From assembly GCF_000244975.1 (NCBI RefSeq), contig NZ_CM001440.1:1415538-1479537 (forward strand): DNA of 64,000 bases, written 5' to 3'. Of this stretch, positions 1 through 64,000 are shown piece by piece. A program made the position numbers and the translations under genes. This DNA comes from Saccharomonospora cyanea NA-134 (GTDB lineage: Bacteria; Actinomycetota; Actinomycetes; Mycobacteriales; Pseudonocardiaceae). Each line of letters starts with the position of its first letter. Position 1 is the first letter of the stretch. The notes below the pieces were generated by a model that was given only the letters and a program-made list of their open reading frames with translations, did no database searches and was not told where the DNA came from.

Positions 1-23
1 ACTAGTGCTGACGTGCTGCTTTG

Positions 24-97
24 CGCCCCCGGCAGGACTCGAACCTGCGACCTAGAGATTAGAAGGCTCTTGCTCTATCCAGCTGAGCTACGGAGGC
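24..97 (-). tRNA. tRNA-Arg (anticodon TCT)
   Basis: On the minus strand the sequence folds as a complete cloverleaf. The seven-base acceptor arms (GCCTCCG with CGGGGGC) pair, and the T-loop GGTTCGAGTCC is canonical. The anticodon loop is CTTCTAA, so the anticodon is TCT, reading AGA and AGG. No CCA is encoded. These codons are rare in such high-GC genomes, yet AGG and AGA both appear in the repeat gene at 18238-18507. Confidence 0.95.
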
Positions 98-600
98 TTG
101 TGGCGACCGCACTCGGTCACTGCACGTGACCCAGCTTAGTCGCCGCTACCTGCCTGATCGCTCGATACCGGGGAATCGTTTCACCCCTCACCCGGGCTGG
201 TGACCGAATCTTCGCTCAAGGTAAGCACAATCGTGATCAGCGGACCCGGAGTCGGGCGTAACGGCGAGTCCGGGGGCCAGTTTGAACACGTTTCAAGGCC
301 CCCTGGGGCTCCCAGCCGCCGCCTCCGTGGTGACGACGATCTCTTTTGCGGCGTGCTGTCGTGGCCCCCGGCTCGGCGGCTTGTGTCCGGTCACCCGTGC
401 CCGGCCGGTGACCGGCCGTCGCTGTGAGCGAGACCGGCCACCGACCGGGTGGGCTTCCCGGGACGTCGGGTGGCGGTCGGACGTCCCGGGAACGGGGCCG
501 CGCGGTCGGGGCGGGCGGCGGCCCCGGAACCCACGCCGTCACACACGGGTTCCCCTGCCGTGGTGACGCCGCGGCTCGGACCGGATGGCGGGGAGCGAGT
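98..600. other. intergenic region without a recognisable gene
   Basis: Open frames here are short, lack ribosome sites and have no recognisable protein content. The stretch contains several GC-rich inverted repeats, the best at 457-490. It separates the tRNA-Arg from the inhibitor gene; both are on the minus strand. Confidence 0.6.
457..490. terminator. hairpin, possible terminator of the I36-type gene
   Basis: An 11-bp perfect inverted repeat (457-467 with 480-490, 12-base loop) lies about 110 bases beyond the stop of the minus-strand gene at 601. There is no T-run, as is common in actinobacteria. Its terminator role is inferred. Confidence 0.4.
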
Positions 601-1050
601 TCAGTTCCAGATCTGCACCGCCCGCACCACGTACGGACTTCGTGGCACGAACGTGCCGGGCCCGGGATAGGTGCTGAAGTCCGCCTCCGTGGAACACTGC
701 GCGTCCTGGTAGACGGTCACGTGCCGATCGATGAGATTGCTGAACGAACGCGCCGTCATCCCGTCAGGGAGGGGCCTGCACTCCTCGGGGTTGGTGTTGC
801 GCAGGTCGAGTCGGACGATGGCGCCGCCGTAGCCGGCCTCCGGCCACGCGCAGAACTCACCCGTTTCGCACGCGCTCTCCCCACGGGGCGTACCCGCTTC
901 CGTCTGAGTCGTGGCGGCAGCGGGTGCGACGCCCGACGCCAATGTGAACGCCAGTCCGGACAGGAGCACGACCGCACGACGACGCCGCAGGGCGGTACGG
1001 GTGCTCGTGAGTGCCTCGGCGAAGCTGCGGTGGCGCGGGTGGTGGTTCAC
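601..1050 (-). CDS. secreted peptidase inhibitor I36-family-like protein
   Basis: The product is 149 residues. A signal peptide follows a basic N-terminus (RRRR then a hydrophobic stretch ending near APAAA). The mature domain holds four cysteines, with a CETGEFCAWPEAGYGG segment and a C-terminal YVVRAVQIWN-type strand. This matches the small beta/gamma-crystallin-like I36 inhibitors (SMPI type) of actinomycetes, which are exported and bind metalloproteases. I chose the GTG at 1050 because GAGGGGAG sits 6-7 bases upstream; the frame stays open further upstream without a better start. It is monocistronic. The family is called from cysteine spacing and overall look, so the inhibitor activity is inference. 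Confidence 0.7.
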   Translation of the reverse strand: MNHHPRHRSFAEALTSTRTALRRRRAVVLLSGLAFTLASGVAPAAATTQTEAGTPRGESACETGEFCAWPEAGYGGAIVRLDLRNTNPEECRPLPDGMTARSFSNLIDRHVTVYQDAQCSTEADFSTYPGPGTFVPRSPYVVRAVQIWN

Positions 1051-1364
1051 GGGTGCTCTCCCCTCTCGACGCCGGCCCTGTGGCCGGGGTGGCTGTCGCG
1101 GTCCACGATGGCCGCTCGGTGGGTGGGGAGTCAGCCGGGGAAACGTGGTCCTGTGGACAACCGCGCGGAGGCGCCCCGGAGGAGTGGAAGTTGTCCCCAA
1201 AGGCCCGAGAGTGCTCACTTCGTGTGTCGAATGTGCTACAGCGCCGTACCCGAAAAGTCTTCCCGGACCTTCCGGGAAGGCCGCGAACCCGAACGCGCGA
1301 GCCGTCCCACATCCGGCGCCCTCCGCTGAGGGAGTCTCAGTGAACCGGGCATACCCTCGAAGGC

Positions 1365-3425
1365 GTGTCCGCGGAAGCCGAACCTGACGCCCCCGACAGC
1401 AGCACAGTGAGCGCCGAGAGCGGGGCAGCGCCCCGGCGGCAACGCCGCCGTGCGGCCCTGGGACCGCTCCTGCTCGTGGGCGGCCTGCTCGCCGTCGCCG
1501 TCGCGGTGGGCATCGTCGTGCTCACCGGCGGCCTGAGCTACGGGGTGGCGGGCCTGACCGACCCCGGCGACGTCACCCGCTACGGGATCATGGTCGTGCG
1601 GGTCGGTTCCGACCTGTCCGCGGCGGTGTGCGTCGGCTCGCTGCTGCTGGCCGCGTTCCTCGTGCCGCCCCAGAGGTCGGGAACACTCGACGTGGACGGT
1701 TACGCCGCCCTGCGGACAGCGGGAACGGCGGCGTGGGTGTGGTTCCTCTTCGCGGTCGCGTCGGTGTTCTTCACGGCGGCCGACGGCGCGGGCAAGCCCG
1801 TCACGGCCGTGTTCGATCCCGTGGTACTGCTGAACTACGTCGAGGCCATCGAACAGCCGAAGGGCTGGCTCATCACGGCAGGCGTCGCGTTGCTGCTGGC
1901 ACTGGGCTGTCGCCTGGTGCTGTCGTGGGGCTGGACCGCGGTGCTGTTCTTCGTCTCGATCGGCGGGCTGCTGCCGATCGCCGCCACGGGACACTCCGCG
2001 AGTGGCGGCTCGCACGACGTGGCCACCAACAGCCTGCTGTTCCACCTCGTCGGCGCCGCGCTGTGGGTGGGTGGGCTCATCGCCCTGCTGGCGCACGCCC
2101 GGCGCAGGGGTGACCACCTGCCGTTGGCCGCCTCGCGGTTCTCCACGACGGCGCTGGTCTGCTGGATCGTGCTGGGTGTCTCGGGCGTGGTGAACGCACT
2201 CGTGCGCGTGGCCCCCGACCAGCTCCTCACCACCGACTACGGGCTGGTGGTACTCGCGAAGGTCGTCGCGATCGCGGTGCTCGGCGTGTTCGGCCATCAG
2301 CACCGGAAGCGCAGCGTGCGGGAGCTCGCCGACGGCAGGGGCGGTGGCACGCTGGTGCGGCTGGCCGCCGTCGAGGTACTGGTCATGTTCGTGACGTTCG
2401 GTCTGGCCACGGCGCTGTCCCGCACGCCGCCGCCCCTGGAGATCGCGGCCCAGCCGTCCACCACCGAGCTGCTCATCGGCTACGACCTCGACACCGCACT
2501 CACCCCGCTCGGCGTGTTCACGGAATGGCGTTTCGACCTGGTCTACGGCACGGCGGCCGTCGTGCTCGCCGCGCTCTACCTGGCGGGAGTGCGCAGGCTG
2601 CGGCGCCGGGGCGACGCCTGGCCGGTTGGGCGCACGGTGGCGTGGCTGTCCGGGTGCGCGGTGCTGCTTCTCACCACGTCCTCCGGTCTCGGCCGCTACT
2701 CACCCGCGATGTTCAGCATCCACATGATCGGGCACATGACGCTGAACATGCTGGTGCCGATCCTGCTGGTGCTCGGCGGTCCGGTGACGCTCGCGCTGCG
2801 GGCGCTGCCCCCGGCGGGGCGTAACCGCCCACCGGGGCCCCGGGAGTGGATTCTGGCCCTGGTGCACTCGCCGGTCGCGAAGGTGCTCACCAACCCGATC
2901 GTCGCGCTGGTCCTTTTCGTCGGTTCGTTCTACGCCCTGTACTACTCGGGCCTGTTCGACGTCGCGCTCGACCAGCACTGGGCCCACGTGGCGATGAACG
3001 CGCACTTCCTGCTCGTGGGCTACACGTTCTTCTGGCCGATCATCGGTATCGATCCGGCGCCCCGGCAGTTGCCGCCGCTCGGCAGGCTCGGCCTGCTGCT
3101 GGCGTCCGTGCCGTTCCACGCGTTCTTCGGGGTGATCCTGATGAACATGCAGACGGTGATCGGTGAGAGCTTCTACCGCTCGCTCGACCTCCCGTGGGTG
3201 GACGGCCTGTTGACCGACCAGCGGATCGGTGGCGGTATCGCGTGGGCGTCGGGCGAGCTGCCCGTACTGATCGTCATGATCGCCCTGCTCGTGCAGTGGT
3301 CGCGAAGCGACGAGCGTGAGGCCAAGCGGCGTGACCGCCGGGAGGAAAGCACCGGTGACGCGGAGTTGACCGCCTACAACGCCATGTTGAAGCAGTTGGC
3401 GCAGCGGGGCGGACCACGCGACTGA
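1365..3425 (+). CDS. fused CopD-type copper transport / CtaG-type oxidase assembly membrane protein
   Basis: This 686-residue polytopic protein has a basic cytoplasmic N-terminus followed by many hydrophobic helices. Roughly residues 60-330 resemble the CopD copper-resistance domain, including the segment around GHSASGGSHD and FHLVGAALWVGG. Residues about 400-650 resemble caa3_CtaG, with conserved histidines in FSIHMIGHMTLNM and in HWAHVAMNAHFLLVGY. The CopD-CtaG fusion is typical of actinobacteria and is thought to deliver copper to cytochrome oxidase or move it across the membrane. The tail after residue 640 is charged and cytoplasmic. The start is a GTG with no clear ribosome site. A terminal-oxidase subunit candidate lies at 18791. 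Confidence 0.88.
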   Translation: MSAEAEPDAPDSSTVSAESGAAPRRQRRRAALGPLLLVGGLLAVAVAVGIVVLTGGLSYGVAGLTDPGDVTRYGIMVVRVGSDLSAAVCVGSLLLAAFLVPPQRSGTLDVDGYAALRTAGTAAWVWFLFAVASVFFTAADGAGKPVTAVFDPVVLLNYVEAIEQPKGWLITAGVALLLALGCRLVLSWGWTAVLFFVSIGGLLPIAATGHSASGGSHDVATNSLLFHLVGAALWVGGLIALLAHARRRGDHLPLAASRFSTTALVCWIVLGVSGVVNALVRVAPDQLLTTDYGLVVLAKVVAIAVLGVFGHQHRKRSVRELADGRGGGTLVRLAAVEVLVMFVTFGLATALSRTPPPLEIAAQPSTTELLIGYDLDTALTPLGVFTEWRFDLVYGTAAVVLAALYLAGVRRLRRRGDAWPVGRTVAWLSGCAVLLLTTSSGLGRYSPAMFSIHMIGHMTLNMLVPILLVLGGPVTLALRALPPAGRNRPPGPREWILALVHSPVAKVLTNPIVALVLFVGSFYALYYSGLFDVALDQHWAHVAMNAHFLLVGYTFFWPIIGIDPAPRQLPPLGRLGLLLASVPFHAFFGVILMNMQTVIGESFYRSLDLPWVDGLLTDQRIGGGIAWASGELPVLIVMIALLVQWSRSDEREAKRRDRREESTGDAELTAYNAMLKQLAQRGGPRD

Positions 3426-3504
3426 CCGACGCGCCCTTCGCGTACCGGGTGACCCACCGGTGACCGGGGTGAGGGCGGCCTCGGCCTCGCTCTACGATCG
3501 GGGT

Positions 3505-5181
<1,677 letters not shown>

Positions 5182-5232
5182 CGTCGCACGACGGAGTCCG
5201 AGCCCCGGAGCCGACAGTTGAGGACAGACCCA

Positions 5233-7335
5233 GTGGCGACCACTGAGCAGACAGGCGAAAGCGCGACGGGCGACCGGAGAGCGGCGTCCGGTGGCGTGAC
5301 CGGGGGTTCGGCTTCTGCCGAGCGTCTGGTGGAGCGGGCCTCGGCCCTCCAGGTGAGGGCTCCCGAGTTGGCTCTCATTCTCGGCGAGCGAGCCGCCGCG
5401 GTGGCGGAGGCGTGTGGGAACAACGAACTGTGGGTGCGGGCGGAGAGCCTCGCCGTTCACGCGAAGGTTCGGCTGGGACACCGGGCGTCCACGGTGGGTC
5501 GTGCTGTGACGGCGTTGCGGGCGGCCGAGGACGCGGAACATCCCGTCATCGTGGCGCAGCTGCGCACCGACCTGGCGGTGTGCGCGCGGTCGGTGGGGGC
5601 GCCCCTGACGGGCCTGGCGGCGCTCCGGCCGGTGCTGACCGTCGGCGGGTTGTCGTCGGTGCAGCGTGCCGCGGCGTTGTGTCACCTCGTCGGCTGTCTG
5701 GGCACCTTCGGCCGCAAGGTCGAACTCGACCGGGTGTTGATGGAGGGCGACCGCCTGATCTCCCGTGACTCCCGGCTTCCTGACGACGACCGGTTGATCG
5801 CGAGGGCGTTGTTGCGCGTCGGCGTGTCGGCTCACCGCAGGCGGCACGGTGATCTGGTGAGTGCCGCCGACGCCGCCCGCACGGGGATCGGGTTCCTCGA
5901 CGACTTGGCGGACCCCGGCGCGGACGGCGGTCTGGCGCGCGTCCGGCTGGTCCTCGAACTGGTCTGCGCGTTGCTCGACCGCGGGGACGCGGACCTGGCA
6001 CTCGAGGTGGCAGAACCTCTGCTGGCCGAGCCCGAGCGCGCCGCCGCTGTCGCTCCGATGGCGTGGCTGAGGCTGGCCGTGGCCACTCGCGTGCACCTGG
6101 TCAACGGCTCCGCCGAGACGGCGGCGCGCACACTACGTGAGGCCGTGCACAGTGCGGGCAGGCACGGCCTGTACGCGCTGACGGCGCGGTTGTGGTTGGA
6201 GCTGGCCAACGTCGAGGAGCGCATCGGCGAGGCGAGCGAAGCGATCCAGTGCCTGTACCGCGCCCGGTCCGCCGAGCATCTGTACACGCGCGTGAGCAGC
6301 CAGGCCCGGGCACTGCTCACCGGCGCGTTCGGAGCCGGGGAGCAGGCGCCCGTCGACCTGGCGGAGATGGTGGCCGCGGCAGCGCAGGCCGCCTCGGCGG
6401 CTTCGGGCTCTTCCATGGCGGCGCAGCCTCCCGTCCAGCGGACGTCGTCCCAACCGGTGACCGAGTCCGGCAGGCAGTCCGGTGGTAGGCGCAGGGCCGA
6501 CGAACGCGGCGGCTCGTCGAGGCCCAGGGTCGTGCTGCCGATGCTGCGGCTGGCGGCTTCCGACGAGAGCTCCGCACCGCGGTCGGAGCCGTCGCGGGAC
6601 CCGGCCGCGAACGTGGCCGAAACCCCCGCGCCGAGGACGAGCACGGAAGACAGCGTGTCGGCCACCGAGGTCACCGCCGTCACGCCCGTGATCACCGACG
6701 AGACGCAGCAGCCGGAGCCGAGGCGGCGACGGCGCAAGCCGGAACCCGCCGACTCGGAAACGCCGTCGGACACCACGCGCAAGACCCGGCACGACGCCGA
6801 ACACGGCTCCGTCGCGGCGCGGTCGGTGCTCGACCGGCTGGGGATCTCGCCGGGAGGCGGCGGCCGGCGCCGTGCCGCCGACAAGGACGAGGAAAGTTCC
6901 GCACCCACCCAGCAGGCGGCGCCGGAACAGTCGGAGCCGAGGGCGGCGGACCGGTCGTCGTCCCGTGCCGAGCCGAGTGAACGGCCCGATTCCCAGACCG
7001 ACTCCTACGGCTGGTTGCCCCGGCTCAAGCTGCCGCCGTCGCTGGCCCCGTTGAAGGAGGACTCCGTCCCCTCGGCGGAGGTCTCGGCGAACGGATCGGG
7101 TGACCGGAGCGCGTCGAGCTCCACCACCGACCACGCGGAGCAGTTCTCCAACCCGAGTGCCGCCTACGGTGCGCCCACCGACGACCCGCCACCGGACGCG
7201 GGTCTCGCGGAGCTGCTGGCCAGGGCGCTGGCCGAGCACCAGGCGGGTACCGCGAGCGCCGCGGCGTTGGTGAGGCGGCTCGGCGTGGACGACGAGCAAC
7301 CACCTGTCAACGGCAAGCACCGCGGCAACGGCTAG
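5233..7335 (+). CDS. hypothetical protein: helical-repeat N-terminus, long disordered C-terminus
   Basis: The product is 700 residues with no recognised enzyme motif. Residues about 30-370 are alanine- and leucine-rich amphipathic helices in pairs, resembling a tetratricopeptide or similar alpha-solenoid array (for example ALRAAEDAEHPVIVAQLRTD). From about 375 the chain is low complexity: Ser, Thr, Pro, Glu and Arg rich, with RRRRRK-type basic patches, and is probably disordered. A short ordered segment (SYGWLPRLKLPPSLAPLK) lies near 590, and the last 50 residues form a predicted helix (AELLARALAEHQAG). GTG at 5233 is chosen because AGGA precedes it by 8 bases. It lies between ettA and the NAD-GDH gene on the same strand. 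The function is unknown; a scaffold role is a guess. Confidence 0.75.
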   Translation: MATTEQTGESATGDRRAASGGVTGGSASAERLVERASALQVRAPELALILGERAAAVAEACGNNELWVRAESLAVHAKVRLGHRASTVGRAVTALRAAEDAEHPVIVAQLRTDLAVCARSVGAPLTGLAALRPVLTVGGLSSVQRAAALCHLVGCLGTFGRKVELDRVLMEGDRLISRDSRLPDDDRLIARALLRVGVSAHRRRHGDLVSAADAARTGIGFLDDLADPGADGGLARVRLVLELVCALLDRGDADLALEVAEPLLAEPERAAAVAPMAWLRLAVATRVHLVNGSAETAARTLREAVHSAGRHGLYALTARLWLELANVEERIGEASEAIQCLYRARSAEHLYTRVSSQARALLTGAFGAGEQAPVDLAEMVAAAAQAASAASGSSMAAQPPVQRTSSQPVTESGRQSGGRRRADERGGSSRPRVVLPMLRLAASDESSAPRSEPSRDPAANVAETPAPRTSTEDSVSATEVTAVTPVITDETQQPEPRRRRRKPEPADSETPSDTTRKTRHDAEHGSVAARSVLDRLGISPGGGGRRRAADKDEESSAPTQQAAPEQSEPRAADRSSSRAEPSERPDSQTDSYGWLPRLKLPPSLAPLKEDSVPSAEVSANGSGDRSASSSTTDHAEQFSNPSAAYGAPTDDPPPDAGLAELLARALAEHQAGTASAAALVRRLGVDDEQPPVNGKHRGNG

Positions 7336-7434
7336 CGCGCCACAGGGGGCCTGGCAACCGCTGTTCGGGGGGCGTGGGACAGTAGCGTGGAGAGGCGTGA
7401 CGTTGGGGTCTAGCCAGGACAGTGGAGAGTTGGG

Positions 7435-10400
7435 TTGTCTGACATACACTCGACCGGAACATCGATCCACCCCGGCACGGAGGGCGTGAACACCGACCCG
7501 CCCGGCCGGCCCCGGAGCCCGGAACAGATCCGCGACGAACTCGTCGAGGCGGCCGCCGCGCAGGCGCCGGACATCGCGGACCTCGTCCGGCTGTACTACC
7601 GACTCGTCCCCGCCGAGGAGATCCTCGGTGACGATCCGACCGATCTGGTCGGGGCTGTCAGGTCGCACATGGAACTCGCCCGGCAGCGTGTTCCGGGCAG
7701 GCCGGTCGTCCGGTTGTTCAACCCGAACGCCGCCCACGACGGCTGGGCACGCGAGGCCACGGTCGTGCAGGTCGTCACGGACGACATGCCCTACCTGGTG
7801 GATTCGGTGGCCGCCGAACTGTCCCGCAGCGGGGTTCAGGTGCAGCGCATCGTGCACCCGATCGTGGTCGTGAGCAGGGACGTCACGGGCGCACTGCAGG
7901 AGATCCACCCGAAGGCCGACGTCGCGCAGCCTCCGTCGGGCGCCGCAGCCGAATCGTGGATGTACCTGGAAATCGACCCGATCGGTGACCCGGCGCGGGC
8001 GAGGGACCTGGACAACAAGCTGGTCGCGGTGCTCAGCGACGTTCGCGAGGTCGTCGAGGACACCGACAAGATGACCCAGGCCGCGATCGACATCGCGGTC
8101 TCGCTCGAGGAGCAACCGCCGCCGCTGCCGGACGAGGAGGTCGCGGAGGGCGCCGCGCTGCTGCGTTGGCTCGCCAACCACCACTTCACGTTCCTGGGGT
8201 ACCGCCACTACGAGGTCGTGCCCGAGTCGCAGTCCGGCGAGGAACCCGTGCTGCGGGCGGTGCTCGCGTCCGGCCTCGGCGTGTTGCGGCAGGACAGCCT
8301 CGCCGCGCGCAGTCTCACCAAGGGCCCCGACACGGCGTCGCGCGTGCTGTCTCCCACGCTGCTCGTGCTCACCCACGCGAGCTCACCGTCCACTGTGCAC
8401 CGACCGATCTACCCTTACTACGTCGGTGTGAAGACCTTCGACGACGCGGGCCGGGTCACCGGAGAGCACCGCTTCCTCGGCATGTTCACCTCCTCGGCCC
8501 TGCACGAGGACGTCCTCGACATCCCCGTGGTCAACCGGCGTGTCCGCGAGGTCATCCGCCGGGCCGGGTTCCCGATGGAGTCGTACTCGGGACAGCGGAT
8601 GCTGGACGTGCTGCAGAACTGGCCGCTGGCCGACCTGCTGTCGGCCGACGCGGACTCGCTGTACGCCACGGCCACAGGCGCGATCACGTTGGCCGACCGC
8701 CGCAGACTGCGGTTGTTCCTCCGCAAGGACCCGTACGGGCGTTTCTACTCGTGCCTGGTGTTCCTGCCCCGCGACCGGTACACCACGTGGTCGCGGCTGG
8801 CCATGCAGCAGGTGTTGCTGGACGAGCTCGACGGCACGTCGCTGGAGTACAGCACCCGTCTCGGCGAGACCCTGCTCGCACAGATCCACTTCACCGTGTA
8901 CACCGAGCCGGACGCCGTCACAGAGCCCGACACCGTCCGTATCCAGGAGCGGCTCAACGAAGCCGTCCGCACGTGGGACGACTCGCTGGTGGAGGCGATC
9001 CTGGCCGAGCGCAGGGTGCGCGCGGGCAACGGCAAGGCCGTCACCCTGGCTGGTGAGGAGTCGGCCACCGAGCAGGCGCAGCGGTTCGCCTCCGCCTTCC
9101 CGGAGGCGTACAAGGAGGACTTCGGCGCAGACACCGCGCTGACCGACCTGCGCAGGCTCGAGGCGCTGAGCGAGCCAGGCTCGCTGGACATGTCGTTCTA
9201 CCTGCCCGTGGACGCGGCGCCGGGGGACCGGCGGTTCAAGTTGTACCTGCGGGAGGGCGTCACGCTGTCCACGTTGCTGCCGATGCTGCAGCGGATGGGC
9301 GTCGAGGTGGTGGACCAGCGGCCGTACGAGGTGCGTACCGAGGACGGCAACCAGTGCTGGATCTACGACTTCGGGATGCGGATCGAGCCACGGGTGCTGG
9401 CCGAACTCGGCGACGCCGCCGAGGAGGACCTGCGCGTGCGGTTCCAGGACGCGTTCGCCGCGGCGTGGCACGGGCTCGCCGAGAGCGACGGCTTCAGCGC
9501 GCTGGTGTTGAAGGCGGGGCTCACGTGGCGGCAGGCCGCGGTGCTGCGGGCGTACTCGCGTTACCTGCGGCAGGCCGGATCGCAGTACTCGCAGGGCTAC
9601 ATCGAGGCGGCAGTGCTCGCGCACACGGACGTCGCCAAGGCGCTGGTGCGGCTGTTCGAGTTGCGTTTCGCGCCCGGCCGCGACGACAGCCACCGGGCCG
9701 AGGACGTCGACGCCCAGGTCGCCGAGATCAACTCGATGATCGACGCGGTGACCAGTCTGGACACCGACCGCATCCTGCGGCGCCTGCTGTCGGTCATCTC
9801 CGCGACGCTGCGCACGAACTACTGGGTCACGGACGAGGACGGCTCACCGCGCCCGTACCTGGCGTTCAAACTGGACCCGCAGCGGATTCCCGACCTGCCC
9901 GAACCCCGTCCGGCGTACGAGATCTTCGTCTACTCGCCCCGGGTCGAGGGAGTGCACCTGCGGTTCGGTTCCGTCGCGCGCGGGGGGCTGCGCTGGTCGG
10001 ACCGCCGCGAGGACTTCCGCACCGAGATCCTGGGCCTGGTCAAGGCGCAGGCGGTGAAGAACGCCGTCATCGTCCCGGTGGGCGCGAAGGGCGGCTTCGT
10101 GGTGAAGAACCCGCCGAAGCCGACCGGTGATCCCGGCATCGACAGGGAGAACCACCAGCGCGAGGGCATCGCGTGCTACCGCATGTTCATCTCGGGTCTG
10201 TTGGACCTCACCGACAACCTGGTCGACGGGGTGACGGTGCCCGCGCGGGACGTCGTGCGTTACGACGGCGACGACAACTACCTCGTGGTCGCCGCCGACA
10301 AGGGCACGGCGACGTTCTCCGACATCGCCAACGAGGTGGCGGCCAGCTACGGCTTCTGGCTCGGCGACGCGTTCGCCTCGGGTGGTTCGCGAGGCTACGA

Positions 10401-12417
10401 CCACAAGGCCATGGGCATCACCGCGCGGGGCGCGTGGGAAAGCGTCAAGCGGCACTTCCGGGAACTCGGCAAGGACACGCAGCGCGAGGACTTCACGGTC
10501 GTCGGTATCGGCGACATGGCCGGGGACGTCTTCGGCAACGGAATGCTGCTGTCGGAGCACATCCGGCTCGTGGCCGCCTTCAACCACCTGCACATCTTCC
10601 TCGACCCGAACCCCGACGCCGCGACCTCGTACCGGGAGCGGAAGCGGCTGTTCGAGTTGCCGAGGTCGTCGTGGGAGGACTACGACCGCTCACTCATCAG
10701 CGAGGGCGGCGGCGTCTACCCGCGTTCGGCGAAGACCATCCCGGTCAGTCCGCAGGTGCGCCAGGCGCTCGGCCTGCCCGACGACGTCACCACGATGGCA
10801 CCCGCCGAGCTGATCCGGGCGATCCTGCTGGCGCCGGTGGATCTGCTGTGGAACGGCGGTATCGGCACCTACGTCAAGGCGGAGAGCGAAACCCACGCCG
10901 ACGCGGGGGACAAGGCCAACGACGCCGTGCGCGTCAACGGTGGTCAGCTCCGTGCGAAGGTCGTCGGTGAGGGCGGCAACCTCGGTTTCACCCAGCGCGG
11001 CCGGATCGAGTTCGCCCGGCACGGTGGCAAGATCAACACGGACGCTCTCGACAACTCCGCCGGGGTCGACTGCTCCGACCACGAGGTCAACATCAAGGTC
11101 CTGCTCGACCAGCTCGTGTCGAAGGGCGAGTTGAAGGAAGAGCAGCGCAACGCCCTGCTGGAGGAGATGACCGACGAGGTCGGGCAGCTCGTGCTGGCCG
11201 ACAACTACCGGCAGAACAGCGTCCTCGGGGTGAGCAGGGCCCACGCCGGACCCATGCTCTCGGTGCACAGCAGGTTGGTGGCCGCGCTGGAGAAGAAGGG
11301 CGCTCTGGACCGCGAACTCGAAGCTCTGCCGAGCAAAGCGGAGATCGCGGCCCGCGAGAAGGCGGGGGAGGGGCTGGCCTCGCCCGAACTGGCGACACTG
11401 CTCGCGCACGTCAAGCTGGACCTCAAGGACGAGATCCTCGACAGCGACCTTCCGGACGCGGACGTGTTCGCCCGCAGGCTCTCGGAGTACTTCCCGACTC
11501 CGCTGCGGCGTGACTTCGCCGACGAGATCGCCAAGCACCCGCTCAGCCGGCAGATCACCACGACACTGCTGGTGAACGAGGTCGTCGACGGTGCGGGCGT
11601 GTCGTACGCGTTCCGCCTCGCCGAGGAGCTCAACGCGAACGGCACGGACGCGGTGCGTGCTTTCGCGGTCGTCACCGGTGTGTACGACCTGCCCGCGGTG
11701 TGGAAGGGCATCGACGCGCTCGACAACGTCGTGCCCACCGACGTGGCCGACGCGATGGTGCTGGAGACCCGTCGACTCCTCGACCGCGCGGCCCGGTGGT
11801 TCCTCACCAACCGGCCGCAGCCGCTCGCGGTGGGCGCGGAGATCAGCCGGTTCGCCGAGCCCGTCGGCACGCTGGTACCGAAGCTGGCCGACCTGTTGCG
11901 TGGCCAGGAGGCCGAGGCCGTGAGGAGGGAGACGGAAGCCCTCATGAAGCAGGGCGTTCCCGAGGACCTCGCCCGGCGGGTCTCGCTGCTGCTCACCAGC
12001 TACTCGCTGCTCGACATCGTCGAGGTGGCGGAGCTGGCGGAACGCGAGGTGGGCCTCGCCGCCGAGCGCAGTCCGGTGGAGACCGCCGAGCTGTACTACG
12101 CGCTGTCCGACCACCTGGGCATGGACCGCATGCTCACCTCGGTGAACGCGCTCGAGCGGGGCAGCCGGTGGCATGCTCTGGCGCGACTGGCGTTGCGTGA
12201 CGACCTGTACTCGTCGATGCGGGCGATCACGCTGGACGCGCTGCGGCACAGCGATCCCGAGGACGGTGTGGACGACAAGATCGCGCAGTGGGAGCAGGCG
12301 AACTCGTCGAGGCTGGCTCGCGCGCGGGTCACGCTGGACGAGATCGAGAGTTCCGGCAGGCTCGACCTGGCGACGCTCTCGGTGGCCGTGCGGCAGATCC
12401 GCGGCACGGTGCGCTGA
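7435..12417 (+). CDS. gdh: NAD-specific glutamate dehydrogenase, GDH180 family
   Basis: At 1660 residues this is the length class of the large NAD-GDHs. It oxidatively deaminates glutamate to 2-oxoglutarate and ammonium in the cytoplasm. The first ~700 residues are ACT-like regulatory segments; the catalytic core covers about 740-1270. In the core I see RGGLRWSDR, then PVGAKGGFVVKN near residue 882 (substrate lysine region), then GDMAGDVFGNGMLLS near 1030 (nucleotide-binding part) and GGNLGFTQRGR. The C-terminal ~350 residues are helical. The TTG start at 7435 has GGAGAG five bases upstream. In mycobacteria the homologue (Rv2476c) is inhibited by the FHA protein GarA; whether that holds here is not visible. 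Confidence 0.96.
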   Translation: MSDIHSTGTSIHPGTEGVNTDPPGRPRSPEQIRDELVEAAAAQAPDIADLVRLYYRLVPAEEILGDDPTDLVGAVRSHMELARQRVPGRPVVRLFNPNAAHDGWAREATVVQVVTDDMPYLVDSVAAELSRSGVQVQRIVHPIVVVSRDVTGALQEIHPKADVAQPPSGAAAESWMYLEIDPIGDPARARDLDNKLVAVLSDVREVVEDTDKMTQAAIDIAVSLEEQPPPLPDEEVAEGAALLRWLANHHFTFLGYRHYEVVPESQSGEEPVLRAVLASGLGVLRQDSLAARSLTKGPDTASRVLSPTLLVLTHASSPSTVHRPIYPYYVGVKTFDDAGRVTGEHRFLGMFTSSALHEDVLDIPVVNRRVREVIRRAGFPMESYSGQRMLDVLQNWPLADLLSADADSLYATATGAITLADRRRLRLFLRKDPYGRFYSCLVFLPRDRYTTWSRLAMQQVLLDELDGTSLEYSTRLGETLLAQIHFTVYTEPDAVTEPDTVRIQERLNEAVRTWDDSLVEAILAERRVRAGNGKAVTLAGEESATEQAQRFASAFPEAYKEDFGADTALTDLRRLEALSEPGSLDMSFYLPVDAAPGDRRFKLYLREGVTLSTLLPMLQRMGVEVVDQRPYEVRTEDGNQCWIYDFGMRIEPRVLAELGDAAEEDLRVRFQDAFAAAWHGLAESDGFSALVLKAGLTWRQAAVLRAYSRYLRQAGSQYSQGYIEAAVLAHTDVAKALVRLFELRFAPGRDDSHRAEDVDAQVAEINSMIDAVTSLDTDRILRRLLSVISATLRTNYWVTDEDGSPRPYLAFKLDPQRIPDLPEPRPAYEIFVYSPRVEGVHLRFGSVARGGLRWSDRREDFRTEILGLVKAQAVKNAVIVPVGAKGGFVVKNPPKPTGDPGIDRENHQREGIACYRMFISGLLDLTDNLVDGVTVPARDVVRYDGDDNYLVVAADKGTATFSDIANEVAASYGFWLGDAFASGGSRGYDHKAMGITARGAWESVKRHFRELGKDTQREDFTVVGIGDMAGDVFGNGMLLSEHIRLVAAFNHLHIFLDPNPDAATSYRERKRLFELPRSSWEDYDRSLISEGGGVYPRSAKTIPVSPQVRQALGLPDDVTTMAPAELIRAILLAPVDLLWNGGIGTYVKAESETHADAGDKANDAVRVNGGQLRAKVVGEGGNLGFTQRGRIEFARHGGKINTDALDNSAGVDCSDHEVNIKVLLDQLVSKGELKEEQRNALLEEMTDEVGQLVLADNYRQNSVLGVSRAHAGPMLSVHSRLVAALEKKGALDRELEALPSKAEIAAREKAGEGLASPELATLLAHVKLDLKDEILDSDLPDADVFARRLSEYFPTPLRRDFADEIAKHPLSRQITTTLLVNEVVDGAGVSYAFRLAEELNANGTDAVRAFAVVTGVYDLPAVWKGIDALDNVVPTDVADAMVLETRRLLDRAARWFLTNRPQPLAVGAEISRFAEPVGTLVPKLADLLRGQEAEAVRRETEALMKQGVPEDLARRVSLLLTSYSLLDIVEVAELAEREVGLAAERSPVETAELYYALSDHLGMDRMLTSVNALERGSRWHALARLALRDDLYSSMRAITLDALRHSDPEDGVDDKIAQWEQANSSRLARARVTLDEIESSGRLDLATLSVAVRQIRGTVR

Positions 12418-12428
12418 GGGGCGACGGG

Positions 12429-12908
12429 ATGAAACGGGAGGCGACCCGGTACGTCACGCGGGTCCGGCCGCGGTGGTCGGACATGGACGCGTTCGGGCAC
12501 GTGAACCACGCGCGCCTGGTGACGTTGTTGGAGGAGGCCAGGGTGCCGTTGCTGTTCGGCGGCGCGCCCGACGGACCCGGCGACACCGGAGACACCGGAG
12601 GCGACTCGGGTGGGTTGTCCGACTTCGCCAAGGGGATCGTCGTGGTACGGCTGCACGTCGACTACCGGGCGCCGATCGTGGTCGACGGCCGGGAGGTCCG
12701 GGTCGAGATCACACTCGCGGACCTGCGACACGCCTCGTTCGCCCTCGACTACCGGGTGCGGACGGGGCCGTCCGAGGAGGACGCGGTGGCCGCCACGGCG
12801 ACCACCGTGCTCGCTCCCTACGACCTCGAACGAGGCAGGCCGCGCCGGCTCTCCGAGGCCGAGCGGGCTTTTCTGGTCGAGCACGTACCGAGTGGAGGCC
12901 GGGTGTGA
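12429..12908 (+). CDS. acyl-CoA thioesterase, hotdog fold (4HBT type)
   Basis: The product is 159 residues. The N-terminus RPRWSDMDAFGHVNHARLVTLLEEAR is the 4-hydroxybenzoyl-CoA thioesterase signature: Asp in SDMDAFGHVNH, then Glu on the following helix. These small cytoplasmic enzymes hydrolyse acyl-CoA thioesters; the substrate cannot be read from sequence. An acidic/glycine stretch (DTGDTGGDSGG) between the first helix and strand 2 looks like a lineage-specific loop. ATG at 12429 has GAGGGG upstream, only 11 bases after the gdh stop, so the two are probably co-transcribed. It overlaps the next gene by four bases (GTGA). It corresponds to the position of Rv2475c. Confidence 0.88.
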   Translation: MKREATRYVTRVRPRWSDMDAFGHVNHARLVTLLEEARVPLLFGGAPDGPGDTGDTGGDSGGLSDFAKGIVVVRLHVDYRAPIVVDGREVRVEITLADLRHASFALDYRVRTGPSEEDAVAATATTVLAPYDLERGRPRRLSEAERAFLVEHVPSGGRV

Positions 12909-13540
12909 CGGAGCTGCGGATTCCCGACCCGGCCGACCGGGCGAGCCTGGGTGCGTTCGTGGCCAGGGCGGTGCGTTTCGACGCCGCTACCGCGGTGCGG
13001 TTGCGGCAGCGCAACGACCGCCTCGTGGAGGCGTGGGCCACCACTCCCTTCGACGTCCTCGTGACGCGCGCCGTCGAGGGCGAGGTGACTCCGTCGGACG
13101 TCACCGTGTCCGGCAACGAACTCCTGGCGGCGCTCACGGTCGCGCGCACCGATCGGATGGACCCCGGGCCCCCACGCGACCTGCTGTGGCGGTCCGAACT
13201 GCCGTCCGGGAGCAGCTGGCGGGCCGTGGACACGCTGCCCGTCACCGTCGTGAGCGACCTCGCCGATCGGGGTGTCGAACTCGCACGCGAGAACGTCGGT
13301 CCCCACGGCACACCACCCGCGTCCCTGATGGACCAGACCGTGCTCACGGTGTCCCGGGACCGCGACGAGGTCAAGGTCCCGATGCGTTGCCTGTTCGCCC
13401 TGTCGGGAATGGGCTTCGTGGACTCCTCGCTGGCCGACGACGTGGTGCGGGTGTCGGCGACGGACGCGTGGCTCCGGCTCGACGCCCGCTACGGGGCCGT
13501 GCTGCGCCGTCGGCACGCGTTGCTGCCGCTGCTGCTGTGA
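12905..13540 (+). CDS. conserved hypothetical protein linked to the thioesterase
   Basis: The product is 211 residues, soluble, mixed alpha/beta, with no signal peptide and no catalytic motif that I recognise. It begins MTELRIPDPADRASLGAFVARAVR and ends LDARYGAVLRRRHALLPLLL. The start GTG overlaps the thioesterase stop as GTGA, so translation is coupled and the two probably act together. It matches the place of the mycobacterial hypothetical Rv2474c. It converges on the DUF305 gene with only 7 bases between stops. Confidence 0.75.
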   Translation: MTELRIPDPADRASLGAFVARAVRFDAATAVRLRQRNDRLVEAWATTPFDVLVTRAVEGEVTPSDVTVSGNELLAALTVARTDRMDPGPPRDLLWRSELPSGSSWRAVDTLPVTVVSDLADRGVELARENVGPHGTPPASLMDQTVLTVSRDRDEVKVPMRCLFALSGMGFVDSSLADDVVRVSATDAWLRLDARYGAVLRRRHALLPLLL

Positions 13541-13547
13541 GCGGGCG

Positions 13548-14201
13548 TCACGGCGTCATGGCGCGCAGGTGCTCGATCTCCGCGGTCTGAGTGGTGACGA
13601 CCTCCTGCGCCATCGCGAGGGCGCGCGGTTCGATCCCACGCGGCAGGTAGTCCTCGGCCATCGTGAGCGCACCCTCGTGGTGGGCGATCATGAGTTCGCA
13701 GAACAGCCGGTCGAACTCCTCGCCCGTGGCCGCGCGTAACGCGTCGAGTTGTTCCTCGGTCGCCATGCCGGGCATGTCGTGCCCGGCATGGCCGCCGTGA
13801 GCACCGGCTTCGCCGTGGTCCTCCGTGTCGCCTCCGCCCGCATGCTCGTCGAGCCAGGACTCCATCACGGCGATCTCGCCTTCCTGCGCCGCGGCGATGC
13901 GCCCGGCGATGGACTTGACCTGTGCGCTCTCGGCCCGGTCGGCGACCAGGTCCGTCATCACGATCGCCTGCTCGTGGTGCGGGATCATCCTGCGCATGTA
14001 CTCGATGTCGGCGTCGGAGACCCGGACCTGCCCCGCCTGTTCGGCGGCCTCGTCGGCGGGCACGATCCGAGCCTTGTCGCCGGGGCCCTGCGGCACGATG
14101 ACGCCTGGTGACTGAGGAGCAGGGAGGGGCTCCGGTTCCGCCGTGCACCCGGTGACGAGCAGCAGGGTCACGGCCGCGCCGGCCGCCAGCACACGTCGCA
14201 T
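13548..14201 (-). CDS. DUF305-family lipoprotein
   Basis: The product is 217 residues. The N-terminus MRRVLAAGAAVTLLLVTGC is a lipoprotein signal, with the lipobox cysteine at 19. Two DUF305 motifs follow: MIPHHEQAIVMTDLV and, after a histidine-rich linker (EDHGEAGAHGGHAGHDMPGM), MIAHHEGALTMAEDYL. DUF305 proteins are exported ferritin-like four-helix proteins, often tied to copper. The His/Met-rich linker is compatible with metal binding but this is inference. ATG at 14201 has GGAGG only two bases away; an in-frame upstream start is possible. The gene is divergent from the LVIVD gene. Confidence 0.85.
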   Translation of the reverse strand: MRRVLAAGAAVTLLLVTGCTAEPEPLPAPQSPGVIVPQGPGDKARIVPADEAAEQAGQVRVSDADIEYMRRMIPHHEQAIVMTDLVADRAESAQVKSIAGRIAAAQEGEIAVMESWLDEHAGGGDTEDHGEAGAHGGHAGHDMPGMATEEQLDALRAATGEEFDRLFCELMIAHHEGALTMAEDYLPRGIEPRALAMAQEVVTTQTAEIEHLRAMTP

Positions 14202-14352
14202 GGCCTCCAAGACAACAGGCAGCACTCGGCCGCGTCAAGTGGTCACGCTGCGTTACCGAGAAAACCGTCCGATCGTCGCTATCCCCGAACGGGTGTCCCC
14301 GACCAGAATGGCTCGATTGTTCACCCGCCCGACCGGGGAGAGGAGAACGCGC

Positions 14353-15762
14353 GTGAACACAACACGCAGACGCGGACGTCTGGCCGGGGTGCTGATCGGT
14401 ACCGCGGCGCTGGCGGTCGCGGGCCTCGCCGCGCCAGCCGCGGCCCAGCAGAACGACATCCCGGACGTCGACGAAGTGGTGCACAGCCGCAACCTGAGCC
14501 AGGTCGCTCACCTGGAGAAGGAAGGGCCCTTCGCGAACCAGAGCGCGTTCAACACCGACATCGCGTTCACCCGAGGACACGCCATCGTCGGCAACTACAA
14601 CGGCTTCACCGTCTACGACGTCAGGAAGCCGAAGAAGCCCAGGGTCGTGAGCCAGGTCCTGTGCCCTGGTGGGCAGAACGACGTGTCCGTGTCCGGCGAC
14701 CTGCTGTTCCTGTCCACCGACTACGCCCGCACCAACGATTCCTGCACGAGCGAACCCGCGCAGGCGTCGAACCCGGACGCGTGGGAGGGCATCAAGGTCT
14801 TCGACATCAGCGATCTGTCGAGGCCCACCTACGTCGCCTCGGTGCGCACGGACTGTGGATCGCACACCCACACCATGGTCCCCGCCCCGGAGCGGGACTC
14901 CGTGCTGCTGTACGTGTCGTCGTACTCGCCCGCGCCGGAGCTGCCGAACTGCCAGCCGCCGCACGACAAGGTGTCCATCGTCGAGGTCCCCGTCGACCGT
15001 CCGGAGGACGCCGAGCTGGTGGCCACGCCGGTGCTGTTCCCCGAGGGCGGCAACCCCGGTGACGGCTACTCGCGCAAGACCACCGGTTGCCACGACCTGA
15101 CCGCCTACCCGGAGAAGGACCTCCTGGCGGGAGCCTGCATGGGGGACGGCATCCTGGTCGACATCAGCGACCGGATGAACCCGCGGGTGATCGACCGTGT
15201 GCAGGACAACACCAACTTCGCGTTCTGGCACAGCGCCACCTTCAACAACGCGGGCACGAAGGTCGTGTTCACCGACGAGCTCGGTGGTGGCGGCATGCCC
15301 ACCTGCAACGCGGAGATCGGCTCGGAGCGCGGGGCCAACGGCATCTACGACCTCAGGGGCGAGGGAGACCGTGCCACGCTGAAGTTCCGCAGCTACTACA
15401 AGATCCCGCGTCACCAGGGTGAGACCGAGAACTGTGTCGCGCACAACGGCTCGCTGATCCCGGTGAAGGGCCGCGACATCATGGTCCAGGCCTGGTACCA
15501 GGGCGGGGTGTCGGTGTGGGAGTTCACGAACTCGGACCGGCCGAAGGAGATCGCCTACTTCGAGCGTGGCCCGCTGTCCGAGACCGAGAACATCACCGGC
15601 GGTTCGTGGTCGGCGTACTACTACAACGGCTACATCTACTCGTCGGACATCCAGAAGGGGTTCGACGTGCTGGACCTCCGTGATCCTCGCACGGCTCCGG
15701 CGAAGTCGGTGAGGTTCGACGAGTTCAACGCGCAGACCCAGCCTTCCTACGGTCGCCGCTGA
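14353..15762 (+). CDS. secreted LVIVD-repeat beta-propeller protein
   Basis: The product is 469 residues. A signal peptide (RRRGRLAGVLIGTAALAVAGLAAPAAAQ) is followed by repeated beta-propeller units with phrases such as GHAIVGNYNGFTVYDVRKPKKP, WEGIKVFDISDLSRPTYVASV and GFDVLDLRDPRTAPAK. These are the LVIVD repeats of exported actinobacterial propellers; no catalytic residues are known. Several cysteines suggest disulphides outside the cell. Late in the chain AHNGSLIPVKGRDIMVQAW is a well-conserved blade. GTG at 14353 is chosen because GAGAGGAGA precedes it and because it yields the signal peptide directly. Confidence 0.87.
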   Translation: MNTTRRRGRLAGVLIGTAALAVAGLAAPAAAQQNDIPDVDEVVHSRNLSQVAHLEKEGPFANQSAFNTDIAFTRGHAIVGNYNGFTVYDVRKPKKPRVVSQVLCPGGQNDVSVSGDLLFLSTDYARTNDSCTSEPAQASNPDAWEGIKVFDISDLSRPTYVASVRTDCGSHTHTMVPAPERDSVLLYVSSYSPAPELPNCQPPHDKVSIVEVPVDRPEDAELVATPVLFPEGGNPGDGYSRKTTGCHDLTAYPEKDLLAGACMGDGILVDISDRMNPRVIDRVQDNTNFAFWHSATFNNAGTKVVFTDELGGGGMPTCNAEIGSERGANGIYDLRGEGDRATLKFRSYYKIPRHQGETENCVAHNGSLIPVKGRDIMVQAWYQGGVSVWEFTNSDRPKEIAYFERGPLSETENITGGSWSAYYYNGYIYSSDIQKGFDVLDLRDPRTAPAKSVRFDEFNAQTQPSYGRR

Positions 15763-15794
15763 GGCGAACGCCGGGCTGAGAGGCTGCTGACAGC

Positions 15795-15840
15795 ACACGG
15801 GCGCCGGTTTCCGCCGTCAGCGGCGGGCCGGCGCCCGTGT
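15795..15840. terminator. bidirectional terminator hairpin
   Basis: A 13-bp perfect stem (15795-15807 with 15828-15840) encloses a second 6-bp stem. It sits between the convergent LVIVD and globin genes and can serve both. Confidence 0.8.
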
Positions 15841-15852
15841 CGGTCGCTGCGT

Positions 15853-16263
15853 TCACTCCCAGCTGTTCATCAGCGAGTTGGCCGCCATCTCCAGGTACTG
15901 CCAGAGCTGGGAACGGTAGGGCTCCTCGATGCCTGACTCGGTCACGGCGATCCGCATGGCACGTAGCCACGCGTCGCGTTCGAACGGTCCGATCTTGAAC
16001 GGCACGTGACGCATCCGCAGCCGCGGGTGCCCCCGCCGTTCCGAGTACGTGTGCGGCCCACCCCAGTACTGCATGAGAAAGAGCCGGAGCCGTTCCTCCG
16101 CGGGGCCGAGGTCCTCCTCGGGGTACATCGGCCGCAGGATCTCGTCGTCGGCCACCTCCGCGTAGAACCGGGCGACGAGCCTGCGGAACGTCTCCTCGCC
16201 GCCCACCGCCTCGTAGAAGGACTCGGGCTGCGGCGCCGGCTGGGAGGGCTGGGCACTGCTCAC
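15853..16263 (-). CDS. glbO: group II truncated haemoglobin (trHbO)
   Basis: With the GTG at 16263 the product is 136 residues, close to mycobacterial GlbO. Visible features: [11 protein letters not shown] at the N-terminus; [10 protein letters not shown] with the B10 tyrosine; [23 protein letters not shown]; then [14 protein letters not shown], which carries the proximal histidine region; and ERDAWLRAM with the G8 tryptophan. It binds oxygen at haem and is linked to respiration or peroxide handling in actinobacteria. The start is uncertain: GTGs at 16272 and 16317 are also open, the last overlapping the mscS end. I prefer 16263 because GGAG lies about 10 bases upstream. Confidence 0.92.
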
Positions 16264-16291
16264 GTCTGTCACGTCTCCATTCTGCAGGTTC

Positions 16292-17305
16292 TCAGTCGCG
16301 GGCTGCCCCTCCGTCACCGCCCCGCAGGGACCCGAAGAAACGCCCGAGCGGCGGATCGAACCCCTCGCGTTCCAGAGCGCGCATGATCTCGGCGCGCAAC
16401 ACGCGCTGGACCGCCCACTGGCGACCGGGCCGCACCTTCGTCGTCAGGCGGAACTGGAGGGCCTCCGGGGTGACGTTCTCCACACCAAGCACCTGAGGAT
16501 GCTCGAGCACGTCGGGGCGGATCGTGTCGAGGTCCGCGGCCTCCTGCGCGACCTGCTCCAGCACGGCGGTGGCCTTCGTCACGTCCGTGTCGTAGCCGAG
16601 GGGGACGTCCACGACGGCGACGGCGTAGCCCTGGCTGAAGTTCCCGACCCGCAACACCTCACCGTTGCGCACGTACCAGACAGTGCCGTTGAGGTCGCGC
16701 ACCGTCGTGATGCGCAGGCCCACGGACTCCACCGTGCCGACGGCCTCGCCGACGTCCACGACGTCGCCGACACCGTACTGGTCCTCCAGCATCATGAAGA
16801 TGCCCGACAGGAAGTCCCGCACGAGGTTCTGCGCGCCGAAACCGATGGCCACACCGACGATCCCCGCGGAGGCCAGGATGGGGGCGAGGTTGATGCCCAG
16901 TTCACCGAGGACGAGAACGAACGCCAGCCCGAACACCACGAAACTGGTGAGTGACTTGAGCACCGACCCGATGGTCTGAGCCCGTTGTCGCCGTCGTTCC
17001 AGCGCAACGGGTCCCAGCACTTCGGGGGCCACCCGTTCCTTGAGCGGGCGGAGCAGCGCGGGAACCTTGGCGTTGCCGTCGGACTCCGCGTCGTCGGGAG
17101 TCCTGGTCAACCGGTCGATCAGCTTGCGGATGACGAACCGGATGACGAATGCACCGAGCAGGATGAGCAGGATGCGAAGTGGTCGTGCCACCAGCCAGTC
17201 GGCCGAGGCCGCGAGCCACTCGTTGCCGGTGACGCGGTAGACCTGCTCACACCACGTTCCCACTTCTTTGATGCAAGCGGGTGGCTCGTTGAGGAACTCC
17301 TCCAC
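16292..17305 (-). CDS. small-conductance mechanosensitive channel (MscS family)
   Basis: The product is 337 residues with three or four transmembrane helices, at about 40-62, 110-132 and 138-165. The pore-lining helix is [21 protein letters not shown], rich in Gly/Ala as in MscS TM3. The cytoplasmic beta domain follows ([19 protein letters not shown]) and then an alpha/beta cage. The channel opens on membrane tension and releases solutes after hypo-osmotic shock. GTG at 17305 has GGGAGGGA about 11 bases upstream. The stop is upstream of glbO on the same strand, so the two may be co-transcribed. Confidence 0.93.
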
Positions 17306-17715
17306 TACGGTGCACTCCCTCCCTCGTACGGCACGGCACGCTTCCGGGCCCGACGTGGGTCTCGATCGGGGTATGTGGGCCGAAATCGACCCGTCCGCAA
17401 CCGTACCCAGACGAGGTCGGTGGCAGAACGCACGTGCGCTCGGGGGGCGATGTGTGGTCGACTTAGGGCTGCACCGGTGGAGGTGGTCGCGTGGAAGACC
17501 GACAACCCAGCCCTCACGGCGCCGGAGCCCGGCAGCCCGCCGGGTCGGCGCCCGAGACGTTCGCGCCCTGCGTGCCGACGACCGTCGTCGGACCGTCGCC
17601 CACGGGCCCGCCCGCGAGGGTGGGCCGGGTCACCCGGTCCCACCATCGCTGGTCGCGGGACCCCGGAGGGTCTACAGGGCCGACTCCGACGTCGCCCGGT
17701 CTGGGAAAACGGCGT

Positions 17716-18216
17716 GTGCTGCTGCTCAACGCCACGTTCGAGCCGCTCACCGCGCTACCGCTGCGGCGGGCCATCGTGCTGCTCGTCTGCGGCAAGGCGG
17801 AGGTCGTCCACGAGGATCCGGCCGGGATCACGCTGCACTCGGCCACGATGACGGTGGAGCTGCCGTCGGTGATCCGGCTCAGCAGATACGTCCGGGTACC
17901 CTACCGGGCCCAGGTTCCGCTGACGCGGGCGGGGCTCATGCACCGCGACCGGTTCCGTTGCGCTTACTGCGGCGGCAGGGCGGAGACCATCGACCACGTG
18001 GTACCCCGTAGCCGGGGCGGGGCGCACTCGTGGGAGAACTGCGTCGCCTGCTGCGCGAAGTGCAATCACCGGAAGGCCGACAAGCTCCTGTCCGAGCTGG
18101 GATGGCGGTTACGGATCGTGCCGAGGGAGCCGCGCGGGCCGCACTGGCGGCTGTTGGCGCACGCCAAGGAGGCCGATCCGTCGTGGCAGCGCTACCTGGG
18201 CGCTCCCGCAGCCTGA
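17716..18216 (+). CDS. HNH endonuclease-domain protein
   Basis: The product is 166 residues from the GTG at 17716. The N-terminal half ([19 protein letters not shown]) is the conserved preface of actinobacterial HNH proteins. The HNH core follows: RCAYCGG with a CxxC, DHVVPRSRGG, ENCVACCAKCNHRKADK with a second CxxC, so a zinc ribbon frames the His-Asn-His metal finger. It would be a cytoplasmic nuclease or nuclease-like DNA-binding protein; the target is unknown. The frame is open to a GTG at 17491, but that extension is low-complexity and I regard it as non-coding. It matches Rv2469c in the conserved order. Confidence 0.88.
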   Translation: MLLLNATFEPLTALPLRRAIVLLVCGKAEVVHEDPAGITLHSATMTVELPSVIRLSRYVRVPYRAQVPLTRAGLMHRDRFRCAYCGGRAETIDHVVPRSRGGAHSWENCVACCAKCNHRKADKLLSELGWRLRIVPREPRGPHWRLLAHAKEADPSWQRYLGAPAA

Positions 18217-18237
18217 CCGGCGTCGTCGGCAGAGGAT

Positions 18238-18507
18238 TCAGCGGGTGACGCGGGTCCCGCAGGTCACGCGGGTGCCCCGCGTCACCCTGGTGCCCCTCGT
18301 CACACGGGTGCCGGCGGTCACCCGCGTTCCTCGCGTGACGCGAGTGCCTCGGGTGACGCGAGTGCCTGCCGTGACCCGCGTTCCTCGCGTGACGCGCGTT
18401 CCTCTGGTGACCCTGGTTCCGCAGGTGACGCGGGTGCCGGCGGTGACGCGAGTGCCGCGAACAGCGGTGTCGGACAGGACGGGGGTGACGCTCGAAATGG
18501 TGGACAT
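18238..18507 (-). CDS. hexapeptide-repeat protein, twelve GTRVTx units (unknown function)
   Basis: The product is 89 residues: a 17-residue leader (MSTISSVTPVLSDTAVR) followed by twelve uninterrupted GTRVTx hexapeptides. The variable residue runs A C R, R A R, R A R, R C R. There is no signal peptide and the chain is extremely basic. The ATG at 18507 has AGGAGG seven bases upstream, an ideal ribosome site. Codons vary freely (Arg as CGC, CGT, CGG, CGA, AGG and AGA; Gly as GGC, GGA, GGG) while the GTRVT residues do not. The AGG/AGA changes would be Arg-to-Leu on the opposite strand, so the minus strand is the selected one. I recognise no family. It could be a beta-solenoid, a nucleic-acid-binding peptide or a modified-peptide precursor. 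Confidence 0.82.
   Translation of the reverse strand: MSTISSVTPVLSDTAVRGTRVTAGTRVTCGTRVTRGTRVTRGTRVTAGTRVTRGTRVTRGTRVTAGTRVTRGTRVTRGTRVTCGTRVTR
18241..18456 (-). repeat. twelve tandem 18-bp units
   Basis: Twelve in-register 18-bp units encode the GTRVTx array. They are degenerate at third positions, so the array is old or has been under protein-level selection. There are no spacers, which rules out CRISPR. Confidence 0.9.
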
Positions 18508-18790
18508 GGCAGGTCCTCCTGTGACCGTGGTGACCTGATAAGGACTTGAGGACGGTGGCGCAAGGCCCGTACAGGTGAAAAACGTACGAGCCTTTCCTTG
18601 GAGGAACAAGGTGTTGTCGGCGGGTGCCACCGCACGTACGTGGAAGTGCGACCTTTCGCGAATGGGCCTTCCCCTCATCGTGGGATTACCCGCGTGGCAA
18701 GCGGGTGACCAGGGGGCCTGCCCGTGAGTGCGGGCGATGTTTCACCGTGGCAGGTGAGTAGCGGAAGGGCCGGTCGGTTACCCTGCCGCC
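18508..18790. promoter_or_regulatory. divergent intergenic region of the repeat gene and ctaJ
   Basis: This 283-base stretch separates the divergent repeat gene and ctaJ. AGGAGG of the repeat gene lies at its left edge. Small palindromes are visible (TTCGCGAA at 18655-18662; a CGTAC/GTACG pair near 18575-18590), but I see no convincing -35/-10 pair. Confidence 0.4.
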
Positions 18791-19039
18791 GTGAGCATCC
18801 TCGAGACGATCCTGGTCTTCGTGGCGATACCGCTGGCCGTCTACGGCTTCTTCGCGCTGGTGACGCTACGGTCGAAGTTCGCGAGTAGGCCCCGTTACCG
18901 GCCGGGGCAGGCGTGGGACTACCCGCCCGTGTGGTGGACCGCCAACCCGGAGGGTGTGGGACAGCGACACGCCGACGACGCCGAGCACGGTGACGCCGTT
19001 CCGGCAAAGGTTCGAGGAGGTGCCAGTGGCAACTGGTGA
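18791..19039 (+). CDS. ctaJ: small membrane protein, probable aa3 oxidase subunit CtaJ
   Basis: The product is 82 residues. One transmembrane helix (residues about 4-26, ILETILVFVAIPLAVYGFFALV) is followed by a basic segment and the motif RYRPGQAWDYPPVWWTANPEG. That tail is what I recall of CtaJ, a small accessory subunit seen in the mycobacterial III2-IV2 respiratory supercomplex, encoded next to the DUF5130 gene as here. The identification is from memory of the motif and context. The GTG start gives the expected MSILET N-terminus. The end overlaps the start of the DUF5130 gene by 14 bases, so translation is probably coupled. Confidence 0.75.
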   Translation: MSILETILVFVAIPLAVYGFFALVTLRSKFASRPRYRPGQAWDYPPVWWTANPEGVGQRHADDAEHGDAVPAKVRGGASGNW

Positions 19040-19523
19040 ACTGACCCGCGAGAGCTCGTCCACCGGGCTTGAGGGGACCGAACTCCAGCCCGGTGCCGCC
19101 GTGACGGCGAGTGGGCGAGTCTCGGTCGCGCAGATGTACGAGCCCGTTACTCCATCCGGCCCCTTCGGCACTGCGCAACTCGCTCGACTCGACGAGGCGC
19201 TGACGCTGGCCAGCCGGGAGACCGGCCTCAACTTCAGCATCTACGTCGGCGAGCTCGGTGACGAGCCGCGGAAGGGTGCGGAAACGCTGCACGACACGCT
19301 CCGTGAGCGTGGTGACGAGTCCGTCCTGGTGGCCGTGTCGCCGGGTGAGCGCGTCGTCGAGGTGATCACCGGTGCTCACGCCAAGCAGCGGCTGTCCGAC
19401 CGCGGCGCCAAGCTCGCGGTGATGAGCATGGTCGCCTCGTTCAAGGAGGGCGACCTCATCGGTGGCCTCGTCAGCGGCCTGCGCATGATGGCCGACCAGG
19501 CAGGCTCCGCACCGCGTTCCTGA
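19026..19523 (+). CDS. DUF5130 (TPM-like) protein
   Basis: The product is 165 residues from GTG at 19026, which has GAGGAGG five bases upstream. Residues about 45-150 form an alpha/beta domain resembling TPM-type domains: LDEALTLASRETGLNFSIYVGEL, then GDESVLVAVSPGERVVEVITG, then a helix rich in Met and Gly (LIGGLVSGLRMM). The N-terminus is Ser/Thr-rich with no clear membrane helix. It corresponds to Rv2468c. Overlap with ctaJ suggests a link to the respiratory chain, but this is inference. Confidence 0.85.
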   Translation: MATGELTRESSSTGLEGTELQPGAAVTASGRVSVAQMYEPVTPSGPFGTAQLARLDEALTLASRETGLNFSIYVGELGDEPRKGAETLHDTLRERGDESVLVAVSPGERVVEVITGAHAKQRLSDRGAKLAVMSMVASFKEGDLIGGLVSGLRMMADQAGSAPRS

Positions 19524-19540
19524 GTCGCTCCACCGGACCG

Positions 19541-19577
19541 GAAGGCCGCCGCCCCTCAAGCGGGGACGGCGGCCTTC
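19541..19577. terminator. bidirectional terminator hairpin
   Basis: An 11-bp perfect stem (19541-19551 with 19567-19577) with further inner C/G pairing lies between the convergent DUF5130 gene and pepN. Confidence 0.8.
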
Positions 19578-19599
19578 GTCGTGTCCGGGTGGACGCGGG

Positions 19600-22164
19600 T
19601 CAGCTCTCGTCGAACCGCCGGGCGGCCAGTGCTCGCACGACACCGGCGCGGCCCTCGGTCACCAGCCGCCGCAGGGCGGCGGCGTGGGCGCCGGCGAGCC
19701 ACGCGTCGGCCTGCGCGATGCCGTCCTGCGACACCTCCCACGACGGGTACAGCCCGAGAACGGTCGGCTGAGCGCGCTCGCTCGACCGACGGCTCCACAC
19801 CTCGTCGAGCATGTCGAAGTACCGCTGCGTGTAGTCACCGAGCAGGTGCTTCTGCGAGGGGTGGGTGAACCCCGCGATGACGGCCTCGTTCACGGCGTTC
19901 GGCGACTCGTCGTCGTAGACCGCGCGCTCCCACGCCTGCGCCTTGGCCTCGGGAGTGGGTCGCAGGGCACGGGCCCGTTCGGCGTGCCTTCGGCCGGTGG
20001 CGGTGTCGTCGCGCCGCAGTTCGGCGTCGATCTCCGGGTCCGCTGCGCGTCCGTGGGCGACGAGCGCGTGCAGCAGGCGCCACCGCAGGTCGGTGTCCAC
20101 GGTGAGCCCTTCCAGCGGAGCGGACCCGTCGAGCCAGCCCGCCAGGACGTCGAGGGCGGGCCCGTCGAGCACCGAACTCGTCAGCGAGTTGACGAAGGCG
20201 AGCTGGTGGTCCGATCCGGGCTCGGCGGAGCGGGCCAGTTCGAGCAGCGCGGCGGTGAAGCCGGGCCAGCCGTGCTCGGCCGCCCACGACGGCTGTGCGT
20301 AGGAGTTCAACGCCGTCTGAGCCTGCAGCAGCAGCCGCTGCACCACACCGACCTCCGTCTCGGCGTGGACACCCCGCTGAACCAGCGTGACGAAGTCGCG
20401 GGCCCTGAGTTCGGCGTCCCGCGTCATCTCCCACGCCGCCGACCAGCACAGCGTGCGGGGGAGAGGTTCGGTGATGTCGGCGATGCGGTCCACCAGCGTC
20501 TCCAGCGAACCGGGGTCCAGCCGCATGGCGCAGTAGGTGAGGTCGTCGTCGTTGACCAGCACCAGCGCCCCCGCTTCGGCGCCGACGAGGTCGGGCACGT
20601 CGGTGGACTCACCGTCGACGTCCAGCTCCACGCGACGGGTGCGCACGAGCTTGCCCGAGCCGTCGTCGTCGTAGACGCCGACCGCGACGCGATGGGTGCG
20701 CAGTTCCCCCGCGCCGGGTTTCGCGCCGCCCTGCACGATCGCGAAGGAACGGTAGCGGCCGTCGTCACCGACCTCGAACCGCGGGCGCAGCGTGTTCAGG
20801 CCGGTGGTTTCCAGCCACTGCGCGCTCCACCACGACAGGTCACGGCCCGACGCCTCCTCCAACGCGGCGAGCAGGTCGGCCAAGGTGGCGTTGCCCCAGG
20901 CGTGCTTGTCGAAGTAGACCCGCAGCCCGGACAGGAAGTTCTCCAGCCCGACGTAGGCCACGAGCTGCTTGAGCACGCTGGCGCCCTTGGCGTAGGTGAT
21001 GCCGTCGAAGTTGACCTCCACGGCGTGCAGGTCGACGATGTCGGCGGCGATGGGGTGGGTCGACGGCAACTGGTCCTGCCGGTACGCCCACGACTTCTCG
21101 ATGTTGGCGAAGCTGGTCCACGCCCCGGTGTACTCGGTGGCCTCGGCCTGAGCCAGGACGCTGGCGAAGGTGGCGAACGACTCGTTGAGCCACAGGTCGT
21201 CCCACCACCGCATCGTCACCAGATCGCCGAACCACATGTGCGCCATCTCGTGCAGCAGTGTCTCGGCGCGCCGTTCGTAGGAGTAGCGGGTCACGCGGCT
21301 GCGGAAGACGTAGTCCTCCAGGAACGTCACCGCGCCGGCGTTCTCCATCGCGCCCGCGTTGAACTCGGGCACGAACAGCTGGTCGTACTTCGAGAACGGA
21401 TACGGCACCCCGAAGGATTCGTGGTAGAAGCCGAAGCCCTGCTTGGTCTCGGTGAACAGCCGCTCGGCGTCCATGAACTCCGCCAGCGAGGCCCGGCAGT
21501 AGATGCCCAGCGGGATCGTGGCGTGCTCGTCCGTGTAGGTGTCGCGCCACTCGGCGTACGGGCCGGCGATCAACGCGACCAGGTAGGTGGACATGCGCTC
21601 GGAGGTCTCGAACACCGTGCGCACCGCGCCCTCCGGCGTCTCCTCGCGCGAGGCCACGAGTGCGTTGGACACCACCTTCCAGTCCTTCGGCGCCGTCACG
21701 ACCAGCCGGTAGGTGGCCTTGAGATCGGGCTGGTCGAAACAGGCGAACATGCGTTTGGCATCGGCCGTCTCGAACTGCGTGTAGAGGTAGACGCCACCGT
21801 CGACGGGGTCGACGAACCGGTGCAGGCCCTCGCCGGTGTTCATGTACCGGCAGTCGGCGAGCACGACGAGCTCGTTGTCGGCGGCCAGGTCGGGCAGCGC
21901 GATGCCCTCGTCCTCCACGTAGCCCGAGACGTCGAGCGGCCGGCCGTTCAACACCGCCTCCCGCACGCCCGCGGCGACGATGTCCACCCAACTGCTCTCT
22001 CCCGGCCGGGCGGAGGCGAACCGGATGGCCGTCCTGGACTCGAACGTGCCTTCACCCGGCCCGCCGTGGCCGTCGGTGAGATCGAGCTCGATGTCGTATT
22101 CGGAAACCTCCAGCAGGTCGGCGCGCTGCTGAGCTTGTTCGCGAGTCAGGTTCGGGGCGGGCAC
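19600..22164 (-). CDS. pepN: aminopeptidase N (M1 zinc metallopeptidase)
   Basis: The product is about 854 residues, the usual actinobacterial PepN size. It removes N-terminal residues from peptides in the cytoplasm. The GAMEN substrate-recognition motif is present (near residue 270), followed by the zinc motif HEMAHMWFGDL near 305 and, 18 residues later, the third ligand in NESFATF. The N-terminal saddle starts NLTREQAQQRADLLEV; the C-terminal ERAP1-type helical domain fills the last ~350 residues. I chose GTG at 22164, since AGAGG is five bases upstream; another GTG two codons earlier abuts that ribosome site. Divergent from the DsbA-like gene, as in Rv2467/Rv2466c. Confidence 0.96.
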   Translation of the reverse strand: MPAPNLTREQAQQRADLLEVSEYDIELDLTDGHGGPGEGTFESRTAIRFASARPGESSWVDIVAAGVREAVLNGRPLDVSGYVEDEGIALPDLAADNELVVLADCRYMNTGEGLHRFVDPVDGGVYLYTQFETADAKRMFACFDQPDLKATYRLVVTAPKDWKVVSNALVASREETPEGAVRTVFETSERMSTYLVALIAGPYAEWRDTYTDEHATIPLGIYCRASLAEFMDAERLFTETKQGFGFYHESFGVPYPFSKYDQLFVPEFNAGAMENAGAVTFLEDYVFRSRVTRYSYERRAETLLHEMAHMWFGDLVTMRWWDDLWLNESFATFASVLAQAEATEYTGAWTSFANIEKSWAYRQDQLPSTHPIAADIVDLHAVEVNFDGITYAKGASVLKQLVAYVGLENFLSGLRVYFDKHAWGNATLADLLAALEEASGRDLSWWSAQWLETTGLNTLRPRFEVGDDGRYRSFAIVQGGAKPGAGELRTHRVAVGVYDDDGSGKLVRTRRVELDVDGESTDVPDLVGAEAGALVLVNDDDLTYCAMRLDPGSLETLVDRIADITEPLPRTLCWSAAWEMTRDAELRARDFVTLVQRGVHAETEVGVVQRLLLQAQTALNSYAQPSWAAEHGWPGFTAALLELARSAEPGSDHQLAFVNSLTSSVLDGPALDVLAGWLDGSAPLEGLTVDTDLRWRLLHALVAHGRAADPEIDAELRRDDTATGRRHAERARALRPTPEAKAQAWERAVYDDESPNAVNEAVIAGFTHPSQKHLLGDYTQRYFDMLDEVWSRRSSERAQPTVLGLYPSWEVSQDGIAQADAWLAGAHAAALRRLVTEGRAGVVRALAARRFDES

Positions 22165-22352
22165 TGGCACCTCTGCGCTGTTCGTCTGTCGTGGATGTCT
22201 TCTTGTCGGTCATCGCAACTACTGTGCTCAGCGCATCCAATCATGCGCCGTAGGACACAGCGACGGGAACAACGCAACCGGGCGCGCTGTTGGTCCTCGG
22301 TGAGGCTTACCCGGCCTGTTTCCAGCGCAATCAGTGACGACAAGGAGTTGTC

Positions 22353-22976
22353 ATGACGGCAGGTGCCCAGTCCGATCGCACACGGGTCGACTTCTACTTC
22401 GACCCCTTGTGCCCGTTCGCGTGGATCACCTCGCGGTGGATCCTCGAAGTCGAGAAGCAGATCGACCTGGATCTGCGGTTCCGGGTCATGAGTCTGTCGG
22501 TGCTCAACGAGGGCCGGGAACTGGACCAGTGGTACCGCGAACTCCTGGACAAGGCGTGGGCTCCCGTGCGAGTCGCCGTCGCACTCGCCGCCGAGCGCGG
22601 TGAGGAGGTGCTGCGCGACTTCTACACCGCGTTCGGCACCCGCTACCACAACGAGGGCAACAAGGACATCGATCTCGTGCTCAAGCAGGCGGTCGAGGAG
22701 GTCGGCGGATCGTCCGAGCTGCTGAAGGCGGCGGAGGGCACCGACTACGACGAGGCGTTGCGCGCGAGCCACCACGAGGGCATGGACCCGGTGGGCGAGG
22801 ACGTGGGCACCCCGACGATCCACATCGACGGCGTCGCGTTCTTCGGGCCCGTCCTCACGTCGATCCCCAAGGGCGAGGACGCCGTCCGCGTGTTCGAGGG
22901 CGCTCGCGCGCTCGCGAGCTACCCGGACTTCTTCGAACTCAAGCGCACGCGTACCGGTTCGCTGAAGTTCGACTGA
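22353..22976 (+). CDS. DsbA-like thioredoxin-fold protein of the Rv2466c (mycothiol oxidoreductase) group
   Basis: The product is 207 residues and lacks a signal peptide, so it is cytoplasmic. It shares long near-identical stretches with mycobacterial Rv2466c, a mycothiol-dependent reductase that activates nitro prodrugs: [31 protein letters not shown] and [12 protein letters not shown]. The cis-proline is in GTPTIHIDG. The active site is odd: where Rv2466c has CPWC, this protein reads CPFA (Cys20, Ala23), so the resolving cysteine is missing. That implies a monothiol mechanism, plausible with mycothiol, or loss of activity. ATG at 22353 has AAGGAG upstream (acaaggagttgtc). Confidence 0.9.
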
Positions 22977-23054
22977 CACCTCGGAGCCTGTTCTCGGACC
23001 CTTCTCCGTCGTGAGCCTCGCGCAGCAGGTGGTCGAGGGTGCGGGAGCAGGCTC

Positions 23055-23795
23055 TCAGGCGGGAGGCTTCGTCAGCGCGGCCAGCGTGACGTCGGCGGGC
23101 AGGGGAGAGTGGGCGACCGCCTGTTCCTCGGTCAGTTCCCCCGCCCGCACCTTCCGGCGCAGACCGCGCAGGGCCAGCAGGCCCTCGCGGCAGGACTCGA
23201 CGAGGTCGGGGCCTGCCGGTTCGCCGTGGCCCGGCACCACTGTCGTGGCGCCGAACGCCGCCAACCGTTCCAGCGCCGCGGGCCAGGCGTCCAGCGCGGT
23301 GTCGCTTCCGAACGACTCGGCGCTGTACGTACCGCCCGGCACGTGCTCCAGGAGGTCACCTGCGAACAGCACGTCCGCGTCGGGCACGTGCACGACGACG
23401 TCACCGGGGGAGTGGGCGACGCCGGGGTGTGCGAGCACCACGGGGCGGCCACCGAGGTCGAGCTCGACCCGGTCCGTCACCGGCAGGCCGGCTCGCGCGG
23501 CCCGGTCCGCACGCACGAGCTCGGCCCAGCACGCGGGGTGAGCCCACACGTCACACGGCAGGAAAGCGGGGACGCCGTAGGCGTGGTCGAAGTGGTCGTG
23601 CGTGAGCACCACCGTCCACGGCAGCGGGGTGATGCCCCGCACGGCGGCGGCGAGTTCCGCCCCCTGCTCGGCGTCGCCGCGGGTGTCCACCACCAGGCAC
23701 CGCTGCTCACCGAGCACGAGGCCTGTGGACAGGTCCAGTTCCTCGTACCGGCGCGTGAAGACGCCGTCACCCAGTTCGATCCACCGTGCGTTCAT
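23055..23795 (-). CDS. metallo-beta-lactamase-fold hydrolase
   Basis: The product is 246 residues. It has the full metal-binding signature: THDHFDHAYG (HxHxDH), a later GVAHSPGDVV histidine, ADVLFAGDLLEH with the bridging Asp, and VVPGHGEP with the last histidine. A dinuclear zinc or iron centre is therefore expected. The substrate is unknown; such single-domain members include lactonases and glyoxalase II-like enzymes. ATG at 23795 is chosen because the frame further upstream is non-coding in character. It lies between the DsbA-like gene and rpiB, divergent from rpiB by 54 bases. Confidence 0.88.
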   Translation of the reverse strand: MNARWIELGDGVFTRRYEELDLSTGLVLGEQRCLVVDTRGDAEQGAELAAAVRGITPLPWTVVLTHDHFDHAYGVPAFLPCDVWAHPACWAELVRADRAARAGLPVTDRVELDLGGRPVVLAHPGVAHSPGDVVVHVPDADVLFAGDLLEHVPGGTYSAESFGSDTALDAWPAALERLAAFGATTVVPGHGEPAGPDLVESCREGLLALRGLRRKVRAGELTEEQAVAHSPLPADVTLAALTKPPA

Positions 23796-23849
23796 CCGCG
23801 GAGCGTAGTGCACCTCCGCGCGGGTGGGTTCGGTCGCGCGCCCGCGCGG

Positions 23850-24341
23850 ATGGCAGACTTGACAGCCGTGCGCGTGTACCTGGGAAGCGATCATGCCGGC
23901 TACGAGCTGAAGAACCACCTCGTCACCCACCTGCGCGGGCAGGGCCACGAGGTGACCGACGTCGGTCCGCACGTCTACGACGCGGCTGACGACTACCCGG
24001 CGTTCTGCATCGAGACCGCCCGCCGAGTCGTGGCCGACGAGGGCAGCCTCGGCATCGTCATCGGCGGGTCGGGCAACGGCGAGCAGATCGCCGCCAACAA
24101 GGTCCCCGGCGCCCGCGCGGGGCTCGCGTGGAGTGTCGAGACGGCGAAGCTCACCCGCGAGCACAACCACGCCCAGTTGATCGGCGTGGGCGCGCGTATG
24201 CACTCGCTCGAGGAGGCCACCGAGATCGTCGAGGCGTTCCTGGCCACTCCGGCGTCCGAGGACGCGCGGCACGTCCGTCGGGTGGGGCAGATCAGCCACT
24301 ACGAGCGCACGGGCACCGCTCCGGAGCTGCCGGAGAGCTGA
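23850..24341 (+). CDS. rpiB: ribose-5-phosphate isomerase B
   Basis: The product is 163 residues from ATG 23850; a GTG at 23868 (MRVYLGSDHAG) is an equally good start and neither has a strong ribosome site. It interconverts ribose-5-phosphate and ribulose-5-phosphate in the pentose phosphate pathway. SDHAGYELK at the N-terminus and GGSGNGEQIAANKVPG are diagnostic. In the latter loop a Glu stands where E. coli RpiB uses a catalytic Cys; this is the mycobacterial subtype. AREHN-like TREHNHAQLIGVGARMH follows. The stop overlaps the next start (TGATG), so it is coupled to the glycosylase gene as in Rv2465c-Rv2464c. Confidence 0.94.
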   Translation: MADLTAVRVYLGSDHAGYELKNHLVTHLRGQGHEVTDVGPHVYDAADDYPAFCIETARRVVADEGSLGIVIGGSGNGEQIAANKVPGARAGLAWSVETAKLTREHNHAQLIGVGARMHSLEEATEIVEAFLATPASEDARHVRRVGQISHYERTGTAPELPES

Positions 24342-25150
24342 TGCCCGAGGGCCACACGCTGCACCGGCTGGCGCGCCTGCACGAGCGCCGTTACGTCGGC
24401 GCGCCGGTGGAGGTGTCGAGCCCGCAGGGACGCTTTGCAGCCGAGGCCGCCGTACTCAGCGGACACGTGATGACGGCGGCCGAGGCGTACGGCAAACACC
24501 TGTTCCACAGCTACGGTCCACACGGGACCGTCCATATCCATCTCGGACTGTACGGCGCTTTCACCGAGAACGTCCTTCCTGTCACCGAGCCCGTGGGACA
24601 GGTGCGTATGCGGCTCGTGGGCGGTACACACTGGACCGACCTGCGGGGCCCGAACCGCTGTGAACTGCTCAGCCCACCCGAGGTGGAGGCCATCGTCGCC
24701 AGGCTCGGCCCCGACCCGCTGCGCCGGGACGCCGACCCGGAACGGGCCTGGGAACGCATCTCCCGGTCGCGCACGTCGCTGGCCGCGCTGCTGATGGACC
24801 AGTCCGTCATCGCCGGTGTCGGTAACGTCTACCGAGCCGAGGTGCTGTACCGGCAGGGCATCGCGCCCATGCTGCCCGGCAGAGCGCTGCACAGGGAGCA
24901 GTGGGAGGCGGTCTGGGCCGATCTGCGCGAACTGATGCGCGACGGCGTCCGCGTGGGACGCATCGACACGGTCGCCTGGGAACACCGTCCCGAGGTCACG
25001 GGCCGGGCGCCCCGCAACGACCGCCACGGCGGCGAGGTGTATGTCTACCGCCGTACCGGGCAGCCGTGCCTGGTGTGCGGCACGCCCGTGGCCCACACCG
25101 AGCTCGCGGGGCGGAACCTGTACTGGTGTCCCACCTGCCAGCCGTCCTGA
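24341..25150 (+). CDS. nei: Fpg/Nei-family DNA glycosylase
   Basis: The product is 269 residues. The N-terminus MPEGHTLHRLA provides the catalytic Pro2 and Glu3. The helix-two-turn-helix region is DQSVIAGVGNVYRAEVLYRQGI. A C-terminal zinc finger C-x2-C-x16-C-x2-C (CLVCG through CPTC) closes the protein. These enzymes remove oxidised bases and nick the abasic site by beta/delta elimination. The replacement of MPELPEV by MPEGHTL places it with the Nei group (Rv2464c type) rather than MutM. ATG follows GGAGAGCTG directly and overlaps the rpiB stop. Confidence 0.94.
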   Translation: MPEGHTLHRLARLHERRYVGAPVEVSSPQGRFAAEAAVLSGHVMTAAEAYGKHLFHSYGPHGTVHIHLGLYGAFTENVLPVTEPVGQVRMRLVGGTHWTDLRGPNRCELLSPPEVEAIVARLGPDPLRRDADPERAWERISRSRTSLAALLMDQSVIAGVGNVYRAEVLYRQGIAPMLPGRALHREQWEAVWADLRELMRDGVRVGRIDTVAWEHRPEVTGRAPRNDRHGGEVYVYRRTGQPCLVCGTPVAHTELAGRNLYWCPTCQPS

Positions 25151-25242
25151 GCCAGGTGCCTGAATTCGCCGCAGGGCCGGCGGAGCAGTAGCGGGTCCTG
25201 GTGGGTTCGCTCAGGGACGAGGTCGAGAACCGGGACATGAGA

Positions 25243-25282
25243 ACGGGCGGGCCGAATCCCGCTCAGGGACCGGCCCGCCCGT
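25243..25282. terminator. bidirectional terminator hairpin
   Basis: A 12-bp perfect stem (25243-25254 with 25271-25282) lies between the convergent nei gene and the DUF1542-like gene. Confidence 0.8.
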
Positions 25283-25294
25283 CTGTCGAGCGGC

Positions 25295-26098
25295 CTAGAA
25301 GCCGAAGTCTCCGCCGAAGTCGCCTCCGCCGAAGTCTCCGCCTCCGAAATCACCGCCACCGAAGTCCTCGCCGCCTCCGGCGTCGCCCGCATCGCCACCG
25401 GCGTCCCCGGCGTCACCGCCGGCGTCACCGCCCTCCAGCGCGTCCTCCTGGCCGGCGTCGTAGCCTGCTTCCCAGGCTGCGGCGCTCGGGATTCCGGCCA
25501 TCCCGGAGAACATGGTGGAGAACAGCAACATCGAGCCGAAACCCCACGCTCCCGCGACGAGGGCGGGCTTCCACCAGGGCTCGCTGTACCAGCCCTGCGG
25601 CACGGGGCGGCCGGCGACCCGGCCACCCGGGTAGTAGTGCGGGGTGCTCGCCGTCGGCTGAGGAGACGCCTCGTAGTGCTGGCCCTCCACGTCGACCGAA
25701 CGGTGCTCGGTGACCTTGCCCGCACGCTCCCGCTCGGGGTCGTCAGGAAGCGCGGGACCGGGGTCGAGGCCCATCGCCGTGCGTGCGGCACGGACGTAGT
25801 AGAGGCCCTCCAGCGCGGTCTTCTTGGCTAGGTGTGCCTGCTCGACAGTCTCGGCGCGCTCCATCTCGGATCCCGCGGCGTTGTACCGCTCGCTGGCGTC
25901 GGCCATCGCCTGCTGGGAGGCCGTGTCGGTCCCGGTGAGGTTCAGGACCTGGCCACCGAGGCGTTCGACCCAGCGTCGAGCTTCGGCCTTCGCGTCTTCG
26001 AGCTGACGTCGCTTGGCCTGGGCCTGGGAGCGGACGAGGTACGTCGCGCCTGCGACGATGATCAGCAGGAGCACGATCACCGTGATCGTGGTTCCCAT
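25295..26098 (-). CDS. DUF1542-like membrane protein with Gly/Asp/Phe-rich tail
   Basis: The product is 267 residues. Residues 3-22 form a transmembrane anchor, then a long charged helix (QAQAKRRQLEDAKAEARRW) and helical segment to about 115. A second hydrophobic stretch spans roughly 183-205 (PALVAGAWGFGSMLLFSTMF). The tail is low complexity: GGDAG repeats followed by GGGDFGG repeats ending DFGF. I recall such proteins annotated as DUF1542 in Pseudonocardiaceae; function unknown. ATG at 26098 has GGGGAG upstream. It lies 72 bases downstream of the NlpC/P60 gene on the same strand. Confidence 0.82.
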   Translation of the reverse strand: MGTTITVIVLLLIIVAGATYLVRSQAQAKRRQLEDAKAEARRWVERLGGQVLNLTGTDTASQQAMADASERYNAAGSEMERAETVEQAHLAKKTALEGLYYVRAARTAMGLDPGPALPDDPERERAGKVTEHRSVDVEGQHYEASPQPTASTPHYYPGGRVAGRPVPQGWYSEPWWKPALVAGAWGFGSMLLFSTMFSGMAGIPSAAAWEAGYDAGQEDALEGGDAGGDAGDAGGDAGDAGGGEDFGGGDFGGGDFGGGDFGGDFGF

Positions 26099-26170
26099 GG
26101 GCTACTCCCCGATTGTTGGGCTCTCTGAACCAGCAACGCGGACAGGAGCCCAGGAGTTCCCGGGGCCGGG

Positions 26171-26710
26171 TCACCAGGCGCGACCGACGGTGAACGACTG
26201 TGTCCAGATGTTCTGGAGGCGGACGACGTCGCCGGGTTCGGGGGCGGCCCACATCCTGCCGTTCCCCGCGAAGATGCCGACGTGGTAGACGTGGCCGCCT
26301 GAGTGGAAGAACAGCAGGTCACCGGGGCGCATCTGCTTCTTCGACAGTTCGGGGAGCGCCGCTCGCTGCTGTTGCGAGGTGCGGGGTAGTTCGATGCCCA
26401 GCCGTGCGTGGACGTACTGGGTGAGCCCGGAGCAGTCGAACCGGTCGGGTCCCACGGCTCCGTAGACGTACGGGTCACCGGCCTGCCGGGCGGCTATGTC
26501 GACGATTCGCTCCCCGGTCGGGGTGGCGGGTCTGCCGATGTTGTCGCCCGGCCTGGGTTTGTCCTTGACCGTTGTCGAGGGAGGTTTTTCGCCATCGCCG
26601 CCATTCGCGTTCTGGTTCATCATGGCCGAACTGACGCTCGGGCCGGAGAGCAGCGCTATCGCACTGACGGCCACCATGGCGACCGACCTCTCGAATGCTC
26701 TGAGTCTCAA
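26171..26710 (-). CDS. secreted NlpC/P60 (C40) cell-wall hydrolase
   Basis: The product is 179 residues. A signal peptide (SVAMVAVSAIALLSGPSVSS) and a flexible linker precede the C40 domain at about 66-179. The catalytic cysteine is Cys93 in RFDCSGLT and the histidine is His143 in HVYHVGIFAGN. C40 enzymes cleave peptidoglycan stem peptides. The third catalytic position, commonly His, Glu or Gln before AP, reads Ala155 here (RMWAAPEPG). The TTG start at 26710 has GGAGGAAA six bases upstream. Two CRP-like boxes lie 220-260 bases upstream. Confidence 0.92.
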   Translation of the reverse strand: MRLRAFERSVAMVAVSAIALLSGPSVSSAMMNQNANGGDGEKPPSTTVKDKPRPGDNIGRPATPTGERIVDIAARQAGDPYVYGAVGPDRFDCSGLTQYVHARLGIELPRTSQQQRAALPELSKKQMRPGDLLFFHSGGHVYHVGIFAGNGRMWAAPEPGDVVRLQNIWTQSFTVGRAW

Positions 26711-27131
26711 CTGTTTCCTCCGGGCGGATTTGCGTGTTCACGGATCTCCTCTGGGGCTGCGCCGCCGTTTTCGGCGACACAAAACGGTAACCACGTACAA
26801 CGTGTACAAAGCGAATTGTTCAAAGGGGATTGTCGATAAAGGAGTGAAATCGAAGAACGGGGGGTTTAGTGGCGAGGGCGCGCGGACCTGCGGTTTTGTT
26901 ACGCTGAGCAACCGAGTGACCACTAAAGGTGGTGACCCGGATCACAGGGAAAAATGTGATATGGGTCACTGAATATGGGTGGAGAAAGGCGGTTCCGACC
27001 GCTGTCAAGCGGGCTGCGACGCGGGCCTCGGATGGCGGCGCCTCGACGAGGTGGCCGCGCCGTACCGTTCAGCGGCCCCGACGGCGAAGGCCCCGGCTCG
27101 CCGTGTCCGGCGTGGCCAGGGCCTTCCCAGG
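26711..27131. promoter_or_regulatory. AT-richer regulatory region upstream of the NlpC/P60 gene
   Basis: About 420 bases without a gene. The part from 26775 to 26970 is visibly richer in A/T than the rest of the window, which marks a long upstream region. A ydaO-type c-di-AMP riboswitch, frequent before such genes, was looked for and not found. Confidence 0.5.
26931..26970. promoter_or_regulatory. two tandem CRP/GlxR-like boxes
   Basis: GGTGA-CCCGGA-TCACA (26931-26946) and TGTGA-TATGGG-TCACT (26955-26970) each match the CRP-family consensus TGTGA-N6-TCACA with one mismatch. Their centres are 24 bp apart. They probably act on the minus-strand NlpC/P60 gene. Which regulator binds is inference. 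Confidence 0.55.
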
Positions 27132-27134
27132 TGG

Positions 27135-27205
27135 AGCGGGCGACGGGAATCGAACCCGCGTAACCAGTTTGGAAGACTGGGGCTCTACCATTGAGCTACG
27201 CCCGC
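27135..27205 (-). tRNA. tRNA-Gly (anticodon TCC)
   Basis: The minus strand folds as a 71-base cloverleaf with acceptor arms GCGGGCG/CGCCCGC, anticodon loop CTTCCAA and T-loop GGTTCGATTCC. The 3' CCA is encoded (27132-27134). Confidence 0.95.
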
Positions 27206-27284
27206 GTGCGGCCGGATCACCCGGCTGCGTAGGTAGTGTAGCGGTACCCGCTAGAGTGGTCGCACACCGCCCTCGCGTGGCGGA
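27206..27284. promoter_or_regulatory. divergent tRNA promoters
   Basis: Between the divergent tRNAs, TACACT (minus strand, 27240-27235) and TAGAGT (plus strand, 27252-27257) sit about 28-30 bases from the respective mature 5' ends and fit -10 elements. Confidence 0.5.
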
Positions 27285-27358
27285 CGGGGTGTGGCGCAGT
27301 TTGGTAGCGCATTCGCTTTGGGAGCGAAGGGTCGCAGGTTCAAATCCTGTCACCCCGA
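27285..27358 (+). tRNA. tRNA-Pro (anticodon TGG)
   Basis: A 74-base cloverleaf with acceptor arms CGGGGTG/CACCCCG, anticodon loop TTTGGGA and T-loop GGTTCAAATCC. CCA is not encoded. Its 3' end is the left half of a direct repeat whose other copy is at 29307-29327. Confidence 0.95.
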
Positions 27359-27359
27359 C
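27339..27359 (+). repeat. putative attachment site, left copy (in tRNA-Pro)
   Basis: This 21-base segment recurs at 29307-29327 with a single mismatch; the last 17 bases (AATCCTGTCACCCCGAC) are identical. Duplication of a tRNA 3' end is the classic scar of tyrosine-integrase insertion. Confidence 0.65.
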
Positions 27360-27774
27360 TGTAGGTCGCTGGCCAGCAGGACACCGGTCCCGGTGGGTCT
27401 GCTGGCCGCCCGTCCGCTCGGCACGGCGCTTGGTGACACTTCGCCTGGCGGATGGCCGCATGCCGGCGCCATCAGTGAAGCCCGTCGCCACCGACGCTGA
27501 GGACCCTGCCGAGTGGCTCCCTCAAGCATCCGAACCACCGGCCGAACCCCGTGGACGGCACGAAGCCACCGAAGGACCCAAGAACCGCGTCACCCGCATC
27601 GATCGCCGCCGAGCCTGCCAGGGCACGAAATCCCGTTTGCAGAAGACGATCTCGATGGTCATCCTCGTAGGCGGCAGGACGAACCGGGTGGTGACGCGCC
27701 GGCCCGTCCCGTCCCGAGCTCCCGGTCACGAGATCGACCGCTGAGCGAGCATCGTCGACCCCGCAGGGAGCAGT
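27360..27774 (+). other. non-coding stretch at the left of the tRNA-flanked segment
   Basis: A hairpin (27371-27379 with 27399-27407, nine-base perfect stem plus inner pairing) follows tRNA-Pro and may end its transcript. Beyond it, weak frames run to 27744 but have no ribosome site and no recognisable protein. No integrase or remnant that I can identify. Confidence 0.5.
27371..27407 (+). terminator. hairpin after tRNA-Pro
   Basis: Nine-base perfect arms with an additional inner CACCG/CGGTG pairing begin 12 bases after the tRNA. No T-run. Confidence 0.55.
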
Positions 27775-29274
27775 GTGCTGCCTTTCGTCCACCGGATCAC
27801 CAAGTACGACCCCGCCGATCGGGACCAGCACGGCCACTACATCGGTGTGGAGGAGCCGACCAGCGACCATGGGGCGGTGGAGTCGGCCTACCTGCAGGCT
27901 GTGGCCGCCTTCGCGGCGGCCACAGGCGTCGACCACCTGGCGATTCGGGAGCCGCAGATCAGCGGCGTCGCCCACTTCGGCCTGGAGCCGACAGTGGAAG
28001 ACCACGGCCTGGGCGGGCTCTTCCCGCCCGACCTCAGTGGCTTCCACGACGGCGCGGAGGTTTCCCTCTCCGTCGGTCTGGAGCTGGTGCGGGCCATGCT
28101 CCGTGACAACGGCGCCTGGTGCCGTCTGGAAGTCGAGGACACGTTCGCCGTGCACGTCGGGTGGGACTAGTACGTCTACGTCAGTAGCGACAAGCCCTGC
28201 GAGAGCGCCCTTGCGCGCACCCGGGCGCTCGGACTCTTCCCGGAACGACTGCAGGTGTCACCCTACGAGGCGGACTTCGACGAGTCAGGCCCACAGCGGC
28301 CTGCCGACGAGGATTTCTGGGCCCGTTTGCGCTGGTCCATCGCGATACAGCAGGCGGCCATACTGGAGGAGGGATACGTCGGCAACGCCTCCCGCTGGCA
28401 CCGTCTCACGGAGAACACCCTCGACGCGATACGCGCCAGGATCACCCCGCGTGCCAGGCTGACCGTCTGGCCGGACCTGTCCGCCGACGTGGCCGCGGTT
28501 CTCGCCATGCTCCCCGACGAAGGCCTGGTGGAACTCGTGTGGGAGGCCGAAAACGGGGAGATCACCAGCGCAATCGTCGACGAGACCGGGTACGGGGCAC
28601 TGGCCACCCGGGTGGCGGGTGCCAGGGCCGCTGCCGTCCTGCCCCTGGACGTCGACTCGCGCCACCCGCTGTTCACCGCTGTGATGCCCGACAGTGACGG
28701 CGTTCTGCGGGCCCGGTGGAGGACCGAGCGGACCCCCGACGACCGGGACTGGGCCTTCCTGAGGACTCTCCGTCGCGGACAGATCGTCACCGGCGTGGTC
28801 ACGGAGATCGCCGACTTCGGTGTCACCTTCGTGGACATCGGTGGATTCACCGCAATGATCAATGTTCCGGAGCTGTCCTGGAGGCGCGTCGATCACCCGT
28901 CCGACGTCGTCACCGTGGGTCAGGAGATCTCGGCCGAGATCCTCGACGTCGACATGGTGAGGGAGCGTGTGTCGCTGTCCTTGAAGGCGTTGCAGGCGGA
29001 CCCGATGCCGCAGTTCGTACAGCGGGTCGGCCAGGTCGTGACCGGGGTCGTGACCAAACGCGTGCCCTTCGGCGCCTTCGTTCGCATCGAGGAACGAAAG
29101 GATGGCATCGAAGGGCTCGTACCCCACACCGAGCTGTCCGAGGATCCCGCTGCCGATCCCGAGGAAGTGGTCCGGGTCGGCGATTCCCTCGTCGTGAGGA
29201 TTCTCGACGTCGACCCCACCCGACGTCGAATCACTCTCTCCCACCTACGGGCCCTCGCGCAGGGAGGGCCCTGA
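27775..29274 (+). pseudogene. S1 RNA-binding-domain protein interrupted by an in-frame amber codon
   Basis: One continuous frame of 499 codons is broken only by TAG at 28168-28170 (codon 132). Both sides read as the same protein: the N-terminal part (LPFVHRITKYDPADRDQHGHYIG ... VEDTFAVHVGWD) resumes as YVYVSSDKPCESALARTRALGLFPERL. The C-terminal half has two S1 motifs, about residues 333-410 (GQIVTGVVTEIADFGVTFVD) and 415-495 (VGQVVTGVVTKRVPFGAFVRI). I recall similar uninterrupted proteins in streptomycetes with Gln here, so CAG to TAG is likely. Start GTG at 27775 has GCAGGGAGC upstream. It could be a pseudogene, a split gene with a restart near 28255, or a sequencing error. Confidence 0.8.
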
Positions 29275-29306
29275 CCAGTCCGGGCCATCGGCTCCGTGGT
29301 GGCCGA

Positions 29307-29327
29307 TTCGAATCCTGTCACCCCGAC
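29307..29327 (+). repeat. putative attachment site, right copy of the tRNA-Pro 3' end
   Basis: Matches 27339-27359 in 20 of 21 bases. It stands alone, without the rest of a tRNA, 33 bases after the S1 gene stop and just before a strong terminator. Confidence 0.65.
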
Positions 29328-29337
29328 CAGGTCCGGA

Positions 29338-29387
29338 CGCCCTGACGGCGGCCTGCTTCCCGCTGGGAGCAGGCCGCCGTCAGGGCG
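29338..29387. terminator. strong bidirectional terminator hairpin
   Basis: A perfect 20-bp stem (29338-29357 with 29368-29387) with a 10-base loop, between the S1 gene and the convergent symporter gene. It follows the right tRNA-Pro copy, so it may have been the tRNA terminator before the insertion. Confidence 0.85.
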
Positions 29388-29394
29388 GTCGAGG

Positions 29395-30999
29395 TCAGTG
29401 CGAGGTGGCCTTCTCGGCTCCCGCGCCGGTGAGGGCCCGCACCTCCATCTCCTTGTGCTTGCCCTCCAGGTGTTCCTTCGACAGGACGGTGCCCAGCCAG
29501 CCGAGGAAGAAGGACACCGGGATCGACACCAGCCCCGGGTTCTGGAGCGGGAACCAGTGGAAGTCGACACCGGTGATCATGGACTTCTCGGTGCCCGACA
29601 CCGCCGGGGAGAACACGATCAGCACGATCGTCACCGCGAGCCCGCCGTAGATCGACCACAGTGCGCCCGAGGTGTTGAAGCGCTTCCAGAACAGCGAGTA
29701 CAGGATGGTCGGCAGGTTCGCGGACGCGGCGACGGCGAACGCGAGCGCCACCAAGAACGCCACGTTCTGGTCCTTGGCGAGGATCCCGCCGAGGATCGCG
29801 ACGGCACCGATCACGCACGCCGTGATACGCGCGACCTTCACCTCGGAGTTCTTGGTGTCCGTCTTGCCGTGCTTGATGACGTTGGCGTACACGTCGTGGG
29901 CGAACGAGGCCGACGCGGTGATCGTCAGGCCGGCGACCACGGCGAGGATCGTGGCGAACGCCACCGCCGCGATGAAGCCCAGCAGGAGTGGTCCACCCAG
30001 CGCCTCCGCCAGCAGCGGTGCCGCCGAGTTCTCCCCTCCGGGCGCGTTGCTGATCGTGTCCGTCCCGACGATCGCGGCGGCGCCGTAGCCCAGCACCAGC
30101 GTGAACAGGTAGAACAGGCCGATCAGGGCGATGGCCCAGACCACCGACTTGCGTGCGTCCTTGGCCGTGGGCACGGTGTAGAACCGCATGAGTACGTGCG
30201 GCAGACCGGCCGTGCCCAGCACCAGCGCGACACCGAGCGACAGGAAGTCCAGTTTGGACATCTCGCTGACCCCGTACTTCGCTCCCGGGTTCAGCACGGC
30301 CTCGCCGTCGGGGGACTGCGCGGCGGCCGATCCCAGGAGTTCGGAGAGGTTGAGACCGTAGCGGCCGAGCACCCACACCGTCATCGCGAAGGTACCCGCG
30401 ATGAGCAGGGCGGCCTTGATGATCTGCACCCAGGTGGTGCCCTTCATGCCGCCGACGAGCACGTACACGATCATGACGACGCCGACGACGGCGATGACCA
30501 CGGCCTGCCCGAGGTCGCCCTCGACGCCCAGCAGCAGTGACACGAGTGCGCCCGCGCCCGCCATCTGGGCCAGCAGGTAGAAGAACGAGACCGCCATCGT
30601 GGAGGTCGCCGCCGCGGCGCGCACCGGCTTCTGCCGCATGCGGAACGCGAGCACGTCTCCCATCGTGAACTTGCCGGTGTTGCGCAGGAGTTCGGCGACG
30701 AGGAGCAGTGCCACCAGCCAGGCGACGAGGAAGCCGATCGAGTACAGGAACCCGTCGTAGCCGTACACCGCGATGGCACCCGCGATGCCGAGGAACGAGG
30801 CGGCCGAAAGGTAGTCGCCCGCGATGGCCGTGCCGTTCTGTGGCCCGGTGAAGGCGCGCCCCGCGGCGTAGTAGTCGGAGGCCGTCTTCGTGTTGCGCGA
30901 CGCCCGGAAGACGACCACCAGGGTGACCAGCACGAACAGGGTGAAGATGCTGATGTTGAGGATCGGGTTGTTGCCCTCGATGCCCTGGGCGAGGGTCAT
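29395..30999 (-). CDS. actP: sodium:solute symporter, cation/acetate symporter type
   Basis: The product is 534 residues with 13 predicted transmembrane helices. The SSS core is clear: NGTAIAGDYLSAASFLGIAGAIAVYGYDG near residue 54, then GGMKGTTWVQIIKA and GTAGLPHVLMRFYTVPTAKDARKS near 265. This is the ActP/MctC branch, which takes up acetate, propionate or pyruvate with a cation. The start ATG overlaps the DUF485 stop by four bases. ActP and DUF485 together resemble the enterobacterial yjcH-actP pair. It is the last gene of a minus-strand run beginning with the histidine kinase at 35452. The substrate is inferred from the family. Confidence 0.92.
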   Translation of the reverse strand: MTLAQGIEGNNPILNISIFTLFVLVTLVVVFRASRNTKTASDYYAAGRAFTGPQNGTAIAGDYLSAASFLGIAGAIAVYGYDGFLYSIGFLVAWLVALLLVAELLRNTGKFTMGDVLAFRMRQKPVRAAAATSTMAVSFFYLLAQMAGAGALVSLLLGVEGDLGQAVVIAVVGVVMIVYVLVGGMKGTTWVQIIKAALLIAGTFAMTVWVLGRYGLNLSELLGSAAAQSPDGEAVLNPGAKYGVSEMSKLDFLSLGVALVLGTAGLPHVLMRFYTVPTAKDARKSVVWAIALIGLFYLFTLVLGYGAAAIVGTDTISNAPGGENSAAPLLAEALGGPLLLGFIAAVAFATILAVVAGLTITASASFAHDVYANVIKHGKTDTKNSEVKVARITACVIGAVAILGGILAKDQNVAFLVALAFAVAASANLPTILYSLFWKRFNTSGALWSIYGGLAVTIVLIVFSPAVSGTEKSMITGVDFHWFPLQNPGLVSIPVSFFLGWLGTVLSKEHLEGKHKEMEVRALTGAGAEKATSH

Positions 31000-31340
31000 G
31001 ACGCCTCCCCTTCCATGTCCTGCCTGATCCGGTCGGCGATCGGGTCGAGCTTGCGGTTGGCGTAGCGCACGTACAGCCCGGTGATGACGAACGTCGAGAC
31101 GAACTGCAGCAGGCCGAGGACCAGCCCGACGTTGATGTTGCCGACGAGCTTGATCGACATGAAGCCGTGCGCGTAGTCCGCCAGCAGGACGTACAGCAGG
31201 TACCAGACAAGGAACAGCGCGGTCATGGGGAAGACGAACCGCCGGAGCCGCCTGCGCAGCCGCTGGAAGTCCTCACTCGCGTGGACCTCCGCCCAGGTCG
31301 GCGACCCCGGTGGATGGGTAGGGGGCTCGGTGGCGCTCAC
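30996..31340 (-). CDS. DUF485 membrane protein (YjcH-like symporter partner)
   Basis: The product is 114 residues. Two transmembrane helices (about 40-62 and 76-98) are separated by a short loop; the N-terminus contains EDFQRLRRRLRRFVFPMTALFLVWYLLYVLLADY, the DUF485 signature, and the second helix ends VRYANRKLDPIADRIR. DUF485 genes are found directly before actP-type symporters. I chose GTG at 31340, with GAGGAGG six bases upstream, over an open start at 31364. Coupled by an ATGA overlap to the symporter. Confidence 0.9.
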   Translation of the reverse strand: MSATEPPTHPPGSPTWAEVHASEDFQRLRRRLRRFVFPMTALFLVWYLLYVLLADYAHGFMSIKLVGNINVGLVLGLLQFVSTFVITGLYVRYANRKLDPIADRIRQDMEGEAS

Positions 31341-31417
31341 TCCTGACCTCCTCGTCAGTGACACGTGGGTGTGCGTGGTGCGTCACAGTAGGGAGGGGGA
31401 CGGACGGGACGTAATCG

Positions 31418-33193
31418 TCAGCGGACCAATCGGCGTGTGATGCGACGAACGGCCGACGAGCGGCGTGCGGTCCACGACGAGTGGCCCAGATCACGTGCCA
31501 GTGTCGAGCGGTCGGCGAACGGGAACCGGCGGTGCTCGTGGAGGTGGAGGCGGAGCATCGCGGCGGTCGACCACGGTGGTGGCCTGCCGAACAGGGACAC
31601 CACGACCATCGTGGCGAACGCCAGTGGGACCGACCACGGGGCGGGTTGCACGAGCAGGATCGACACCCAGTCGGGTACCGGCGGGTCGGCGACGCCGAGC
31701 ACGAAACCACCGCAGGAGGCGAGCAGCCCGGCGGTCACGCCTGCCACGGCACCCGTCGCGGTCAGGCGGGACCACCAGATGCCGAGCACGAGCAGCGGGC
31801 AGAACGTGGACGCCGCGACGGTGAACCCCCACGTGACCAGCGTGCTCGCGTCGAAGGACACGGCGGGCAGCGCCAGCAGCACCACCACGACCGCGGCGCC
31901 CACCACGGCGACCCTGAGCTGCCGCAGCCCGCCGGGCACGAGGTCGTGGGAGATGGCGCCGGAGACCACCAGCAGCAGACCGAGGGACGTGGCGAGGAAC
32001 GCGGCGAAGGCACCCGCCGTGAGCAGCCCTGTGAACAACCCGCCCATCGGACCCGCGTCCACCTGCGCGGGCAGCGCCACCACGGCGCTGTCGGTGGCCC
32101 CCGACAGGTACAGGTGCGGCACGAGCACCCGGCCGAGCATCCCGTAGACGCCGGGGAAGACGTAGAAGACGCCGAGCAGCGCCACGGTGAGGGCGGCAGT
32201 GCGCCGCGCTGCGCGTCCGTCGGGGCTGGTGTGGAACCGCATGATGACGTGCGGCAGCCCCATCGTGCCGAACATGGTCGCCATGAGCACGGCCCACGTC
32301 GCGAGCAGCGGGTGGCCGGTGTCGCCGAGTTCGAGCAGCGGTCGTTCCCAGCCGGGCGCGCCCGGCGCGGCCTCGCCCTCCGGTACGGGCGCGGCACTGC
32401 CCTCCTCGAACACCACCGTGGTGCCTGCGGGCACGTGCCACTCGCCGGGTGGCACCGGGCTCACCTCGCCGTCGCGGCCGACCACCCGCACGCCGTCGGG
32501 CACCTCCAGGGTGGCGTCGACGCGGAAGGACACCGGCGTGCGCGTCTCGAAGTGGGTGAACTCGGCCGGGTGCAGCGCCTCCTGCCGCACGTCCGGACCC
32601 GCCTGCGCCAGCAGCCACACGGCGGGGACGACGAAGAGCACCAGTTTCAGCACGAACTGGAACGCCTGGACGTAGGTGGCGGCCCGCATTCCGCCCAGGG
32701 CGAGGGTGGCGCTGACCGCCACGCCGGACAGCAGCACGCCGACCCAGTACGGCGTGCCGCTCACGACACTGAGCACGAGCCCGGCCGTGCGGAACTGCGG
32801 CACCAGGTACAGCACTCCGATCACCAGCACCACCACGGCTGAGAGCCTGCGCAGGGCGGGCGAGCCGAGCCGGGCCTCGGCGAAGTCCGGCACGGTGAGC
32901 GCCCCGGACCGGCGCATCGGAGCGGCGACGAGGGTGAGCATGGCGATGTAGCCCGCCGTGAAGCCGACCGGGTACCACAGCGCTCCGACCCCGTCGCGCA
33001 CCATGAGCCCGGCCACACCGAGAAAGGACGCCGCGGAGAGGTACTCCCCGGACACCGCTGCGGAGTTCAGCAGGGGGGAGACGCGGCGCGAGGCCACGAG
33101 GAAGTCCGAGGTCGTGCGCATCGCGGCGACCCCGTGCAGACCGATGGCGAGAGTGACGAGCAGGACGGGCGCGACGGCGAGTGCGACGATCAT
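31418..33193 (-). CDS. second sodium:solute symporter with an extended external loop
   Basis: The product is 591 residues, 13 transmembrane helices. SSS landmarks: NSAAVSGEYLSAASFLGVAGLMVRDGV near 43, GGMRAATYVQAFQF near 160 and GTMGLPHVIMRFHTSPDGRAARR near 320. Between helices 6 and 7 lies an insert of about 80 residues with beta-rich composition (PVSFRVDATLEVPDGVRVVG, PAGTTVVFEEGSAAPVPEG), longer than in the neighbouring ActP. The C-terminal 60 residues are basic and cytoplasmic. ATG at 33193 overlaps the previous small gene by four bases. Probably a monocarboxylate or related acid carrier; substrate unknown. Confidence 0.9.
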   Translation of the reverse strand: MIVALAVAPVLLVTLAIGLHGVAAMRTTSDFLVASRRVSPLLNSAAVSGEYLSAASFLGVAGLMVRDGVGALWYPVGFTAGYIAMLTLVAAPMRRSGALTVPDFAEARLGSPALRRLSAVVVLVIGVLYLVPQFRTAGLVLSVVSGTPYWVGVLLSGVAVSATLALGGMRAATYVQAFQFVLKLVLFVVPAVWLLAQAGPDVRQEALHPAEFTHFETRTPVSFRVDATLEVPDGVRVVGRDGEVSPVPPGEWHVPAGTTVVFEEGSAAPVPEGEAAPGAPGWERPLLELGDTGHPLLATWAVLMATMFGTMGLPHVIMRFHTSPDGRAARRTAALTVALLGVFYVFPGVYGMLGRVLVPHLYLSGATDSAVVALPAQVDAGPMGGLFTGLLTAGAFAAFLATSLGLLLVVSGAISHDLVPGGLRQLRVAVVGAAVVVVLLALPAVSFDASTLVTWGFTVAASTFCPLLVLGIWWSRLTATGAVAGVTAGLLASCGGFVLGVADPPVPDWVSILLVQPAPWSVPLAFATMVVVSLFGRPPPWSTAAMLRLHLHEHRRFPFADRSTLARDLGHSSWTARRSSAVRRITRRLVR

Positions 33194-33570
33194 CGCCCGT
33201 CCTCGCCGGGGGCCTCCGCTCCCACGGCGCTCTCCTCCCGCTCGGCCCCCCGAAGTTGCCAGAACGCCAACAACGCCATCGCGGGGAACGGCAGAACCAT
33301 CACGGAAAGCCACGAGACCGGGACGCCGAACAACCGCAGCTCGCCCAGCCCCGGGGCGAGTGCCAGCACGAGTGGCAACCCGAACACCAGGGCGAACGCC
33401 GTCGTCAGCGCGACCACGGCGCGTCGCCGCTGCCGCCGGTAGAGAGCCACCGCGAAGGGGGCCTCGACCGGATCGAGCGTGGTCGGTCGCCACGGTCCCC
33501 GGTAACGGCGGCGGGCGTGGGCGAGCCGGGTCTGCGGGCTCGTCACCGTCACCCTGCGCTGGACGGTCAT
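33190..33570 (-). CDS. small two-helix membrane protein, partner of the second symporter
   Basis: The product is 126 residues with two transmembrane helices (about 51-73 and 82-104) after a basic cytoplasmic segment. By size, topology and position it plays the DUF485 part for the downstream symporter, although the sequence motif is not the same. Starts and stops overlap both neighbours by four bases, so it is translationally coupled to the regulator and the transporter. Confidence 0.82.
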   Translation of the reverse strand: MTVQRRVTVTSPQTRLAHARRRYRGPWRPTTLDPVEAPFAVALYRRQRRRAVVALTTAFALVFGLPLVLALAPGLGELRLFGVPVSWLSVMVLPFPAMALLAFWQLRGAEREESAVGAEAPGEDGR

Positions 33571-34358
33571 AGTGCCGTGTCCGGACGCAGCTCACCGCGC
33601 TGCGCGGCACGCAGGAGGCGTTCCCTGAGGTTGCGCGCGTGCCTGCGACTCACCGGCACGTCACCGAGGTCGGTGTGGGCGAGCAGCCCGCCCACCGAGT
33701 CGCTGCGCAGTTCGCGCACGGCGGCCAGAGCCACGAGGAACCCGCGGTGTGTGCGCACGAACCCGGCTCCCGCCCAGTACTCCTCCAGCCGGGAGATCGG
33801 CATCCGTACGAGGTGGACCCCCGAGCGGGTGTGCAGCCGCACGTAGTCGCCGTGCGCCTCCACGAACCGCACGTCCTGCCTGCTGACGTAACGCGTGCGG
33901 CCACCCGACTCCACGGGCAGCGCCGCGAGCGCGTCGGGAGTGGGTTGTTGCGGTGTCTGCTGCGCGGAGGGGGCCGACACCATCCTGCTCACCCGGGCGA
34001 GAGCGTCCGCCAGCCGTTCGGGACGCACGGGTTTGAGCAGGTAGTCGACCGCGCCGATGCCGAAAGCCGCCACGGCGTGCTCGTCGTAGGCGGTGACGAA
34101 CACGATCACCGGGGGTTTCGCGAGCTTGGTCAGCAGCGAGGCGAACTCGAGCCCGTCGAGGCCGGGCATCGAGATGTCGAGGAACACCGCGTCGAACTCC
34201 TCCGACTGCAACCGCTTGAGCGCGGCTACGGCGTCGCCCGCGGCGGCGACCTCGGTCACCTCGGGTGCGTCCCGCAGCATTCCGCACAGGTCGTCCAGCG
34301 CGGCGGGCACGTCGTCGACCGCCAGTACACGCAGTGCCGGCTGGGTTTCTCCGGTCAC
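33567..34358 (-). CDS. LytTR-family response regulator
   Basis: The product is 263 residues. The receiver domain has the acidic pair Asp15-Asp16, the phosphoacceptor Asp61 in FLDISMPGLDG, and the Lys of DYLLKPVRPE. After a Gln/Pro-rich linker, the LytTR DNA-binding domain runs from about 155 to 250 (VRFVEAHGDYVRLHTRSG, GFVRTHRGFLVALAAV, VPVSRRHARNLRE). It would bind direct repeats in target promoters. Overlaps the kinase gene by four bases and the small membrane gene by four bases. Likely controls the symporter genes of its own operon. Confidence 0.92.
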   Translation of the reverse strand: MTGETQPALRVLAVDDVPAALDDLCGMLRDAPEVTEVAAAGDAVAALKRLQSEEFDAVFLDISMPGLDGLEFASLLTKLAKPPVIVFVTAYDEHAVAAFGIGAVDYLLKPVRPERLADALARVSRMVSAPSAQQTPQQPTPDALAALPVESGGRTRYVSRQDVRFVEAHGDYVRLHTRSGVHLVRMPISRLEEYWAGAGFVRTHRGFLVALAAVRELRSDSVGGLLAHTDLGDVPVSRRHARNLRERLLRAAQRGELRPDTAL

Positions 34359-35452
34359 GGCATCACTCCCGGCTGGAACCGAGGCACTCGCACGATCACC
34401 CGTGTTCCTTCACCTTCCGCGGTCTCCACGACGAGGCCGAACCACGGTCCGTACACGTTACGCAGTCTCCGGTCGACGTTCGCGAGCCCCACGCTGTCCG
34501 ACTCCCCGGTGCCGGCGAGCAGGCGTTCGGCCTTGGCCGGGTCCATCCCCGTCCCGTCGTCCTCCACGCTGATCACGCAGTCGGTGCCCTCCGCCTCCCC
34601 GAGCACGGTCACCGTGCCGCCCTCCGGCCTGCGCTCGATGCCGTGCCGTACCGCGTTCTCCACGAGCGGCTGGAGCACGAGGTAGGGGATCGACACGGGC
34701 AGGACCTCGGGCGCCACCCGCACCTGCACCCGCAGCCGCTCACCGAGGACGGCGCGCTGCAGGGCCAGGTACGTCTCGATGGCGTGGAACTCGTCCGCGA
34801 CGGTCGTGTACTCCCCGTGGCGGGCCAGGCTGTAGCGGATGTAGTCGGCGAAGTCGAGCATCAGCTCACGCGAGCGGTCGGGATCCGGGCGCACCAGCCC
34901 GGCGATGACCGTGAGGGCGTTGTAGACGAAGTGGGGGGAGATCTCCGCGCGCAGCGCGCGCAGTTCCGCCGCCGCGGCCTCCTCGGCCGACGCTTCGAGC
35001 CTGCCCCGTTCGAGCGCGGCCTCGCCGAGGCTCGCCACCTCGCGCAGCGCGGCCATCCTCGCCGTTCCGGAAACGACGAGGACTCCGGCCAGTTCGTCGT
35101 GCACGACCAGCGGCAGGGCCACCACCTCCGCCCGCCTGCACTGGCTCTCCGTGTGCAGTACGTCCTCGACCATCGCTGTGGTGTCGACGTCGGACGGCAT
35201 CGTGCCCACGGCCACGAGGTGACCGGACAGGTCGGACAGGCCCACGGCGTCGGCCGCGAGCAGGCGGCGGATGCCGCGTGCGGCCGCGCGTACCCGGGGG
35301 CCGGAGAGCCCGTCCGCGAGGTCCTCCGCCACGTGCCTCGCCGTTTCGAGGGTGGGGGCGGGGTCGCGCAGCCCGCGCGCCCGCAACGGCCATCGGCTTC
35401 GGGACGGAGTCCGGGCCGCCACGGACGCCGCCCGCCCTCCGGGCATCGACAT
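34355..35452 (-). CDS. LytS-like sensor histidine kinase with a cytosolic GAF-type sensor
   Basis: The product is 365 residues. Residues about 35-145 look like a GAF-type domain; the phosphoacceptor His174 is in ISPHFVYNALTVI, the His_kinase (LytS) motif, and the ATPase domain has PLVENAVRHGIERR (N box) and VEDDGTGMDPAKAERL (G1 box) and VGLANVDRRLRNVYG (G2). There is no 5TM LytS sensor and no transmembrane helix, so it should sense an internal ligand. GGGAGG precedes the ATG. It is the first gene of the six-gene symporter operon. Confidence 0.92.
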   Translation of the reverse strand: MSMPGGRAASVAARTPSRSRWPLRARGLRDPAPTLETARHVAEDLADGLSGPRVRAAARGIRRLLAADAVGLSDLSGHLVAVGTMPSDVDTTAMVEDVLHTESQCRRAEVVALPLVVHDELAGVLVVSGTARMAALREVASLGEAALERGRLEASAEEAAAAELRALRAEISPHFVYNALTVIAGLVRPDPDRSRELMLDFADYIRYSLARHGEYTTVADEFHAIETYLALQRAVLGERLRVQVRVAPEVLPVSIPYLVLQPLVENAVRHGIERRPEGGTVTVLGEAEGTDCVISVEDDGTGMDPAKAERLLAGTGESDSVGLANVDRRLRNVYGPWFGLVVETAEGEGTRVIVRVPRFQPGVMP

Positions 35453-35612
35453 GGGCCTCCCAGCTACGTCGGCGGTACGGGGAATCTAACGGCGTGCCGG
35501 GCATCCCGGAAGGGGTGAGTTGTGCCCCGGGGTCCGGTGAGACCGCGCGAACAGCGGTGCCAGATGGACCCGTCGTCGTTCGACAATGGTGAATGGTGGT
35601 GGTGATGGCGCC

Positions 35613-35897
35613 GTGACACTTCGCGACGACGAGCGGCGTCGGCTCGTCGAGATCGAACGCGGGCTGAGCGAGGACGATCCCCGGCTCGCCCGGCGTCTCG
35701 CGCACTTCGGTTCCGACCACCTGTCGCGGCAGGTCGTGACCTTCGTCGCGTTGTGCGCCTGCTTCGTCGTGGGGCTGGCGCTCGTGGCCGCCGGTGCGCA
35801 ACTGCGATTCTGGCCGGTCAGCGCCCTGGGCGCCGTTCTGGCCGTGGTCGTTCCGGCGGTCGTGACGTGGCGGGTGTGGTTGCGCGGGGAGGACTGA
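35613..35897 (+). CDS. DUF3040 membrane protein
   Basis: The product is 94 residues from GTG at 35613. The N-terminus VTLRDDERRRLVEIERGLSEDDPRLA is the DUF3040 signature; two transmembrane helices follow (about 42-62 and 67-87). Function unknown; common and usually monocistronic in actinobacteria. A start at 35586 is open but would add a Gly-rich tail of no similarity to the family. Confidence 0.85.
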   Translation: MTLRDDERRRLVEIERGLSEDDPRLARRLAHFGSDHLSRQVVTFVALCACFVVGLALVAAGAQLRFWPVSALGAVLAVVVPAVVTWRVWLRGED

Positions 35898-36006
35898 GGA
35901 GCCGGAGTAGGTCTTCTCGACTCCACTGATCGTGAGGTTCGGTAAGTAAAGTGACGGTCAATATGCCCGACTGTCGATCCGATCCGGAGGGGTTGACGAT
36001 ACCCGC

Positions 36007-37320
36007 ATGAGCTCCCCACCACCCGCGAAGACCAAGTTGTTCAGCCGCTCGTCCTGGGGCGAGTGGAGACGCGTGGCCGACATCCTGCGGCAGGAGACCG
36101 TCGGCGGAATCCTGCTGCTGATCGGTGCGGTCGTGGCCCTGGTGTGGGCGAACTCGCCGTGGTCGGGTGCTTACACCGCCGTGAGCGAGTTCACCATCGG
36201 CCCGCACGCCCTTCACCTGGACCTGTCGGTGTCGCAGTGGGCGGCCGACGGGTTGCTCGCCATCTTCTTCTTCGTGGTGGGTGTGGAGCTCAAACGGGAG
36301 TTCGTCGTCGGCGACCTGCGGGATCCACGCAAGGCGGCCATCCCGATCGTGGCGGCGGTCGGCGGCGTGGTGCTTCCTGCGGCCATCTACGTACTGGTGA
36401 ACCTGGGCGATACGAGCGCCCTGCGAGGTTGGGCCATCCCGACCGCCACGGACATCGCCTTCGCTGTCGCGGTCCTCGCGGTGGTCGGGCGGTTCCTGCC
36501 GTCGGCGCTACGGATGTTCCTGCTGACGCTGGCCGTGGTCGACGACCTCATCGCCATCTGCATCATCGCGGTGTTCTACACGGAGGAGCTGTCGGTGGTA
36601 CCGCTGCTCCTGGCGCTCGTCCCGCTGGGTCTGTTCACCCTGCTGGTGCAGCGCCGGGTGCGGTCGTGGTGGCTGCTCATCCCGCTCGGCGTGGTGGCCT
36701 GGGCGCTCGTCCACGCCTCGGGCATCCACGCGACGGTGGCGGGTGTGCTGCTCGGGTTCGCGGTGCCCGCGCTCAGGCGTGAGGGTGAGGCCGTGTCGAT
36801 GGCCGAGCACTTCGAACACCGCTGGCGGCCCGTGTCGGCCGGCGTCGCGGTGCCGATCTTCGCGTTGTTCGCCGCGGGCGTGGCCTTCGGCGGTCTCGAC
36901 GGGCTGGTCTCGGCGCTGAGCGATCCCGTGGCCCTCGGCATCATGGCCGGTCTGCTGCTCGGTAAGGCCGTCGGCATCTTCGGCACCACGTTCCTCATGA
37001 GCCGGTTCACCAAGGCCGAACTGGACAGTGACGTGGCGTGGGTGGACGTGTTCGGCGTCGCCGTCCTGGCCGGCATCGGGTTCACCGTGTCCCTGCTCGT
37101 GGGGGAGCTGTCGTTCGCCTCGGGCGACGAGCGCGGCGAGGTCGTGAAGATCGCCGTGTTGTGCGGTTCGCTGCTGTCCGCGCTCATCGCGGCGGTGGTG
37201 CTGCGCCTGCGCAACCGGCACTACCGCAAGGTCCACGAGAAGGAGACCGAAGACGCCGACCGCGACGGTGTCCCCGACATCTACCAGGGCCGCCACTCGA
37301 GCGAAGACCCGCTCGGCTGA
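36007..37320 (+). CDS. nhaA: Na+/H+ antiporter NhaA
   Basis: The product is 437 residues with 11-12 transmembrane helices. [23 protein letters not shown] at the N-terminus, [18 protein letters not shown] and the paired aspartates in [20 protein letters not shown] are the NhaA hallmarks; the aspartates bind and exchange the ions. [18 protein letters not shown] is the unwound helix 4 region. It expels sodium in exchange for protons. The C-terminal 50 residues are charged and cytoplasmic. Transcribed toward tig but with its own 140-base gap. Confidence 0.95.
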
Positions 37321-37464
37321 GGTGTCCCGCACGCTCACCCGGGTGCGGACCCGCACCACGGGGGGGTGCGGTCGGTGGCCTAGACTCGGACATCCGGTCC
37401 CTGCTTGGCCTGCGGTCGCTGGACCGGTTACCGATACCGATACAGTCCCGGCGAGGAGATAACG

Positions 37465-38928
37465 TTGAAGAGCACCGTCGAGCAGCTGAGCCCGACGCGC
37501 GTGAAGATCAATGTCGAGGTGCCGTTCGACGAGCTCAAACCGAACTTCGACCGCGCCTACCGGAAGATCGCTCAGCAGGTTCGGATCCCAGGTTTTCGTC
37601 CCGGCAAGGCCCCGGCTCGCGTACTCGAGAGCCGCATCGGCCGCGCCCCGGTGCTCGAAGAGGTCGTCAACGAGGCCATCCCCGCGAAGTACCTCGAGGC
37701 AGTGCGCAGCGGCGAGGTTCGCACGCTGGGGCAGCCCGAATTCGAGGTGACCAAGCTCGAGGACCGCGAGGTGCTCGAGTTCAGCGCCGAGGTGGACGTC
37801 CGTCCTGAGATCACCCTTCCCGACCTCGACGACCTCACGGTCAGCGTGGACGACGTGGAGCTCGACGACGCGGAGGTCGACGAGCAGCTCGACCAGCTGC
37901 GCGCCCGGTTCGGCACGCTGACAGGCGTCGACCGGCCCGCCGAGAACGGCGACTTCGTCTCGATCGACCTTTCGGCCACCGTCGACGGTGAAGAGGTGCC
38001 CGACGCCGCCACCACCGGCCTGTCCTACGAGATCGGCTCCGGCCAGCTCGTCGAGGGCATCGACGACGCCATCATCGGCGCGAGCGAGGGTGAGACCAGG
38101 ACCTTCACCACCAAGCTCGTGGCGGGCGAGTACGCGGGCAGGGACGCCGAGGTCGCCGTGAAGGTGAACTCGATCAAGCAGCGTGAGCTGCCCGAGGCCG
38201 ACGACGAGTTCGCTCAGCTCGCCAGCGAGTTCGACACGCTCGACGAGCTGAAGGCCGACCTGCGCGAGCGGCTGCTGCGTATGAAGCGTGTCCAGCAGGG
38301 CGTGCAGGCGAGGGACAAGGTTCTCGACGAGTTGCTGGAGCGCGTCGAGGTGCCGCTGCCGGAGAAGGTCCTCGAGGCCGAGATCTCCAACCGCAAGCAC
38401 GACGCCATCCACCCGTTCGACCACGACGAGGAGGCGTTCAAGCGCTCGCTGGAGGAGCAGGGCGGCAACCCCGAGGAGTGGGAGACCGAGGTTCGCGCCG
38501 AAGCCGAGAAGGCGGTGCGCACCCAACTCCTGCTCGACGCCCTCGCCGACGAGCGCGACCTCTCGGTGAGCGACTCCGAACTCACCGAGCGCATCATCTA
38601 CCAGGCCCAGCGCTTCGGTATGAACCCGGACGAGTACGTGCGGAGGGCACAGGAGGCCGGCCAGCTCGGCGCGATCTACGCGGACGTGCGGCGCGGTAAG
38701 GCGCTCGCCAACGTGGTGCGCCAGGTGACGGTCACCGACGCTTCCGGTGAGGCCCTCGACCTCGGTGAGCTGTTCGGCCCCGACGAGGCCGAGGAGGCCG
38801 GCCAGGCTGCGGACTCGGCGCAGGGCGACGAGACTGCCGCTGGGGAAGGGTCGAGTGAGGACAGTGCGTCGACGGGCTCGGAGGCCTCGAACGTCTCGGA
38901 CGAGGCGGCTTCGACGCCTGACCGGTGA
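37465..38928 (+). CDS. tig: trigger factor (ribosome-associated chaperone, peptidyl-prolyl isomerase)
   Basis: The product is 487 residues. The ribosome-binding domain contains [17 protein letters not shown] (the GFRxGxxP signature) near residue 45. The FKBP-type isomerase domain spans about 160-245 ([37 protein letters not shown]). The helical C-domain extends to about 430, after which comes an acidic, Ser/Glu-rich tail ([20 protein letters not shown]) typical of actinobacterial trigger factors. TTG at 37465 has GAGGAG six bases upstream. It heads the tig-clpP1-clpP2-clpX arrangement (Rv2462c-Rv2457c). Confidence 0.96.
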
Positions 38929-38947
38929 CCTTTTCTCATGCTCTGAG

Positions 38948-38989
38948 CGAACTCGGGCGGTGTCAGGACTCCTGCGCCGCCCGAGTTCG
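38948..38989 (+). terminator. terminator hairpin after tig
   Basis: A 13-bp perfect stem (38948-38960 with 38977-38989) lies between tig and clpP1, followed by TTAG, so clpP1 probably has its own promoter. Confidence 0.75.
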
Positions 38990-39036
38990 TTAGGGTCGGT
39001 GTCAAGATCTTCGAACTCCCGAAAAGGCAGGCAGAC

Positions 39037-39642
39037 GTGACGCAGCACATGCCCGAGGGGCGGACCGGCACCGCCGGGCTCAACCTGACCGACTCGGTGT
39101 ACGAGCGGTTGCTCCAGGAGCGCATCGTCGTGCTCGGCTCCGAGGTGAACGACGAGGTCGCCAACCGCATCACCGCGCAGCTGTTGTTGCTGGCCGCGGA
39201 GGACCCGCAGGCGGACATCCGCTTCTACATCAACTCGCCGGGTGGGTCGGTGACCGCCGGCTTCGCCATCTACGACACGATGCAGCTCATCGAGCCCGAC
39301 GTCGCCACCTACGCGATGGGGCTCGCGGCCTCGATGGGTCAGTTCCTTCTGTCGTCGGGGACGCCGGGCAAGCGCTACGCTTTGCAGCACGCGCGCATCC
39401 TCATGCACCAGCCGTCGGCGGGTGTCGGCGGTACTGCCTCCGACATCGCCATCCAGGCCGAGGTCTTCAGCAAGTGGAAGTACGAGCTCGCACGTATCAC
39501 CGCCGAGCAGACCGGCCAGACGGTGGAGCAGATCATCGCCGACGGTGACCGCGACCGGTGGTTCACCGCGACCGAGGCCAAGGACTACGGCTTCGTCGAC
39601 CAAGTCCTCACCCGTGAAAACCCGACCCCGAACGCCAACTGA
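39037..39642 (+). CDS. clpP1: ATP-dependent Clp protease proteolytic subunit 1
   Basis: The product is 201 residues. Catalytic serine Ser99 is in [14 protein letters not shown] and histidine His124 in ILMHQPSAG; the Asp lies in the later [11 protein letters not shown] region. [19 protein letters not shown] is the oxyanion-side strand. In mycobacteria ClpP1 and ClpP2 form a mixed tetradecamer that is active only together and with ClpX or ClpC1. The linkage with clpP2 23 bases later supports the same assembly here. GTG at 39037; an ATG four codons later is possible. Confidence 0.96.
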
Positions 39643-39665
39643 CCGGGCAGGGTAGGAGGAGAATC

Positions 39666-40292
39666 ATGAACGGTTTCCAACTTCCACAGTCCCGGTACAT
39701 CCTGCCGTCGTACGTGGAGCGCACCAGCTACGGGATGAAGGAGTCGAACCCGTACAACAAGCTCTACGAAGAGCGGCAGATCATGCTGGGAGTCCAGGTC
39801 GACGACGCCTCGGCCAACGACGTGATGGCCCAGCTGCTCCACCTGGAGCACGAGGACCCGGACCGCGACATCATCCTCTACATCAACTCGCCGGGTGGCT
39901 CGTTCACCGCGTTGATGGCGATCTACGACACGATGCAGTACGTGCGTCCGGACATCCAGACGGTGTGCCTCGGTCAGGCCGCGTCGGCCGCGGCCGTGCT
40001 GCTGGCGGCGGGCACGAAGGGCAAGCGGCTGGCGCTGCCCAACTCGCGCGTGCTGATCCACCAGCCCGCCACGGAGGGCGCGTACGGGCAGGTGTCGGAC
40101 CTGGAGATCCAGGCCGCCGAGATCCAGCGGGTGCGTCGCCTGATGGAGAACACCCTGGCGAAGCACACGAACAAGTCGGCGGACGAGGTCCGGGCCGACA
40201 TCGAGCGTGACAAGATCCTCACGCCCGAGGAGGCCAAGGAGTACGGCATCATCGACCAGGTGCTGGAGTACCGCAAGGCGTCGCAGGACTGA
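39666..40292 (+). CDS. clpP2: ATP-dependent Clp protease proteolytic subunit 2
   Basis: The product is 208 residues. Ser107 in [15 protein letters not shown] and His132 in [10 protein letters not shown] form the active site with an Asp near 181. The ASAAA segment in place of ASMGA is the ClpP2 mark in actinobacteria. A strong AGGAGG (39655-39660) precedes the ATG. Co-transcribed with clpP1. Confidence 0.96.
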
Positions 40293-40304
40293 CGGCGATG
40301 GGGG

Positions 40305-40349
40305 AACGGGCGGCGTGTCGGCGTTTCCGTCGGAGGGCCGCCGCCCGTT
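40305..40349 (+). terminator. terminator hairpin after clpP2
   Basis: An 11-bp perfect stem (40305-40315 with 40339-40349) separates clpP2 from clpX, indicating an independent clpX promoter in the following 130 bases. Confidence 0.7.
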
Positions 40350-40482
40350 TCCCGCATTAGGCTGGACCTGCCGGGCGCCCGATCGCTGGTAATTCTCCCG
40401 CGAGGCGCGCGGGGCGGGTACCGTCAGTGGCAACGCAGGACAGAGGTGTCATCGACACCGGGAGGGGACGAGGTCAGCGGTC

Positions 40483-41772
<1,290 letters not shown>

Positions 41773-41797
41773 CAGCTGACCGCTACTCTCGGTACCC

Positions 41798-42151
41798 ATG
41801 ACAGTTACACCGCCGAAGTCTCCGCCTGTACCGGGTGGCGACCAGGACGTCGACTTCGACGAACTGGCCCACAAGCTCGTCGTGGTCGTGGGGTTGCGCC
41901 GCCTCGGGGTGCACCTGGCTCTCGTGGTCACGCTCGGTGTCCTGGCCGCCGTGTGCCTGCTGGCCACCGTCACGCGCGCTTCGGCCGCGCCCCTCATTCC
42001 TCTGGCGGGGCTCGCTGCCGCGGGGTTGGCCGCCTGGCGGGCCCGGACGGCGCAGACCGACCGGCAACTCGTGACGTACGTGGCGTGGTACACCATCGCC
42101 GTCGCGGTGGCGCTGTGGTCCATGTCGTACGTCGTCCGTACCTTCGTCTGA
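41798..42151 (+). CDS. small membrane protein, conserved hypothetical
   Basis: The product is 117 residues. After a Pro-rich cytoplasmic N-terminus and a helix (DFDELAHKLVVVVGLRRLGVH), two close hydrophobic segments (about 38-58 and 65-80) and one more at about 93-112 follow. No known domain. It begins 25 bases after clpX on the same strand and so may be co-transcribed. Confidence 0.7.
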   Translation: MTVTPPKSPPVPGGDQDVDFDELAHKLVVVVGLRRLGVHLALVVTLGVLAAVCLLATVTRASAAPLIPLAGLAAAGLAAWRARTAQTDRQLVTYVAWYTIAVAVALWSMSYVVRTFV

Positions 42152-42216
42152 AGGGTTTACGAGAAGCCCACTCCGGATAGCCCGCAACCAGTCAGAAGTG
42201 TGACGGCAGGGGACCG

Positions 42217-43164
42217 GTGGTGACGACAGGGTCGCGCGCAGCCGAGGGAACGTTCTCCCATCGGGCGCTTTTCTACCGGGACGAGATCGGCTACGTGTCG
42301 AGTACCGTCCCGTTCGTTCTCGACGGGCTCGACAGGGGAGAGCCCGTGGTGGTGGCGGTGCCCGCGCGGCGGCTACGTCGGTTGGAGGACGCGCTCGGAG
42401 CTGCCGCAGAGAAGGTGCGCCTGGTCGACATCGAGGAGCTCGGTCGTAATCCCGGTCGGATCATCCCGGCCCTGCACACCTTCCTCGACGAGCACCCGTC
42501 GGGCCCCGCTCGTGTGATCGGCGAACCCGTGTGGTCCGGGCGGGCCGAAGAGGAGTACCCGGCGTGCGTGCAGCACGAGGCGATGGTGAACCTGGCGTTC
42601 GTCTGCCGGCCGGCGACGTTCATGTGTCCCTACGACGTGGACGCTCTCGGGCCCGGCGTGGTGCGGGACGCCGAGGCCACCCATCCGTTGCTCATGGAAG
42701 CCGACGCGGGCGGCGACGGTGCGCGGCCGAGTCCGCGCTACTCGCCCGAACTGGCGTACGACCGCTACAACGAGCCGTTGTCGGCCCCGCCGGAGGCGTT
42801 CGTGGTCCCGTTCGACGTCGAGACCCTGTCGAAGGCACGTCGCGTCGCCACGGAGTTCGCGGCCCGCGCAGGTATCGAGGGGGACAGGCTCGACGACGTC
42901 GCGCTCGCCGTGGGTGAGGTGTGTGCCAACAGCGTCCGGCACGGAGGTGGCCACGGCGAGCTCGCGGTGTGGGGGAACGGTGACGGCGTGGTCTGCCAGG
43001 TCTCGGACGAGGGCAGGCTCACCGACCGGCTCGCCGGCCGCAGGCCGGTGTCGAAATACCGGCACGGGGGACGAGGCCTGTTCCTCGTGAACCAGGTCGC
43101 CGACCTCGTCCGTACGCACGTCGCTCCCGACGGGCTGACCACGCACATCCACGTGCGCCGCTGA
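42217..43164 (+). CDS. MEDS-domain / HATPase regulator (RsbW-like anti-sigma kinase)
   Basis: The product is 315 residues. Residues about 14-165 form the MEDS domain (SHRALFYRDEIGYVSSTVPFVLDGLDRGEPVVVAV). The C-terminal domain (about 195-315) is a GHKL ATPase of the RsbW type: GEVCANSVRHGGG supplies the N box and GRGLFLVNQVADLV the G2 box. No His-phosphoacceptor domain is present, so it acts as an anti-sigma or serine kinase rather than a classical histidine kinase. MEDS domains are thought to sense small ligands. No cognate sigma or anti-anti-sigma gene is adjacent. Confidence 0.88.
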   Translation: MVTTGSRAAEGTFSHRALFYRDEIGYVSSTVPFVLDGLDRGEPVVVAVPARRLRRLEDALGAAAEKVRLVDIEELGRNPGRIIPALHTFLDEHPSGPARVIGEPVWSGRAEEEYPACVQHEAMVNLAFVCRPATFMCPYDVDALGPGVVRDAEATHPLLMEADAGGDGARPSPRYSPELAYDRYNEPLSAPPEAFVVPFDVETLSKARRVATEFAARAGIEGDRLDDVALAVGEVCANSVRHGGGHGELAVWGNGDGVVCQVSDEGRLTDRLAGRRPVSKYRHGGRGLFLVNQVADLVRTHVAPDGLTTHIHVRR

Positions 43165-43168
43165 GGCA

Positions 43169-44074
43169 CTAGACCCGGCGCTGCGGCCTGCCGGGCGCGT
43201 ACCGCCCGAGGAAGCGCAGCAGCCCCGGCACAGTGGTGCGGAAGTACGAACCATCGTGGTCGCCCGGGTCGATGTCGGCGACCTCGGGATCGGCTCGGCG
43301 AATGAACGCGCGCACCCCGTCGATGAACGGGTCGTCGCTGCCGCACCAGACTCCCGTGGGAATGCCGCGTGTGGCGTGGACGTTCGCCAGGGGGTCCATG
43401 GAACGCCACTCCGCCTTGCTGCGCCAGGCGTTGCGCTCGCGCATCCTCTGCCACGACATGAAGGCCGGGGCGATGGCACCGACGGCGCGCACGGGTTGTC
43501 GCCGTTCGGACCGGCGGCGCGCGTAGAGCAACGCACCGAAACCACCCATCGACGTTCCCACCACGGCGAACGGAAGACCGCGCCGGTCGGCCAGTCCGCG
43601 TTCCCGCAACCAGGCGGGCACCTCCTCCAGCAGCATGGCCATGGGGTCGTCCCCGTGGTGGTACTCGTGCCAGTAGGTGTTGCCCCCGTCCACGGCTACG
43701 AACCCGAACGGGGGGATCCGTCCTTCGTTCACGGCCTCGACGAGCCCGGGCACCAGGCCGGGCGGGCCCGCGCGGCGGGCTGTGCCGTTGCGCCCGTGCA
43801 ACAACAGCACCATCGGCAGGCCGGGCGGCGGCTGCCGTCGGGGCAGTTTGTAGATGACATCGACGCTCTCACCCCGATGCCGCGAGTAGCGCCGTTCGAC
43901 GACCACCGCACCGTCGTAGTGCATCGAGCGCGTCGTCGACGACGCTCCGCACAACGAGGTGATCCCGAGCGTCGTGACGGCGGTGGCGCCCAGCAGGACC
44001 GACCGCCTGCTGGTCCATCGTCGGCCGTCGCCCGTCCCCAACACCTCTGCCCCCAGGTAGTGCCTTGGCCTCAC
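43169..44074 (-). CDS. exported alpha/beta-hydrolase esterase (Tat-type signal)
   Basis: The product is 301 residues. TSRRSVLLGATAVTTLG near residue 20 is a twin-arginine-like signal. VLLLHGRNGT forms the oxyanion region, the nucleophile is Ser in GTSMGGFGAL, Asp is in WCGSDDPFIDG, and His in DPGDHDGSYF. This is the esterase family of PHB depolymerase or mycolyltransferase-like fold. GTG at 44074 has GAGGACGG three bases upstream. It follows fdhD by 9 bases on the same strand, so they share a transcript. Confidence 0.85.
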   Translation of the reverse strand: MRPRHYLGAEVLGTGDGRRWTSRRSVLLGATAVTTLGITSLCGASSTTRSMHYDGAVVVERRYSRHRGESVDVIYKLPRRQPPPGLPMVLLLHGRNGTARRAGPPGLVPGLVEAVNEGRIPPFGFVAVDGGNTYWHEYHHGDDPMAMLLEEVPAWLRERGLADRRGLPFAVVGTSMGGFGALLYARRRSERRQPVRAVGAIAPAFMSWQRMRERNAWRSKAEWRSMDPLANVHATRGIPTGVWCGSDDPFIDGVRAFIRRADPEVADIDPGDHDGSYFRTTVPGLLRFLGRYAPGRPQRRV

Positions 44075-44083
44075 GGACCGTCC

Positions 44084-44902
44084 TCATGCGATTGCGTTTC
44101 CGGTATACAGGTTCATGCTTTCGCCGCGCAGGAAGCCCACCAGCGTCATGCCGCACTCCTCGGCCAGTTCGACGGCCAGTGAGGACGGAGCCGACACAGC
44201 GGCGACGAGGGAGATACCCGCCATGGCCGCTTTCTGAACTAACTCGAACGAGGCACGACCGGACAGCAGCAGCCCGAGGTCGTGTGCGGGCACCCGGTCC
44301 TGCTGGATGGCCCAGCCGAGCACCTTGTCCACCGCGTTGTGCCTGCCGACGTCCTCCCGCACCGCGAGCACGGTGCCGTCCGAGGTGAACAGTCCCGCCC
44401 CGTGCAGGCCGCCGGTGGCGGCGAACACGCGTTGCCGTTCCCGCAGCGAGTCCGGCAGGGTCGTCAGCAGGTCCGCCTCGATCGTGAACGAGGCGCCTGC
44501 CGGGTGGAACCGGCTCTTGAGCCGAACGGCGTCCAGCGCCGCCTTGCCGCACACCCCGCACGACGACGTGGTGTAGAAGTTGCGCTGCACGCCGACGTCG
44601 GGCATCGGCACGCCCTCGGCCAGTCGCAGGTCGAGCACGTTGTACGTGTTGCGCCCGGAGTCGTCCACGCTGTCGCAGTACCGCGCCAGCACGACGTCCT
44701 CCCGGTGACCGATGACGCCTTCGGACAGCAGGAAGCCGTGGGCGAGTTCGACGTCGTGGCCCGGGGTGCGCATGGTGACCGCCAGCGGCGTGCCCGAGAG
44801 GCGGATCTCCAGCGGTTCCTCGGCCGCGAGCGTGTCGGGCCGTCGCCGCTCGCCGTGCGGTGTCAACTTGCGCACGGGCCTGCGTACGGTCACTCGGCCC
44901 AC
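44084..44902 (-). CDS. fdhD: formate dehydrogenase accessory sulphurtransferase FdhD
   Basis: The product is 272 residues from GTG at 44902. FdhD passes sulphur from a cysteine desulphurase to the molybdenum cofactor of formate dehydrogenase. The conserved CxxC sulphur-carrying loop is in [13 protein letters not shown] near residue 120. TEEPLEIR-type [15 protein letters not shown] at the N-terminus, [15 protein letters not shown] and [15 protein letters not shown] are diagnostic. The frame extends upstream to an ATG at 44950, which is possible. No formate dehydrogenase gene lies in this window. Confidence 0.93.
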
Positions 44903-45080
44903 CGGGCACCACTCCCTCGCCTCTCGTGCGAACCGGGTCGGCAGTTCCATGATGGCGCGTTTCGCGACGGGCTCGCACGTGCGGGAGCCATGGGAGCTCG
45001 CCACTGTGGAGTCACGTTCCGGGGCGCGAGCGCGTCGAAGGGGCAACGCTGTTGACCGCCCGATCACGAAAGGTGCCGCG

Positions 45081-45959
45081 GTGACGCCTGCCCGACTCGA
45101 ACTCTTCGAATCATGTCGACCTCAGCTGCTGTGCATGGCATTCCGGATCACGGGCTCCGATCCCGACGCCGAGGACGTCGTCCAGGAGGCGTGGATCCGC
45201 TACGAGCGCGCCGACGCGCGCGGGCTCCACAATCCCGCGGCCTGGCTGACGACGGTGACGACCCGGCTGTGTCTCGACCTGCTCCGCAAGCGGCGGGAGG
45301 TGCCCTGGCAGCCGGGGGACCTCCCGCCCACTGACGAGGAGTGGGAACCGGGGGAGGTGGTCGAGCTCGCGGACGAGGTGACAGCGGCTTTGGTCGTGGT
45401 TGTGCGGGAACTGACGCCGCCGCAGCGGGTCGCGCTCGTGCTGCACGAGGTGTTCGGCATGTCGTTCGGCGAGGTGGCCGCCGTCCTCGGCACCACGACC
45501 GGATCGGCGCGGAAACTGGCCAGCCGCGCCAGGGAGCGCCTCCGGCGTCGCGGCCCGAAGCCACGGCAGGCCCCGGCCGAGAGCGCCCGGAAGGTCGTGG
45601 AGGCTTTCCTGCGCGCCGCTCAGGACGGCGACATGGACGCTCTGGCGACGGTCCTGGACCCGGACGTCGTCCGGACGGCCGACCCACAGGCACTGGCCCC
45701 GGGGATGCCGCAGTTGGTCCGTGGTGCCGGGGCTGTGGTGGAGGAGACGCGGTCGCTGAGAGCGAACGCGAGACGGGCCCGGGTCGCCACCGTCGGCGGC
45801 CGTCCGGCGATCGTGGTCGTGTCGGACGGCGCTGTGCGATCCGTGCTGCTGTTCCACGTCGAGGGAGGCCGTGTCGTGCGCTACGACGTCATGGCCGATC
45901 CGCGACGACTGGCGTTGCTGGAGGTCTACCCGGTCTCAGGCGAGGGGGCTCGGTCGTGA
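45081..45959 (+). CDS. sigJ: ECF sigma factor, SigJ/ECF41-like, with SnoaL-type C-terminal domain
   Basis: The product is 292 residues. Sigma-2 is at 5-72 ([25 protein letters not shown]), sigma-4 at about 105-158 ([41 protein letters not shown]), and a SnoaL-like domain of about 115 residues follows ([26 protein letters not shown]). Such ECF41 factors carry their own C-terminal modulator instead of an anti-sigma factor. GTG start with AAAGG upstream. The stop overlaps the DoxX-like gene start (GTGA), and the fdhD gene is divergent. Confidence 0.9.
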
Positions 45960-46306
45960 ACGCCGTCGAATGGGCCGTCGTCGTGGTCACGATCGTGGCG
46001 AACCTGGCCATCGCCGTGGCGGATCTCGTGGCGGCCGAGTTCGTGCTCACCAACTCGGCCGCGGTCGAAGTGCCCCGGTCGTGGCTGCCTTGGCTGGGAG
46101 TTCTCAAGGGGCTGGGAGGTATAGGGCTGTTGCTCGGACTCCTCGGGGTACCTGTCGTCGGGGTCGCCGCGGCACTCGGGCTCGTCTGCTTCTACGTGGG
46201 CGCGGTCCTGGCTCACGTCCGGGCGCGAGTCCTGGGAAACATCGCCTTTCCCGGTTGCTACCTCGCGTCGGCCGTGGCGTCGTTGTACGTGGCGCTGTCG
46301 TGGTGA
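45956..46306 (+). CDS. DoxX-like small membrane protein
   Basis: The product is 116 residues with four predicted helices (about 5-30, 44-62, 66-86, 92-112). LVAAEFVLTNSAAVEVPRSWLPWLGVLKGLGGIGLLLGL is typical of DoxX-family proteins. The GTGA overlap with the sigma factor gene implies translational coupling. ECF41 genes are normally beside a small oxidoreductase or DoxX-like gene that is their target; that role here is inference. Confidence 0.82.
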   Translation: MNAVEWAVVVVTIVANLAIAVADLVAAEFVLTNSAAVEVPRSWLPWLGVLKGLGGIGLLLGLLGVPVVGVAAALGLVCFYVGAVLAHVRARVLGNIAFPGCYLASAVASLYVALSW

Positions 46307-46345
46307 ACGCTGCGGAAAGATGATCATGTCCGTAGGCTGCCGGGC

Positions 46346-47014
46346 ATGTTGATCGCCGAGGACCTGTTGCTGCTGGCTTACGACGACGAGGCGGGCAAGC
46401 CGGTCGGCATGGTCTCGCACCTGGAGTACGCGCTGGCCGGGGCGCTGTTGGTGGAACTCGCCCTGCTGGAGCGTGTGGACGTCACCACCGAGGCCGACGA
46501 GGGAAAGCCCGGCCGGATCGTGGTCAGGGACAGCACGCCGACCGGCAGGGGCCCGCTCGACGACGCCCTGGAGCGCGTGTTCGGTCTCGCGGGGAAGAAG
46601 CCCAAGGACGCGCTGCGTCCCCTCGCCAAGGGCGACCTGGTCACCCGCCTGCTCGACGGCCTGGCCGAGCGCGGCATCCTCCGCAGGGAGGACGGCAGGG
46701 TCCTGGGGTTGTTCCCGACGACCCGGTGGCCTGCCGAGGACTCGCGGCACGAGGAGAACCTGAAGGCCGGGCTGCGGCGCGTGCTGGTCGACGGGGAGCA
46801 GCCCGACGAGCGGATGGCGGCACTGATCGCCCTGCTGGCCACCACCGTGGAGGCCAAACACGTCGTGGGCCGTGAGGACGCCCGCGTGGCCCAGCGAAGG
46901 GCGAAGGAGATCGCGGAGGGAAACTGGGCAGGCGACGCCCTGCGCCGCGCCGCCGAGGAGATCGTCATGGCCGCCGTGTTCATCCCGACCGTCGTCATGC
47001 CGGCTGTGTCCTGA
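46346..47014 (+). CDS. GPP34 (Golgi phosphoprotein 3-like) family protein
   Basis: The product is 222 residues, all helical. LIAEDLLLLAYDDEAGKP at the N-terminus, GALLVELALLERVDV and PTGRGPLDDALERV in the middle are the bacterial GPP34 features. Eukaryotic relatives bind phosphoinositides; the bacterial role is unknown, though they occur in membrane-stress contexts. The last part (DALRRAAEEIVMAAVFIPTVV) is hydrophobic. It stands alone between the sigma factor unit and valS. Confidence 0.88.
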   Translation: MLIAEDLLLLAYDDEAGKPVGMVSHLEYALAGALLVELALLERVDVTTEADEGKPGRIVVRDSTPTGRGPLDDALERVFGLAGKKPKDALRPLAKGDLVTRLLDGLAERGILRREDGRVLGLFPTTRWPAEDSRHEENLKAGLRRVLVDGEQPDERMAALIALLATTVEAKHVVGREDARVAQRRAKEIAEGNWAGDALRRAAEEIVMAAVFIPTVVMPAVS

Positions 47015-47095
47015 CGGGTTCCGCCCGCCCACGCGGGGGCGCGGCGGTGAGAGCCGGTGAGAGGCGCGGCGAGGACGTTCGTAGACTTACTCATC

Positions 47096-49735
47096 GTGAC
47101 GGAAAGCGCAGCCAGCACCCCCGACCTGCCAGGAGCCTGGAACCCGGCCGCCGAAGAGGCCGACATCTACCGGCGGTGGGTATCGGCTGGTTACTTCGAA
47201 GCCGACGCGGCTTCGGACAAGCCGCCGTTCACCATCGTGCTCCCGCCGCCCAACGTCACCGGCAGCCTGCACATGGGGCACGCGCTCAACCACACGCTCA
47301 TGGACGCCATGACGCGGCGGCGGCGCATGCAGGGCTACGAGGTGCTCTGGCTGCCGGGCATGGACCACGCGGGTATCGCGACGCAGAACGTCGTGGAACG
47401 GGAGCTGGGCAAGGAGGGCCTGTCCCGCCACGACCTCGGTCGGGAACGGTTCGTCGAGCGCGTCTGGGAGTGGAAGGCCGAGTACGGCGGCAAGATCCTC
47501 GACCAGATGAAGCGGCTCGGCGACGGCGTGGACTGGTCGCGCGAGCGCTTCACCATGGACGAGGGCCTGTCGAAGGCCGTCCAGACGATGTTCAAGCGGC
47601 TCTACGACGACGGCCTGGTGTACCGTGCCGAGCGCATCATCAACTGGTGTCCGCGCTGCATGACGGCGTTGTCGGACATCGAGGTCGACCACTCCGACGA
47701 CGACGGCGAGCTCGTCTCCATCCGTTACGGCGACGGTGACGCGTCGATCGTGGTGGCCACCACGCGGGCCGAGACGATGCTCGGTGACACGGCCGTGGCG
47801 GTGCACCCCGACGACGAGCGCTACGCGCACCTGGTGGGCACCGAGGTGGAGCTGCCGCTGACGGGACGTCGCATCCCGATCGTCGCCGACTCCCACGTCG
47901 ACCCGGAGTTCGGCACGGGCGCGGTGAAGGTGACGCCCGCGCACGACCCCAACGACTTCGAGATCGGCAGGCGGCACGACCTGCCCATGCCGTCGATCAT
48001 GGACAAGCGGGGCGTGATCACCGCGCACGGCCCGTTCGAGGGCATGGACCGCTTCGAGGCCCGTCCCGCCATCGTCGCGGCGCTGCGCGAGCAGGGCCGC
48101 GTCGTGGCCGAGAAGCGCCCTTACGTGCACGCGGTGGGTCACTGCTCGCGCTGTGACACGGTGGTGGAGCCGCGGCTGTCGCTGCAGTGGTGGGTGAAGG
48201 TCGAGCCGCTGGCGAAGGCCGCGGGCGACGCCGTGCGCGACGGCCGCGTGAAGATCCACCCGCCGGAGCTGGCGAAGCGCTACTTCGACTGGGTCGACGA
48301 CATGCACGACTGGACGATCTCGCGCCAGTTGTGGTGGGGCCACCGCATCCCGGTCTGGTACGGCCCGAACGGCGAGACGGTGTGCGTGGGCCCGGACGAG
48401 CAGCCGCCCAGCGGCGAGGGTTGGACGCAGGATGCGGACGTGCTCGACACGTGGTTCTCCTCCGGCCTGTGGCCGATGTCGACCATGGGCTGGCCGGAGC
48501 CGACCGCCGACCTGGCGAAGTTCTATCCCAGCAGCGTGCTGTCGACCGGCTACGACATCCTCTTCTTCTGGGTCGCCCGGATGATGATGTTCGGCCTCTA
48601 CGGCATGCGGGACAACGGGCCGGAGCGCTCGATCCCGTTCGAGCACATCTACCTGCACGGTCTCATCCGCGACGCGCAGGGCAAGAAGATGTCGAAGTCG
48701 CGCGGCAACGTCATCGACCCGCTCGACTGGATGGACCGCTTCGGCGCGGACGCCACCCGCTTCACCCTCGCGCGCGGGGCCAACCCGGGTGCCGACATGG
48801 CGCTGGCGGAGGAGTGGGCCGCGGGCTCGCGCAACTTCTGCACGAAGCTGTGGAACGCCACGCGCTTCGCGCTCTCCAACGGCGCCACCGTGGCGGCACC
48901 GGTTCCCGACGCGAGCGAGCTGACCGAGTCCGACCGCTGGATCCTCGGCAGGCTGTCGGCCGTCGTGTCCGAGGTGGACACGCTGCTGGAGCAGTTCCAG
49001 TTCGCCAAGGCCACGAACGTGCTCTACCACTTCACGTGGGACGAGTTCTGCGACTGGTACCTGGAGCTGGCGAAGGTGCAGCTCTCCGGCGAGTACGCCG
49101 ACGGCACACGCGCGGTGCTCGGCCACGTGCTCGACGTCGTGCTGCGGCTGCTGCACCCGTTCATCCCGTTCATCACGGAACGCTTGTGGACCACGCTCAC
49201 GGGCGGGGAGTCGCTCGTGGTGGCCGAGTGGCCGGTCGGTGAGAAGTGGACCAGGCAGGCCGACCCGGACGCCGACACCCGGATCGCGGACGTGCAGAAG
49301 CTCGTCACGGAGGTGCGGCGCTTCCGTTCGGACCAGGGCCTCAAGCCCGGGCAGCGCGTCGCGACGCGGCTGTCGGGTGACGGCTTCGCGGTCATCGCCG
49401 GACACGAGGAGGCCGTGCGCTCCCTGGCCCGGTTGAGCGAGCCGGGTGACGGCTTCTCCGCGACGGCGTCCCTGGAGGTCGCGCTGGCGGGCGGCATGGC
49501 GACGGTGGAGGTGGACACCTCGGGTGCCATCGACGTCGCGGCCGAACGCAAGCGGCTGGAGAAGGACCTCGCCGTGGCCCAGAAGGAACTCAAGCAGACC
49601 GAGGGCAAGCTCGGCAACCAGTCCTTCCTGGACAAGGCACCCGCCGAGGTGGTGGAGAAGATCCGCACCCGCCGGGACGTCGCCGCCGCCGACATCGAGC
49701 GCATCACGGCCCGGCTGGAACAGCTCGGTTCCTGA
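47096..49735 (+). CDS. valS: valyl-tRNA synthetase
   Basis: The product is 879 residues. The class I HIGH motif reads HMGH in [16 protein letters not shown] near residue 57, and KMSKS in KKMSKSRGN near 530. The editing (CP1) domain lies between about 190 and 340 ([15 protein letters not shown]). RRMRGYE-type recognition and the C-terminal coiled coil ([21 protein letters not shown]) complete the ValS fold. GTG at 47096 is the start used because the 13 residues upstream are unlike the family. Followed 95 kb-independent by folC in mycobacteria (Rv2448c-Rv2447c); here about 13 kb of accessory genes intervene. Confidence 0.96.
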
Positions 49736-49741
49736 CGCCCA

Positions 49742-49771
49742 GGGTGGTGGCGGCCCGTGCCGTCACCACCC
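49742..49771. terminator. bidirectional terminator hairpin
   Basis: A 13-bp stem with one G-T pair (49742-49754 with 49759-49771) and a four-base loop ends valS and overlaps the end of the convergent SGNH gene. Confidence 0.7.
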
Positions 49772-50698
49772 GCGTGCGGCGAGGTGGTCGAGGATGACCT
49801 CGGCGACGCCTTCCATACCCCGGCGGTTCGGGTGGTAGTTCGCCGCGCCGATCGGGTTGATGTGCTGCCCCTGGATCCACGCGTGGTCGGCGCACGCGTC
49901 GTGGCCGAGGGACGCCGGGTAGGTGTCGACGAACGTCGCCGTGCCGTTGTTCGCCGCCGCGGAGGCGAGTGCGGCGTTGAGCGTCTCCTCGATGTCGTTC
50001 AGCCAGGCGTAGTCGCCGTCGGCGAACGGCAGGATGTCCGGGCACGTCCCGCTCGGTGGGGCGATCCGCGGGTATCCGATGAGCAGGATCGTGGCCTCGG
50101 GTGACCGCTTCCGGACACCGTCGAGCACGGCCTCGACGTCCTTCCGCGTCTCGGCGATGGCCGCCTTCAGGGTGTCCACGCCGTCGACGGTGAAGTGCTT
50201 CTGGCACGGGTTGCCGGTCGGATCGGAGTCACGGAGGCCGGGACACGTGCTGATGATGCTGCCGAAGACCCCGTAGTCGTTGCCGCCGATGCCGACGGTG
50301 ACCAGGTCGGTGTCGGAGCGCAGGGCGTCGAACTGCGGCCGGTTGTACCCGAGCGTGACCTCCTGCCGCTGGGTCATGTCACCGGTGTCGGCTCCTGCGC
50401 AACTGACGTCGGTGAGCACGGTGCGGTCGAGTCCACGGGCGACGACGGACGGGTAGTTCTGAGTGGACCGCAGGCAGCCGAGGGGGTCGAGCCGCTGGAA
50501 GGGGATCAGCGGGCCGGAGGTGTACGAGTCGCCGAGCGCGACGTAATGTACCCACCCGCGAGACGTCTGGACCGGCTGAGACGCCTGGGACGGCTGTGGT
50601 GCTTTTGCCGCAGCGGTGGCGGGGTGGAGGAAGGTCAGTGTGAGCACCGAGACGAGCACGGACACGAGGACGGTGACCAGGCTCCGGCGGCTGCGCAT
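49763..50698 (-). CDS. secreted SGNH/GDSL hydrolase
   Basis: The product is 311 residues. A signal peptide (residues 1-31) precedes an esterase of the SGNH fold: nucleophile in ALGDSYTSG near residue 58, oxyanion Gly in SCAGADTGDMT, Asn in VGIGGNDYGVFG, and the C-terminal Asp/His in DHAWIQGQHINPIGAANYHPN. Six or more cysteines suggest disulphides, as in Streptomyces secreted lipases (SCO7513-like). It is divergent from the sugar ABC operon. Confidence 0.9.
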   Translation of the reverse strand: MRSRRSLVTVLVSVLVSVLTLTFLHPATAAAKAPQPSQASQPVQTSRGWVHYVALGDSYTSGPLIPFQRLDPLGCLRSTQNYPSVVARGLDRTVLTDVSCAGADTGDMTQRQEVTLGYNRPQFDALRSDTDLVTVGIGGNDYGVFGSIISTCPGLRDSDPTGNPCQKHFTVDGVDTLKAAIAETRKDVEAVLDGVRKRSPEATILLIGYPRIAPPSGTCPDILPFADGDYAWLNDIEETLNAALASAAANNGTATFVDTYPASLGHDACADHAWIQGQHINPIGAANYHPNRRGMEGVAEVILDHLAARGW

Positions 50699-50763
50699 GC
50701 CCTAGTTCTATCTGCTCGAACCCGCGGGTGGATCTTCCGAATGGGTGAGTTTTGCGAATCGTG

Positions 50764-50781
50764 ACACCCATCGTTGGGTGT
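50764..50781. promoter_or_regulatory. inverted repeat in the SGNH/ABC intergenic region
   Basis: ACACCCA-TCGT-TGGGTGT forms a 7-bp perfect inverted repeat about 66 bases upstream of the SGNH start. It could be an operator for either divergent gene. Confidence 0.4.
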
Positions 50782-50814
50782 GCTGTGCACGCGCTTAGGT
50801 GTTGCAAGTCGTAA

Positions 50815-50859
50815 CTTTTGTTTGACATACGCAAAAGCTCGACACTATTGTGCCCAGTC
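50815..50859 (+). promoter_or_regulatory. promoter of the sugar ABC operon with an overlapping inverted repeat
   Basis: TTGACA (50822-50827), an 18-base spacer and TATTGT (50846-50851) form a near-consensus promoter. Transcription would begin at or just before the ATG at 50860, so the first message may be leaderless. CTTTTG (50815-50820) and CAAAAG (50832-50837) flank the -35 element as an inverted repeat and are a candidate repressor site. The regulator gene is not in the window. Confidence 0.6.
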
Positions 50860-52383
<1,524 letters not shown>

Positions 52384-52389
<6 letters not shown>

Positions 52390-52525
52390 GCGAGAATCCA
52401 TGCTGCTCGCGGAGGCCGATCGGGTGCGGGTGTCCCGCAGGATGCTGGGAGGCCGTGTGAGCGAGAATTTCGTGCTGCTCGCGGAGGCCGATCGGGTGCG
52501 GGTGTCCCGCATTACAGAGGAGGCC
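52384..52525 (+). repeat. tandem 71-bp repeat between transporter genes
   Basis: Two 71-bp units (52384-52454 and 52455-52525) share most bases; a third partial copy continues into the permease start, so GTGTGAGCGAG occurs at 52384, 52455 and 52526. The units differ by a few substitutions and two compensating one-base indels. Confidence 0.9.
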
Positions 52526-52531
52526 GTGTGA
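52400..52531 (+). other. micro-ORF created by the 71-bp duplication
   Basis: From the ATG at 52400 a 43-residue frame contains LLAEADRVRVSR twice and ends EEAV, the same last residues as the ATPase. A nested GTG at 52457 gives a 24-residue version, and another frame from GTG at 52386 gives a 24-residue peptide with five cysteines (stop at 52460). Each stop overlaps the next GTG as GTGA, so ribosomes can pass from the ATPase to the permease through them. Whether they are functional peptides or only coupling sequence is unknown. Confidence 0.4.
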
Positions 52532-53526
52532 GCGAGGTTGTCACGGCCCCGGCGGTACCGAAGCGTCCTCAGTGGACTCGGCACCTCACGAACCCCGTCG
52601 TCGCCGTCTACGCGGCACTGGTTCTGGTGCTGGTCATCGGCAGTGTGCTCGTCGGACTGCAGGGTGGTGTGCTGCTCGACCAGGGCGGCATCATGAACAT
52701 CCTGACGCGCAGCACCGCACTCGGTCTCGTCGCCATCGGCCAGACGATGGTCATTCTGACCGGCAAGCTGGACCTGTCGGTGGCGTATCTCGTCGGCCTG
52801 TGTTCGCTGATCGCGGCGGAGACGATGGCGGGCAACGACTCGATGATCCTTCCCGCCGTGTTGTTGACGCTCGCGTGCGCCGCCGGTGTGGGACTGGTCA
52901 ACGGGCTGGTCGTCACCAAGCTGAAGGTCAACGCGTTCATCGCCACGCTGGGCACGGGACTCGTCATCCGGGGCTACCTGGAGAACAACTACGAGGGCCC
53001 GGCCGGTGACGTGCCGACGGCGTTCCAGCACCTCGGGTACGACCGGATCGGTCCGGTTCCGGTGTCGGCGCTGCTGATGCTGGGGTTGGCGGTGCTCGCC
53101 TGGTGGTTCCTCGCGAGGACCCGCCCCGGATACCACGTGTACGCCGTGGGCGGTGACGAGGAGGTCGCGCGGTTCTCGGGTATCCGTAACGACCGCACCG
53201 TGATCACCGTGCACGTGCTGTGTGCGGTGGCGGCCGGGCTCGCGGGACTGTTCCTGGCGAGCAGGCTCGGCTCCGGCTCGCCGTGGGTCGGCACCGACGG
53301 CGGTTACGACCTGGAGTCCATCGCGGCCGTGGTGCTCGGCGGCACCATCCTGGCAGGCGGTCGGGGCGGTGTCGCGGGAACGATCGGCGGCGTCTTCATC
53401 CTCGCCACGCTCGACACGATCTTCGACGACCTCGGTATGAACTCGTTCTTCAAGGACGTGGTCCGGGGAGTCGTGCTGATCGTGGCCGTCGCGCTGTACG
53501 CCCGTCGCAGGAAGGCCGCCCGATGA
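52528..53526 (+). CDS. sugar ABC transporter permease (RbsC type), first of two
   Basis: The product is 332 residues with about 9-10 transmembrane helices. GLVAIGQTMVILTGKLDLSVAYLVGLCSLIAAE and VNGLVVTKLKVNAFIATLGTGLVIRGY are BPD_transp_2 landmarks; AVGGDEEVARFSGIRNDRT is the ATPase-contacting loop and AAVVLGGTILAGGRGGVAGTIGGV follows. GTG at 52528 overlaps the preceding micro-ORF stop, and its ATGA end overlaps the second permease. Confidence 0.92.
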   Translation: MSEVVTAPAVPKRPQWTRHLTNPVVAVYAALVLVLVIGSVLVGLQGGVLLDQGGIMNILTRSTALGLVAIGQTMVILTGKLDLSVAYLVGLCSLIAAETMAGNDSMILPAVLLTLACAAGVGLVNGLVVTKLKVNAFIATLGTGLVIRGYLENNYEGPAGDVPTAFQHLGYDRIGPVPVSALLMLGLAVLAWWFLARTRPGYHVYAVGGDEEVARFSGIRNDRTVITVHVLCAVAAGLAGLFLASRLGSGSPWVGTDGGYDLESIAAVVLGGTILAGGRGGVAGTIGGVFILATLDTIFDDLGMNSFFKDVVRGVVLIVAVALYARRRKAAR

Positions 53527-54521
53527 CGCACACCGCTACCCCGGCCACTCGCCGGCTGCCACGCCCGAAGCTCACCGACGGTACGGGCCCCGTGCTGGCC
53601 GTGCTCGCGATCCTGCTGGTGGCGCTGGCGTTCGCCGGTCCCGCCTACAGCGAGCCGTCCGGTTACCTGGCGCTGCTGAAGCGGGCGGCGCCGTTGATGA
53701 TCCTCGCGATCGGACAGTACTTCGTCATCGTCAGTGGTGGTTTCGACCTGTCGGTGGGTTCGCTGGTCACCGCCGAGGTCGTGATCGCGGCCAGACTGCT
53801 GAACGGCGACGAGGGCGCCACGCTGTGGGTGATCCCGTTGCTGCTGGTGATCGGCGCTGTCGTGGGCTTGGTCAACGGGCTCATCACCACCCGGCTGTTG
53901 GTGCCGTCGTTCATCGTCACGCTGGGAATGCTGCTGGTGCTCGACGGAGCGGTGTTCCTGTGGACGGGCGGCGCGCCGCGCGGTTCGCTGACGGAGGCGT
54001 TCCGCACCGTGGGCCGCGAAGGGTTCGACGTGCCGCTGCTCGGCCAGGTGCCGTGGTCGGTGCTGCTGCTCGCAGTACTCGTGGTCGCGGCGGTGATGTT
54101 CATGCGCAGTGGTAGGGGGCGCACTCTGGTCGCGGTCGGGGACAACGAGACCGCGGTCCGGCTCGGCGGTGGCAGCGTCGAGGGAATGCGCACGCTGGCG
54201 TTCGTGCTGTCGGGCATCTCGGCGGCCGTCGCCGCGATCCTGCTCGGCGGATTCGCCGGGGTGTCGGCACAGGTCGGTGAGGGCTTGGAGTTCCAGGTCA
54301 TCACCGCGGTCGTGCTCGGGGGCGTCGTGCTCGGTGGCGGACGCGGTTCCGTCGTCGCCGCGATGGCGGGCGCGCTCACGTTGGAAGCCCTGTTCTCGTT
54401 GCTCAACCTCCTCGGCGTCTCGGGAGGACTGGAGTCTGCGGTACAGGGCGTCATCATCATCGCCGCCGTGGCCTACGCGGCAGTGGGGCGGTCGAGGTTC
54501 CGGACAAGGAGAACGACATGA
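53523..54521 (+). CDS. sugar ABC transporter permease (RbsC type), second of two
   Basis: The product is 332 residues, polytopic. LMILAIGQYFVIVSGGFDLSVGSLVTAEVV, LVNGLITTRLLVPSFIVTLGMLLVLDG and AVGDNETAVRLGGGSVEGMRT match the same family as the preceding gene. Two different permeases imply a heterodimeric channel. Both ends overlap the neighbours by four bases (ATGA). Confidence 0.92.
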   Translation: MTHTATPATRRLPRPKLTDGTGPVLAVLAILLVALAFAGPAYSEPSGYLALLKRAAPLMILAIGQYFVIVSGGFDLSVGSLVTAEVVIAARLLNGDEGATLWVIPLLLVIGAVVGLVNGLITTRLLVPSFIVTLGMLLVLDGAVFLWTGGAPRGSLTEAFRTVGREGFDVPLLGQVPWSVLLLAVLVVAAVMFMRSGRGRTLVAVGDNETAVRLGGGSVEGMRTLAFVLSGISAAVAAILLGGFAGVSAQVGEGLEFQVITAVVLGGVVLGGGRGSVVAAMAGALTLEALFSLLNLLGVSGGLESAVQGVIIIAAVAYAAVGRSRFRTRRTT

Positions 54522-55693
54522 GAAAGACATGGCTGACCGTCGTCGCGGCGGTCGGTGCGCTCGCGATGGCGAGCTGTACCAGCGAGCTTCCCGCCGACAC
54601 CGGGCCAGGGGACGCGTCGCAGTCGGAGTCGTCGCAGTCGAACGAGTTCTTCGACCAGGCCGAGTACGAGCGGCAGCTCGCACTGCGGGACGCCACCCCG
54701 GAGGGCCCCGAGGGCAAGCCGTGGGAGCAGGCGCTCGAACCGGAGATGGTGGACACGTCGTCCTACGCCAAGGACGGCCCCTACCACCTGTGCTTCTCGA
54801 ACGCGTCGGTGGACAACCCGTGGCGGCAGGTCGGGTGGAAGACCATGCAGGCCGAGGTCGACCTGCACGACGAGATCGAGAAGTTCACCGTTCTCGACGC
54901 CGAGGCCAAGGACGACAAGCAGATCAGCGACATCTCGTCGCTGACGTCGCAGGGTTGTGACGCGCTGATCGTCTCGCCCAACACGACGTCCACGCTGACG
55001 CCCGCCGTGGAGCAGGCGTGTGGCAGCGGTATGCCGGTGATCGTGTTCGACCGTGGCGTCAACACCGACTGCCCGGTGACGTTCATCCACCCGATCGGCG
55101 GCTACGCGTTCGGTGCTTCGGCCGCGGAGTTCCTGGCCGACGAGGTGGGCGAGGGCGGCAAGGTGCTGGCCCTGCGCGTGCTGCCCGGTGTGGACGTGCT
55201 GGAGCACCGGTGGGCCGCGGCGGAGCGGATCTTCGCCGACCGCGGTGTCGACGTCGTGGGCGTCGAGTTCACCGAGAACGACACCGCCGGTGCCAAGAGC
55301 ATCGTCAGTGACTACCTGCAGCGCGAAGGCCAGATCGACGGCATCTGGATGGACGACGGCACGGCGGCCGTCGCGGTGCTGGAGGCGTTCGAGGACCAGG
55401 GCATGGAGGCTCCGGCCATCTCCGGTGAGGACCAGCAGCAGTTCCTGGAGAAGTGGAAGAGCGAGAACCTGACGGCCCAGGCTCCGACGTACCCCACCTA
55501 CCAGTGGCGTACCCCGGTGATCGCCGCCCTCAAGATCCTGAAGGGCGAGGAGGTGCCCAAGGAGTGGATCCTGCCGCAGCCGGTGGTGACCTCGGAGAGC
55601 CTTGACCAGTACCTCACCGAGGGCATGCCGCCGCTGCACTACGCGCTGTGCGGCTGCCAGGAGATGCCCGACTTCCCGCAGCGCTGGCAGTGA
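54518..55693 (+). CDS. sugar-binding lipoprotein of the ABC transporter
   Basis: The product is 391 residues. The lipobox is ALAMASC with Cys20. An acidic, Ser/Gln-rich linker to about residue 80 precedes a periplasmic-binding-protein-1 fold: PYHLCFSNASVDNPWRQVGWKTM, CDALIVSPNTTSTLTPAVEQACGSGMPVIVFDRGV and IDGIWMDDGTAAVAVLEAF. The long linker suits a wall-spanning anchor. The C-terminal CGCQEMPDFPQRWQ carries two cysteines. Coupled to the second permease by ATGA. Confidence 0.92.
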   Translation: MRKTWLTVVAAVGALAMASCTSELPADTGPGDASQSESSQSNEFFDQAEYERQLALRDATPEGPEGKPWEQALEPEMVDTSSYAKDGPYHLCFSNASVDNPWRQVGWKTMQAEVDLHDEIEKFTVLDAEAKDDKQISDISSLTSQGCDALIVSPNTTSTLTPAVEQACGSGMPVIVFDRGVNTDCPVTFIHPIGGYAFGASAAEFLADEVGEGGKVLALRVLPGVDVLEHRWAAAERIFADRGVDVVGVEFTENDTAGAKSIVSDYLQREGQIDGIWMDDGTAAVAVLEAFEDQGMEAPAISGEDQQQFLEKWKSENLTAQAPTYPTYQWRTPVIAALKILKGEEVPKEWILPQPVVTSESLDQYLTEGMPPLHYALCGCQEMPDFPQRWQ

Positions 55694-55706
55694 CGAGGAG
55701 CGGCGA

Positions 55707-56579
55707 GTGTCCACAGTGCATCCCATTGGGGTGAACACCTGGGTTTGGACGTCACCGCTGGACGACGCCGCTCTGCGTGGGCTCGTGCCGGCCATCGCCT
55801 CGTCGGGGTTCGACGTCGCCGAGCTCCCTGTGGAGGACCTCGGCGACTGGGACCCCGGCGAGGCGGCCCGGCTGCTGGCCGACCACGGCCTGGGGGCGTC
55901 GCTGGTGCTCGTCATGGGCGAGGGCCGTGAGCTGGTGCGGGCGGAGGCGGCCACGATCACCGCCACGCAGGACTACCTGCGCAGGTGTCTCGACATCGCG
56001 GCCTCACTCGGAGCACCGGCGCTGAGCGGGCCCGCGTACGCCTCCGTGGGGAGGACCTGGCGGATGACCGAGCGCGAGCGGGCCGAATGCGTGCGCGAGT
56101 GGCGCGACAACATCGGCCCGGTGCTGGAGCACGCCGCCGACGTCGGTGTGCTGCTCGGCGTCGAGCCGCTCAACCGCTACGAGACCAGCCTCTTCAACAC
56201 CGTGGAGCAGACGCTGCGGGCGATGGACGGGCTGCCGTCCTGCGGGATCGCGCTGGACGTCTACCACCAGAACATCGAGGAACGCGATGTCGCCGCGGCC
56301 ATCCGGTCGGCGCACGGCCGCGTCGCGCACGTGCAGGTGTGCGCCAACGACCGGGGCACACCCGGTCGTGACCACTTCGACTGGCCGGAACTGCTCGCCG
56401 CGATCGCCGACACGGACTACGCCGGTCCGCTGTGCATCGAGTCCTTCACCGCCCACAACAACAGCATCGCCACGGCCGCCTCGATCTGGCGTCCGCTCGC
56501 CACGAGCCAGGACGCGCTGGCGATCGACGGCCTGGCGTTTCTCAAGGAGGTGATGTCGCAACAGGAAACCCGGTCCTGA
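55707..56579 (+). CDS. sugar phosphate isomerase/epimerase-family TIM-barrel protein
   Basis: The product is 290 residues. Metal-binding residues of the xylose isomerase-like barrel are visible: LLGVEPLNRYETSLFNT (Glu), GIALDVYHQNIEE (Asp-x-x-His), VQVCANDRGTPGRDHFDW and PLCIESFTAHNN (Glu). It is close to the 3-epimerase / 3-ketosugar isomerase group. GTG at 55707 with GAGGAG upstream. With the ThuA/dehydrogenase gene that follows, it suggests catabolism of a keto-sugar or polyol; this is inference. Confidence 0.88.
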   Translation: MSTVHPIGVNTWVWTSPLDDAALRGLVPAIASSGFDVAELPVEDLGDWDPGEAARLLADHGLGASLVLVMGEGRELVRAEAATITATQDYLRRCLDIAASLGAPALSGPAYASVGRTWRMTERERAECVREWRDNIGPVLEHAADVGVLLGVEPLNRYETSLFNTVEQTLRAMDGLPSCGIALDVYHQNIEERDVAAAIRSAHGRVAHVQVCANDRGTPGRDHFDWPELLAAIADTDYAGPLCIESFTAHNNSIATAASIWRPLATSQDALAIDGLAFLKEVMSQQETRS

Positions 56580-56638
56580 CCGTCGACGGCGCCGGCACGC
56601 CGTGATCGCTCATTTCCCTCTTCACACGTGAGGATTTC

Positions 56639-59600
56639 ATGAGTAGACGCAAGAAACTGTTGTCGCGCATCGGCGCAGGCGCGCTGGGCGGTGTGCTCGC
56701 CGTCGGAATGCTCCCGGCGGGCGCGCAGGCCCAGGAGGCCGAGTTCCACGCGCTGCTGTTCACCAAGACCGAAGGCTACCGGCACACGTCGATCCCGGCC
56801 GGGATCGAGATGTTCGAAAACCTCGCCGCGGAGAACAACTTCACGTTCGACCACACCGAGGACTCCAGCGTCTTCAACGACGCCGACCTCGCCGAGTACG
56901 ACGTGATCATCATGTTCCAGACCTCGGGCATGGTCTGGGAGAACGACGCACAGCGCGAGGCGATGAAGTCGTACGTGGAGAACGGTGGTGGCATCGCCGC
57001 CATCCACAACGCCACGGACATGGGGATCGAGAACGACTTCCCCTACTGGGACGACCTCGTGAACGCGGGCGCCCACATGCCGTCGCACTCGCCGGGCGTG
57101 CTCGACGGCACGGCGAAGGTCACCGACCACCACCACCCTTCGACAGAAGGGCTGCCGGCGCGCTGGGAACGCGCCGAGGAGTGGTACAACTTCGACAAGA
57201 GCATGCGCGGCGACGTGCACGTGCTCGTGTCGGCGGACGAGTCGACCTACAACCCCGGCCCCGACGCGATGGGTGCTGACCACCCGATCTCCTGGTGTCG
57301 CGACGTGGGTCTCGCCCGCGTCTGGGCCACGGCGATGGGCCACGACACGGCGGCGTACAGCGAGGAGCTGTTCATCCAGCACATCCTCGGCGGTCTGCGC
57401 ACGGCGGCCCGCACGGTGGAGGCCGACTGCTCGGCCACTGTCGACGACGCCTTCGAGAAGGTCGCCCTGGACACCAACACGCAGGCCCCGACCGCGATGG
57501 ACATCGCCCCGGACGGCCGCGTGTTCTACACCGAGATCCTCGGTCGCGTGATGGTGTACGACCCGGCGACCGAAAGCACCTCCACCGCGATGGAGCTTCC
57601 CGTCTACTCCGGTGGCGAGGACGGCCTCGTCGGTCTGGTGCTCGACCCGAACTTCGCCGAGAACGGCTGGATCTACCTGTACTACTCGCCCCCGGGCGAC
57701 CAGGAGATCAACCGGGTTTCGCGCTTCACGGTGGAGGGCAACACGATCTCGCCCGACACCGAGGTGCAGATCCTCGACATCCCCGCGTCACGCCGCTCCG
57801 AGCCCGGACACACCGGCGGTTACCTGACCTTCGGCCCGAACGGCGACCTCTACATCGGCGTCGGTGACGACACGAACCCCTTCGAGTCGGGCGGCTACTC
57901 ACCGATCGACGAGCGGGAAGGGCGTGACCTGTTCGACGCGCAGAAGACCTCGGCCAACACCAACGACCTGCGCGGCAAGATCCTCCGCATCACCCCGCAG
58001 GCCGACGGTGGCTACACCATCCCCGAGGGCAACATGTTCGCCCCCGGCACGGAGAAGACGCGGCCCGAGATCTACGCGATGGGCTTCCGCAACCCGTTCC
58101 GGTTCACGGTGGACGTCGACGGCACCATCTACATGGCCGACTACGGTCCCGACTCGAGCACTGCCGACCCCGACCGCGGACCGGACGGCAAGGTCGAGTG
58201 GAACATCGTGAAGGAGCCGGGCTTCTACGGCTGGCCGTACTGCATCGGCAACAACATCCCGTACAACGACTACGACTTCGCCACCGGTACCTCGGGGGAG
58301 AAGTTCGACTGCGCCAACCCGGTCAACGACTCGCCGAACAACACGGGGCTGACCGAGCTGCCCGCCGCGCAGGAAGCCGACGTGTGGTACGGCTACGGCG
58401 CTTCGGAGGAGTTCCCGATCCTGGAGACGGGCGGTGCCGCCCCGATGGGTGGGCCGGTGTACCGGTACGACCCCGACCTCGACTCGGAGATCAAGTTCCC
58501 CGAGTACTACGACGGCAAGCCGTTCTTCTACGAGTGGGCGCGCAACAAGATCTACACGATCACGCTCGACGAGCAGGGCGAGGTGCTGAACCTCGACCCG
58601 TGGCTCACGAGCCAGCAGACGCTCGCCCCGATGGACATGCGGTTCGGTCCCGACGGGGCGCTGTACCTGCTGGAGTGGGGTGGCGGCTACGGTCGTGACA
58701 ACCCCGACTCCGGTCTGTACCGCATCGAGTACAACCAGGGCAACCGCAGGCCGATCGTCAAGGTGAGCGCCGACCCGACCTCGGGTCAGACGCCGCTGGA
58801 GGTGTCGTTCAGCAGCGAGGGTTCCCACGACCCCGAGGAAACGGAGCTGTCCTACTCGTGGGACTTCGGTGACGGCGGCACGTCCACCGAGGCCAACCCC
58901 ACGCACACGTACGCCGAGAACGGTCAGTACAACGTCCAGCTCACGGTGACGGACGCGACGGGGAAGGCCGGCGTCGGGAACGTGACGGTGACGGTGGGCA
59001 ACACCGCCCCGTCGGTCTCCGTGAAGGCGCCCGCCGACGGTGGGTTCTTCGAGTTCGGTGACCAGGTGGCCTTCGACGTCGACGTCACCGACCCCGAGGA
59101 CGGGCAGATCGACTGCGGCGAGGTCGTCGTCCAGCCCGCGCTCGGTCACGACGCGCACGCTCACCCGATGGACCCGATCAACGCCTGCGAGGGCGTGATC
59201 GAGACCATCGTGGACGACGGGCACGCCGGGGCGAACATCTTCTACTCCGTCGACGCCAGCTACACAGACCACGGTGGCGACGGCGCGCCCGCGCTCACCG
59301 GCCGGGACACCGTGGTGCTCCAGCCGAAGCACAAGCAGGCGGAGTACTTCACCTCGTCGCAGGGCATCCGCGTGGTGAACCAGGAGGGTGCGGAGAACGG
59401 CAAGCGCATCGGTGACATCAGTGACGGTGACTGGATCGCCTTCACCCCGGTGAACTTCACGGGCATCGACGAGGTGTCGCTGCGCGTGTCGGCCCCGGAC
59501 GGTCGCGGAGGCTCGGTCGAGCTGCGTGCGGGTGCGGTGGACGGCCCGCTCGTCGCCGAGGTGGAGGTGCCCTCCACGGGTGGCTGGGACAACTACGTCG

Positions 59601-60238
59601 AGCTGCCTCCGGTCGCCGTCACCGACCCGGGCGGGACCACGGAGCTGTTCGTCGTGTTCCGCGGCGGCACCAGCCCGTTCGACCTCGACTCGCTGACGTT
59701 CATCGGCGACGGCGTGGCGCAGGTCGACAAGGACGCCCCGACCGTCACGGTGTCCGGTGTGGAGGACGGTACGTCCTACGGTGACTCCGGTGACCTCACG
59801 CTCGGTTTCGAGGCCACGGACTCCGGTGTGGGCGTCGACTCGGTCGAGGCGACGCTCGACGGTGAGACCGTGGAGAACGGCGCGGAGATCCCGCTCTACA
59901 CGCTGGAGCTCGGTTCGCACGAGCTGGTGGTGAAGGCCACCGACAAGGCGGGCAACACGGCGGAGCAGAAGGTCACCTTCACCGTGACGACGTCGGTCGA
60001 GGACCTGCGGGCACTGGTGGAGCGCTTCGCCGACGAGGACCGCATCAGCGCGAAGACGGCGAAGGACCTGAAGCTCCGGCTTTCCGTCGCCGAGGGCCTC
60101 AAGCGGTTCAGCGCCTCCGCCGCCTCGGCGGTGATGCAGACGTTCGCCGACAGCGTCGAGAAGCGGGTGTCGGACGAGGAGGTGAAGACCGTGCTGGTCC
60201 GCGACGCGCAGGCTGTGATCGAACAGTGGCGCGCGTGA
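56639..60238 (+). CDS. secreted multidomain ThuA / sugar-dehydrogenase / PKD / CBM protein
   Basis: The product is 1199 residues. Signal peptide 1-31. Domains in order: ThuA-like glutaminase-fold (about 34-255; LLFTKTEGYRHTSIPAGIEMF, GGIAAIHNATDMGIENDF); PQQ-dependent glucose/sorbosone-dehydrogenase-like beta-propeller (about 265-690; TAMDIAPDGRVFYTEILGRV, EPGHTGGYLTFGPNGDLYIGVGDD, MGFRNPFRFTVD, PMDMRFGPDGALYLLEWGGGYG); PKD (about 700-785; YSWDFGDGGTSTEANPTHTY); a beta domain; a carbohydrate-binding type-6 domain (about 900-1020); an Ig-like domain and a helical C-terminus (about 1120-1199) resembling FIMAH. An exported oxidoreductase acting on polymer-bound sugar is likely. RBS CACACGTGAGGA before the ATG. 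Confidence 0.9.
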   Translation: MSRRKKLLSRIGAGALGGVLAVGMLPAGAQAQEAEFHALLFTKTEGYRHTSIPAGIEMFENLAAENNFTFDHTEDSSVFNDADLAEYDVIIMFQTSGMVWENDAQREAMKSYVENGGGIAAIHNATDMGIENDFPYWDDLVNAGAHMPSHSPGVLDGTAKVTDHHHPSTEGLPARWERAEEWYNFDKSMRGDVHVLVSADESTYNPGPDAMGADHPISWCRDVGLARVWATAMGHDTAAYSEELFIQHILGGLRTAARTVEADCSATVDDAFEKVALDTNTQAPTAMDIAPDGRVFYTEILGRVMVYDPATESTSTAMELPVYSGGEDGLVGLVLDPNFAENGWIYLYYSPPGDQEINRVSRFTVEGNTISPDTEVQILDIPASRRSEPGHTGGYLTFGPNGDLYIGVGDDTNPFESGGYSPIDEREGRDLFDAQKTSANTNDLRGKILRITPQADGGYTIPEGNMFAPGTEKTRPEIYAMGFRNPFRFTVDVDGTIYMADYGPDSSTADPDRGPDGKVEWNIVKEPGFYGWPYCIGNNIPYNDYDFATGTSGEKFDCANPVNDSPNNTGLTELPAAQEADVWYGYGASEEFPILETGGAAPMGGPVYRYDPDLDSEIKFPEYYDGKPFFYEWARNKIYTITLDEQGEVLNLDPWLTSQQTLAPMDMRFGPDGALYLLEWGGGYGRDNPDSGLYRIEYNQGNRRPIVKVSADPTSGQTPLEVSFSSEGSHDPEETELSYSWDFGDGGTSTEANPTHTYAENGQYNVQLTVTDATGKAGVGNVTVTVGNTAPSVSVKAPADGGFFEFGDQVAFDVDVTDPEDGQIDCGEVVVQPALGHDAHAHPMDPINACEGVIETIVDDGHAGANIFYSVDASYTDHGGDGAPALTGRDTVVLQPKHKQAEYFTSSQGIRVVNQEGAENGKRIGDISDGDWIAFTPVNFTGIDEVSLRVSAPDGRGGSVELRAGAVDGPLVAEVEVPSTGGWDNYVELPPVAVTDPGGTTELFVVFRGGTSPFDLDSLTFIGDGVAQVDKDAPTVTVSGVEDGTSYGDSGDLTLGFEATDSGVGVDSVEATLDGETVENGAEIPLYTLELGSHELVVKATDKAGNTAEQKVTFTVTTSVEDLRALVERFADEDRISAKTAKDLKLRLSVAEGLKRFSASAASAVMQTFADSVEKRVSDEEVKTVLVRDAQAVIEQWRA

Positions 60239-60328
60239 CGGATCGGTGACAGACGCGGGCGCGGATGCCGGGCCGCCCCGCTACGGCCGGCGTCGGGTGG
60301 CAAACCATGTCATCCGGCGCCGGCCTTG

Positions 60329-60952
60329 TCATGCCGGCGGGAGGGCGTCGAGGCCGCCGGCGACGACGCGCACGGCGTGGCGCGCTGCTTCGAAGGTCTC
60401 GGCTGGGGACCCGGACCGGGCGATCGCCGAAAGCCCGGCGCTCTGCATGGCACCGATGAGGGCCCCTACGGCTGCGGCGGCCTCCACCGGGGTGAGTGCC
60501 TCGGGGTACGCGTCGTGCAGCACGGCGGCCAGGCGGAGCTGAGCGTCGTACAACAGGGTCAGAGCCCCGCTGCGAAGTTCGGGGACCGCCAGGATGAGCC
60601 GGCCCTGAGCGAGCTGTTCGGCGGTGCTGAAGCTCTCGCCGTCGCCCTCGAGCAACCAGCGCAGCAGATCTTCGGCCGTGGCGAGCAGCGCGTCCCTGGG
60701 AGACATGGTCGTCGCGTGTTCAGCCAGCCGGGCCGCGAGGGTGTCGATGCGTCGCCTCCGATGAGCTAGGAGGATGTCCTCCTTGCTCCCGAAGTAGTTG
60801 AACAGTGTCTTCGTCGAGACGTCGGCTGCGGCGGCGATCTCGGCGACGGTCGTCTCCGAGTAGCCCTTCTCCGTGAACAGGCGCATGGCCTCCCGCTGGA
60901 GGGTGTGGCGTGTCCGTTCCTTCTTGCGTTCCCGCAACCCGACCTCGGCCAT
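60329..60952 (-). CDS. TetR-family transcriptional regulator
   Basis: The product is 207 residues from ATG 60952; ATG 60958 and GTG 60961 are alternatives. The helix-turn-helix is at about 10-56: RERKKERTRHTLQREAMRLFTEKGYSETTVAEIAAAADVSTKTLFNYFGSKEDIL. The C-terminal helical domain is of the ligand-binding TetR type. It is divergent from the P450 gene and probably represses it from the intergenic palindrome. Confidence 0.92.
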   Translation of the reverse strand: MAEVGLRERKKERTRHTLQREAMRLFTEKGYSETTVAEIAAAADVSTKTLFNYFGSKEDILLAHRRRRIDTLAARLAEHATTMSPRDALLATAEDLLRWLLEGDGESFSTAEQLAQGRLILAVPELRSGALTLLYDAQLRLAAVLHDAYPEALTPVEAAAAVGALIGAMQSAGLSAIARSGSPAETFEAARHAVRVVAGGLDALPPA

Positions 60953-60976
60953 GGGCATCACTGTAAACCGATCACC

Positions 60977-61018
60977 GAATATTCATTGACTGTAAAAATA
61001 CACCTTGTGTAATTTGTG
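60977..61018 (+). promoter_or_regulatory. promoter and candidate TetR operators between tetR and the P450 gene
   Basis: TTGACT (60986-60991) and TGTAAT (61008-61013) with a 16-base spacer form a promoter for the P450 gene. Two palindromes overlap it: GAATATTC (60977-60984) and TACAC-CTT-GTGTA (60999-61011), the second lying on the -10 element. Confidence 0.55.
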
Positions 61019-61045
61019 GGTGTCCTCGTCGAAGGGAGAGCACCC

Positions 61046-62227
61046 ATGGCCGCACCACTGCCGATCGCCAGGCCGAACCCGTTCGATCCGCCCGCGGTAC
61101 TCCTCGACGGTGCGCCCCTGCGCCCGCTGGCCTTCCCGGACGGGCACGTCGGCTGGCTCGTCACAGACCATGCGGTGGCCAGGGAGGTGCTGGCGGACCG
61201 GAGGTTCACCAGCAGACTCGAGTTCCGCCGCTCACCGGTCCACCGGCCGAACGTTCCCAACTTCCAGGCGGGCCAGGCGGCGTTGCCCGGGTTCTTCATC
61301 GCGATGGACCCGCCCGACCACACCCGCTACCGGCGGGCGTTGACGGGGCAGTTCACCGTGCGCCGCATGAACCAACTGCGTCCCAGGGTGGAGCAGATCG
61401 TGGCCGAGCGGCTCGACCTTCTGGAGCAGGCAGGCCCGGGAAGCGATCTGGTGGCGACGTTCGCGTTGCCCGTCCCGTCACTCGTGATCTGTGAACTGCT
61501 CGGGGTGCCGTACGCGGACCGGGCACTGTTCCAGAACGCCAGCGCGGTGCTGCTGCGGCTGGGCGTGTCGGACGCCGAGGCAGGGGAGGCCATGGCCACT
61601 CTCCTCGGCTACCTGAAGGAACTGATCGCCCGCACCCGGCGCGAACCGGGTGACGACATCCTCGGTGGCCTCGCCGAAAGCGGGACTCTCGACGACGAGG
61701 AACTGCTGGGGATCGCGTTGCTGTTGCTCGTCGCCGGGCACGAGACCACGGCGAACATGCTCGCGCTGGGAACCTTCGCGCTGTTGCGGCACCCCGAGCA
61801 GGCCGAGGCCCTCCGTGCGGGCACGGTCTCGGCCGACTCCGCGGTGGAGGAGTTGCTGCGGTACCTGTCGATCACCCAGTTCGGTACCGGGCGCGCCGCA
61901 CTGGAGGACGTGGACCTCGCGGGGCAGCACATCAAGGCCGGTGACATGGTGATCGTCTCCATTCCGGCGGCGAACCGGAGCTCCGACCGGTTCGCCGACC
62001 CGCACACGCTCGACCTCGGACGCGACGCACGCGGCCACCTCGCGTTCGGGCACGGCGTGCACCAGTGCCTCGGGCAGCAGCTCGCCCGGATCGAGATGCG
62101 CGCGGGGTACACGGCCCTGTTCCGGCGGTTCCCGGCACTGCGCCTGGCCGTTCCCGCCGACGAGGTCCCGCTGCGCCACGACATGGCGATCTACGGTGTG
62201 CACGCGCTGCCCGTGGAGTGGTCGTGA
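61046..62227 (+). CDS. cytochrome P450 (bacterial class I)
   Basis: The product is 393 residues, soluble, typical of actinomycete P450s. The I-helix oxygen-binding motif AGHETTANM is at about 231-239, the K-helix ExxR in VEELLRYL, and the haem-binding loop FGHGVHQCLGQQLARIE holds the ligand Cys341. ATG at 61046 has GGGAG upstream; the frame is open to a GTG at 61016. The ferredoxin gene is coupled by GTGA and is the likely electron donor. Substrate unknown. Confidence 0.94.
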   Translation: MAAPLPIARPNPFDPPAVLLDGAPLRPLAFPDGHVGWLVTDHAVAREVLADRRFTSRLEFRRSPVHRPNVPNFQAGQAALPGFFIAMDPPDHTRYRRALTGQFTVRRMNQLRPRVEQIVAERLDLLEQAGPGSDLVATFALPVPSLVICELLGVPYADRALFQNASAVLLRLGVSDAEAGEAMATLLGYLKELIARTRREPGDDILGGLAESGTLDDEELLGIALLLLVAGHETTANMLALGTFALLRHPEQAEALRAGTVSADSAVEELLRYLSITQFGTGRAALEDVDLAGQHIKAGDMVIVSIPAANRSSDRFADPHTLDLGRDARGHLAFGHGVHQCLGQQLARIEMRAGYTALFRRFPALRLAVPADEVPLRHDMAIYGVHALPVEWS

Positions 62228-62412
62228 TCGAGGTGGACCGGAGCGTGTGCGCCGCTTCGGGCATGTGCGCGCTGACCGCGCCCGACGTGTTCGACCAGGA
62301 CGACGACGGCGTCGTGGTCGTGCGGGCCGACCCCGTCGCCGAGCACGCCGAGTCGGTCCGCCTGGCGGTGGACCTGTGTCCCTCCGGAGCGCTCAGGTGG
62401 CGCTTCCGGTGA
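62224..62412 (+). CDS. [3Fe-4S]-type ferredoxin
   Basis: The product is 62 residues. Three cysteines stand in C-x5-C (CAASGMC) and CPSGAL, which bind one 3Fe-4S cluster, as in the ferredoxins that serve actinomycete P450s. The centre is acidic (DQDDDG). GTG overlaps the P450 stop, so the pair is translated together. No reductase gene is adjacent. Confidence 0.92.
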   Translation: MIEVDRSVCAASGMCALTAPDVFDQDDDGVVVVRADPVAEHAESVRLAVDLCPSGALRWRFR

Positions 62413-62511
62413 CCACCCGGAGCTCACCGGAAGCGGGGGCATGCTTCTGGAGCACGACGGTCACCGTCGTCGTCCCGCCGGGAAGCGTGGACGTCCCGTC
62501 GCTGTCGGGTC

Positions 62512-63123
62512 TCACACCCGGCGGTAGGTGAGGAGGTAGCGCCAGAACGGCAGTACGCGTACCCGGCTGCCCGGCAACAGCCGGGCGGCCTCACGGCGCA
62601 CGTCGTCCAGCGACATGTCCCAGTCCCGGATCGGGGCCCGGGGCACCGGGTCGGCACCGCCGGCCAGCCGTTCGGCCACCGACACCGTCGCCTTCGCCAG
62701 CAGGTTCACCGGGATGGAACCGAGCCAGACCGCCCGGTCGCGCACGGTGCTGGGATTCGCCAGCCCCAGCACCGCGAGCACACCGCCCGGTGCGAGTGCG
62801 TCCCGCAGCGTCGTCACGGTCTCGAACGGCACGTGGTGCAACGAGGCCACACACGTGACGAGGTCGTAGTGGCGTGACGGCAGCGGGTGCGTGGTCACGT
62901 CCGCCTGCCGGTAGACGATGGTTCCCGGGCCGGGAGAGCCGAGCGCCTGGGCCACGGACAGCACCTCGTCCGCGGGATCGAGCGCGTCGACCTCCAAGCC
63001 CTGCGCCGCGAGTCTGCGGGCGAGCTTGCCCGTTCCGCACCCCACGTCCAGCGCGCGCCGCGCACCGTCGGGCACGAGCCGGATCAGCAGCGGGTGGTAG
63101 CAGTCGTTGTGGTTGAAGGGCAC
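62512..63123 (-). CDS. class I SAM-dependent methyltransferase
   Basis: The product is 203 residues from GTG 63123. SAM-binding motif I reads LDVGCGTGKLARRL, motif II DALDPADEVLSVAQ, and LVTCVASLHHVPFETV follows. The C-terminal helical part (RDWDMSLDDVRREAARLL) is common in ubiquinone/menaquinone-type and small-molecule methyltransferases. The substrate is unknown. Start is uncertain: no good ribosome site, perhaps leaderless. It converges on the ferredoxin gene. Confidence 0.88.
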   Translation of the reverse strand: MPFNHNDCYHPLLIRLVPDGARRALDVGCGTGKLARRLAAQGLEVDALDPADEVLSVAQALGSPGPGTIVYRQADVTTHPLPSRHYDLVTCVASLHHVPFETVTTLRDALAPGGVLAVLGLANPSTVRDRAVWLGSIPVNLLAKATVSVAERLAGGADPVPRAPIRDWDMSLDDVRREAARLLPGSRVRVLPFWRYLLTYRRV

Positions 63124-63186
63124 GCGGTCACCGTATCGGCGGCGACGTAGACTCGAGGTCGTCACCGCTAGTTGTGAGGAGAGTGC

Positions 63187-64000
63187 GTGCCGTCCGACGA
63201 CCAGGAGTTTCCCCCCGAACTGTCGCAGGGGGAGAACTTCATCGCCGGGCCGTTGCCCGACGACCCCGACGAAGAGGCCGACGCCGAGCCGGTCGACGAA
63301 GCCGCGATCGACGCGCGGGCCCGCCAGGACCTGCTGGCCGTGGAGGCCGAGCTGAACCGGCGCTGGCCCGAAACCAAGATCGAGCCTTCGCTGACGCGGA
63401 TCTCCACGCTCGCGAACCTGCTCGGTGACCCGCACCGCGCGTACCCGGTGATCCACGTCGCCGGTACCAACGGCAAGAGCTCCACGACCCGCATGATCGA
63501 GGCCCTGCTCAGCCACCTGGGCCTGCGGGTGGGCCGGTACACGAGCCCGCACCTGCAACTGGTGACCGAGCGCATCAGCATCGACGGCGCACCGATCTCC
63601 GCGGAGAAGTACGTCAACACCTACCGCGACGTCGAGCCGTTCGTGTCGATGGTGGACGACGCGGCGGGCGAGAACGAGCCGAAGATGAGCAAGTTCGAGG
63701 TGCTCACCGGCATGGCGTTCGCCGCGTTCGCCGACGCTCCCGTCGAGGTCGCCGTGCTGGAGACCGGCATGGGCGGTCGGTGGGACGCCACCAACATCGC
63801 CGAGGCCCAGGTCTCCGTCGTCACCCCCGTCGGGTTCGACCACACCGACTACCTCGGTGACGACCTCCGCTCGATCGCGGGCGAGAAGGCGGGAATCATC
63901 AAACCCGGCGGTATCGCCGTGCTGGCCCAGCAGCAGCCCGACGCCGAGCGGGTGCTGCTCGAACGCGCCGTCGAGGTGGACGCCACCGTGGCCCGCGCGG
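63187..64000 (+). CDS. folC: dihydrofolate synthase / folylpolyglutamate synthase, 5' part (cut by window end)
   Basis: The first 271 residues are present. After an acidic N-terminal extension of about 45 residues, the Mur-ligase-like fold begins: RISTLANLLGDPHRAYPVIHVAGTNGKSST with the P-loop near residue 97, then GLRVGRYTSPHL and VLETGMGGRWDATNIAE. FolC adds glutamate to dihydropteroate and to folates. GTG at 63187 has GAGGAG six bases upstream. The frame is open at the window edge. Position after valS-region genes matches Rv2447c. Confidence 0.94.
   Translation, partial: MPSDDQEFPPELSQGENFIAGPLPDDPDEEADAEPVDEAAIDARARQDLLAVEAELNRRWPETKIEPSLTRISTLANLLGDPHRAYPVIHVAGTNGKSSTTRMIEALLSHLGLRVGRYTSPHLQLVTERISIDGAPISAEKYVNTYRDVEPFVSMVDDAAGENEPKMSKFEVLTGMAFAAFADAPVEVAVLETGMGGRWDATNIAEAQVSVVTPVGFDHTDYLGDDLRSIAGEKAGIIKPGGIAVLAQQQPDAERVLLERAVEVDATVARA

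Follow-up and report, generated by a model that had tools for sequence, protein, structure and literature searches.

Organization of the locus

The stretch of DNA analysed here (the window, 64,000 nucleotides of the Saccharomonospora cyanea NA-134 genome) carries on its minus strand, at 18238..18507, a gene for a protein of 89 amino acids composed of a 17-residue leader, MSTISSVTPVLSDTAVR, and twelve copies of the unit GTRVTx. The gene starts with an ATG at 18507 and stops with a TGA at 18240-18238. The residue x is A, C or R (in unit order A C R R A R R A R R C R), and the protein ends GTRVTR, with an Arg at the C-terminus and without an Ala-Ala tail. This array, reported with its leader in a preliminary description of the DNA, is confirmed in the open reading frame, as is the Shine-Dalgarno sequence AGGAGG that the description placed seven bases ahead of the ATG; it lies at 18515..18520 (minus strand) and is conserved in aligned relatives. 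A longer open reading frame in the same frame opens at 18678; despite it, 18507 was taken as the start, since the conserved promoter, the leader and the Shine-Dalgarno sequence point there.

The gene is flanked by a convergent HNH endonuclease gene (17491..18216, plus strand, by Pfam, start position approximate), by the divergent ctaJ, encoding a subunit of an aa3-type cytochrome oxidase (18791..19039, plus strand, NF050118, E 3.3e-31), and by a DUF5130/TPM gene (18954..19523, plus strand, by Pfam) that served as synteny anchor. Among 111 loci tested the array gene is convergent with HNH in 109, the gap between them ranging from -25 to 324 nt. This neighbourhood bears on the reading of the product as a RiPP-type precursor whose several cores would be modified by an enzyme from another locus. 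A leader followed by repeated cores that are rich in Thr and Arg and contain some Cys would suit such a precursor, but there is no modifying enzyme among the six neighbours scanned (globin, MscS, HNH, CtaJ, DUF5130 and PepN), and the gene stays next to HNH in nearly all loci, so that we consider this reading very improbable.

Other features of the window include a tRNA-Arg(TCT), the reader of AGA, at its edge (23-97), short tandem repeats (12, 15 and 21 bp) that overlap one another at 25301-25432, and a 72-bp imperfect tandem duplication of a gene junction at 52372-52536 in which the stop, Shine-Dalgarno and start region is repeated; the genes that meet there presumably encode the ATPase of a sugar ABC transporter and its permease.

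Upstream element and predicted promoter

Upstream of the gene, at 18559..18580 (minus strand), lies a near-invariant element of 22 nt, TTTCACCTGTACGGGCCTTGCG, which coincides with the predicted start of transcription or immediately follows it. It is preceded by a -10-like hexamer, TACGTT (TANNNT), at 18581..18586 and, 17 nt before this, by a -35-like hexamer, TTGTTC, at 18604..18609, both on the minus strand. The predicted promoter comes from the comparison of loci, a strict E. coli-type consensus scan for promoters and terminators having called none here. In the aligned upstream DNA the near-invariant stretch reads TTTCACCTGTACGG.CCTTGCG.

Homologues were collected as loci with the element (a fixed regular expression derived from these sequences) and an open reading frame that has two or more motifs and begins 40-110 nt downstream; 155 such loci gave 119 genes after removal of identical coding sequences, one of them without a stop. 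In this set, whose distance and promoter figures are conditional on its selection by element and reading-frame position, a TTGTCC-like hexamer and TANNNT stand ahead of the element in 115 of 118 loci, compared with 2.45 in shuffled upstream DNA, TANNNT is found in 117 of 118, the spacing between the two hexamers is 17 nt in 110 loci and 18 nt in 5, and the first base of the element lies 71-75 nt from the ATG in 113 of 119 genes and 53 nt from it in the other 6. Given its position after the two hexamers, the element would span the predicted start of transcription together with the earliest bases of the RNA. Across a deliberately diverse set of 48 leaders, identity is 91% within the element versus 38% between the element and the ATG. 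A fold in the 5' leader RNA was rejected both by eye and by comparison with shuffled sequences: the consensus energy of the same 48 leaders was -0.41 versus -0.11 (sd 0.44) after shuffling, none beyond the shuffles, and the locus gave no Rfam match.

The window genome, a single contig of 5,408,301 bases, holds one site for the element at up to 3 mismatches. With at most 2 mismatches it occurs in 224 of 386 family genomes, while a reversed-pattern control matches in two; in a sample of 318 genomes of the order, a variant pattern detected it in 48 of the 59 that belong to the family and in one of the other 259 (2 mismatches). An array of the genus g28 (L237) lacks the element, the best match having 7 mismatches, and in the same genus as the window three arrays (genomes G001, G008 and G010; loci L227, L233 and L235) follow an element with 3-4 mismatches in ungapped comparison. 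To judge by these sequences, the element is dispensable, as arrays persist where it has been lost or altered.

Selection on the encoded protein

Within the pentapeptides of the twelve window units, base differences are found at the third codon position or the first base of Arg codons and nowhere else. The motif Arg is encoded by CGC, CGG, CGT or AGG, Gly by GGC, GGA or GGG and Thr by ACC, ACG or ACT; all six Arg codons are present because Arg at x positions adds AGA and CGA. This tally agrees with the six Arg, three Gly and three Thr codons for constant residues that the preliminary description listed. As a DNA repeat the array is scored by TRF at just 72-79%.

The sequence ACNCGNGT is near-palindromic and both strands therefore read a hexapeptide repeat, which favours a repeat acting at the DNA or RNA level (binding sites or structure), its reading frame being a by-product. 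The two frames differ, however, in how well their residues are kept. Over all pairs of the twelve window units the sense frame shows 194 synonymous codon differences and no amino-acid change, whereas the aligned antisense frame (PVLTV), in which AGG reads Leu, as had been predicted, has 20 amino-acid differences beside 188 synonymous ones; the selected frame is therefore that of the minus strand. In 54 GTRVT arrays read in register, deviations affect 7 of 697 hexamers; when both strands are compared, the sense frame has 77 amino-acid versus 12534 synonymous codon differences and the antisense frame 987 versus 12014, in agreement with the earlier claim of protein-level selection on the minus-strand frame (the zero sense-frame entropy among GTRVT units is so by construction, since GTRVT units alone were selected for it). 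Varying third positions, Ser and Arg that switch codon families, sense residues kept better than antisense ones, the empty Rfam search and a 5' untranslated region that folds no better than its shuffles all count against the DNA- or RNA-level repeat, to which we assign the lowest probability of the readings weighed here.

The same regime applies to other versions of the array, with 45 amino-acid versus 4725 synonymous codon differences in SVRIT arrays; GVRIS arrays are less strict, as their 390 amino-acid versus 3946 synonymous differences indicate. The 116 genes that have four or more units yielded 1970 copies identical to the word of their gene versus 55 one-residue variants, a count that units changed at two or more residues escape. 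Of all pentapeptides that fit the family pattern, the word of the respective gene accounts for 1405 of 1406 in GTRVT arrays, 244 of 244 in SVRIT, 34 of 34 in GVRIH, 53 of 53 in GTRIT and 164 of 171 in GVRIS arrays. The units are not fresh duplicates, since third codon positions differ in 35-51% of within-gene comparisons (class means). Ser is encoded by TCN 220 times and AGY 27 times in SVRIT arrays, and by TCN 4 times and AGY 162 times in GVRIS arrays. Constant residues, scrambled synonymous sites and Ser in both TCN and AGY form indicate that every copy is held and not merely recently copied.

Words, linkers and array shape

The unit is a pentapeptide followed by a variable linker, and not the fixed hexapeptide of the preliminary description. 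GTRVT is the repeat in the window, as described; family-wide it is just one lineage's version, and the array changes as a whole between lineages. Relatives carry GVRVT, GTRIT, GIRVT, GVRIS, GVRIH, GVRIE, GVRIN, SVRIT and G[IV]RVN, near-uniform within each gene, which gives the family pattern [GS][TVI]R[VI][T/S/H/N/E] with an invariant Arg. A pentapeptide array stands behind the element in 30 of 30 loci of one set and in 38 of 38 element-bearing loci of another. The words at element loci, by lineage, are GTRVT, GVRVT, GTRIT, GVRIS, GVRIH, SVRIT and G[IV]RVN (GTRVT and GVRVT both occur in one genus, g33), and GVRIN, GVRIE and GIRVT were added by reading the interval upstream of DUF5130. Genes contain 2 to 60 units (median 13) after a leader that measures 17 to 53 residues (median 25), the leaders being weakly alike across homologues. 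In the genus g38 (L226, L231) the array gene is very short, with 31 aa and four GVRIN/GVRID units. Lys makes up 0.3% of the residues of the array proteins. Bulk positive charge as the conserved property was ruled out by the class means of net charge per residue, which run from +0.16 (GTRVT) to -0.02 (SVRIT).

The main rival of the reading favoured below is a beta-solenoid, in which each pentapeptide would form a strand (with residues 2 and 4 facing inwards and Arg3 and residue 5 outwards), the linkers would form turns, and uniform ladders of Arg and of Thr, Ser, His, Asn or Glu would bind a regular surface, e.g., a polymer or nucleic acid. Such ladders would account for the uniform position 5, and profile searches lend the fold some support. 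A GVRIH array, the only one of four variant arrays to do so, exceeds the cut-off of PF00132 (Hexapep, E 1.8e-7), and an SVRIT array exceeds those of DUF2345 (E 1.3e-16), DUF3540 and ChapFlgA; the window protein has five weak PDB matches (E 0.04-0.6), which are enzymes of the left-handed beta-helix kind. In 62 stretches in which all linkers are single residues, identity of x is 0.50 at lag 3 and 0.47 at lag 6, versus 0.27 at lag 1 and 0.20 at lag 2; this period of three units fits an 18-residue coil, and in the same stretches synonymous identity is flat at 0.42-0.47, with no matching period.

Against a single regular solenoid stand the irregular linkers. In GTRVT arrays they measure one residue at most joints and otherwise 2-5 or more (1 to 13 and more overall), in SVRIT arrays mostly 3-5 and in GVRIS arrays 3-4. 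In linker-rich GTRVT arrays the joined units form runs of one (121), two (120), three (48) or more (31), groups of one, two and three thus all being common, and regular 18-residue coils were not found to extend across the family. Repetitive alternating sequence inflates profile scores, and the window protein has no Pfam match at cut-off and none to PF00132 at E <= 1. On balance the solenoid appears unlikely, though it is the alternative to be taken most seriously.

Further searches with the window protein gave no match in NCBIfam at model cut-offs, none in PADLOC and none in PHROGs, where one SVRIT array matched weakly (E 0.004). PF00805, the model of pentapeptide-repeat proteins of the Qnr/MfpA type, was not among the matches of the window protein (E <= 1) or of the four variant arrays (E <= 0.01). 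In the open-licence literature, searched with the motif words, repeats and actinobacteria, no account of such arrays was found, an absence that is not proof. Within the models and open-access literature searched, no described family was found, in line with what the preliminary description had supposed.

Distribution and descent

A search of the Pseudonocardiaceae for such arrays, as the preliminary description had proposed, was productive. At E <= 1e-3 the 89-residue query matched in all 12 genomes of the genus and, family-wide, in 234 of 390 genomes and 36 of 46 genera, the weak matches having been checked in part. Among the matches listed, 39 of 40 named loci (L065-L103) carry the array gene, in Prauserella, Amycolatopsis, Saccharomonospora, Haloechinothrix and Qaidamihabitans as well as Actinophytocola, Kibdelosporangium, Actinokineospora, Labedaea and one MAG. 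A Trebonia locus and two viral_contigs loci were rejected as members, as their repeats are of different make-up and lack the upstream element.

Outside the family, the order search (E <= 1e-8) matched in seven genomes and the phylum search (E <= 1e-9) in one; the seven of these eight that were inspected (all but G667) are other low-complexity repeats, none with the element, the best matches to which have 7-9 mismatches. The closest by make-up is G473 (L183), of another family of the order, where a small open reading frame at 1464-1619 holds seven GTRVGR units of near-identical DNA without the element. No array match was found in the plasmids or phages searched, and the gene was rejected as a candidate for anti-phage defence or a mobile element on this ground, on the empty PADLOC result and on the unlike viral_contigs loci.

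With DUF5130 as anchor, located in 47 of 48 genomes, the interval upstream of it was read. The array was present at this locus in 21 and absent in 16 of 37 family genomes, which had mostly been picked because the element search had missed them; the genera without it are g5, g15, g20, g31, g41, g44 and g45 (1-5 genomes each). It was present in none of 10 genomes of other families, where the interval is not always comparable because HNH was not found in the stretch in several.

On a tree of the HNH proteins the 12 word classes require 16 changes, with a minimum of 11 and a mean of 55.9 after shuffling (0 of 200 as low), in a quick tree of 91 of 141 proteins in which two of three GTRVT rows were thinned out, some long branches are unsure and near-copies favour such a test. 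The word thus descends vertically for the most part, and its switches are wholesale. Taken together, the data show a vertically inherited, single-locus protein-coding gene of the Pseudonocardiaceae behind its own conserved promoter-like region.

C-terminal tails

Among the 118 complete homologues, 61 end in AA (37 of them in LAA) and 57 do not end in AA, and a tmRNA-like end, [DE][FYLV]x[LQ]AA, is present in 33; examples are CQSDYALAA and ARQNDFSLAA. The background, 257 mechanically called open reading frames of at least 200 aa from the same neighbourhoods, which may include some array genes, has 13 AA and 2 LAA ends. The tmRNA tag predicted by ARAGORN is AKTNSQRDFALAA in the window genome; two relatives have ADSSQREYALAA and ATSNDKRAFALAA. 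The tags of these three family genomes end in QRDFALAA, QREYALAA and KRAFALAA. In Streptomyces, sigma-AntA requires its C-terminal Ala-Ala, a ClpXP degron, to be degraded (PMC7142297). A Clp-like tail in half of the homologue set suggests a short-lived product.

A putative partner that reads the word

The mechanism that we favour, at about an even chance of being correct, is a multivalent array of a short linear motif that would be read by a co-evolving putative partner. The product would be flexible, and each copy would dock to one partner protein present in the array-bearing genera, probably by forming a short extended strand whose invariant Arg would enter a pocket. As a sponge or hub, the array might collect partner molecules in large numbers, its many copies supplying avidity or dose. 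When the specificity of the partner drifts, the whole array would occasionally be re-set to a new word, in which all copies would then be held. In about half of the homologues the C-terminal Ala-Ala, often as (D/E)(F/Y)xLAA, would make the product a Clp protease substrate of limited lifetime.

A docking motif is expected to look as the arrays do, in that the pentapeptide is kept while linker spacing and bulk charge vary. Since the copies are uniform, spacing, charge and codons drift and whole arrays are re-set between lineages, a partner reading the word appears to be the best explanation, and the lineage-specific words suggest that this putative partner is cellular. Mimicry of another protein of the genome was considered and rejected. 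Outside the array, GTRVT-coding DNA is not enriched in the window genome, with 27 sites versus 26 for the reversed pattern, so that no mimicked endogenous site is evident. Inspection covered 25 of the 27 sites; many are out of frame, some encode Ser, since the pattern allows Ser for Arg, and those in frame presumably include SecD-, GreA-, Maf-, Xer- and MoeB/ThiF-like proteins.

Several observations weigh against the motif array. No partner was found, the window protein and 57 of 118 homologues lack the Ala-Ala end, GVRIS arrays are less strict, and the array is missing from the locus in the 16 of 37 family genomes mentioned above. A floppy array would not need the three-unit period of x, and the beta-solenoid-type profile matches also count against it.

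Lineage-specific words held in many copies would also be expected of a multi-copy precursor of peptide signals, from which proteolysis would free pentapeptides that act on a lineage-specific receptor, by analogy with Phr on Rap, and the degron would then feed a protease. The Phr words QRGMI and ERGMT have different residues at positions 1 and 5, and each is recognised with exact specificity (PMC3601957); some array classes differ from one another in a like manner. Against this reading, no export signal was recognised in the leader by eye, the residues flanking the pentapeptide form no fixed processing site and the six scanned neighbours include neither a peptide receptor nor an exporter. Phr precursors, moreover, are known to carry one signal each, not an array. 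We regard a signal precursor as improbable.

The motif array read by a partner can be extended, tentatively and with the chances somewhat against it, to an undescribed intracellular recognition code made up of one word per lineage in up to dozens of copies, a co-evolving receptor and, in many species, a Clp-protease timer that works through mimicry of the tmRNA tag. The stepwise re-writing of whole arrays (GTRVT, SVRIT, GVRIS, GVRIH, GVRIE, GIRVN and others) would record changes in receptor specificity. A near letter-perfect motif with varied codons, exchanged across whole arrays between lineages, is a strong sign of an unseen binding partner. The GTRVT, SVRIT, GVRIS and GVRIH arrays could serve as multivalent baits, with built-in specificity controls, for a peptide-reading module in actinomycetes, and the family offers a natural bacterial case of concerted evolution of a protein word across a whole array.

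Comparison with known systems

Left-handed beta-helix hexapeptide-repeat proteins (PF00132) share with the arrays the alternation of aliphatic and small residues, the hexapeptide period of GTRVTx and, where linkers are of one residue, the 18-residue super-period. The arrays differ from them in their irregular linkers and in the invariant Arg of the consensus, and the window protein does not match the model.

Clp substrates such as sigma-AntA and tmRNA-tagged proteins carry the LAA or AA tail that is found on about half of the array homologues, where it comes near to the tmRNA tags of the family. In the array family, in contrast, the tail is not universal and is absent from the window protein, and degradation is a prediction from sequence.

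The Phr pentapeptides (PhrF QRGMI, PhrC ERGMT) likewise are five-residue words that contain Arg and are read specifically by a partner (PMC3601957). The arrays, unlike them, hold 2 to 60 copies in one protein, and no export signal or linked receptor was recognised. Ehrlichia TRP120, a repetitive protein with short linear motifs, resembles the arrays as a bacterial protein in which such a motif is repeated; TRP120 is a host-directed effector, whereas the array belongs to a vertically inherited gene of an actinomycete family whose word switches between lineages.
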